In this document: positions 1 to 40,535 of the stretch, in pieces
Position numbering within the stretch: position 1 is the stretch's first letter
How the letters are laid out: every line of letters begins with the position of its first letter
Source: Minisyncoccota bacterium
GTDB taxonomy: Bacteria; Patescibacteriota; Minisyncoccia; Phycocordibacterales; Zambryskibacteraceae
Reading direction: 5' to 3'
Assembly: GCA_025450175.1 (NCBI GenBank)
Contig: JANWHY010000010.1
Span: forward strand, 1-40,535
DNA length: 40,535 bases
Translations under genes and position numbers: made by a program
The notes under the pieces: model-generated
Databases searched by the model: none
Told to the model about the DNA's origin: nothing
What the model saw: only the letters and a program-made list of their open reading frames with translations

Positions 1-705
1 CCCTTCTTCTGTATTTTGTGGTGTTTTGGCAAGCTTTTCTCCTTGGGAAAGCCTGGTCGCTATCTCTAGGTAGCGCTCTTGGGCAAGATCGTTCAGTTCT
101 CTAAAAAGCTCTTTAGGACTTCTTAAGTCCGTTACGGTGATAGTCTCGAGTATCGGTCCTGTGTCTACCCGTGCCTTAGCGATGTGAATAGTAGCACCAA
201 TGTTCTTGTAATCCCTTTTCATCACTGCCCGTTGGTTCGCCACTGCTCCGCGATAGTGAGGACAGAGACCCATATGCAGATTGATGACCTTGTCGGCCAT
301 GGATAAGATCTCGGGTCTCATGATCATCCCACCCCAGATGACCATAAGATCTGGAGAAATATCTTTGAGAATCTTTAAGACACTTCTGTCATTGATAGAA
401 TACGTTTCTAAGATTTTTGGTAGAAATTCTGATTCAGAAACTAGGGGGCTTCTCTCTCGGAAATATCCCAAGGCATCTTTAAGAAGAGTACTACTGCGCA
501 AGAGAGAGGCGTAGAAAATCTCCTTAGGCAATCTCCATGGCCCTACCGATCTATAGAGACGGCGTAGGCGCTCTAGAAAGGAGTTATGGTTGGGCTTAGG
601 CTTCTGGATGATGACTAGATCGACCTTACCTTGCGTTCTTTTGTAAAGGGAGTTAGCAAAAGCCTTCTTATCTTCTCCGGGATTGGTAATGATTACAATA
701 CCCAT
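1..705 (-). CDS. Formyltransferase-family protein (Formyl_trans_N-like), truncated at window edge
   Basis: Reverse-strand open frame from ATG at 705 to the window edge; translation MGIVIITNPGEDKKAFANSLYKRTQGKVDLVIIQ...INLHMGLCPHYRGAVANQRAVMKRDYKNIGATIHIAKARVDTGPIL matches the formyltransferase NLHxGxxPxYRG / GATIHxxxxxxDTGPI pattern. TGTATAAT box 9 nt upstream of ATG. Confidence 0.75.
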   Translation of the reverse strand, partial: MGIVIITNPGEDKKAFANSLYKRTQGKVDLVIIQKPKPNHNSFLERLRRLYRSVGPWRLPKEIFYASLLRSSTLLKDALGYFRERSPLVSESEFLPKILETYSINDRSVLKILKDISPDLMVIWGGMIMRPEILSMADKVINLHMGLCPHYRGAVANQRAVMKRDYKNIGATIHIAKARVDTGPILETITVTDLRSPKELFRELNDLAQERYLEIATRLSQGEKLAKTPQNTEEG

Positions 706-733
706 GGACTCCTGATTATACACGAATAACAAA

Positions 734-757
734 GGCGCCGAACTGGTGTTCGGCGCC
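734..757 (-). terminator. Perfect hairpin terminator (GGCGCCGAAC-tggt-GTTCGGCGCC)
   Basis: 10-bp perfect inverted repeat directly downstream of the 780..1319 reverse-strand CDS. Confidence 0.7.
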
Positions 758-779
758 GTGCACTCTCTCACTTGCGGTT

Positions 780-1319
780 TTAGTGAACCTTCTCGTCATG
801 CTTTAGACTGGTTACAGTCTCGTTACTCACAGGGGGAACCGACCTTAAGTGCTTATCGAATGGAAAGGAACTTTTGAGTGGGGCGACTTCGATAGTCCTG
901 ATCTCTTCCATCATTTCCACTTGCCAGATCCCATTCCCCTTGGAGTAAGTACGACAGAATGTTGCAATGGTATTACCACTGCCTAGTACCCCAATAATGT
1001 TTAGGGAACGGAAATCTAGATCTCCTGTCGCCTCTTTTCTTTCGGAATCGAGCATGTGCTCGCGAGGTAGCCCTGTGCGAGTCGCACTCACATTCCATGT
1101 GTACGACACTAGTACTGTCCCCTTGAACTTTTCGGCGATCTTCTTCTGAAACTCGAGTAAGACGCACATGTCCCAGGGATAGAGCGTGTTGGTATATGGC
1201 TCTTGGCTTGGGTTGGAAGCCGAGAGCTTGTGGATCCTCAGTCGGATAGGACCTCTTTTGAAGTAGACCAATCCGAGGAGGAGTGCACCTCCCAATATGA
1301 GCGACGCGAGCAACACCAT
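780..1319 (-). CDS. Hypothetical membrane-anchored protein
   Basis: N-terminal TM segment MVLLASLILGGALLLGLVYF; start chosen at the internal ATG preceded by SD GCGGAGG. No recognised domain. Confidence 0.6.
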   Translation of the reverse strand: MVLLASLILGGALLLGLVYFKRGPIRLRIHKLSASNPSQEPYTNTLYPWDMCVLLEFQKKIAEKFKGTVLVSYTWNVSATRTGLPREHMLDSERKEATGDLDFRSLNIIGVLGSGNTIATFCRTYSKGNGIWQVEMMEEIRTIEVAPLKSSFPFDKHLRSVPPVSNETVTSLKHDEKVH

Positions 1320-1410
1320 TCGAACCTCCGCAGGGTAACCACGGAACACAATTGTTCAGATCTATATACATACTACCCCACCCGCCAAAATTTTTTATGA
1401 AGAAGCTTTG

Positions 1411-1495
1411 CGGAGGCGCAGGGATTCGAACCCTGGAATCCTTGCGGATTACACGCTTTCCAAGCGTGCGCACTAGACCACTATGCGACGCCTCC
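1411..1495 (-). tRNA. tRNA-Ser (anticodon GGA)
   Basis: Reverse complement GGAGGCGTCGCATAGTGGTCTAGTGCGCACGCTTGGAAAGCGTG...GGTTCGAATCCCTGCGCCTCCG; 7-bp acceptor stem, GGA anticodon loop, variable arm, T-arm. Confidence 0.95.
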
Positions 1496-1960
1496 TTATC
1501 TTTGCTTCAGGATATCATCTACTAACTTAATCTCATGGTCAATTCCTTCTATCAAATCATATTTTGGAATCTCATCGCGAGAAATCCAAGCAAACTCTGT
1601 CGCATCTTCACCAAGTACCACTTCCCCACCCAAGTATTGTGCAAAGTAACTAAGAACGAGTACGGGAGTCTTCCCACCTTTTATAAAAGTGAGATCAAGC
1701 AGATATTCTGGCTTATCTATCTCGAGTCCGACCTCCTCCATCACTTCCCTCTTCAAAGTATTGGTCAGTGCATAGTACCACTGGTTTTTATGTGTAAGAG
1801 GTGTATTGATGTAGTCGTCGGTTGATAACTTGCCACCCGGGACAGTCCATCTTCCAGGGAAGTGTTCTTCCTCCGCTGATCTTTTGGTAATAAGAAATGT
1901 TCTATCTAGCTTGTAGACAATAGCTGTGATCGCAACCTTATGGAGTTCTTTGTCTTCCAT
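1496..1960 (-). CDS. NUDIX hydrolase
   Basis: GRWTVPGGKL...LKREVMEEVGLE resembles a Nudix box with an insertion; TAAAAT 6 nt upstream of ATG. Confidence 0.85.
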   Translation of the reverse strand: MEDKELHKVAITAIVYKLDRTFLITKRSAEEEHFPGRWTVPGGKLSTDDYINTPLTHKNQWYYALTNTLKREVMEEVGLEIDKPEYLLDLTFIKGGKTPVLVLSYFAQYLGGEVVLGEDATEFAWISRDEIPKYDLIEGIDHEIKLVDDILKQR

Positions 1961-1992
1961 CCATTAATTTTAACCTACTTTATAAAAAGAAA

Positions 1993-2020
1993 GAGCCCCG
2001 TGCGCGTACGCCGGGGCCCT
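1993..2020 (-). terminator. GC-rich hairpin with T-run, downstream of the FtsZ-like cassette
   Basis: Reverse strand GGCCCCGGCGTACGCGCACGGGGCTCTTTCTTTTTATA. Confidence 0.7.
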
Positions 2021-2036
2021 CAAAGAACAGAAAGAA

Positions 2037-2609
2037 CTATCGACTACGTATTCTCACCTCACTTCGAGAAGGTTTGGGCATTTTGTTTCGTGTCAACAAA
2101 GCACCTATTCCTATTCCCACAAACAAGGAGATCACAATTACGAGGATGTAGTTAATTACCAGCCCCGAATTCGTAGATGGTCTCTCCTGGACAACTAGGG
2201 GGGGTGCCTCTTGAGGCCTAACCTCCACTGGTCTTGGTGCGACCTCTGGCTCTCGCGCCGTAGTCGGTGTTGGAGCTTGAGGTTCTAGGACTTCCGGAGT
2301 GAGTACTACAACTTCCTTTTCTGGTGTTCTTGGTGCTTGCGGAACTTTTGCTTCGCAATTCACGGAACTCCGCAGATAGATGTGCCGGTTGATCGCTAAC
2401 CCATTCCTTATTTCGGTTTGAGTTATCGAACTATCTCGGACCACCTGGTTGTACCAGCTTGGATCACAACCAGCCTTCTTGAGTACCGAGAGAACAGTTC
2501 TCTCGGTCTCGGTGATGTCGCCTAGCCATCGGTATTGTCCTTGGGCCAGGCTTGGGGTGGGAAGGGTCGTGAGACCCAAGCCCACCAGTACGATGAACAG
2601 GATTCTCAC
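2037..2609 (-). CDS. Secreted/membrane protein with signal peptide, Pro-rich linker and C-terminal TM helix
   Basis: N-terminal MRILFIVLVGLGLTTLPTPSLAQ, Pro/Glu-rich middle, C-terminal TM NYILVIVISLFVGIGIGALL with basic tail; GTG start after SD AAGGAGAGG. Confidence 0.75.
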   Translation of the reverse strand: MRILFIVLVGLGLTTLPTPSLAQGQYRWLGDITETERTVLSVLKKAGCDPSWYNQVVRDSSITQTEIRNGLAINRHIYLRSSVNCEAKVPQAPRTPEKEVVVLTPEVLEPQAPTPTTAREPEVAPRPVEVRPQEAPPLVVQERPSTNSGLVINYILVIVISLFVGIGIGALLTRNKMPKPSRSEVRIRSR

Positions 2610-2648
2610 GACCTCTCCTTATTTGAGGGCGTCGGGATGCTTTTCAAT

Positions 2649-4199
2649 TTACCGCCCAGCGATCTCTCTTGGTGAAAAAGATTCTGGAAGGTACTTTCGA
2701 AGTCCCGACCACCTACCACCATTTCCATTTGTCGAAGACTTCTCGACAGAGTTGTTCGGTTGCGGCGGTTCCTTCGATGTGGATACACTTTGGATCCGCT
2801 GAAACCTATGGATGACGTCTGGATCTACGGCGGAACCATTCGAGCCATTGGTGTGCGCAGCAGGCTGTGCCGCTGCCTGTTTCCTGACCGCCCCCTCCTT
2901 TTGTGGAGGAGTTACGATAAGTGTCGCAGGGGATGCCGGCGTCGTATCGGGCGCGGGAATCTCCGGCGTTGGGAGAGCAAGCGTGATCCGGGGAGCGCCG
3001 AGAGCTACAAGCTTGGATGCTTGAGCTTCGTCGCCGGGTCCGGGACCATTGGTGATGAGTGACAATATGACCCCACCGTCTGGTAACGGTCGGCTATCGA
3101 CTCCAAGATGAATCTCAATATTTCGACCTGATTCCTTAAGAATCTGCTGTCGAAACAACGAGTTCACCTTTTTTCCCAGGATCGCTGGGAACTTGGCTCC
3201 GAGCTGTCTCATACCTGCGATCTTTGCTCGCTTGTAACGAGTCGGGTCTTGGAGCCCAGTCATGGTCAAGCGTTGATGCAGATCAGGGGCCATCTTGTTC
3301 TCAAGATCTTCCTTGGAACACTCTCGAATCTTATCTAGTTCCTCCTTGGAGATCTTGATAGCCCGATAAAACAAGTATGACCCGTACTCCTTATCGGTAA
3401 TGGTTGTGAGGTCAGCTTCGTCACTGTGAATCGTGCGCGCGAAGCTCAAGAAGACGTTCTGGAACCCTTCCACGATAGGCATGAGTTCCTGTTCGTCTGC
3501 AAGTGCGTGCATCTCCTCAAGATCGAGGAGGTGGTAATTGGGGTGACCTTCCCTCTCCAGATGATCGATGATGTAATCATTGAAGATCTGAATAGTTGCC
3601 ACCCCTCGACCCATGAGTCGAGCATGAGCCTTGATAGCACGTGCCCAACGATCATCACCCTCTTCTTCTTCGTGGGGCATGACGACCCACGCAGTCAGAT
3701 GTGCATCAGGGAATTCATCCTGGATGAGTTCGGCGGCGGCTGTAATAGCTCCCGTGCCGCTTCCTCCACCCAAACCCGCACCCAAGAAGATGTGGTCTGC
3801 TCCAGCGAAAAGCGCCCTGATCTTCTCGATGCTTTCCTTGAAGGCCTCTTCACCTACCGTCTCTTTTCCTCCGGCGCCACGTCCTTTTGTAAGAACTGCT
3901 CCGAGAGGAATACGGAGGAATCGGCCGCTCGCCAGCCACTTCCTGAGATTCTCGCTCGCCCCCTCCATAGAGAAGAGGTTATCCAGCGCACTCTGGTCAG
4001 TGTTGGCTACTCCAATTCGAAGATTGGGATGATCGGCGGGATCGTTCTTGTCCACAAAGCGCAACCCTTGATTGCATGCGCACCCACCGAAGAAAGCCAT
4101 GACTACTTGAATTACGTGAGGTTCTGCCTTGAGTTCAGTGAGATTCTCCACGATACTCTCCGTCTCGCCTTGGGGCGGATGTTTACGATTAGTCGGCAT
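2649..4199 (-). CDS. Divergent FtsZ/tubulin-superfamily GTPase
   Basis: VIQVVMAFFGGCACNQG (T1-like), GVANTDQSAL (cf. FtsZ NTDxQAL), GRGAGGKETVGEEAFKESIEKI, and tubulin signature LGAGLGGGSGTGAITAAAEL; about 90-aa low-complexity C-terminal tail. Confidence 0.85.
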   Translation of the reverse strand: MPTNRKHPPQGETESIVENLTELKAEPHVIQVVMAFFGGCACNQGLRFVDKNDPADHPNLRIGVANTDQSALDNLFSMEGASENLRKWLASGRFLRIPLGAVLTKGRGAGGKETVGEEAFKESIEKIRALFAGADHIFLGAGLGGGSGTGAITAAAELIQDEFPDAHLTAWVVMPHEEEEGDDRWARAIKAHARLMGRGVATIQIFNDYIIDHLEREGHPNYHLLDLEEMHALADEQELMPIVEGFQNVFLSFARTIHSDEADLTTITDKEYGSYLFYRAIKISKEELDKIRECSKEDLENKMAPDLHQRLTMTGLQDPTRYKRAKIAGMRQLGAKFPAILGKKVNSLFRQQILKESGRNIEIHLGVDSRPLPDGGVILSLITNGPGPGDEAQASKLVALGAPRITLALPTPEIPAPDTTPASPATLIVTPPQKEGAVRKQAAAQPAAHTNGSNGSAVDPDVIHRFQRIQSVSTSKEPPQPNNSVEKSSTNGNGGRWSGLRKYLPESFSPREIAGR

Positions 4200-4537
4200 T
4201 GCCCAGGCTCACGACTTTCATCGTATTCCTGGCAAAAATCATTCGAGATCTGTCGGATCTTTCCCATTTTTCTAGGGTTTTCAACCGACAGCTCAAGTGC
4301 AATAACCATTTGTCCGAAAGAGAATAGACTCTCTCTCTTAATTTTGACTCGAGCGAAGGTCTTGTCCCCCGCTACTTCCGGGGCACCCGACCACATCCAT
4401 TCATCCAAGCGATGGCGAACCTCATGTGCATTTTCTTCTAAACATCGTCTACGCTCCTTAAGTCTCACAAGGTATGGGCGATAGAAGACTCCTCCTATCG
4501 CCGTGGTCAACACAACGGCTAGGATTAGCCAATTCAT
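4112..4537 (-). CDS. Hypothetical single-TM protein, first gene of the FtsZ-like cassette
   Basis: N-terminal TM MNWLILAVVLTTAIGGVFY; strong SD AAGGAGGTGCGA-ATG; 3' end overlaps the FtsZ-like ORF start by 88 bp in another frame. Confidence 0.65.
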   Translation of the reverse strand: MNWLILAVVLTTAIGGVFYRPYLVRLKERRRCLEENAHEVRHRLDEWMWSGAPEVAGDKTFARVKIKRESLFSFGQMVIALELSVENPRKMGKIRQISNDFCQEYDESREPGQCRLIVNIRPKARRRVSWRISLNSRQNLT

Positions 4538-4613
4538 TCGCACCTCCTTCGTGCAGTCTGGGGATGAAAACTACCACTCGAGGTGGGGCTGGGTCAAGTG
4601 AATATTTTGTGTT

Positions 4614-5516
4614 CTAATATGTACTTTCTCCAACTAGGGCCTTAATCCGCTCTTCAATTGGCGGGTGGGTCAGGAATAGGTTTTTAAGTTTAGAGGTCTT
4701 TAAGGTTCCAAAAGGGTTCGAAATGAAGAGGTGAGCTGTGGCGGAGTTTGCTGTGCGCATGGGTTGTGATGCCGTACTGATCTTCCTTAGAGCACTGGCA
4801 AGACCTTCTGGATATCGAGTGAGAAGTGCCCCAGAGGCATCGGCAAGGAACTCTCTCTTACGCGAGACCGCAAGTTGTATGAGTGTTGCAGCAATAGGCG
4901 CAAGGATCGCGAGTATGAGTCCAATGACTAAAATGATTGAGTTAGCATTATTCCTCTCTCTGTTTCCGTTTCCACCTCCCCACATACGAGAGCGTAGGAA
5001 CATATCCGAGAGCAGTGCGACGAAGCCTCCCATGACCACTACCACGGTCGAGATGAGAATATCTCTATTGCCAATATGAGAGAGCTCGTGCGCTATCACT
5101 CCCTCAAGCTCGTTCTTATCTAAAATATTGAGGAGGCCAGTTGTCACACACACCACAGCGTGCTCCTTATTACGCCCAGTGGCGAAGGCGTTGGGGCTTG
5201 GGTCGTCGATCACATAGACCTTCGGCATAGGCAGGCCTGCACCAATAGAAAGGTTTTCTACAGCATTCCAGAGGTCGAAGTATTCTTCGCGAGTAACAGG
5301 CTTGGCCTTGTGGAGCTTAAGTACTATCTTGTCCGAATACCAGTAAGAGAAGATGTTGGTAAATATCGCAATGACGATCGCTATAAAGATAAGCGAGCTA
5401 TCTTGGTAGTAGTAAGAGATGACCCAGCCGAGACCTATTACAAGAGTGCTGAAGACCCCGACAAGTAGCCAGGTCTTAAGAATATTTTCACTCTGATGAG
5501 TGTAAAGGTTTGACAC
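4614..5516 (-). CDS. htpX: HtpX-like M48 zinc metalloprotease
   Basis: HELSHIGNRD zinc motif, two N-terminal TMs, PSPNAFATGR, LTHPPIEERI. Confidence 0.95.
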   Translation of the reverse strand: MSNLYTHQSENILKTWLLVGVFSTLVIGLGWVISYYYQDSSLIFIAIVIAIFTNIFSYWYSDKIVLKLHKAKPVTREEYFDLWNAVENLSIGAGLPMPKVYVIDDPSPNAFATGRNKEHAVVCVTTGLLNILDKNELEGVIAHELSHIGNRDILISTVVVVMGGFVALLSDMFLRSRMWGGGNGNRERNNANSIILVIGLILAILAPIAATLIQLAVSRKREFLADASGALLTRYPEGLASALRKISTASQPMRTANSATAHLFISNPFGTLKTSKLKNLFLTHPPIEERIKALVGESTY

Positions 5517-5523
5517 TATAAAA

Positions 5524-6078
5524 TTAGAACTTAACTTCTACAGGATTCTTGGCTGCAGCTTCTTCAAGTTGGAAGAATTCCATTGGACTAAACTTAAATA
5601 AATTTGCTATGAAGTTAGATGGGAAAGTTTCTATCCTAGTATTAAGATCTCGCACATTGGTGTTATAGAAGCGACGAGCAGCTTGGATCTTGTTCTCAGT
5701 GTCAGAAAGTTCCTTCTGCAGTTCGAGGAAGTTGGTATTGGCCTTGAGCTCTGGGTAAGCTTCTGCCACAGCAAAGAGTGACTTAAGAGCGCCACTGAGC
5801 ATATTCTCAGCCTTGCCCTTTTCCTCAAGATTGCCTGCGCCCATGGCGGCGGCTCTGGCTTTAGTAACATTTTCGAAAGCGCTAGACTCGTGTTCGGAGT
5901 AACCCTTGACAGTGTTTACGAGGTTAGGGATGAGGTCGTAACGTCGCTTGAGTTGGACGTCGATATCGGCCCAAGCTTCCTTCGCACGGTTCACCAGTCT
6001 GACAAAAGAGTTATAAGCCAAGATCGCCCAAAGCATCACGACCCCAAGGACGATAAGGATGATAGTTAAAAGTGACAT
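5524..6078 (-). CDS. lemA: LemA family protein
   Basis: N-terminal TM, FVRLVNRAKEAWADIDVQLKRRYDLIPNLVNTVKGYSEHE; upstream of htpX as is common. Start placed at the ATG at 6078. Confidence 0.95.
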   Translation of the reverse strand: MSLLTIILIVLGVVMLWAILAYNSFVRLVNRAKEAWADIDVQLKRRYDLIPNLVNTVKGYSEHESSAFENVTKARAAAMGAGNLEEKGKAENMLSGALKSLFAVAEAYPELKANTNFLELQKELSDTENKIQAARRFYNTNVRDLNTRIETFPSNFIANLFKFSPMEFFQLEEAAAKNPVEVKF

Positions 6079-6084
6079 GGCGCG

Positions 6085-6090
6085 ATTATA
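6085..6090 (-). promoter_or_regulatory. -10 element TATAAT 6 nt before the lemA ATG
   Basis: Reverse strand GCTATAATCGCGCCATG. Confidence 0.6.
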
Positions 6091-6100
6091 GCATAAAAAA

Positions 6101-6147
6101 TGACCGAAGGTGATACGCGCGTGCGTTTTGAATATCACCTTCGGTCA
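6101..6147 (-). terminator. groL terminator: perfect 15-bp inverted repeat plus T6
   Basis: tgaccgaaggtgata...tatcaccttcggtca followed on the reverse strand by TTTTTT. Confidence 0.85.
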
Positions 6148-6248
6148 TGGACAGAGCGATCTTGCCGCTTCTCGAATATCATGGCCCTGCCATGATTGTA
6201 ATCCTGCATCGGCATTCTCCACTTAAAAATCTAGCACAAGTTTAAAAA

Positions 6249-7916
<1,668 letters not shown>

Positions 7917-7930
7917 TTAGAATAATTAGG

Positions 7931-8287
7931 TCAATTTTTGATAATGGCCAACACACTCTCCTCCTTCACTAGATAAAATTCTTCTCCCCCCTGCTCGACC
8001 TCATCGTATCCATACTTAGAGAAGACTATTGTGTCCCCCACCTTCACTCTCATAGGGATGAGTCTACCTTCTTCATATTTTCCCTCACCAACGGCTAGCA
8101 CCTTACCCTGAGCCGCTTTCTCCTTGGTCATCGAATCAGGAAGGATGATGCCAAAACTTTTACTCTCACCTCGCACCTCTGCTTCTGTAAAAGGTCGGAC
8201 AAGTATCCTGTCGCCGAACGGCTTAATCTTTGTACTTTCTGATTTGCTTACTGTCTTAGAGACTTTCTTAGTATTTTTCTTTTTCAT
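7931..8287 (-). CDS. groS: Co-chaperonin GroES
   Basis: KPFGDRILVRPFTEAE...GKVLAVGEGKYEEGRLIPMRVKVGDTIVFSKYGYDEV. Confidence 0.95.
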   Translation of the reverse strand: MKKKNTKKVSKTVSKSESTKIKPFGDRILVRPFTEAEVRGESKSFGIILPDSMTKEKAAQGKVLAVGEGKYEEGRLIPMRVKVGDTIVFSKYGYDEVEQGGEEFYLVKEESVLAIIKN

Positions 8288-8380
8288 GGTGCCGCAATTA
8301 TATGCAAAAAATTCATGAAGTCAAAGTCTGTAGGGGTTGAGGTCTTCGCCAGGTTAGGGTATGATACCTCCTTGTACGTT

Positions 8381-8608
8381 ATGATCGGTATTCTTCCCTA
8401 CATTCAAGTCGGATTAAGTATTCTTCTCATTACAGGCATTCTCCTCCAGCGTTCTGAGGAGAGTCTTGGTGCTGCCTTCGGATCCGAGGGTGCTGGTGGA
8501 GGCCGCTTCCTTCGTCGTGGGTTCGAGAAGTTCCTCTTCAATGCCACTCTTACAGTAGCGGCACTCTTTGTCCTGGTAAACTTCCTCGGTCTTCTACTTG
8601 CTCGTTAG
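8381..8608 (+). CDS. secG: Preprotein translocase subunit SecG
   Basis: Two TMs with ILLQRSEESLGAAFGSEGAGGGRFLRRGFEKFLFNAT. Confidence 0.88.
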   Translation: MIGILPYIQVGLSILLITGILLQRSEESLGAAFGSEGAGGGRFLRRGFEKFLFNATLTVAALFVLVNFLGLLLAR

Positions 8609-8618
8609 TCTACTAACC

Positions 8619-10379
8619 ATGTACAAAAATCTGCGCGACCTCTCTTCAAAGCGCTTCTCTCTTCCTAAAGAGCAGGAGGTGAGGAAGACCATCCGCTCCT
8701 TTACCATAGCAGAGCGAGCGGTCTTCTCCTTCTTCGCTCTTTTCTTCGTCGTTTCTGGACTTATCCTACTCCTCAAGGTTAATGGTGAGTTCCTGGTCGA
8801 GGTGCCTACCACTGGCGGCAAGCTCGTGGAAGGTGTGGTAGGTAACCCGCGTTTCATTAACCCTGTCCTTGCTATATCCGAGGCTGACAAGAACTTGGTC
8901 TCACTTGTTTACTCAGGCCTGGTGCGCCTCACTCCTCAAGGTGAGCTGGTGAACGACCTTGCAGCCAATATCACCATATCCGACAACCGCCAGAACTACA
9001 CCGTAGCCCTACACCCAGAAGCACGTTTCCACGACGGTAATCCCATCACTGCAGACGACATCATCTTCACTGTACAGAAGATCATAGACCCTGCTATCAA
9101 GAGTCCGCGACGAGGCAACTGGGAGGGGGTGACCATCGAGAAGGTCGATGACCTCACCGTAATCTTCACTCTTAAACAGCCTTACACGCCCTTTCTATAC
9201 AACTTAACTATCGGTATCCTCCCCAAGCATATTTGGAAGAACGTAACCAACGACGAGTTCTCCTTCAGTCAGTTCAACACCTATCCTATCGGCTCCGGCC
9301 CTTACGCTGTAAAAGACGTTACCAGAAACTCTGGTGGCATCCCCAACTTCTACCAACTTGAGCCCTTCAGTGCTGTCCTCGGCCAAGCACCTTTTATCAA
9401 GACACTCGAATTTAAATTCTACTCAAGTGAGGAGGCACTTCTTGAGGCTTTCGATAACCACGAGATCGAGAGTTTGAGCGGACTGTCTCCAGAGAATCTC
9501 GCCGAGCTTAACCTCAAGGATTCGAGCATCCTCTCTGCGCCTCTTCCACGAGTCTTCGCCGTCTTCTTGAACCAGTCCAAGTCTCGCGCTCTTCTCCAAC
9601 CAGAAGTCCGACGTGCGCTCGATCTTGCCGCTCCTAAGGAAGAGATCATCAAGGAGGTGCTTCTGGGTCAAGGTAGTGCTATTGAGGGTCCATTACCGGC
9701 GGGCTCTTATGCGGGTAATAGTATCGCTGACCTCGCTACCACTACAGAAGGCAATATCCTAGAGGCACAAGCTATCCTTGCTAAGGCCGGCTGGAAACCA
9801 AATGTAGATACAGGCGTTCTTGAAAAAAAGTCAGGCTCTGCTACAATAACTTTGTCGTTTTCAATCTCTACTGGTGATGCAAATGAACTCAAGGAAGTAG
9901 CTAACCGCTTAGCTCTCTCTTGGCAGAAGTTGGGTGCAGCGATCGAGGTCTTGTCCTTCGAGACAGGAGACCTCAATCAGACCGTCATCAGACCGAGAAA
10001 CTTCGACGCTCTCTTGTTTGGCGAGGTGGTAGGTAGAGACGCCGATCTATACCCCTTCTGGCACTCTTCGCAAAGGGCTGATCCAGGGTTGAACATTGCT
10101 CTCTACGCCAACAGTAAGGCTGACAAGCTCCTAGAAGATGCAAGGAGCGCAACTACCAGAGAGAAGGCCCGCGAGATCTACCTTGCCTTCTCCGAAGAGT
10201 TAAAGAGGGATAGGCCAGCCGTCTTCCTATACACCCCAAGCTTCCTCTATGTGGCCCCGAAGCAGGTACATGCTATCGATCTCGGTCAGTTGGCAGTCTC
10301 TCAAGACAGATTCTTGGGCATAAGAGAGTGGTATATCGAGACAGATCATGTTTGGAAAATATTTGCAGAAAAACAATAG
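8619..10379 (+). CDS. Peptide ABC transporter substrate-binding protein (SBP_bac_5, OppA/DppA-like), N-terminal TM anchor
   Basis: GNPRFINPVLAISEADKNLVSLVYSGLVRLTPQGELVNDLAANITISDNRQNYTVALHPEARFHDGNPITADDIIFTVQKI. Confidence 0.92.
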   Translation: MYKNLRDLSSKRFSLPKEQEVRKTIRSFTIAERAVFSFFALFFVVSGLILLLKVNGEFLVEVPTTGGKLVEGVVGNPRFINPVLAISEADKNLVSLVYSGLVRLTPQGELVNDLAANITISDNRQNYTVALHPEARFHDGNPITADDIIFTVQKIIDPAIKSPRRGNWEGVTIEKVDDLTVIFTLKQPYTPFLYNLTIGILPKHIWKNVTNDEFSFSQFNTYPIGSGPYAVKDVTRNSGGIPNFYQLEPFSAVLGQAPFIKTLEFKFYSSEEALLEAFDNHEIESLSGLSPENLAELNLKDSSILSAPLPRVFAVFLNQSKSRALLQPEVRRALDLAAPKEEIIKEVLLGQGSAIEGPLPAGSYAGNSIADLATTTEGNILEAQAILAKAGWKPNVDTGVLEKKSGSATITLSFSISTGDANELKEVANRLALSWQKLGAAIEVLSFETGDLNQTVIRPRNFDALLFGEVVGRDADLYPFWHSSQRADPGLNIALYANSKADKLLEDARSATTREKAREIYLAFSEELKRDRPAVFLYTPSFLYVAPKQVHAIDLGQLAVSQDRFLGIREWYIETDHVWKIFAEKQ

Positions 10380-10405
10380 ACTATAAAAACAACTAATAAT
10401 CCTTA

Positions 10406-12178
10406 ATGAACAATACTTTTTCTAGAGGCCTGAGAGGTAAGACCCATCGTCGCCGTGGCAACACTCCTATAGCGGCCAAGAAGCCTGCCGACATTGTCCC
10501 TCCTATCGGAGACGCTATTCGCATCATCCCCCTTGGTGGTGTAGAAGAGATCGGCAAGAACATGACTGTCATAGAGTATGGTAACGACATACTTGTAGTA
10601 GATGCGGGTATCCAGTTTACCGATGATGACACTCCAGGTGTTGATTACATACTGCCTAATATTAAATATCTTGAAGAGAGGAAGGATCGCATACGCGGTA
10701 TCGTGATCACTCACGGCCACTTGGACCACATTGGTGGCATCCCCTACCTCATCACTCGCCTGGGTAACCCCCCTATTTATACCCGTGAGTTCGGTGCTCT
10801 CCTCATCCAGAAGCGACAAGCAGAGTTCCCTCACCTAGCACCACTTGATATTCGCATCATCGATGCGACAGATAAGTCCTTACCTATTGGCGAGCATCTC
10901 AAGATCCGCTTCTTCGGCCTCACTCACTCGATCCCAGACTCAACCGGTATTATCATCGAGACTCCTTATGGAGATATAGTAAACACCGGAGACGTGCGTA
11001 TCGAGAACGAAGGTGGTGTCCCCGTCGAGCGAGAGATTGAGCAGTACAAGATGTTTAAAGATAGGAAGGTGCTCCTCTTCACCATGGACTCAACCGGTAT
11101 CGATAAACCCGGCTTCTCCCCTTCTGAGGCATCTATTCTTAAAAACATCGACAAGATCGTGGCCGAAGCACCAGGCAGAGTGATCATCGCCACCTTCGCC
11201 TCTCAAGTGGAGAGAATTATCGAATTTTTAAACACTGCTCGCCGCTATGGTAGGAAGGTTCTTATCGAGGGTCGCAGTATGAAGACCAATGTCGACATCA
11301 TCAAGCACCTTAACCTCGTCGACACCTCTCACATCGTGCCTATTGAAGAGATAGAGAAGTATCCGCCCAACAAGATCATGATGATCGCCACAGGTGCGCA
11401 AGGAGAGGAGTTTGCCGCTCTTATGAGGATGTCCAACAAGACTCACAAGCTCGTGCGTCTCCAGGCTTCAGACACTGTGATCCTCTCCTCTTCTGTTATC
11501 CCAGGCAATGATCGCGCTGTAGAGAAGCTCAAGGATAACCTCTTCCGCCATGATGCACGCATCATCACTTACCTAGACTCCGATGTACACACTTCCGGTC
11601 ATGGCAAGCGTGGTGAGCTTGAGTGGGTACACCGCCAGATCCCTTACAAATACTTCATGCCAGTACATGGCAGTCACTTCCGTCTCAAGATGCATGCTGA
11701 GCTTGCAAGAAGTCTAGGATGCCCACCTGAGAACATCATCGTTCCCGAGAATGGCTCTATCATCGAGATTCAAGACAAGGGCGAGAAGCTCGTAAGACTC
11801 CCAGAGAAAGCACCTTCAGATGACATGGTAGTGGAGGGTCTCTCTATCGGTGATATCTCAGAGGTGGTGATCCGCGACAGGAAGATGTTGGCAGAAGATG
11901 GCATCTTCGTAGTCATCGCCCTTGTCCATGCTCGTACAGGCAGACTTAAGAAGTCGCCCGACATCATTGCTCGCGGATTCGTGTATCTGCGCGAATCACA
12001 AGACCTTCTCTCCGAAGCTCGCCTAGTAATCAAGCGCTCTATAGAGTCGACTACTGTAGGAGCTAACCCCATCAACTTCGACCACACCAAGAATATCGTG
12101 ACCGAAGATGTGTCCCGCTTCCTCTTCCAACGCACCGCGAAGAAGCCAATTGTGATACCTGTAATATTAGGGGTCTAA
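10406..12178 (+). CDS. rnj: Ribonuclease J
   Basis: Metallo-beta-lactamase HGHLDHIGG; GRSMKTNVDI; PVHGSHFRLKMHAELA; full-length RNase J architecture. Confidence 0.95.
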   Translation: MNNTFSRGLRGKTHRRRGNTPIAAKKPADIVPPIGDAIRIIPLGGVEEIGKNMTVIEYGNDILVVDAGIQFTDDDTPGVDYILPNIKYLEERKDRIRGIVITHGHLDHIGGIPYLITRLGNPPIYTREFGALLIQKRQAEFPHLAPLDIRIIDATDKSLPIGEHLKIRFFGLTHSIPDSTGIIIETPYGDIVNTGDVRIENEGGVPVEREIEQYKMFKDRKVLLFTMDSTGIDKPGFSPSEASILKNIDKIVAEAPGRVIIATFASQVERIIEFLNTARRYGRKVLIEGRSMKTNVDIIKHLNLVDTSHIVPIEEIEKYPPNKIMMIATGAQGEEFAALMRMSNKTHKLVRLQASDTVILSSSVIPGNDRAVEKLKDNLFRHDARIITYLDSDVHTSGHGKRGELEWVHRQIPYKYFMPVHGSHFRLKMHAELARSLGCPPENIIVPENGSIIEIQDKGEKLVRLPEKAPSDDMVVEGLSIGDISEVVIRDRKMLAEDGIFVVIALVHARTGRLKKSPDIIARGFVYLRESQDLLSEARLVIKRSIESTTVGANPINFDHTKNIVTEDVSRFLFQRTAKKPIVIPVILGV

Positions 12179-12182
12179 GATA

Positions 12183-12512
12183 CTAATACAATAGTGCGCC
12201 GATAAAGACTGCTCCATTGGAGAAGAACCATAGAGTGTAGGCCGTTACAATCGGCTTCTCCTTATGCGCAAGACCGTAGATAATCCATGGGATATCGAAG
12301 GCGGTGAATGCAAGCCACGAGATTGGCGATAGGCCAGTGGCGTTGTGGGTGCTGTATATGAGATAAATTTGCGGGATCATCATCGCTGGAGCGACGACAC
12401 CTACACCCAAGATGATGTTGTCGAGAAGTCGAAGAGCCCATGAAGGTGCGGGGAAGGAGAAATAAGCCTTGCCTGACAGTCTCTTCCTTTTATGTAAGTG
12501 GTAAAGAGTCAC
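12183..12512 (-). CDS. PQ-loop (SemiSWEET-like) membrane protein
   Basis: Three TM segments with MMIPQIYLIYSTHNATGLSPISWLAFTAFDIPWIIYG. Confidence 0.75.
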   Translation of the reverse strand: MTLYHLHKRKRLSGKAYFSFPAPSWALRLLDNIILGVGVVAPAMMIPQIYLIYSTHNATGLSPISWLAFTAFDIPWIIYGLAHKEKPIVTAYTLWFFSNGAVFIGALLY

Positions 12513-13135
12513 TCTCTATATTCTACAATCTTTCCGGATTTTATTTCAATTTTATCTGCGAGTCTGAGTCGCTTTGCAGCCTTCTCTCCAATGATTTGTG
12601 TGTGCGGTGAGCGATCGAGCTTAAGAGCGAGGTCTACCAAATTACTCTTGGTCGTAAGCCAGCTCGTACCTTCTCTAGATAAGTCGAAGGGCCTGGAGAA
12701 ACTCCTTAGAGTCTTCTTACCATTGAACAAGAAGTACTCGTGGAAGTAGCTCATGGCAAGTTCGCGCACGCTCGCATAGACCGGTTCCCGATAGCGGAGT
12801 ACGGCATGGTTAGTCTTAGATATAGCGCCCCACTTCTTCCCATTCCTAAACAAGGCCACAACGTGATCTGAGTCTCCCCGAGAAGCTTTGAGGTCAAGTA
12901 GGAAGGGTTTGTGGCCATGCACCCAGAGTGCACTCGCGGCGAGGAGTGCCCCCTCGAAGCAGTGGGCCTTGTTCTTCTTAAGAACAACTCTCGGCGAGTA
13001 GTGTGTGTCGCCGAAGTTGAATGGAATCTTATTGAGGTAATCTTGAATCTTGGTGGGAGTGTTTAGCCGCTTCAATTTCTGCCACTCTATATCACTAAAC
13101 CCGGACTTCTTTCTTATCAACAGTTGTCGAGCCAT
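12509..13135 (-). CDS. Putative transglutaminase-like cysteine-protease-fold protein
   Basis: KAHCFEGALLAASALWVHGHKPFLLDLKASRGDSDHVVALFRNGKKWGAISKTNH suggests a Cys/His/Asp arrangement; stop overlaps the SemiSWEET start by 4 bp. Confidence 0.6.
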   Translation of the reverse strand: MARQLLIRKKSGFSDIEWQKLKRLNTPTKIQDYLNKIPFNFGDTHYSPRVVLKKNKAHCFEGALLAASALWVHGHKPFLLDLKASRGDSDHVVALFRNGKKWGAISKTNHAVLRYREPVYASVRELAMSYFHEYFLFNGKKTLRSFSRPFDLSREGTSWLTTKSNLVDLALKLDRSPHTQIIGEKAAKRLRLADKIEIKSGKIVEYRE

Positions 13136-13183
13136 GGACCCTATCTTACAATAGTATTCTAGAACCCGATCCCAAGGAGGAAC

Positions 13184-13378
13184 ATGGACGACTTCACGAA
13201 TCCTGGTAAATGGCCGTCAGAACTCAGACGAGCTTTAGACCAAATTCCGTCACTCGATGTCGCGACAAAGGAGCGCGAAGCAGCTGAAGAAACTAAGAGG
13301 ACCCGTAAACCCAAGACCCCAAGACCAGCCAGCGTGCAGGCCTCGTGGTACGAGGAGCCAGGGTACTCCAAACGTTAA
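13184..13378 (+). CDS. Small hypothetical protein (64 aa)
   Basis: Strong SD CAAGGAGGAAC-ATG; followed by a hairpin terminator. Confidence 0.55.
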   Translation: MDDFTNPGKWPSELRRALDQIPSLDVATKEREAAEETKRTRKPKTPRPASVQASWYEEPGYSKR

Positions 13379-13389
13379 ATTCCTCCCCC

Positions 13390-13421
13390 AAAGCGCCCCC
13401 GAGATACTCGAGGGGCGCTTT
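13390..13421 (+). terminator. Hairpin terminator AAAGCGCCCC...GGGGCGCTTT
   Basis: Perfect 10-bp arms directly downstream of the 64-aa ORF. Confidence 0.75.
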
Positions 13422-13426
13422 ACCAT

Positions 13427-13654
13427 CTAATTTAGAACCAGTGCACCCATACTCTCAAACCCGTATCTGTTTCTATCAAACAGATGGTCGGTAATATCGG
13501 TGAGGCTATCATACTGACGACGCGGCAAGTTTTGTAACGCGATGAGAATATCTTGGCTTGCTCCACTATTCTTCGCATGATCTATGAGGATAAGTTTGGT
13601 AGATGGATAATCGAGACCCTTAAGATAAGATTGCACATTCATTGCACTCGCCAT
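13427..13654 (-). CDS. DUF2795 family protein
   Basis: VQSYLKGLDYPSTKLILIDHAKNSGASQDILIALQNLPRRQYDSLTDITDHL resembles the DUF2795 pattern; paralog at 24575..24811. Confidence 0.75.
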   Translation of the reverse strand: MASAMNVQSYLKGLDYPSTKLILIDHAKNSGASQDILIALQNLPRRQYDSLTDITDHLFDRNRYGFESMGALVLN

Positions 13655-13770
13655 TGTTTTATATAATTTATTAATAAATACTACCCGAGACTGTGATAGA
13701 ACATCATAAACACTGATCGATGAAGCGAAAATGAAATTGGGCGAATATGCTAAAATGTTTACGCAACAGC

Positions 13771-14193
13771 ATGAAAAAACTTATTGTTATCCTGATAATT
13801 CTTGCTCTACTAGGCGCAGGTTTCTACTTATTTAAACATGCCCCATCCTTTTCTGCCCCTCCACCCTCCAGTAATACACCTACCAAGAGTGTCGTATCTA
13901 TCAGACTCGGGAGTAGCGCTGACCTATCGGGCATCAAGATGACTCCTCGAGTGGTCGTGGAAGACAGTCGCTGCCCTACAGACGTGCAATGTATCCAAGC
14001 TGGCACTGTGCGAGTGAGCGTAGACTTTTCCAGCTCTAACATGGCTACCACTACACAAATCTTTAAACTTAATGAACCCACTACCCTTCTTGGTCTAAAC
14101 ATCACTCTGACTGAAGTCTACCCAGCCAAACTCTCCACAGTCCCTCTAACTGCCAAAGATTACCTTCTCTTTTTCAACGTTGAAAAGTTGTAG
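13771..14193 (+). CDS. Hypothetical membrane-anchored/lipoprotein-like protein
   Basis: N-terminal TM MKKLIVILIILALLGAGFYLF; VVVEDSRCPTDVQCIQAGTVRVSVDF. Upstream TGCTAAAAT extended -10. Confidence 0.7.
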   Translation: MKKLIVILIILALLGAGFYLFKHAPSFSAPPPSSNTPTKSVVSIRLGSSADLSGIKMTPRVVVEDSRCPTDVQCIQAGTVRVSVDFSSSNMATTTQIFKLNEPTTLLGLNITLTEVYPAKLSTVPLTAKDYLLFFNVEKL

Positions 14194-14238
14194 TTGACAA
14201 GATTCCTTGACACGAGGGTCTATCTGTAAAATGCGGGA

Positions 14239-14793
14239 ATGTCCCAGCAAAGACTCTTTGAAGTGCCTGAGGAGGCGCTTAAGTGGCCACCAGGCTTCAG
14301 ATATAAGGCCGATTTCATCACGCTCGAGGAGGAGGAAGAGTTTCTTAGGGAGTTCAAGAGGACGACTTTCAAGAACTTTATGTGGGAAGGTTATGAGTCT
14401 AAGAGGCGTATAGGAAGTTTTAACCGTAAGAGTGGCTACCCCGAGTTCTTCAAACCTATTGTGAAGAGAGTTGCAGCCTTTGCTGGTATATTGCCAAGCC
14501 AGATTGATTACGCTCTCATAAGTGAGTACTCTCCTGGCACTCAGATCGGTTGGCACCGGGATAAGGGTGGTTATGCGAAGGTTATAGGTATATCTCTTGG
14601 ATCTATAGCTACCTTCCGGCTGCGCAAACTGAGTAATATTAAAAATAAGAATAAGTGGCCCCGCTTCAATATAACTGCTGAACCCCGCTCGCTCTACATC
14701 ATGAGTGGCGAAACGATGTTTAGTTGGCAACACTCTATCCCTCCCATCCCCGACTTGCGTTGGTCCCTGACGATGAGGACGGTGGAGAAATAG
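14239..14793 (+). CDS. AlkB-like 2OG-Fe(II) dioxygenase
   Basis: IGWHRDKGGY (HxD), WQHSIPP (distal His), RWSLTMR; TAAAAT 6 nt before ATG. Confidence 0.88.
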   Translation: MSQQRLFEVPEEALKWPPGFRYKADFITLEEEEEFLREFKRTTFKNFMWEGYESKRRIGSFNRKSGYPEFFKPIVKRVAAFAGILPSQIDYALISEYSPGTQIGWHRDKGGYAKVIGISLGSIATFRLRKLSNIKNKNKWPRFNITAEPRSLYIMSGETMFSWQHSIPPIPDLRWSLTMRTVEK

Positions 14794-14794
14794 A

Positions 14795-14828
14795 AAATCC
14801 GCCCGGTGCTGAAGCAGTGGGCGGATTT
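14795..14828. terminator. Bidirectional hairpin AAATCCGCCC...GGGCGGATTT
   Basis: Perfect 10-bp arms between convergent genes. Confidence 0.75.
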
Positions 14829-15289
14829 CAATACTGAATTATGTAGGTTTCTCGGTCATTAATACGACCGAAGCTTCCAAACCCGGAGAAGAACATCTTC
14901 TGCGGGATATACAGGGTATTGCTTCCAATCACAGGAAGGAGACAGACCGGTTGCACAAGTTGCATCCGACGCTTCAATACTCTATTGGCGTATGGATTCT
15001 GCAGAGCTCCTTCTGTCACCTCATGAATCATGGTGACTTCTCCGAAACCTGGGATATCAAGGTAGTCGACAACGACCTTAACCTTATCAGGGCGCTCATC
15101 ATCGGCTCCCCCACCCATAAGCCACTGACAAGCGAAGTCTCTACATCCCTGAGGACGAGTCTCATAAATCTTGCAACCCTTAGATATTTCACAATGTGGA
15201 CACCACACTCGAGCTGGATTATTGATCTCAAGAATTGGATGTGTCTTGCAGCAGGCTGTACAGCCGCCGCATAGGCGCTTCTCGGCCAT
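14828..15289 (-). CDS. YkgJ-type Cys-cluster (zinc/iron-chelating) protein
   Basis: CGGCTACCKTHPILEINNPARVWCPHCEISKGCKIYETRPQGCRDFACQW; SD GCGGAGGG. Confidence 0.8.
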   Translation of the reverse strand: MAEKRLCGGCTACCKTHPILEINNPARVWCPHCEISKGCKIYETRPQGCRDFACQWLMGGGADDERPDKVKVVVDYLDIPGFGEVTMIHEVTEGALQNPYANRVLKRRMQLVQPVCLLPVIGSNTLYIPQKMFFSGFGSFGRINDRETYIIQY

Positions 15290-15332
15290 AAAGCCCTCCG
15301 CAAAACATCTTAGATGTTAAATATTTAAATGC

Positions 15333-15360
15333 AAATGGTGGGCCTTAAGACCCACCATTT
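15333..15360 (-). terminator. Hairpin terminator AAATGGTGGG...CCCACCATTT
   Basis: Perfect 10-bp inverted repeat just downstream of the 15368..15718 CDS. Confidence 0.75.
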
Positions 15361-15367
15361 CTGATAA

Positions 15368-15718
15368 CTAGTACATTTCTTCCCGGATCTTCTCGAGCTT
15401 GGCGATCACAACAGGATCAATAATCTTCGTGAACCTGGGTATCCTCTCCCCTCCCGGCTCCACGGTACTCATGGCCATCTCAAGTGGACGAGTATCGAAG
15501 CATGGGACACCAAGCTCTTGCGAGGCTTTGTATACAGAGGCATCGTAGAGCGGCCGGTAGAGGAGGAAGTGCCTCTCCTCCTCTCGAGCATGCTTCTCAG
15601 TGTGGAAGCCTACGCCCAGGATCTCGTAGGCATAATTGTTGACCTCACCATTCGGATCATGCTTATAGTGATAATAGAAGCCCGGCTCAGGTACTTTCTT
15701 CGGCATTGGTAAGCTCAT
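15368..15718 (-). CDS. DUF1653-like protein
   Basis: PEPGFYYHYKHDPNG...YEILGVGFHTE...FLLYRPLYD...TRPLEMAMSTVEPGGERIPRFTKI resembles DUF1653; SD AGAAAGGACA. Confidence 0.65.
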   Translation of the reverse strand: MSLPMPKKVPEPGFYYHYKHDPNGEVNNYAYEILGVGFHTEKHAREEERHFLLYRPLYDASVYKASQELGVPCFDTRPLEMAMSTVEPGGERIPRFTKIIDPVVIAKLEKIREEMY

Positions 15719-15774
15719 ATGTGTCCTTTCTCACGCAAGATTAACTAAACAGATTATTAAAATCAATCTAAGAC

Positions 15775-16053
15775 CTAGATCGCGGCGCCGTCGAGATGCA
15801 TGTCGGCCTTATAGCGGTCGATGACTTCTGGATGCTCGCCATTCTTACACTCTTCTACGAACTTTGCCGAAGCTTCTCCACTTGGGAAGGTCATGTAGGC
15901 AAGGGCACCTTCGCAGACTGTGTTAACGTCGATCTTAGCTTGATCTCCCGAGTTTGTATCCCCCATCTCTTTGGTCGTAGAGTCTTTAAAGAATAAGAAG
16001 TATCCTCCAACTAGTACGGCCAACACTAATATTGTTATTACTACTGTTTTCAT
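15775..16053 (-). CDS. Small membrane-anchored hypothetical protein
   Basis: MKTVVITILVLAVLVGGYFLFF TM; TATAAT 7 nt before ATG. Confidence 0.65.
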   Translation of the reverse strand: MKTVVITILVLAVLVGGYFLFFKDSTTKEMGDTNSGDQAKIDVNTVCEGALAYMTFPSGEASAKFVEECKNGEHPEVIDRYKADMHLDGAAI

Positions 16054-16088
16054 AACACTTATTATAACAAATTCATCTATCAAATAGA

Positions 16089-16139
16089 AAACCCGCCATC
16101 GAACGCGACGGCGGGTTTCGTCGCCCTCTATGGCGGGTT
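16089..16139 (-). terminator. Terminator with one left arm and two alternative right arms
   Basis: AAACCCGCC (16089-16097) can pair with GGCGGGTTT (16110-16118) or with TGGCGGGTT (16131-16139); internal GCGACG/CGTCGC. Confidence 0.65.
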
Positions 16140-16140
16140 G

Positions 16141-16509
16141 TTAATAGCTTGGTACGAACTTCTCGGTCTGATGCTCTCTCCGTTCCAAATTCTGACTCCG
16201 GATATGCTCACAGATTTTCCGTGGCATCTCGACCACCTCAGTGGTCAGAATTTGGGTTGGCGTGAGCATCTCTCGTAACATGAGGAGCTTTTTCCAACAA
16301 CTTACAGTATGTCGATCAGTCTTGCTTAATCGATCATATATCTCTGTGAGGGTAATCGCCTCATGCCCGGGCCGCTCGATTTCTTGAGAGCGAGGGTTGG
16401 TAGAAAGCCTCGTTTTAAGAAGCTCTCTCACATCCCTCACCTGGTGGTGACTGAAGAGTTGCGCGATCCTTTCGATCATCAAAGGACTGCCAGGTTCCTT
16501 CTTGACCAT
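16141..16509 (-). CDS. Hypothetical protein
   Basis: ATG preceded by SD TAGGAGGTCGAAC; terminator downstream; no domain recognised. Confidence 0.55.
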   Translation of the reverse strand: MVKKEPGSPLMIERIAQLFSHHQVRDVRELLKTRLSTNPRSQEIERPGHEAITLTEIYDRLSKTDRHTVSCWKKLLMLREMLTPTQILTTEVVEMPRKICEHIRSQNLERREHQTEKFVPSY

Positions 16510-16581
16510 GTTCGACCTCCTACTATCTATATTACACCTATTTTACAAAATGTCAAGTACGTGTTCTATCCAAACATCTTT

Positions 16582-16986
16582 TTACTTCTTCGATTTCTTG
16601 CCCTTACACTTTTCGCATTTGCAACCGAAGGGACCTATATAGTCATTGAAATATTCATCCCCATAATCATAAGCGAGCTCCTCCCCCACCTTTATCTTCC
16701 GGAGAGAATAAATGTACACATGACCTCTTGGTCCATCTGCTTCGCAGTTGGGTTTGCACGAGTGGTTGATAAACCTTGCGGTGTTACGCTTGATGTTGCC
16801 ATCGATCATCTTCTTCCTCCCGGTCCAGAAGAGGTACCTACCTTCCGCAGTCTTTTGTTTCGCTACTGGGACAGCCTTTCCCACATACTCGATAATCCTT
16901 TTTTTCTTCGGGATCACCTCCTCGGCAAAGACGCCTTTCCCCGCAAGACCCATACCCACCCGCAGTTTAAATTTAGACTTCGTCAC
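16582..16986 (-). CDS. SET-domain protein methyltransferase with post-SET-like Cys motif
   Basis: GMGLAGKGVFAEEVIPKKKRIIEYVGKAV...RFINHSCKPNCEA...GEELAYDYGDEYF...CKCEKCKGKKSKK. Confidence 0.9.
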   Translation of the reverse strand: MTKSKFKLRVGMGLAGKGVFAEEVIPKKKRIIEYVGKAVPVAKQKTAEGRYLFWTGRKKMIDGNIKRNTARFINHSCKPNCEADGPRGHVYIYSLRKIKVGEELAYDYGDEYFNDYIGPFGCKCEKCKGKKSKK

Positions 16987-17001
16987 TCTGATGCTAGAAC
17001 C

Positions 17002-17256
17002 TTATCTTCCCAAGAAGTAGAGACCAGTAACTATTATTATCTGAGTAAGAATTCCCAATAGAAGCTTCTTCGTACCAGTAGTGGAATGAACGGACGAATA
17101 TGCGGCAAAAGATACACCATAGAGGATCACTGCCAAGACCATAACTATGAGCAAATTGGGACCCTCAGGATCGTTGAAAAGGGCGAACATTGTCCTCGAA
17201 GAGACGAGAGCTGTTAGGCCGAGGATTATTCTCGAAGCCTTTTTTGAAATATTCAT
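17002..17256 (-). CDS. Small multi-TM hypothetical protein
   Basis: Three hydrophobic segments; TATAAT 6 nt before ATG. Confidence 0.6.
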   Translation of the reverse strand: MNISKKASRIILGLTALVSSRTMFALFNDPEGPNLLIVMVLAVILYGVSFAAYSSVHSTTGTKKLLLGILTQIIIVTGLYFLGR

Positions 17257-17465
17257 GCAAATATTATATCAGATGTAACCTTACAATGCTGCTCCCGACC
17301 CCACTCCTGTTCGAATCCAAGATGGGTAGGATTTTAAATTATCATTATATACATCAATAAAAAGAGAATCTAACCCTTTTTCTTTGGCGATTTTTTATAC
17401 ATACAGAAAGCCCACCACGGGCGGTAGCTAAGCTACCCACTGCCAGTTTCCCGGCATAGGATTAA

Positions 17466-17711
17466 TTATACAGAATTTATTAATTTAAATTTCTTCTCCC
17501 TTCTCCATCCCTTAATTTCAGCTTCTCTTTGTCTTGCTTCTTTTAAAGTTTGAAAAGTTTCTTTGTACATCAATATTACTGGCCTTCTTAACTTCGTATA
17601 GTGAGCACCCCATTTGGAATCATTATGTTGCTTTAATCTTCTATCAAGATTGTTGGTACAACCTACATAAAGCGATTTGTCTGCACATTCTAGGATATAG
17701 ACAAAATACAT
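17466..17711 (-). CDS. GIY-YIG nuclease domain protein (single domain)
   Basis: MYFVYILECADKSLYVGCTNNLDRRLKQHNDSKWGAHYTKLRRPVILMYKETF; TATTAT 6 nt before ATG. Confidence 0.92.
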   Translation of the reverse strand: MYFVYILECADKSLYVGCTNNLDRRLKQHNDSKWGAHYTKLRRPVILMYKETFQTLKEARQREAEIKGWRREKKFKLINSV

Positions 17712-17807
17712 AGGTCAATAATACTACTCTTCGTCGCCGGGCTCCTCAGAGCCTTCTTGCTTTTATTTATCAGTGCCGAAGGCCCTGATGACCGAAGGGA
17801 AGAAGGG

Positions 17808-17878
17808 CTGCGGGACTTGGATTCGAACCAAGGTGACATGATTCAGAGTCATGTATCCTACCACTAGATGATCCCGCA
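17808..17878 (-). tRNA. tRNA-Gln (anticodon CTG)
   Basis: Reverse complement TGCGGGATCATCTAGTGGTAGGATACATGACTCTGAATCATGTCACCTTGGTTCGAATCCAAGTCCCGCAG. Confidence 0.94.
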
Positions 17879-17941
17879 ATGGTCATAATTTAGCAGGAAA
17901 ATTAAGAAACTCCAATTTGGAGTTTGTGATATGATAAACCC

Positions 17942-18199
17942 ATGAAAAACCTTGGACTTCCCAAAGTCATGTTCTGGTCTCTGGTAGCCTTAGTAATCCC
18001 CTTCCTCGGGAATCATTTTGTCGATGGGTGGAACTGGGAGTGGCACGACTTCCTCTTCGCGTGGGTTTTCTTCGTGATTATGGCTACAAGTATTAAGGTG
18101 GCTATGAGACAAGTCCCTAACAAGAGTTACCGAGTTGTGATTGGAACTCTAGTGTTTCTCATATTTGCAGCAATTTGGGTAATGCTCGCTACAGGATAG
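17942..18199 (+). CDS. Small multi-TM hypothetical protein
   Basis: Hydrophobic segments MFWSLVALVIPFLG, FLFAWVFFVIMATSI, VIGTLVFLIFAAIWVML; TATGAT 6 nt before ATG. Confidence 0.65.
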   Translation: MKNLGLPKVMFWSLVALVIPFLGNHFVDGWNWEWHDFLFAWVFFVIMATSIKVAMRQVPNKSYRVVIGTLVFLIFAAIWVMLATG

Positions 18200-18233
18200 A
18201 TCGCCCTAACTTAAATAGTGGTATAGTTAACAT

Positions 18234-18398
18234 ATGGAACAAATTGTTGTAACACATGGTGATGGTTTGGGATGTTTGTGGGCTATAGGATGGCTATTTA
18301 CCATTGGATATTTGAAGCTCCACTTCTGGAACGGGGTTAAAGCTATCATCATCTGGCCCTACTACATCGGCAAACACTTCCGCAAAGAAGGTAACTAG
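18234..18398 (+). CDS. Small (54 aa) hydrophobic protein, absent from the ORF track
   Basis: ATGGAACAAATTGTTGTA...TAG: MEQIVVTHGDGLGCLWAIGWLFTIGYLKLHFWNGVKAIIIWPYYIGKHFRKEGN; TATAGT 6 nt before ATG. Confidence 0.5.
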   Translation: MEQIVVTHGDGLGCLWAIGWLFTIGYLKLHFWNGVKAIIIWPYYIGKHFRKEGN

Positions 18399-18892
18399 AA
18401 AGTTTTATCGTCGGCGGAGGGTCCGTAGATACTAGGCACGGGTATATTATTTAGGCGCATATAGACTGTCAGTTGTCCCCGATGATGTACCCAATGGTTC
18501 AGAGTAGAGCCCACCATCTCTTTCAACGTGGAGGTCATAAGAACTTGTTCGCCATTTTTAAGAACAAAATTTTCTTCTAATCTTGTATCTGTTACTTCTT
18601 CTAGAAGTTTTTTTACTTTCTCCATATTTTCATCAAAAACTTTCAACAAATCTTCCGCAGTTTTAAACTCTGCTGATTTGTAAGTTTTGAAGTCGACTTC
18701 TCCATCTTCTATAGCTACACTAATCCAGCGCGGAATCTCAGATGTCATGAGCATAAGATAGCCCATCTGCATAGATTTCTCATGTGGTTTGTAGTCAAAA
18801 AGTTCTGGGTTATATCTCTCCACACACTTCCGACTAGCTGGGGCTTCGGCCAATAATTCTTCCAGATATAGTTTCCCTAATGTATTTTGCAT
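18395..18892 (-). CDS. DinB-like family protein
   Basis: Four-helix-bundle-like sequence with HEKSMQMGYLMLMTSEIPRWI and STLNHWVHHRGQLTVYMRLNNIPVPSIYGPSADD. Confidence 0.8.
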   Translation of the reverse strand: MQNTLGKLYLEELLAEAPASRKCVERYNPELFDYKPHEKSMQMGYLMLMTSEIPRWISVAIEDGEVDFKTYKSAEFKTAEDLLKVFDENMEKVKKLLEEVTDTRLEENFVLKNGEQVLMTSTLKEMVGSTLNHWVHHRGQLTVYMRLNNIPVPSIYGPSADDKTF

Positions 18893-19007
18893 ATACAAAA
18901 AGATTAGCAATTAAACACCGAACTTTCAATGAAGACCCTCTACTCACCCTACTTTCACCTTTAGCATATAATCTATCTTCTCTACGACCCCAGGGATCGA
19001 GGTTACT

Positions 19008-19895
19008 CTACCTTGGTAGAGCAAATGATAGAGAGCTTCCGGATTCTATAGCCTTTTTACCTTCCGCATAATACTTCTGGATCTCTCCAGAGGTGAGCGC
19101 CTCTTCAAGAATCATGACTTGGTCGATCATACCATCGAAGCCTCTTCCTCCCACTGGATTATTACCAACAGACATAAACATGGGTGGAAATGTTCCAGGC
19201 AACGGTAACAAACCAGTCTGTTCGAGCTCCCCTACTTTTGTCCCATTATTAAAATACAGTTTCAATTTATTCCCATCGAAGACCCCTGCTGCAAACTCCC
19301 ACTTGTCTAGTGCGCCAGCAAGAACTGGATCAGCACTTGTAACATCATATGTAACCCCATCAGCAAGTTTTAGACGGAAGCGGAGATATTGACCACCTAC
19401 TCCAGCTGGAGCAAGAGACCAGTATATGTTGGCTACATTGCTCCCCTTCTCTATGATCCTGCAACCTGCCCCAGCACAAGCGGCGAAGTCTGTAATCTTA
19501 AACCAAGCCAAGATCGTTATCTTACTTCCTGACACATTGAAGACTGGGCTAGTTACTCTACTGTTAGAAAGACTATTAAACTCCATACACCCACCTAAGC
19601 CCAGGCCACAACTTGTGGCATCTTTCCAAGCCGCACCTATCACAATACCTCTGTAGTTATAACCCGAACCATCTTCAATAAATGCGGGACTTCCTTGAGG
19701 GGCTTTATCGAACAACCACATGAGTTGAGCTTCTGCTCCAGCACCATGATAAAGCTGAGCATAGAAAGACTTTGCAGACGCGATCCGCCCACTCTCTCTA
19801 GCATTATTTAGACTCGCCATGACTATGGCAGATAAGATACCGATGATAGCTATGACTACAAGGAGTTCTATGAGCGTAAAGCCACGACTTTTCAT
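19008..19895 (-). CDS. Type IV pilin-like protein with C-terminal LamG/concanavalin-A-like domain
   Basis: Prepilin motif MKSRGFTLIELLVVIAIIGILSAIVMASLNNAR; C-terminal ITILAWFKITDF...WEFAAGVFDGNKLKLYFNNGTKVGELEQTG...FDGMIDQVMILEEALTSGEIQKYYAEG (LamG_3-like). Confidence 0.88.
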   Translation of the reverse strand: MKSRGFTLIELLVVIAIIGILSAIVMASLNNARESGRIASAKSFYAQLYHGAGAEAQLMWLFDKAPQGSPAFIEDGSGYNYRGIVIGAAWKDATSCGLGLGGCMEFNSLSNSRVTSPVFNVSGSKITILAWFKITDFAACAGAGCRIIEKGSNVANIYWSLAPAGVGGQYLRFRLKLADGVTYDVTSADPVLAGALDKWEFAAGVFDGNKLKLYFNNGTKVGELEQTGLLPLPGTFPPMFMSVGNNPVGGRGFDGMIDQVMILEEALTSGEIQKYYAEGKKAIESGSSLSFALPR

Positions 19896-20822
19896 TTAAA
19901 CTTTCAGATATTTGCGGATAGCAAGAATACTAGAGATACTACCAATAAGTATACCGGAGATAAGGACAATGAGAGATATCTCTAAGATATTATGTAGGTA
20001 ATAAGAATAGATGTTGAAGCCGATGAAAAAGCTCCGTGTAGTATTGCCCAGCCAATATGTAATAGGTAAGAGGAGGAGAAGCGTAAGAAGCCCCGCCACT
20101 AAGCCATAGATGATCCCCACGATCACAAAAGGTCCTTGGATATAGTTGGTAGAGGCTCCCACCAGACGCATGACTGAGATCTCGTCGCGAGCTATATAAA
20201 TAGTAAGACGGATAGTATTGAAGGCGATCAACATCGAGATAATCACCATGAAGAGCGTGAGAGCGAAGCCGAGTTTGTCTGCGGAGGAGATGATGTGAGC
20301 GAGCTTATCTATAGCTGCCTTGTTCTGGAAGTAATTTACCCGGTCGATTATAGTCACTCCTCCTGATGAGAGAGCATTGTCGCTCTGGAGGAACTGGGCT
20401 ACTGATGCATATTGAGACGGATCACGAGCTTTGATATTGAGTACTGCACCTAAGGGATTATCTCCTAGCTCTTCCAATGCAGAGATAATGGAAGGATCAT
20501 TGGCATGACGCTCCTTGAAGGCCTGTAGAGCCTCATCTCGCGAGATATAAGTGACAAGTGAGACTTCTGACAAAGATTCTAGAGTGTGCTTGATACTCAA
20601 GATATCCTCCTCCTTGGCGGCGGTGACGAATGTGACATTGATATCGATCTTACTCGAGAGCTCACCCAATACCGTATCAAGTATCGCTCCGCCGAAGGAT
20701 ATGAAGGCGATGGTAAGAAGAGTTACAAGCATTACCAAAACAGAGGCGAAGGAAACAGTCCCATCTCTCCAGAAGTTGAAGAAGCCTGTGCGTATGATCC
20801 TTTTTAATTTAGTTGCAAACAT
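19896..20822 (-). CDS. ftsX: Cell division protein FtsX
   Basis: FtsX architecture: N-terminal TM, extracellular loop, C-terminal three TMs with RLTIYIARDEISVMRLVGAS; directly downstream of ftsE. Confidence 0.92.
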   Translation of the reverse strand: MFATKLKRIIRTGFFNFWRDGTVSFASVLVMLVTLLTIAFISFGGAILDTVLGELSSKIDINVTFVTAAKEEDILSIKHTLESLSEVSLVTYISRDEALQAFKERHANDPSIISALEELGDNPLGAVLNIKARDPSQYASVAQFLQSDNALSSGGVTIIDRVNYFQNKAAIDKLAHIISSADKLGFALTLFMVIISMLIAFNTIRLTIYIARDEISVMRLVGASTNYIQGPFVIVGIIYGLVAGLLTLLLLLPITYWLGNTTRSFFIGFNIYSYYLHNILEISLIVLISGILIGSISSILAIRKYLKV

Positions 20823-20824
20823 TT

Positions 20825-21505
20825 TTAGCTAAAGTATTTACCACTCTTGTCATCACGCACAATCTTGCCACCCTCCATAGCTATCACTCTCTTCTCTAGT
20901 AGATCAATTATACCTTTGTTGTGAGTAGCGAGGATAACGGTAGTTCCCAGATCATTGATCCTCTTCAATATCTGGACGATATCGTAAGTGTTGGCCGGAT
21001 CGAGATTGCCAGTAGGTTCATCGGCTATAAGAACGTCGGGCTCGTTGACTAGCGCGCGAGCAATAGCCACGCGCTGCTTCTCTCCTCCGGAGAGTTCTCG
21101 AGGGAAGTTCCAAATCTTATGACTAAGATCTACAAGCTCGAGGACGTGAGGTACATCGGTCTCAATCTCTTCGTCTGTCCTACCTGCTGCCTCCATGGTG
21201 AAAGCTATGTTCTCGTACACAGTCTTATTGGGTAAGAGGCGGAAATCTTGGAAGATCATACCTATCTTCCTGCGGAAGGCATCGATCTCGCGACGGGAAA
21301 GGTCGTGGATGTTGTTGGAGTCGTAATATATAGCCCCTTCGGTCGGAGTTTCCTCCGCGAGAAAGAGCTTCAAGAGTGTGGTCTTACCAGCTCCCGATGG
21401 ACCCACGAGTGAGACAAACTCATTGGGCTCTATAGAAACAGTAACCTCATCGATAGCCCGGGAGTTGTCTGGATACACTTTTGAGACGCGGTCGAAAACG
21501 ATCAT
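20825..21505 (-). CDS. ftsE: Cell division ATP-binding protein FtsE
   Basis: Walker [11 protein letters not shown], signature [14 protein letters not shown], Walker [17 protein letters not shown] at 21505 favoured over the upstream TTG. Confidence 0.95.
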
Positions 21506-21569
21506 ATTGGCCAAATTTTATCATGGAAAGAGTGGTATAATCAAATTATACAAATTTATTTCATAAGGG

Positions 21570-22142
21570 ATGAATAAAAGAATGAAAATTTTGATACCTC
21601 TCATCGCTATAGGTGTAGTGATAGGTATAGGACACCAGACTCTGGGCTTCGACAAGCTTATAAAAGATTTACACGTCAACTCTCTTACACAGAGAGCCCC
21701 GACCATTACCGCTAATGCTGAGGCAGTGAGGGATCAAGCTTGGAATACTCTTACTCAATATCTTACCTTCGCTAAGGCTCACGACATCACTGGTATCCGC
21801 GCTATCTCGCACCAGGTCTCTCCTACCTGTAGTGATACCAATATGCTAGAAGAATGTAATAAGATCATGGACAGTGTCGCCCTTATCGGCTCTTACCTCA
21901 ACAAAGACACCTTCACCCAAGTGGTTGGCGATGATAAGCAGATCATCATCTATACCGAGGGGCCTGACCGCGTCTTCCTCTACTTCACCCGCGACACTAC
22001 TGGGAGTCCTAAGGTCCTGGGTATGAGATTCTGTAGAGACGATGAGACTATTGGCTTCCTCTGTCCTTCAGTAAATGCGAGTATCACAGACTCAAATGAG
22101 AATGGTTGGTGGGACAGTGTCGAGTCTCTTTTCTACAAATAG
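21570..22142 (+). CDS. Hypothetical secreted/membrane-anchored protein
   Basis: N-terminal hydrophobic ILIPLIAIGVVIGIG; complete ORF with terminator downstream. Confidence 0.65.
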   Translation: MNKRMKILIPLIAIGVVIGIGHQTLGFDKLIKDLHVNSLTQRAPTITANAEAVRDQAWNTLTQYLTFAKAHDITGIRAISHQVSPTCSDTNMLEECNKIMDSVALIGSYLNKDTFTQVVGDDKQIIIYTEGPDRVFLYFTRDTTGSPKVLGMRFCRDDETIGFLCPSVNASITDSNENGWWDSVESLFYK

Positions 22143-22143
22143 A

Positions 22144-22167
22144 AAAGGCGGAGATCACTCCGCCTTT
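22144..22167. terminator. Bidirectional hairpin AAAGGCGGAG-atca-CTCCGCCTTT
   Basis: Perfect 10-bp arms between convergent genes. Confidence 0.8.
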
Positions 22168-23108
22168 CTCGCATGTACTACCGCTCGCTCTCGCTTGCGA
22201 GAATACATGTCTTTGTCAGCTTGAGCAAATAGGTCCTCGAAGTTTCCCTCAGGGTTGTCGATCTCGTCCCGAGAAATCCTCGCTGACCCTATGGACGCAA
22301 AGAGTTCAACGCGTCGCTCCTCCCTATCAAGAAGTTTGATTCCGCGAATTCGCTCTTCAATGGTTGAAGTTACAACCTCCGCAGCCTCCTTGGGACCAGG
22401 CAACCAGACAACAAACTCGTCGCCCCCATATCGACAGACCATATCCGATTCCCGGATGTGGTCTCGGATAGCATGGGCCACCCTCTCAATTGCTTGTGTG
22501 CCGATAGGATGGCCATGGGTATCGTTGATGAGTTTAAATCGATCCATATCGAGAACAACAAGGTTAAAAAGGTCAGGATGCCGCCGACGATTCTTAGGAA
22601 GGGCTTTCTCTCTCCAGGCACCTACCATACTTCTGACTACCAACTCCTTGAAATTACGAAAGTTGGAGATCCCTGTGACCGGCTCAATAGTAGAGGCCAT
22701 TAGACGTTGTAATGCTTGAGATTCAGGAGTGGTGTAAAGAAGAACTCGTTTCAGAGATTCACCCTTACTAAAAGCCGCGTAGGCTCCCGCCTTGATGGCT
22801 TCCTCCTCTATTTCTAAAGTGAGGTTCCCGCTCCAGATGTAGATTATGACCCTGTCAGAGGCCACATCCATAATCCGACGAAGAAGCGAAAGACCGGTTT
22901 CTGAACTACTCTGTAGAGCGTAGTCGAGAAATGCCACGAAGTACTCTCGCGGATACTCCTTCGTGATCAGATCAATCGCCGATCGAATATTTGAAGCTGT
23001 GATGAGTTTCGTTGTAGGAGCTAGAACCTCCCCCTGTGTGCGCACATATCGTCGAAATAACTGATCGTCGTCCACTACGAGGACGATCGGTTCAACAATC
23101 GTCGTCAT
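22155..23108 (-). CDS. REC-GGDEF response regulator (putative diguanylate cyclase)
   Basis: REC-like VLVVDDDQLFRRY...FLDYALQSS...; GGDEF domain DMDRFKLINDTHGHPIGTQAIERVAHAIRDHIRESDMVCRYGGDEFVVWLPG; SD AAGGAG. Confidence 0.9.
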   Translation of the reverse strand: MTTIVEPIVLVVDDDQLFRRYVRTQGEVLAPTTKLITASNIRSAIDLITKEYPREYFVAFLDYALQSSSETGLSLLRRIMDVASDRVIIYIWSGNLTLEIEEEAIKAGAYAAFSKGESLKRVLLYTTPESQALQRLMASTIEPVTGISNFRNFKELVVRSMVGAWREKALPKNRRRHPDLFNLVVLDMDRFKLINDTHGHPIGTQAIERVAHAIRDHIRESDMVCRYGGDEFVVWLPGPKEAAEVVTSTIEERIRGIKLLDREERRVELFASIGSARISRDEIDNPEGNFEDLFAQADKDMYSRKRERAVVHARKAE

Positions 23109-23208
23109 GTGAACTCCTTGGCTAACGTTTCTGCCCTAAGAATACAAGGAATATAAGAGAAAGCAACCCTTTCATCATCTATTCATAAGAGTTTTATACC
23201 ATTTAAAC

Positions 23209-23385
23209 GTGCTTTCATGGTCAATAACATTTTTGGTCCTGGCAGTAATCGCAGCCATATTTGGCTTTGGCGGCATCGCCACTGTCGCAGTTGGACTTGC
23301 GAAGATTCTGTTCTTCATCTTTATCATCCTCTTCATCCTCTCATTCGTGTTTAGAGGAGCAAGAAGGATAGATGATGCAGTCTAA
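23209..23385 (+). CDS. DUF1328-like small membrane protein (GTG start), absent from the ORF track
   Basis: GTG CTT TCA TGG...TAA: (M)[57 protein letters not shown]. Confidence 0.7.
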
Positions 23386-23412
23386 AGCCAAGGTCAATCT
23401 ATACGAGATTAG

Positions 23413-23456
23413 GAGTTGCTAACCTCAAGCACTGTTTCAAGTGCTTGAGGCAACTC
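23413..23456. repeat. Long hairpin: 6-bp outer stem, 4-nt bulge, perfect 11-bp inner stem
   Basis: GAGTTG-ctaa-CCTCAAGCACT-gtttca-AGTGCTTGAGG-CAACTC. Confidence 0.7.
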
Positions 23457-23613
23457 TTGTATATCAAGCTCTCCAAACCAAAATGAATTTTACTATCCAC
23501 AATAATAAAGAAATTTCTTACGAGAACTTAGCCACAAAATCACTTCCTTCATGAAGTTTGTATTAAACAATACAAGATTTATTGCCCGCAACTAGCGTGT
23601 ATCGCTAAGATAA

Positions 23614-23630
23614 CTTCATAGAAGCTTCAG
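23614..23630 (+). promoter_or_regulatory. 11-bp-spaced direct repeat CTTCAT-N5-CTTCAG, candidate response-regulator box
   Basis: Located -58 to -42 from the 23672 ATG; similar repeat at 30668..30684. Confidence 0.4.
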
Positions 23631-23671
23631 AAACGGTACGCGCTTCATGTTAATAACCAGCTAATTATTGA

Positions 23672-24574
23672 ATGAAAAAAGAAAGAGTGGGTAATGTGCG
23701 AGTCGCGGTCTTAGATCGCGAACTTTTTGTATCCTATTATTCCCTCACTATAGGAGCGGCCATCTTTTTGGCACTCATTATGTTCTTCACAAGGACGATC
23801 CCCCTATATGCTGTAGAAGCACGGGTGGTACCATCCGACTTCCGCTTCAACTTCAACACTCCGGGAGTCCTTATTGAGGCAGGTTCTATGGATACATCAA
23901 GTAGCCCATACTTCTGGGTCAACTCAGGAGCAAAACTCATTCTCAATGCCCAAGGCGCAGGGAGCACCGTAATAGGTAACCTACCTACGAGTGATCCCTT
24001 CCGTATCCTCTATGCGGCCAATAACCCTGAGGACACAGATAATGGTTACCATCCTCAGAATATCTTCCGCCTACTTACTCGTAGCACCTGGCAAAACTCA
24101 GGCCAGGAAGTGACCTTCCGTATAAAGGCTCAGAACCTCTCGAACTCTTCTAACCGCCAAGGTCACAACGGCGTGCTCCTCATGAGTCGTTACGCCAATA
24201 GTGCTAACCTCTACTACGCTGGTATTAGGAATGACGGCCAAGCCATTATCAAGAAGAAGATCAATGGTGCTTACTATACTCTTGCCGGAGCTCAGATCTT
24301 CGGTACCGCAAGCCAGTACAACCGCAGCTCCAACCCCTCTCTCCTACCGCTCAATACTTGGATGAGACTTAAGACCGAGGTTACAAACCAGGCAGATGGC
24401 TCGGTTAAGATCAATCTCTTCCTAGACAGAGAAAATACTGGTCACTATACCAGTATCCTCTCCACTACCGACAACAACGTCGGGGGCACGGCCCTAAGGG
24501 CCGCAGGTTATGGTGGGATTAGAACAGACTTCATGGACGTCGAGTTCGAGAACTATAGGAACGTCCAGATCTAG
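23672..24574 (+). CDS. Membrane-anchored/secreted LamG-like (concanavalin-A-like fold) protein
   Basis: N-terminal TM then beta-rich domain; shares EDTDNGYHPQNIFRL, NLYYAGIRNDG.AIIKKKINGAY, GGIRTDFMDVEF with 25929..26783. Confidence 0.7.
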   Translation: MKKERVGNVRVAVLDRELFVSYYSLTIGAAIFLALIMFFTRTIPLYAVEARVVPSDFRFNFNTPGVLIEAGSMDTSSSPYFWVNSGAKLILNAQGAGSTVIGNLPTSDPFRILYAANNPEDTDNGYHPQNIFRLLTRSTWQNSGQEVTFRIKAQNLSNSSNRQGHNGVLLMSRYANSANLYYAGIRNDGQAIIKKKINGAYYTLAGAQIFGTASQYNRSSNPSLLPLNTWMRLKTEVTNQADGSVKINLFLDRENTGHYTSILSTTDNNVGGTALRAAGYGGIRTDFMDVEFENYRNVQI

Positions 24575-24811
24575 TTAAACTCCTTCCTCATCCATCGCGT
24601 CACTCTCACCTTCCCCACTAGTATCCATCGATAGTTCCGAGCTTACATCGGTAGAACTATCGTACTCCCTATCGGGTAGTGCACTTAAGGCGCTTATAGT
24701 CTCCTCGTCGGCCCCCTTATCTCGAGCCTTCTTGATAATGGCTTCCTTATCTTGAGGATAATCTATTCCATCTATGTATCTTTGCACTGTTGCGGAATTA
24801 GTGTTTGCCAT
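24575..24811 (-). CDS. DUF2795 family protein
   Basis: VQRYIDGIDYPQDKEAIIKKARDKGADEETISALSALPDREYDSSTDVSSEL. Confidence 0.85.
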   Translation of the reverse strand: MANTNSATVQRYIDGIDYPQDKEAIIKKARDKGADEETISALSALPDREYDSSTDVSSELSMDTSGEGESDAMDEEGV

Positions 24812-24971
24812 AAAATAATTTTATTAATTAATAATCTACTTGCCACCATCACCGTACTCACACAACGATACGTGAGCCTGGTGAAAGTGACATGAACCGG
24901 TATAGAAAAAATAATATACTGGTGTACATATACTTCATTAGCAATTCACTCCTGGAGTATTTAATAACTAT

Positions 24972-25238
24972 ATGAAAAGCGCAATAATCACTATCCTAAT
25001 CCTCGGAGCTGTAGCGGGCCTCTTATACTTCTACTGGTTCGACTGGAGAAGTGCTGAGACTAGAGGCGACGAGAATGTCTTCTGCACCCTAGATGCCAAG
25101 CTCTGCCCTGATGGCTCCTATGTAGGCCGGGTACCTCCGACGTGCGAGTTTGCTATGTGTCCCAACCCCACCAACGCTACTAGTAGCGCAACTACTACCC
25201 CCGACGACGACATCTACAGTACACCTAACGCTTCTTAG
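24972..25238 (+). CDS. Small TM-anchored Cys-containing protein
   Basis: N-terminal TM plus CTLDAKLCPDGSYVGRVPPTCEFAMCP motif. Confidence 0.65.
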   Translation: MKSAIITILILGAVAGLLYFYWFDWRSAETRGDENVFCTLDAKLCPDGSYVGRVPPTCEFAMCPNPTNATSSATTTPDDDIYSTPNAS

Positions 25239-25249
25239 ACATAATTAAA

Positions 25250-25275
25250 GGGCGCCACGATATTTTGTGGCGCCC
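25250..25275. terminator. Hairpin GGGCGCCAC-gatatttt-GTGGCGCCC
   Basis: Perfect 9-bp arms between convergent genes. Confidence 0.75.
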
Positions 25276-25308
25276 ACACCATCGACCCCTATACGAGGTT
25301 TCTCTCGC

Positions 25309-25857
25309 TCAATCCTCGGAGAGAAGCCCTGACTGGGCCTTCTGTTGTGCCTGATCTACGGCACTCGTGTTGAGAAACCGCTCGATATCGAGGATTTGAG
25401 GATCTTTCACCTCGACTACCTCCCGCTTGGCCGTGGTTTTGTAGCGTACACGCTGGCCGTCATCTTCCTCATCCCATATCCGTCTACCAGGTGAGACGTA
25501 GTAGGACCAACCTACCTGGGCACTGATTTCGATGGTCTTGCCGAAAGTTTCGGGGAAGACCGTGTTGACGATCTCGCCGACGACGATCGGACCGATAATA
25601 CCCCAGTCGAATGCCTCGCCAATAGAGATCGTGATCTCATATGAGTGGAAAAATCCAGACGTCACTCCCGGAATCGCTTGAAGTCGCGACATCAGTAACT
25701 TGCCAAGATCGCCAACCTTCTCACGACCAAACCCATAGGAACCACCAAAGCCGTACTGATCACAACCTCCTTCCGTCACATCACGAGTAATGTGAAAGCT
25801 TCTGTGAGTTGGATTCGGATGCTGAACCGCCTTCACATGCGGTCTGATGCTAGTCAT
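25309..25857 (-). CDS. Hypothetical protein
   Basis: ATG preceded by SD AAAGGAGGCCAATC; terminator downstream; no domain recognised. Confidence 0.6.
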   Translation of the reverse strand: MTSIRPHVKAVQHPNPTHRSFHITRDVTEGGCDQYGFGGSYGFGREKVGDLGKLLMSRLQAIPGVTSGFFHSYEITISIGEAFDWGIIGPIVVGEIVNTVFPETFGKTIEISAQVGWSYYVSPGRRIWDEEDDGQRVRYKTTAKREVVEVKDPQILDIERFLNTSAVDQAQQKAQSGLLSED

Positions 25858-25928
25858 GATTGGCCTCCTTTGAGCCAGATTTTCATTTCTGAAATCAATT
25901 ATACACCTAAACTATATTTTTGTCAATA

Positions 25929-26783
25929 TTAAAGTTTCCAAACTTCGAAATCTTTGAAACTAACATCCATAAAGTCCGTACGGATACCGGCGAAGCCCGC
26001 ATCGTATACGGGCTTACCTCCCATTACCATGGGGCTATCCTTGGCCTCTAAGACCTTCTGCCAGTTCCCGGTACCATCTCGATCCAAGTAAAGCGTGATA
26101 AGCACTTCCTTCTTCAGGCCATTCTTTATATCGCTCTTCACACCAATCCAAGTATTCTTCGGGAGAAGATTGGGAGCACTATCTCTATCGTACTCACCCG
26201 GGAAGACGGGCTCTTGAGCCAGCGTGGTGTACTCACCATTAATCTTCTTCTTGATCACCGCCGTACCATCCACACGGATACCTGCATAGTAGAGGTTGTT
26301 TGGATCCTGGAAGCGCAGCATGAGAAGTAGGCCATTAGAAACATTTCTATTGTGACTCGTACTCAAGTTATCGTTAAGAATTTTGAACTTAGCTTCCACG
26401 GAGAAGTCTTGCCAGGTATTGCGACTTATGAGACGGAATATATTTTGTGGGTGGTACCCCTGATCTGTATCTTCTGAGTTAGAAATCTTGTAACGCAAGC
26501 GCCACTTAGATAGAGCAGAGAGATCTCCCTGGTTCGTGCGCCCGGCATTGTCCAAGATGCTCATTACTCCTCCAGAGTTGAGCCACCAGTAAGGACTCTT
26601 ACTCTCGGTCATACTGCCCGACTCCTGGAGTTCTCCGGGCACATTAAAGTGGTATATAAAAGGAGAATCCACCAGAGCTACCTCTGAGGCAGAATCCCAA
26701 GAGAAGTTCAGTGCTATAAGGGCAAGGAGTAATAAAGAAGCAATAATAATTACTGTAATGCCTAATCTGTAGATTACCTGCAT
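25929..26783 (-). CDS. Membrane-anchored LamG-like protein, paralog of 23672..24574
   Basis: N-terminal TM LGITVIIIASLLLLALIAL; beta-rich domain alignable with 23672..24574. Confidence 0.7.
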   Translation of the reverse strand: MQVIYRLGITVIIIASLLLLALIALNFSWDSASEVALVDSPFIYHFNVPGELQESGSMTESKSPYWWLNSGGVMSILDNAGRTNQGDLSALSKWRLRYKISNSEDTDQGYHPQNIFRLISRNTWQDFSVEAKFKILNDNLSTSHNRNVSNGLLLMLRFQDPNNLYYAGIRVDGTAVIKKKINGEYTTLAQEPVFPGEYDRDSAPNLLPKNTWIGVKSDIKNGLKKEVLITLYLDRDGTGNWQKVLEAKDSPMVMGGKPVYDAGFAGIRTDFMDVSFKDFEVWKL

Positions 26784-26794
26784 TATCTATTGAG

Positions 26795-28333
26795 TTACTT
26801 GGATATTTCTATGTTATCAAATTTTGCCTCAGCCTTCCCGTTGGTGGCATCCCATATCTCCATACCCACACCACCATTAGCTAACCTCTGACTTACTCCA
26901 GAGACAGAGATTGCAACCGCATCGTTGACGAGACATGAGACAGTACCGCCATTTACCTTTATAGAGAGCTTAAGATCTGTCTTGGGTAAGGTATATGGAT
27001 TCTCGGCGAGAGTGTAAGAAATACCATTGCGCAGAGACTTCACTCCGACTTTCCCTTTATTATCGAAGTTACAACCGAAGTAGTTCTTCTCATCGGCCCG
27101 ACGAGCAGCAAGCACTACGTTGCTTCCACTTATCCAGTTCACAGTAGTGCTGAAGGTGTAATCTGTCCACCACCAGCTACCTCTAAGACCCACAGAGGCT
27201 CCTGTTGTGTCCGGCTTCGCCTTGAGGGTGAGCTCATCACCCTTTAGCACATCTCCCCAATTCCCCACCCACTCATCTCCGAAGACAAACTGGGTGTACG
27301 GCAAGTCCTTAGCGAGTCCAGCCTCCATAACTTCGACTAAGTGCTCTCCTGTCCAGTCGCCAGCTGGCTCGATCCTTTTCATCATTACTTTATCGTCACT
27401 TGGGTAGTTGAAGGACTCTGCCGTGCCAATCCAGTTCTGATAGAAGGCTAGCCGATAATACTTAGATACTTCTTGTGACACTATATCTGTCGCTTCGGGA
27501 TAATTAAAACCATCTTGACCATAGTCACCGAAGGGGAAGGCGAAGGCACGAATCTTCTTACCCAGAGTCTCTTCCAAATCCTTCTTAGAATTAGACATGT
27601 CGTAGACCACTCGATCTCTAAATTCTTGAGGAGTCTCTTGCCTATTCTCAGTATCAAACCAGAAAAGGTTCGAGTAATAGTGCCCAATATCACCCTCCTT
27701 ATTTATAAAGTACCAATCATGACTATCTCGTCCGTGTGACTCTACTTCCCAGCGGTCGCTATTCTCTAGAGCTTGGAGTTCGTATGGAGAGAGATAGTAG
27801 GGAGACTGATCTTCGGAGGGGTGGGTAGAGCGCTTAGTAATAGCAAACATCACTGCGTGTAGACCAAGATCCGACAAGATTGGATCAGCTGGGTAGAAGG
27901 TGTCCTTTCTACCATCGTCGAAGGTAAGCAAGAACGACTTCTCTGGTAAGGCTATCCTTGAGCGGATGAAGTGCTCAAACTCATCTAGAGTAATACTCTT
28001 CCACCCTGCGACAGTAAGAGCGTGCATATGTTCAGAAAACATAGTAGGGTTGAAGTCATCTTTACTATCAGGTAACCCGTGATAAGCAAGTACTGGTATG
28101 GAGCGGGCCAGTCTCCCACTATCTCCATAATTTACAGTAGCAGCGCTTCTCTTCAGAGTTTGCTTAGACCACCAATAGTTGAGACTCTCTCCCACACGGC
28201 GGGTGTAGAGACCGTAGGCTTCACTCACCTTGTAGTGATTCTCAATAGAGAAGCTTGAAAGAGCCGCCACTCCGATAAGAGTCGACAAGACTACTAGGTT
28301 TATTATTTTTCTTTTTGTAAAAGTGAAGAACAT
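26795..28333 (-). CDS. Polysaccharide deacetylase (NodB/PgaB-like) with C-terminal LamG/DUF1080-like domain
   Basis: IPVLAYHGL, LLTFDDGRKDTFYPA, ESHGRDSHD (metal-binding His), AFAFPFGDYGQ; C-terminal WWTDYTFSTTVNW...NYFGCNFDNKG. Confidence 0.88.
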   Translation of the reverse strand: MFFTFTKRKIINLVVLSTLIGVAALSSFSIENHYKVSEAYGLYTRRVGESLNYWWSKQTLKRSAATVNYGDSGRLARSIPVLAYHGLPDSKDDFNPTMFSEHMHALTVAGWKSITLDEFEHFIRSRIALPEKSFLLTFDDGRKDTFYPADPILSDLGLHAVMFAITKRSTHPSEDQSPYYLSPYELQALENSDRWEVESHGRDSHDWYFINKEGDIGHYYSNLFWFDTENRQETPQEFRDRVVYDMSNSKKDLEETLGKKIRAFAFPFGDYGQDGFNYPEATDIVSQEVSKYYRLAFYQNWIGTAESFNYPSDDKVMMKRIEPAGDWTGEHLVEVMEAGLAKDLPYTQFVFGDEWVGNWGDVLKGDELTLKAKPDTTGASVGLRGSWWWTDYTFSTTVNWISGSNVVLAARRADEKNYFGCNFDNKGKVGVKSLRNGISYTLAENPYTLPKTDLKLSIKVNGGTVSCLVNDAVAISVSGVSQRLANGGVGMEIWDATNGKAEAKFDNIEISK

Positions 28334-28359
28334 TTTTTAAAATTTTAAATTTTAAATTT

Positions 28360-29676
28360 TTAACGTGTTCCCCAACGATTGTCCGACATGGTTACCATGG
28401 CCCACGGCAACTGCCAGATGAGTACCACTGTAGAGAACCAGAAGAAGACTACAGCATTGACCCAATTACGATCTCCAGCTTCGATCCTGTAGTAGATCCC
28501 ATGTAGGAAGAGCATTAGGAAGAGCCCTGCCAGGTAGACGATTGGGAGCGTGCCATCGATCACCGGGTTCCAGATCACTGCGCGGAAGAAAACAAGTGGA
28601 GCAAAAACAGCTAAGAAGATATAAGTGTAGAAGAACATGGCAGCCAAAGGATTCTTCTTCCAGAGGAAGGAAGCGGCGATGATGGTCTCTCGTACCCATG
28701 ACTTCTTCCACCTTTGCTGCTGTTTGATGTAGGTTCTAAACTTGTTCGGTACGACGGTGGTGGCCAAGGCCTCGCGAGAGTAGACGCTCTTATACTTGCG
28801 CAAGATATAGTTGGTAAGAGAGCGATCGTCACCGAAAGTGCATGGAGTGCCTAAGAAGGTCTGGTTCTGCCACTCATCGATAAACTCATCCAGGTAACTC
28901 TTACGATAAGCACTGCAGCAACCTGGGCAGCAAGTCACGACCCCAAAGACAGACTCCGCCGCCTTATAAATCTTGAAGGAGATATAGTAACGCAGAGACT
29001 GCATCCTAGTAAGGATATTCTCCTTATAGTTGTGTACGTCAGTGTGACCAGAGACAGCTCCAACCTCCGGGTTGGTAAAGTGCTTGACCAAGTGCCAAAC
29101 ACAATCCTTATCTATGAAGCTATCTGAGTCGACGAAGATGATGATCTCTCCTGTAGCCATCTTCACCCCCTCGGCCATACCATCGCGCTTCCCGCGGTTG
29201 ACCTTCCAGTCTACAACGTCGAAGCGCTTAACAAGATGCCCGAACTCCTTCTGGACCTTCTTCATCTCGAGAAGAGTGTTGTCAGTAGAGCCATCATTGA
29301 TAGCGATCACCTCCATCTTGTGCTTCGGGTAGTTCGCCGCATAGAAGCATCGCAAGGTTTGGGCAATATTATCTCCCTCATTTTTGGCCGGTACGACGAA
29401 GGAGACAGAGGGTACATAACTCGTATCCACCGCAACACTCTTGTGGAAGTACGACAGCGAAAAGCGCGACAGGATGTATGTCGTTATAAGCATGCTATAG
29501 ATAGTAAAGACGATGTGGTCGGTGTGATGACTCCAGGAGAAAAGCTTTATCATCACAATCACGTAGATGATAAAGAAGAATGAGAAACGAAGACCCAGAT
29601 CTCGAGCAATGGTATTGCCCTCTCCTCCTTTGGCCAAAGGATCGCCTTTGTACTTTATCGCCGCAGTTTGCTGCAT
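28360..29676 (-). CDS. Processive GT2 glycosyltransferase, hyaluronan/chitin-synthase-like
   Basis: SFVVPAKNEGDNIAQTL, INDGSTDNT, IIFVDSDSFID, NQTFLGTPCTFGDDRSLTNYILRKYKSVYS, QQQRWKKSWVRE (Q-x-x-R-W), multiple TMs. Confidence 0.92.
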   Translation of the reverse strand: MQQTAAIKYKGDPLAKGGEGNTIARDLGLRFSFFFIIYVIVMIKLFSWSHHTDHIVFTIYSMLITTYILSRFSLSYFHKSVAVDTSYVPSVSFVVPAKNEGDNIAQTLRCFYAANYPKHKMEVIAINDGSTDNTLLEMKKVQKEFGHLVKRFDVVDWKVNRGKRDGMAEGVKMATGEIIIFVDSDSFIDKDCVWHLVKHFTNPEVGAVSGHTDVHNYKENILTRMQSLRYYISFKIYKAAESVFGVVTCCPGCCSAYRKSYLDEFIDEWQNQTFLGTPCTFGDDRSLTNYILRKYKSVYSREALATTVVPNKFRTYIKQQQRWKKSWVRETIIAASFLWKKNPLAAMFFYTYIFLAVFAPLVFFRAVIWNPVIDGTLPIVYLAGLFLMLFLHGIYYRIEAGDRNWVNAVVFFWFSTVVLIWQLPWAMVTMSDNRWGTR

Positions 29677-29755
29677 GATGGAAGTTAGTATTAAGGAATT
29701 TCAGAAATAAAAATTCCCTCTCCATTTAAGCAATAAGAGATGAAATGAGGGTGAA

Positions 29756-29959
29756 CTATTGGAACTTCTCTACCAGAGTTGTGATGAGGTGAGCGAGTTT
29801 GTCGAGCTCTTTAAGATTTTCTTGTAGGACTTTTTTGGCCTTGGGGTCAAGATTCTCATCCATGAGAACGAGCTCAATGTTGGCATGCATAATAGCGAGC
29901 GGGGTACGCAATTCATGTGCAATATATGAAGCTGTGCTCTTGTCTTCTCCTGGGTTCAT
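29756..29959 (-). CDS. Stand-alone HisKA (DHp) domain protein without HATPase
   Basis: MNPGEDKSTASYIAHELRTPLAIMHANIELVLMDENLDPKAKKVLQENLKELDKLAHLITTLVEKFQ-stop; H-box AHELRTPLA. Confidence 0.85.
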   Translation of the reverse strand: MNPGEDKSTASYIAHELRTPLAIMHANIELVLMDENLDPKAKKVLQENLKELDKLAHLITTLVEKFQ

Positions 29960-29970
29960 AAAGTTTTTCG

Positions 29971-30645
29971 TTAAGTCTTTAAACGATACCCAATGCCACG
30001 CACGGTCTCCAAGGTGCCTTCAGCCGTCCCCCAATCAAGCTTCTTGCGAAGATTCTTTACATGCACATCTACCACGTTGGAGAAAGAGCTATAGTTGAAG
30101 TCCCATAAGTGGCTTAAGAGTTCTTCGCGCGAGATCACTTTGTCTGGGTTCCTCAAGAAGTGTTCGAGGAGCATAAATTCCTTAAGAGTAAGTGGTAACT
30201 CTTTGCCCCGCTTAGAGGCCTTGAGAGTGGTGGTATTGAGCTCCACATCGTGAGTCGAGAGGATGGTGGGTATGGCAGTGTGTGGGCGCCTGAAGATGGA
30301 GGTGATGCGAGCCAAGAGCTCATCGAAGGAGAAGGGCTTAACTATGTAGTCATCTGCACCTGAGAGAAGGAGCTCCACCTTAATGTCAGTTTCATTCCTC
30401 GCCGTTAGTATGATGATGGGGGTAGTAATGTTCCTTTCGCGCAAGGCCTTGGTTATAGAGAAGCCGTCTCTATCGGGGAGCATAAGGTCGAGGATCACCA
30501 GGTCGTAATCCATATGGTTGAGCGAGAGGCGCTTGAAACCTTCCTCACCATTGTTGATCACATCTACGGCATAGCCCTTCTTCTCGAGTCCTGCCTTAAT
30601 GACCTCGGCTAGCTTAACCTCGTCTTCTACAATAAGTATTCTCAT
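29971..30645 (-). CDS. OmpR/PhoB-family response regulator
   Basis: MRILIVEDEVKLAEVIKAGLEKKGY...DLVILDLMLPDRDGF...IVKPFSFDELLARI; winged helix ELLSHLWDFNYSSFSNVVDVHVKNLRKKLDWG..ETVRGIGYRL. Confidence 0.96.
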   Translation of the reverse strand: MRILIVEDEVKLAEVIKAGLEKKGYAVDVINNGEEGFKRLSLNHMDYDLVILDLMLPDRDGFSITKALRERNITTPIIILTARNETDIKVELLLSGADDYIVKPFSFDELLARITSIFRRPHTAIPTILSTHDVELNTTTLKASKRGKELPLTLKEFMLLEHFLRNPDKVISREELLSHLWDFNYSSFSNVVDVHVKNLRKKLDWGTAEGTLETVRGIGYRLKT

Positions 30646-30667
30646 ATCAAAAGCTTATAACTCCCGG

Positions 30668-30693
30668 ATGAAGCCTTCATGAAGGAGCTTCAT
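30668..30693. promoter_or_regulatory. ATGAAG-N5-ATGAAG direct repeat (CTTCAT on the reverse strand) with CTTCATGAAG palindrome; candidate response-regulator box
   Basis: GATGAAGCCTTCATGAAGGAGCTTCAT in the divergent regulator/dehydrogenase intergenic region. Confidence 0.45.
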
Positions 30694-30740
30694 AATACTA
30701 TACACAAAGATTTCATACTCTACATATACACTTACAAACT

Positions 30741-31664
30741 ATGACAAAAAAACAACATGTAAAGATTGGCTGCATAGGCCAAGGGTTCGTGGGTAAGAAT
30801 CAGGCAGATGACTTCGAGCGGCGTGGGTTTGAGGTAGTTAGGTATTCCTTGGAGCCAAACTTTATCAACAATGCTCCCCTCATCGAGGGTTGCGATGTGG
30901 TCTTCATAGCTGTGCCTACCCCTACTCTACCTACTGGTTTCGACTACAACACCGTACGCCAAGCTCTGACTAAGGTCGGAGTGGGTAAGATTGCGGTGAT
31001 CAAGTCTACAGTGATTCCTGGTACTACAGAGATTTTGCAAAAGGAGAATCCCCAACTCATCGTTCTCCATGCCCCGGAGTTCTTGAGTGAGGCTACCGCT
31101 GCTCGTGATGCCGCCTTCCCTACTCGTAATATTGTGGGAATGCCATCTAACAGTTCCCGACACCGAATGGCCGCAGAACTGGTACTCGAGATTCTCCCTC
31201 ATGCACCTTACAATAGGATCTCTTCTTCTAAAGAAGCTGAGCTTATAAAGTATGGTCGCAATACTTTAGGCTATACTCGTATTATCTTTGCAAACATTCT
31301 TTACGAACTCGCAAACCAAGTAGGAGCCGACTGGCAAGTGATAGAAGAAGCCATGAGTGCCGACCCAGAGACAGGACCTACTTACATGAGACCGCTCCAT
31401 AAGTCTGGACGCGGAGCTGGAGGTCACTGCTTTATCAAAGACTTCGCCGCTATGAGAGAATTCTTCCAAGAACATGTAGGTAGCGAGAAGAACTCTCTAC
31501 GAGTTCTAGAAGCTCTCGAAGAGAAGAACCTGGAACTCTTGAGATCGACGAGCAAAGATCTAGACCTCCTCGCTGGAGTATATGGTCCAGATATCTCCCC
31601 TATTCAGAGAGACGGACTAGATCCTATTCTTGCTGTAAAGCAAACTAAGAGAAAGAGTGCTTAA
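30741..31664 (+). CDS. UDP-glucose/GDP-mannose dehydrogenase family protein, short form
   Basis: IGCIGQGFVGKNQADDF Rossmann-like; VVFIAVPTPT; STVIPGTTE; APEFLSE; AELIKYGRNTLGYTRIIFANILYELA; GAGGHCFIKD (Cys-containing GGxCFxKD). Canonical C-terminal domain not apparent. Confidence 0.85.
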   Translation: MTKKQHVKIGCIGQGFVGKNQADDFERRGFEVVRYSLEPNFINNAPLIEGCDVVFIAVPTPTLPTGFDYNTVRQALTKVGVGKIAVIKSTVIPGTTEILQKENPQLIVLHAPEFLSEATAARDAAFPTRNIVGMPSNSSRHRMAAELVLEILPHAPYNRISSSKEAELIKYGRNTLGYTRIIFANILYELANQVGADWQVIEEAMSADPETGPTYMRPLHKSGRGAGGHCFIKDFAAMREFFQEHVGSEKNSLRVLEALEEKNLELLRSTSKDLDLLAGVYGPDISPIQRDGLDPILAVKQTKRKSA

Positions 31665-31985
31665 GGCTAATCCGAGATCTCTTACACCCGTGGCATCTTG
31701 GAGTCCGAAGCGAAGCGCAATTACAAGAAGGTGAAGAGCTAGTACGAAAGCGATAATCCGGACGAATAATCCTAAGACTAAGAGACTGCCAAGTACTATC
31801 TCGAATATCGCGTTTCCTAATACAATTCTTTCTGCTGAGAGACCAGAAAAGCTTGTGGCCCAATCTGGGACAATCCCTGCCCAGGCCGAGAGAGCTGTGA
31901 CCTGTGAGAATCCGAACCAGAGAAAAACTCCTGCCAGACTCAAGCGCAATATATAGAGACCCAATTTATGATTATTCATATTCAT
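31617..31985 (-). CDS. DoxX-like small membrane protein
   Basis: YILRLSLAGVFLWFGFSQV...IFEIVLGSLLVLGLFVRIIAFVLALHLLVIAL; TAAAAT 6 nt before ATG. Confidence 0.75.
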   Translation of the reverse strand: MNMNNHKLGLYILRLSLAGVFLWFGFSQVTALSAWAGIVPDWATSFSGLSAERIVLGNAIFEIVLGSLLVLGLFVRIIAFVLALHLLVIALRFGLQDATGVRDLGLALSTLSLSLLYSKNRI

Positions 31986-32002
31986 AAAAATATTTTAGCA
32001 TG

Positions 32003-32031
32003 AAGGCCGCGAGTGTCGAACTCGCGGCCTT
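32003..32031. terminator. Hairpin AAGGCCGCGAG...CTCGCGGCCTT
   Basis: Perfect 11-bp arms downstream of 32038..32211 (reverse) and upstream of the DoxX-like gene. Confidence 0.75.
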
Positions 32032-32037
32032 AAAGAT

Positions 32038-32211
32038 CTAGTTGTTCGTCCAGACAAGTTCCAAGGGGAACTCCTTAATCTTATCCTGATGCAGTCGGAC
32101 AAGATTGCCAAGGGCTTCGTCTTCAGTATCTCCCTTGCCCTTCGCTTCGGGATTTTCAAGAAGCGTTGTAACAACTTCCCCTTCCTTCCACTTACAAAGA
32201 ACCTTAGCCAT
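32038..32211 (-). CDS. Small hypothetical protein (57 aa), absent from the ORF track
   Basis: SD CGGAGGTGCT-ATG; MAKVLCKWKEGEVVTTLLENPEAKGKGDTEDEALGNLVRLHQDKIKEFPLELVWTNN; terminator downstream. Confidence 0.6.
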   Translation of the reverse strand: MAKVLCKWKEGEVVTTLLENPEAKGKGDTEDEALGNLVRLHQDKIKEFPLELVWTNN

Positions 32212-32260
32212 AGCACCTCCGATGAGATTCTCACATTATGAGGATGAAGATTTTATTAGC

Positions 32261-32638
32261 TTATTTAGCTTCCATGTCGGGTTGGAAGAGTCCAAAAGTA
32301 TTGCCCTCTGTATCAAGAAAATAGCCCTGCCAACACACTCCAGGTATTGCAAACTTAGGTAACGCAATTTGACCAGCCGTATCTAAAATTTTTTTAGAAG
32401 CTTCGTCGAAATTATCTACCTGCATCGAACAGGTAAAAGCATTGGTTCCGGCTGGTCCCATAGGTACAGGTGCGGGACGCTTCAAGAGACCTCCTCTTGG
32501 GCCTTTAGTTTCTATACGCCAATACTCCACAGGTAGACCCTCTGCTTTAGCAAACTTCCATCCAAACAAAGATTCGTAAAAGTTCTTAGCACGCTCTATA
32601 TTGTCTGCTTGAATCTCAAAATAGCTTGGTCCATTCAT
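32261..32638 (-). CDS. VOC/glyoxalase family protein
   Basis: SYFEIQADNIERAKNFYESLFGWKF...GYFLDTEGNTFGLFQPD; TATAAT 7 nt before ATG. Confidence 0.88.
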   Translation of the reverse strand: MNGPSYFEIQADNIERAKNFYESLFGWKFAKAEGLPVEYWRIETKGPRGGLLKRPAPVPMGPAGTNAFTCSMQVDNFDEASKKILDTAGQIALPKFAIPGVCWQGYFLDTEGNTFGLFQPDMEAK

Positions 32639-32774
32639 ACATTTAATTATAGTAAAAAAGTTGCTTGAACGTATGATGAAGTCGGAACTTTTTTGGAACA
32701 AAAGTATACAAAATGAAAGCCGCCACACCGAGAGTGCTGATGTGACAAGCTTTCTCAATGAAGCGACCTACTAT

Positions 32775-33296
32775 TCACCCCCTATACTCTTCCAAGAACT
32801 TCTCCCATGTTGAGTCCCTGTGAACATACATCTCTCCCCAGAAGTGAGCTGCGAGAAGCCCATGAAGCTCATATGCTCCCCAAACTGCAAGTTCTTTAAA
32901 CTCCATTTCCGTTTCCGTGTCTGGGAAAACTATAGACTGAGCTTTTTCATCCAGGAGCTTAAAGTCGAATTTCCTGTAAAAATCGTCATCGAACTTGGTC
33001 TCTTCCAACCTGCCATCCACGATCTTTGGTTGCCAACGACTTGAATTCAACTGAAAGCTGAAAAAGAGTGCGGGGTAATTCTTCCGCTCATCAAGATCGT
33101 GGGGTACAGAAACCATCCCCCCAGATAGATATTGGTAACTACCTTCTTGAGCTGTTCGTGGTCTGTACTCCTTCCCTTGACTATCTTTCCCAACTATTAG
33201 GATTATGCCATCAGGTTGGATACCGAGTCTATAATCAACTCTTATCAGTAATTGATCATCATTCGGATACCCCTGTTTCGAAGAAATGGCCATCAT
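32775..33296 (-). CDS. Hypothetical protein
   Basis: ATG preceded by SD TTTGGAGGCTGACAAG; complete ORF; no domain recognised. Confidence 0.55.
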   Translation of the reverse strand: MMAISSKQGYPNDDQLLIRVDYRLGIQPDGIILIVGKDSQGKEYRPRTAQEGSYQYLSGGMVSVPHDLDERKNYPALFFSFQLNSSRWQPKIVDGRLEETKFDDDFYRKFDFKLLDEKAQSIVFPDTETEMEFKELAVWGAYELHGLLAAHFWGEMYVHRDSTWEKFLEEYRG

Positions 33297-33431
33297 TCTT
33301 GTCAGCCTCCAAACGAACAATATAATATCAAAATTAGGATGTCAAATAGTGCGCCGTGTGATATGAAGTTGTAAGCATCCTGAGCTAGGTTAAATAGAAA
33401 AAAGTATAGTTTTCTGCTACATTGGACCCAT

Positions 33432-33502
33432 TGCCGGATCGTCTAATGGTAGGACATCGCCCTTTGGAGGCGAGTATCTTGGTTCGAATCCAAGTCCGGC
33501 AG
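33432..33502 (+). tRNA. tRNA-Gln (anticodon TTG)
   Basis: TGCCGGATCGTCTAATGGTAGGACATCGCCCTTTGGAGGCGAGTATCTTGGTTCGAATCCAAGTCCGGCAG. Confidence 0.95.
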
Positions 33503-33579
33503 TTAGAGAACCTTTTGATAACTTTTGGTTATAGATGGATAGTCTTGATATTTTAAATTATTTGTGTTATCATGGAGAG

Positions 33580-33804
33580 ATGAAAAAAGTGTCTAACCAA
33601 GTGATGCCAAACGAAATACCTCTAACCACCGTGGAATTTCTCGAAAGCTATAACAGTAACATGCCCGATAACTATCCTCGTGCCTCTTTAGCTTTGCTTG
33701 AGAAGTTTAAGCAAACTCACCTTAAGCTCTTTAAGGTAGACGGCTATTGGACTCTCAACCAACACAGGAAGCGTATAATTGAGTGGCTACCTCAGAATAT
33801 CTAA
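33580..33804 (+). CDS. Small conserved-looking hypothetical protein
   Basis: MKKVSNQVMPNEIPLTTVEFLESYNSNMPDNYPRASLALLEKFKQTHLKLFKVDGYWTLNQHRKRIIEWL; TATCAT 6 nt before ATG. Confidence 0.65.
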   Translation: MKKVSNQVMPNEIPLTTVEFLESYNSNMPDNYPRASLALLEKFKQTHLKLFKVDGYWTLNQHRKRIIEWLPQNI

Positions 33805-33807
33805 TTC

Positions 33808-34989
33808 ATGAAATATTCCAATCCTAGACCCATAAGATCTTCGAAATATTCTCATACAAGACACGAGACTAGTAAGAGACCCCAGAAGAGTTTCTCCGAT
33901 ATTTCTAAATTTATCAACAAGGCCGTTATTACCGAAGAGGTAGAGACCTTCGTCCCCGATCACACCTTCCTAGATTTCAACCTCAATCCTTTACTTATAA
34001 AGAACATCTTAAGTAAGGGCTATGACAAACCGACCCCCATCCAAGATCGCGCTATTAGTCATATTTTGCGGCGAGAAGATATTGTAGGAATAGCAAATAC
34101 GGGCACTGGCAAGACAGGAGCCTTCCTCATACCGCTCGTCAACAAGGTGTTACAAAACCCCGATGAGAAGATTCTCATCATTGCCCCAGTGCGCGAGCTT
34201 GCCTTACAGATCAATGAGGAACTTCTACAGTTTGCTCGTGGGTCCGGCTTATTCTCTACCGTGCTTATTGGTGGTGCCCATATTGGTAAGCAGATTAGAG
34301 AGTTGCGAGGTCGCTCCAATTTCATCATAGGTACTCCGGGTCGGCTCAAGGACCACCTTGAGTCGGGTTACTTGAACCTCTCTGGAGTTAGGACTCTAGT
34401 CCTAGATGAAGCTGACCGGATGCTTGATATGGGATTTATTAACGATGTTAGATTTATAGTGTCTAAGATGCCTCAAGAGCGTCACACTCTCTTTTTCTCC
34501 GCAACACTATCGAAAGATATTGAGAAGCTGATTCACGAATTTTTACAAACCCCAACAAGAATCTCAGTCAAAACTCAAGATACTGCAAAAAATATTGACC
34601 AAGATATCATCCGTCTCTCCGGTAAGAACAAGTTTGATGTGCTAAAAGATCTCCTTACTCAAAAAGAGTTTAGTAAGACCCTCGTTTTCACCCGTACCAA
34701 GCATGGGGCCGACAAGCTCTCCAAAGCACTTAAGACCCTTGGTATTAAGGCAGATGCTATACATGGCAACAAGAACCAGAATGCTCGGAATCGGATCCTC
34801 GAAGATTTCAAAAAAGAGCGGGTCAATGTGCTGATCGCTACCGACGTTGCTGCACGCGGTCTAGATATCCCCCTAATTTCTCACGTTATCAATTACGATC
34901 TTCCTGCAACTTACGAAGATTACGTTCATAGGATTGGTCGTACCGGCCGCGCTGCCAAGATGGGTAAGGCCCTCACTTTCATCGAGTAA
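33808..34989 (+). CDS. DEAD-box RNA helicase (RhlE-like)
   Basis: Q motif PTPIQ; ANTGTGKTGAF; LVLDEADRMLDMGF; FSATLS; VARGLDIP; YVHRIGRTGRA. Confidence 0.95.
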   Translation: MKYSNPRPIRSSKYSHTRHETSKRPQKSFSDISKFINKAVITEEVETFVPDHTFLDFNLNPLLIKNILSKGYDKPTPIQDRAISHILRREDIVGIANTGTGKTGAFLIPLVNKVLQNPDEKILIIAPVRELALQINEELLQFARGSGLFSTVLIGGAHIGKQIRELRGRSNFIIGTPGRLKDHLESGYLNLSGVRTLVLDEADRMLDMGFINDVRFIVSKMPQERHTLFFSATLSKDIEKLIHEFLQTPTRISVKTQDTAKNIDQDIIRLSGKNKFDVLKDLLTQKEFSKTLVFTRTKHGADKLSKALKTLGIKADAIHGNKNQNARNRILEDFKKERVNVLIATDVAARGLDIPLISHVINYDLPATYEDYVHRIGRTGRAAKMGKALTFIE

Positions 34990-34992
34990 TAT

Positions 34993-36036
34993 CTACTTAG
35001 CTATCGAACTAGCTAACGCGATTTCTAGAGCGAGTTCAGGGATACTGGTGCGACCGGAGTTTTCGTAAGCTTCGATAAATTTGAGTAGCACGTCACTAGT
35101 GAGATTGGGCCCGGCTTTGGCCGCCAAGCTTTCTAAGAATTTATAATCATCCTCAGAGATCTGACTCTCGATATAGGAGTTCATCCCAGCTTTAAGTCGA
35201 AGGAGGAAGAGGAAGCGCAGGCGCTCAAGAATGAGTTTGGCGAAGAGTTTAGAGTCGGCATTGGCCTCCCCTGCTTGTGCTATTGCCTTAAGGCCTTTTT
35301 CTAAACTATTTTCTACTATCGCCTCGAGGATATTCCTCACCAACTCTTGCTTGGGCGCTCCAGTGACCACCTCGATCTCCTCTCTAGTGATTTTCTTATC
35401 CTTCGTCGAAGAAAGCACTTTCTCTAAAATACCGTGAGCATCGCGGAAGGATCCGTCGCCAAGTAGCGCCACCAACTCCGCCGCATCAGCAGCGAGAGTT
35501 ACCCCTTCCGACTTCGCCACTCCTTCTGCAAAACCTTTTAGAATAGCCTGAGTCGGTTGCTTGAATAGAAAAGTCTGGCACCTCGAGATCACAGTCTCGG
35601 GTACCTTCTCAAGCTCGGTCGTCGCTAAGATAAAGACTACATAGTGCGGCGGTTCTTCCAGAGTCTTAAGAAATGCGTTCCACGCATCACGGGTAAGCAT
35701 GTGTACCTCATCGATAATATAGACCTTGTACTTAGATTCGTAAGGAAGAGTGATAACAGATTCTCGGATACCTCGAATGTCATCAATACCTCTGTTCGAT
35801 GCGGCATCCATCTCCACAAGGTCGCTCTGCGAGGTGCCGATCTCGCGAGCAAGGATACGGGCCATGGAGGTCTTGCCCGTACCACGCGATCCCGAGAAAA
35901 GATAAGCGTGAGAGATGTTGCCAAGCTTGATAGCTCCTTCGAGCACCTTCACAACATGATCCTGGCCGATAACGTCCTTAAACTTTGCTGGGCGGTATTT
36001 ACGATAGAGGACCCCGGCAGGCTTCTCACTTTTCAT
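34993..36036 (-). CDS. dnaX: DNA polymerase III subunit gamma/tau (short form)
   Basis: MKSEKPAGVLYRKYRPAKFKDVIGQDHVVKVLEGAIKLGNISHAYLFSGSRGTGKTSMARILAREI...YIIDEVHMLTRDAWNAFLKTLEEPP. Start at 36036, TATAAT 7 nt upstream. Confidence 0.95.
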   Translation of the reverse strand: MKSEKPAGVLYRKYRPAKFKDVIGQDHVVKVLEGAIKLGNISHAYLFSGSRGTGKTSMARILAREIGTSQSDLVEMDAASNRGIDDIRGIRESVITLPYESKYKVYIIDEVHMLTRDAWNAFLKTLEEPPHYVVFILATTELEKVPETVISRCQTFLFKQPTQAILKGFAEGVAKSEGVTLAADAAELVALLGDGSFRDAHGILEKVLSSTKDKKITREEIEVVTGAPKQELVRNILEAIVENSLEKGLKAIAQAGEANADSKLFAKLILERLRFLFLLRLKAGMNSYIESQISEDDYKFLESLAAKAGPNLTSDVLLKFIEAYENSGRTSIPELALEIALASSIAK

Positions 36037-36076
36037 GATAGGAATTATAGCGAATATGATCGAATGATACGAATTG

Positions 36077-36114
36077 AAAAAGCTCCCCACCCGCCGCGTT
36101 GGCAAGTGGGAAGC
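36077..36114 (-). terminator. Hairpin plus T5 downstream of the collagen-like lipoprotein gene
   Basis: Reverse strand GCTTCCCAC...GTGGGGAGCTTTTT. Confidence 0.65.
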
Positions 36115-36133
36115 GTTAGGGATTGGAGACAAG

Positions 36134-36895
36134 TTACGGGATAACCGTAAAGGTCTTACAATCCTTCGGAACCGTCTCAAAGGGTGACCACTGGACACAG
36201 ACGACTGACGACCCCGTCGATACGAATCGGAGAAGGCCTGTGGTGGGACCCACTGATACGTTGTCTGGAACTGACGAGGTCCATCTTGGATCGCAAGAAT
36301 TGGTGACCAAGCCATCGATCTTACAGACCGCTTGAGCTTGTAGCGTCGTTCCCACCTTGCCCGTGGTGAGATTGTTAGGAGTCACAAGTTCGATACTTCG
36401 AACTTGTGGATTCCTCACCTCTACAGGAACGGTTTTGACCCATTTGCCTCCTGGCCCTTCAGCCGTGAGGATATAGGTAGCGTTCGAGGATGGGGTGAGA
36501 GTCTGAGTCCCAGAGAGGGACTTCCCACCACTCCAATCGCCCGAAGCGGTCACCTTGTCGGTATTGCTATCGCAACTCCAAGTCAGGTGAACGGAATCTC
36601 CGCGGTTGATCGTTGTGTGATCAGCCGAGAAGCTACATACCGGAGGTACTGCCTCTACCGGCCCTGGTGTTGGCGTCGGTGTCGGACTTGGGCTCGGAGA
36701 TGGACTCGGCGAAGGAGTAGGGCTGGGACTTGGAGTCGGCGATGGTGCCGGCTGTCCCGCTGGTCCTTGTGGTCCCTGAGGGCCTTGTGGACCTTCTGGA
36801 CCCTGAGGGGTCGTAATGAAGATGTTGGCGGTCTGCTTTTTGTCGCAGGCCGTCAGCGCGAAAGCAAGTACTGCGACTGCGGCAATTAGCCTCAT
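36134..36895 (-). CDS. Lipoprotein with short collagen-like repeat, Pro/Ser/Thr linker and Ig-like region
   Basis: MRLIAAVAVLAFALTACDKK lipobox; GPEGPQGPQGPQGPAGQ; PSPTPSPSPTP... linker; CSFSADHTTINRGDSVHLTWSCD; SD CAGGAGGCCCCC-ATG. Confidence 0.8.
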   Translation of the reverse strand: MRLIAAVAVLAFALTACDKKQTANIFITTPQGPEGPQGPQGPQGPAGQPAPSPTPSPSPTPSPSPSPSPSPTPTPTPGPVEAVPPVCSFSADHTTINRGDSVHLTWSCDSNTDKVTASGDWSGGKSLSGTQTLTPSSNATYILTAEGPGGKWVKTVPVEVRNPQVRSIELVTPNNLTTGKVGTTLQAQAVCKIDGLVTNSCDPRWTSSVPDNVSVGPTTGLLRFVSTGSSVVCVQWSPFETVPKDCKTFTVIP

Positions 36896-36966
36896 GGGGG
36901 CCTCCTGAAAGGGCTGAATCTCGCCCATTCTTACCATATAGAAAGTGTAGAGTCAATGAACCCGGT

Positions 36967-37797
36967 TTACCGGAATTGATAGAAAACTTTGTTGTCTGTC
37001 CGGAGGTCTAGGTATGAGATTCTTTCTAAGAAATTCTTCTCTGCCTTTATAGCGTCACTATTGAGGAAGAGTTCGAGGTTGGAGCGAAGAACCACCAGGT
37101 CACCTGTGGCCTTCCACATAATCTTGCCGCCCGTGGCGATGCTCAAAGCAAACTCACCTTCTCCGATTTCTAATTTCGAACCTTTAATATCTAATTCTTC
37201 AAGACCTTTAACAAACTTAGAGACAGACACAAATTGCTCCGGGACAAGAAGCTCTTGACCAATAGGCTCATCGAGATAATGAGTAGTGGTGTATACAAGA
37301 TAGACACCTTCAGCGAAGTCGGGTGAGCGGTCGAAGACGAGACCTCTGTCTGTAATGAAGTAACAATCACCAAGACCCGCTCTTTCTCTACAATAAAGTG
37401 CGTATGAACTCCGGAGAGTGGGGGTTACGACAAGAGTATTCGGCCCCTCAAGAGATAAGTCGAGAGATGCGAAGCGAGGAAACTTCCTTAACAAAATTTG
37501 TTCTAATCCATCTTTGGGATATATGAAAGCATTTTTTCTTGGCAAGACATAAGAGTACGTGCCAGATAAAAAGTCTTTTGCTACCGCCTTCACATCTTCT
37601 TTGCGCGAGACATTCTCTCCTATCACCACTACAGTTTGTATCTGGAATCTCTTACTCCAGGCTATATAGAATAAAGCTACAAGGAGAAGTATAGAGGCTC
37701 CTAGCCAGATAAGTCGGCGCAAACGCTTCTGTCTCTCCCTCTTCTCATAAAACTTCGACGAGTGTATCCCCCTACCGCTTGAGATGATCTTGGACAT
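36967..37797 (-). CDS. FtsQ/DivIB-like cell division protein (POTRA-like)
   Basis: N-terminal TM; FQIQTVVVIGENVSRKEDVKAVAKDFLSGTYSYVLPRKNAFIYP; C-terminal ISYLDLRTDNKVFYQFR. Confidence 0.75.
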   Translation of the reverse strand: MSKIISSGRGIHSSKFYEKRERQKRLRRLIWLGASILLLVALFYIAWSKRFQIQTVVVIGENVSRKEDVKAVAKDFLSGTYSYVLPRKNAFIYPKDGLEQILLRKFPRFASLDLSLEGPNTLVVTPTLRSSYALYCRERAGLGDCYFITDRGLVFDRSPDFAEGVYLVYTTTHYLDEPIGQELLVPEQFVSVSKFVKGLEELDIKGSKLEIGEGEFALSIATGGKIMWKATGDLVVLRSNLELFLNSDAIKAEKNFLERISYLDLRTDNKVFYQFR

Positions 37798-37802
37798 TCA
37801 TT

Positions 37803-39068
37803 TTATTTCTTTATTACGGAGAGGCCGTTCATGTAGGGTACGAGGACATCGGGGATCCTCACCGACCCATCAGCAAGTTGGCCATTCTCTACTATAGATA
37901 CAAGAAGGCGGGGGGTAGGGGCGGCCGTGGCATTGAGAGAGTGGGCATACTTAAGAGCTCCATCGGTATCGCGATAACGAATATTGAGACGCCTGGTCTG
38001 AAAGTCGTGGAAGTATGAGGTCGAGCTTATCTCTCTATATGTCTTCTCGTGAGGCACCCAGAGTTCGACATCGTACTTCTTGACCTGGCCAAGACCGAGA
38101 TCACCCCCACAATTCACAACAGTGTGATATGGGATCTTAAGAGATTCAATAAACTCCTCCGTATTCCTATTGAGCTCCTCATGATACTTCACCGACTCGT
38201 CGTGGTTGGCTTCGCATAGTATCACTTGCTCGAATTTGAAAAACTCATGGACCCGTATAAGACCCTTCACATCCTTGGAGTGACTCCCCGCCTCGCGACG
38301 GAAACACGGAGAGAAGCCTAGGAACTTTTTCGGCAATTCTTCTTTAGCCACTACCTCATCCTGGTGATAACCCATGATCGGTACTTCGGCTGTGCCAGCT
38401 AGGTAATCTCCATCTTGCGTCTTATACAAATCTTCTTCGCCTTGTGGTAAGAAGCCGGTACCAAGAAGCGGCTCCCGTCTTACAAGTGATGGCGCCATAT
38501 AAAGTCCGAAGCCCTTGGAGATGAAAAACTCCATAGCATAGCGCCATATAGCAAAGGAGAGCATAGCTCCAGGACCCTTCAGGAAGTACCCACGGAATCC
38601 CGCAACCTTGGTCCCCCGCTCGAAGTCCACCATCCCAAGCTCGGTCATAAGCTCAGTGTGACTCTTGGGTTCGAAGTCAAAATTTGGTATATCTCCCCAC
38701 TTCTTCAACTCCTCGTTATCCTTATCGCTCTCACCATCGGGTACAGACATGTCGGGAACATTGGGCACTTGGAGCATGAGGAGTTGCCACTCTTTCATCA
38801 CCTCTTTGAGCTCGCCCTCTTTGGTCTCGAGACTTGCCTTAAGAACTTTCATCTTCTCAAGGATGGCGCCGCGCTCTTCCTCACCAGCCTTCACTATGTC
38901 GTTACTAGCAACATTCTGGTCTGCGCGCATCATCTCAACTTCTGCAAGAAGAGCGCGGCGCTTGTCGTCTACGCCGATGAGCTTCTCTACATCGAAATCT
39001 ATGCGTTTCTTCTTCGCCGCATCTTGGACCAGGCTCTTATTTTCTCTGATAAACTTGATATCAAGCAT
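37803..39068 (-). CDS. serS: Serine--tRNA ligase
   Basis: MLDIKFIRENKSLVQDAAKKKRIDFDVEKLI...GTAEVPIMGYHQDEV...FSPCFRREAGSHSKDVKGLIRVHEFFKFEQV...STSYFHDFQTRRLNIRYR. Start at 39068. Confidence 0.97.
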   Translation of the reverse strand: MLDIKFIRENKSLVQDAAKKKRIDFDVEKLIGVDDKRRALLAEVEMMRADQNVASNDIVKAGEEERGAILEKMKVLKASLETKEGELKEVMKEWQLLMLQVPNVPDMSVPDGESDKDNEELKKWGDIPNFDFEPKSHTELMTELGMVDFERGTKVAGFRGYFLKGPGAMLSFAIWRYAMEFFISKGFGLYMAPSLVRREPLLGTGFLPQGEEDLYKTQDGDYLAGTAEVPIMGYHQDEVVAKEELPKKFLGFSPCFRREAGSHSKDVKGLIRVHEFFKFEQVILCEANHDESVKYHEELNRNTEEFIESLKIPYHTVVNCGGDLGLGQVKKYDVELWVPHEKTYREISSTSYFHDFQTRRLNIRYRDTDGALKYAHSLNATAAPTPRLLVSIVENGQLADGSVRIPDVLVPYMNGLSVIKK

Positions 39069-39083
39069 CGGTACAATAATACA
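39069..39083. promoter_or_regulatory. 15-bp divergent intergenic with overlapping opposite -10 elements
   Basis: cggtacaataataca: TACAAT (+, 39072-39077) 6 nt before the dprA ATG; TATTAT (-, 39076-39081) 7 nt before the serS ATG. Confidence 0.55.
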
Positions 39084-39941
39084 ATGATAAGAAGTCTCTC
39101 GCCAGATGAGTTTCCCGAACTTTTGAAGGAGATCAACGATCCGCCCAAGCAACTTCGACTAGAAGGCAATCTTCCAAAAGAGGGTAACAAGCTCCTCGCG
39201 ATCGTCGGCTCACGTAAGTATACAAGCTATGGGCGCGAGGCCTGCGAATCTCTCATCGCCGGACTCGCCGATGCCCCCATTACAATAGTCTCAGGTCTCG
39301 CGCTCGGCATAGACTCTCTAGCACATCGCGCCGCGATGCGCTTCGGCCTCCAGACCATAGCCATCCCTGGCTCAGGACTCGACCGCTCCGTCATCCATCC
39401 CCGCTCTCATGCTGGCCTTGCAGATGAGATAGTAGAGAGCGGTGGTGGATTAATCTCCGAGTACGACGACATCATGCCTAGTGGGGTATGGGCCTTTCCT
39501 CGACGCAATAGAATTATGGCCGGAATGTGTCACGCCACTATCGTCATAGAGGCCGAGAGTAAGAGTGGCACCCTCATCACTTCTCGCCTCGCGACAGAGT
39601 ATAACCGCGAGGTAGGCGCCATCCCTGGACCTCTCACTTCGCCTACTTCAGACGGCCCCCACATGCTAATCCGTCTGGGGGCAGCACTCTTGCGAGACCA
39701 CAATGATGTACGTGAGCTCATAGGGCTTGATCGTAGCGACCAACACCCCACACTCGTGAATGTTGAGGATATGAGTCATGAGGAAAAAGTTTTTATAAAA
39801 CTGCTTGAGCGACCCCACCCTCGCGACGAACTCATCCGTAAGTCGAAGCTCGGCACAAGCCTCGCTTCCGCCACCCTCTCGCTCCTTGAGATCAAGGGTT
39901 TGATAAGAGAGGAAATGGGTGATGTGCGCAAAACCTTCTAG
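39084..39941 (+). CDS. dprA: DNA-processing protein DprA/Smf
   Basis: LLAIVGSRKYTSYGREACESLIAGLADAPITIVSGLALGIDSLAHRAAM...IAIPGSGLD...FPRRNRIMAGMCHATIVIEAESKSGTLITSRLATEYNREVGAIPG. Confidence 0.96.
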   Translation: MIRSLSPDEFPELLKEINDPPKQLRLEGNLPKEGNKLLAIVGSRKYTSYGREACESLIAGLADAPITIVSGLALGIDSLAHRAAMRFGLQTIAIPGSGLDRSVIHPRSHAGLADEIVESGGGLISEYDDIMPSGVWAFPRRNRIMAGMCHATIVIEAESKSGTLITSRLATEYNREVGAIPGPLTSPTSDGPHMLIRLGAALLRDHNDVRELIGLDRSDQHPTLVNVEDMSHEEKVFIKLLERPHPRDELIRKSKLGTSLASATLSLLEIKGLIREEMGDVRKTF

Positions 39942-40014
39942 ATTGACTAGGCTAGCCTAAGAGAGTAGATTAAGCTTAGAAAAACCTGGCGTCACCCTGC
40001 TGGAGAAACCCATC

Positions 40015-40428
40015 ATGGCCACTAAGACCATAGTAAAGACCAAGCGAGATTCGATATCGATAATTGCGAAAAAACGCTTGATGATCGCTGTAAAAGAGAT
40101 CGAGTCTCGCCCTCACTTGTACGATCAACAAATGGTGGGGAACTATCACAACATCAATTTCCGTGCTCATCGCGTTTGTGGAGGGGCGTGTGACCTCTCT
40201 ACCCACATTGTGGCCATATTCGCTGACCACCACACCCCCTTCGACATTACCAGTGAGGAGATCCCTCGTGAGGCTCTTCGACTACTCGAGCTAGAGTCGC
40301 TTAGTGACTTCCCTCTTTTCCACGAACCATCTCTCTGGCCCCTCCGGTTTAAAGAGGGAATGGAGGTAAGTCCTACAAGTCTTCGTCGTCGGGTTGAGTA
40401 CCTCATCGAGACGGGACTCTTCGAATAG
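40015..40428 (+). CDS. Hypothetical protein
   Basis: Complete ORF; weak SD CTGGAGAAAC; no domain recognised. Confidence 0.5.
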   Translation: MATKTIVKTKRDSISIIAKKRLMIAVKEIESRPHLYDQQMVGNYHNINFRAHRVCGGACDLSTHIVAIFADHHTPFDITSEEIPREALRLLELESLSDFPLFHEPSLWPLRFKEGMEVSPTSLRRRVEYLIETGLFE

Positions 40429-40535
40429 AGGCTCGCCTCCGCGGGGCGGCGTACCCACGCAGCGCCGCGTTAATTTGTCGTTTACATAATCGGTAATTTG
40501 GAATAAAAATTTATATATATTATTTGTGTTCTTAA

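Follow-up and report, generated by a model that had tools for sequence, protein, structure and literature searches.

Pairs of a cytoplasmic filament and a single-pass membrane anchor, such as FtsZ-ZipA and MreB-RodZ, are established in bacteria, and division systems with two FtsZs exist in archaea and chloroplasts. Among the FtsZ-like families described to date, FtsZl1 (Tubulin_2, PF13809) is a non-division family with membrane-associated partners, present in addition to canonical ftsZ (Makarova and Koonin 2010; PMC2875224). FtsZl2 keeps the T1, T4, T6 and T7 motifs, has its own C-terminal region and has been described only in Proteobacteria, with no conserved gene neighbours (PMC2875224). Furthermore, a divergent second copy of FtsZ occurs in some CPR genomes (PMC9871819). 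Herein, we describe a three-gene cassette from a Patescibacteria genome, in which a GTPase is followed by a predicted outward-facing membrane protein. On sequence comparison, this GTPase and its homologues are rated as a new FtsZ-like clade within the known superfamily, one that has a membrane protein as its constant partner, and the pairing suggests a hitherto undescribed filament system linked to the cell envelope.

The window, the whole stretch of 40,535 nucleotides that was analysed, is contig C10 of a genome (G000) of 442,116 bases in 12 contigs, estimated to be 96% complete. Its cassette consists of three minus-strand ORFs, overlapping or adjoining (ORF1, the GTPase gene and ORF3), which were found where a first-pass annotation of the sequence had placed them, as were the hydrophobic segments it had described as signal and transmembrane (TM) segments of the partner proteins. 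The features are as follows:

4112..4537, minus strand: ORF1, positional partner of the GTPase, with an N-terminal TM segment, a basic stretch and a soluble domain placed in the cytoplasm by prediction
2649..4199, minus strand: FtsZ/tubulin-superfamily GTPase, 516 aa (PF00091 match, 2.4e-21), with homologues in G009, G193 and G305
4071..4088, minus strand: T1 loop GGCACN, residues 38-43 (alignments)
3852..3884, minus strand: T3 region GRGAGGKETVG, residues 106-116 (alignments)
3747..3770, minus strand: T4 tubulin signature GGGSGTGA, residues 144-151 (alignments)
3411..3428, minus strand: T7 loop HSDEAD, residues 258-263, at the NxDxxD position (alignment)
2037..2609, minus strand: ORF3, with a signal peptide, small ectodomain, Pro-rich linker, C-terminal TM segment and short basic tail
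2331..2543, minus strand: ORF3 ectodomain, residues 23-93, with Cys48 and Cys85 (alignment of five members; model)
2091..2147, minus strand: ORF3 TM segment, residues 155-173, then basic residues (TM prediction)
1991..2021, minus strand: terminator-like hairpin closing the cassette (RNA fold -24.3 kcal/mol, z -3.8)

The ATG of ORF1 at 4537 is preceded by the ribosome-binding site AAGGAGG. The start of the GTPase is uncertain, lying at ATG 4199 or at GTG 4151, the latter with the better-looking ribosome-binding site as judged by eye. At the other end, a strong terminator had been proposed; the hairpin at 2021-1991 is indeed stable and is followed by a T-rich run, but it was not among the terminators listed by a simple scan. 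The cassette is bordered upstream by htpX, lemA and groEL and downstream by a NUDIX gene and tRNA-Ser.

By its PF00091 match and its T4 motif, which reads GGGSGTG against the signature GGGTGTG, the GTPase is classed from sequence as a member of the FtsZ/tubulin superfamily. Its score against the TIGR00065 FtsZ equivalog is 59.3 bits (cut-off 295), and against Tubulin_2 (PF13809) 16.8 bits (cut-off 27), a profile that the other three cassette members do not match. Neither FtsZ_C (PF12327) nor CetZ_C (PF21011) matches any of the four cassette GTPases, and a PAFLR-type tail is absent from the window protein. Despite the absent FtsZ_C match, a C-terminal domain is present in the AlphaFold2 model, which predicts a GTPase domain, a long H7 helix, this second domain and a disordered tail beginning after about residue 388. 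The model reaches mostly TM 0.73-0.84 by target length against FtsZ crystal structures, values to be read with the bias towards the FtsZ fold that comes from the FtsZ rows in its input alignment. In a PDB search, the protein matched FtsZ at 2e-14 and TubZ at an E of about 0.01.

The nucleotide-binding motifs were compared in an alignment of the window GTPase with 18 FtsZs and two cassette relatives. The T3 and T4 motifs align with those of the FtsZs, in agreement with the FtsZ-like nucleotide-binding series recognized earlier, and the T1 loop, already noted as atypical, is altered yet retains Gly-Gly and Asn. The first-pass annotation had seen no T7 loop, a view that the alignment overturns: the loop reads H258-S-D260-E-A-D263, in which both aspartates are invariant across the alignment and the residue at position 258, Asn in >90% of rows, is His. 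As a result of this exchange, hydrolysis may be slow or lost in the window protein. The relatives read NFDQAD (G305), NLDPND (G009) and NIDPMD (G193); the full NxDxxD is thus found in three of the four cassette members, and the T3, T4 and T7 motifs are retained.

The ordinary ftsZ of the window genome, a separate copy that the earlier annotation had proposed to look for, lies on contig C1 beside ftsA, and its product reads NIDFAD in the T7 loop and has a PAFLR tail. Likewise, the cassette gene occurs in addition to canonical ftsZ in G193 and G305 as well as in the window genome (G000), where it stands outside the ftsA (dcw) locus and is not the sole ftsZ-type copy. In phylogenetic trees, the four cassette GTPases form a single clade, with support of 94/82 when two extreme sequences are included and 100/99 without them, which falls outside bacterial FtsZ, archaeal FtsZ and the second-copy FtsZ from other orders of the class; a joint clade with second-copy CPR FtsZ received p 0.033. 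The proposal that the GTPase is not the housekeeping ftsZ is upheld by the ftsA-linked canonical copy and by these trees: the protein is placed outside ordinary FtsZ, is not the only ftsZ of its genome and has a TM neighbour conserved elsewhere. Identity is 24-47% among the four cassette members and about 20% between cassette GTPase and FtsZ. Since all branches are long, the deep placement is unsure; as judged from the trees, the cassette GTPases most likely constitute a clade of their own within the FtsZ/tubulin superfamily, one that evolves fast. With canonical bacterial and CPR FtsZ they share the GTPase domain, the T3 and T4 motifs, the T7 aspartates and the predicted two-domain fold, but they differ in lacking an FtsZ_C match or PAFLR-type tail, and in an altered T1, another operon and a separate clade.

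Six genomes from other orders of the same class (L120, L121, L122, L124, L125, L126) encode a second, divergent FtsZ of 412-542 aa alongside a short FtsZ of about 310 aa. The cassette GTPases resemble these proteins as a second FtsZ-family gene in a CPR genome, but the second copies form a clade of their own (100/99), a comparison that covers the sampled copies (L120-L126). ORF1 and ORF3 profiles found no partner near the sampled second-copy genes. A further locus, L123, on a 3.3 kb contig (G587:C127), holds a CetZ-like gene (PF21011, 24.1 bits) adjoining a gene for a TIG/Ig-repeat protein with a C-terminal TM segment; this short contig may be contamination.

The homology of ORF3 across the cassettes is solid at the sequence level (BLASTP 4e-14 to the G009 protein; profile E 4e-9 to that of G305). 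Its plan comprises a signal peptide, a small ectodomain, a Pro-rich or other linker, a TM segment and a tail varying in length, which in the window has about 17 residues and thus leaves little for binding a filament. The five aligned ectodomains share two invariant Cys and one invariant Trp, and the conserved Cys pair (Cys48 and Cys85 in the window) suggests a disulfide outside the cell. The ectodomain is modelled as beta-alpha-alpha-alpha-beta (pLDDT 81); it has no Pfam match, LysM included, and the nearest solved structure to the model, a LysM domain, was found without significance (E 4.4, TM 0.48). Several other candidates were discarded. Weak ORF3 matches in G079, G078 and G000:C5 lie within a gapA-like gene and one in G177 is in an unrelated frame, while six viral matches to the ORF3 motif were dropped; in L039, the sole locus of these that was read, the match lies inside a glycosyltransferase-type gene.

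ORF1, which like ORF3 of the window has no Pfam match, is predicted to keep its soluble part inside the cell, since its TM segment is followed by basic residues. A counterpart in G305 (L046:10280-10720) occupies the same place and has the same N-terminal TM segment and basic stretch; its sequence similarity to the window protein is not above that of shuffled alignments. As, furthermore, the ORF upstream of the GTPase in G193 is without an N-terminal TM segment, ORF1 is regarded as a positional partner only. The claim of conserved membrane partners accordingly stands for ORF3, which is kept with the GTPase in four genomes, but not for ORF1, which is shared by position and in part by architecture.

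Set against FtsZl1, the cassette is alike in having a non-division FtsZ-like protein, a canonical ftsZ elsewhere in the genome and membrane-associated partners. It differs in its neighbours (htpX, lemA and NUDIX in the window, without vWA, OmpA, GTPase or kinase genes) and in a T7 region that is alignable, whereas that of FtsZl1 is not. FtsZl2 is similar in its kept T1, T4, T6 and T7 motifs and its own C-terminal region, and is distinguished here by its published description (host group and gene neighbours). FtsZ-ZipA and MreB-RodZ offer a functional analogy of a cytoplasmic polymer with a single-pass membrane partner, but no sequence relation to the cassette was found.

A GTPase gene followed by an ORF3 homologue was found in four genomes of two families; the gene order, whose conservation had been suggested as a check, is thus kept in three genomes besides that of the window. 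G009 (Ca. Parcubacteria viral-cat_46_8), of the same genus as the window genome, has GTPase and ORF3, G305 (MGR_bin369) has an ORF1-like gene, GTPase and ORF3, and G193 has an upstream ORF, GTPase and ORF3 together with an orphan ORF3-type gene. The G009 GTPase gene is split by an in-frame TAA (L045:892-894) at the end of the T7/H8 region, after which the frame resumes; this may be a real split, decay or an assembly error. The family occurs in 3/397 genomes of the order, a patchiness that indicates dispensability, and in two of the 17 genomes of the genus and 2/17 in the family of G305. In a phylum sample of 381 genomes, the window's own genome alone scored clearly, and others at threshold resemble ordinary FtsZ scores; because the window GTPase, when scored with a profile built from the other members, does no better than canonical FtsZ, such outliers can be missed. 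A scan of 85,462 species with the N-terminal half of the GTPase returned two known loci and FtsZs, nothing else. The viral contigs, phages and plasmids searched held no cassette member, just ordinary-looking FtsZ, and the defence library yielded nothing credible.

A distant CPR family contains a further arrangement of interest (G591, L131:5383-8360), a singleton there, in which the gene for a very divergent tubulin of 573 aa with a degenerate T4 overlaps by 4 nt a gene encoding a signal peptide, Pro/Ala-rich linker, TM segment and tail. The tubulin groups with the cassette clade at just 88/54, and the partner domain has no significant match to the ORF3 profile. The pair is treated as an analogue of the cassette, its relatedness being short of proof.

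As to chromosomal position, lemA-htpX is present in six sister genomes, in five of which a GGDEF gene comes next after htpX; in G004 this GGDEF gene has NUDIX and tRNA-Ser after it. The order htpX-GGDEF-NUDIX there thus contrasts with htpX-cassette-NUDIX in the window. In G009 the cassette is followed by an RRM gene that has 87% identity to the RRM gene found after htpX-GGDEF-tRNA-Ser in G012, so that it may occupy a locus of the window type, although the G009 contig ends too early to decide. Each cassette has a higher GC content than any other stretch of equal size around it, while the GC3 of the window cassette is ordinary and flanking inverted repeats are absent from it. Vertical pairing of the two same-genus copies (window and G009) is not rejected (p 0.22).

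On contig C17 of G193, the cassette and the orphan ORF3-type gene (L067:197-1705, 7785-10472) are oppositely oriented and have end elements in common, namely a 5' leader of 31 nt (87%) and a 3' region of 86 nt (73%). The 14-mer AAAACAAAGAGAAA is found four times across the entire G193 genome, each time at one of these unit ends and inverted; it was rejected as a unit end in G305, where both copies are within ordinary genes. An untranslated element, GAGATCTC..GCGAG..ACTTG, is conserved 3' of ORF3 in G305 (L046:7890-7946) and in the two units of G193 (0-1 of 1000 shuffles; leave-one-out E 0.025), and was not found when looked for at the window copy.

Altogether, we consider it about an even chance that the cassette is a rare accessory operon of cytoskeletal type, in which a membrane-tethered FtsZ-like polymer is coupled through ORF3 to the envelope and serves something other than routine division. 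The GTPase would most likely assemble in a GTP-dependent manner into filaments along the inner side of the membrane, where the cytoplasmic ORF3 tail, and perhaps ORF1 as well, may hold them. ORF3 is predicted to cross the membrane once and to present its small domain with the Cys pair outside the cell, on a stalk rich in Pro, and through this outward domain and single crossing the filament would couple to the wall or cell surface, acting as a local envelope scaffold or remodeller and not as part of routine division. Since Patescibacteria genomes are very small, the retention of a second tubulin together with a membrane partner suggests that its function repays the cost. If correct, this non-division tubulin with an outward-reaching partner would extend the FtsZ superfamily of Patescibacteria to a role linked with the envelope or surface, and, the GTPase-ORF3 pair being defined, heterologous expression offers a direct test of the idea. 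A bolder version, which we regard as rather unlikely, envisages a dedicated trans-envelope CPR tubulin machine, whose non-division filament would be linked by a stalked single-pass surface protein to the wall or to a host cell; such a machine would recur, extremely diverged, in distant CPR families (G591 being a further case) and would spread as an accessory cassette.

The FtsZ-like fold and motifs would also suit an auxiliary or regulatory second FtsZ that co-assembles in the same Z-ring, with ORF3 as an accessory division protein. Two-FtsZ division is known from archaea and chloroplasts, and second FtsZ copies occur in other CPR (PMC9871819); occurrence in two genomes out of 17 in the genus, however, means that the protein is not needed for division, and the location outside the ftsA locus, the roughly 20% identity to FtsZ and the long branches further lower this reading to a modest chance. 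Those same long branches, with the lost T7 Asn in the window and the in-frame stop in G009, could instead mark a decaying, functionless FtsZ duplicate, but intact frames of 516, 481 and 478 aa, retained T-loop motifs and a partner gene kept in four genomes make this very improbable. Capture of a plasmid or phage segregation tubulin of the TubZ/PhuZ type by the chromosome would explain a divergent tubulin in an accessory locus and the weak TubZ match in the PDB; it is scarcely credible given that the cassette is closer to FtsZ, whose match is far better, that no phage or plasmid member or mobile-element setting was found, and that the locus has neither a DNA-binding partner gene nor a centromere-like repeat array. 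Finally, the GTPase-ORF3 pair may be cargo of a horizontally acquired, possibly mobile module (for surface variation, host contact, competition or defence), any filament role being secondary. The patchy distribution, the higher local GC in every cassette, the inverted end elements common to the G193 cassette and the orphan ORF3 unit, and the place of the cassette where sister genomes have a GGDEF gene are all in its favour; weighed against the lack of a phage, plasmid or viral-contig member and of a defence-library match, the window copy without flanking repeats and with ordinary GC3, and a vertical pairing that is not rejected, it too is a minority prospect. Of these readings, the envelope-coupled accessory operon is the best supported.

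Elsewhere in the window, inspection of positions 22155-31664 by eye suggests two similar secreted proteins (23672-24574 and 25929-26783), two regulators (one of the GGDEF and one of the OmpR type), a glycosyltransferase, and proteins resembling a polysaccharide deacetylase and a sugar dehydrogenase; the region looks like an exopolysaccharide locus.
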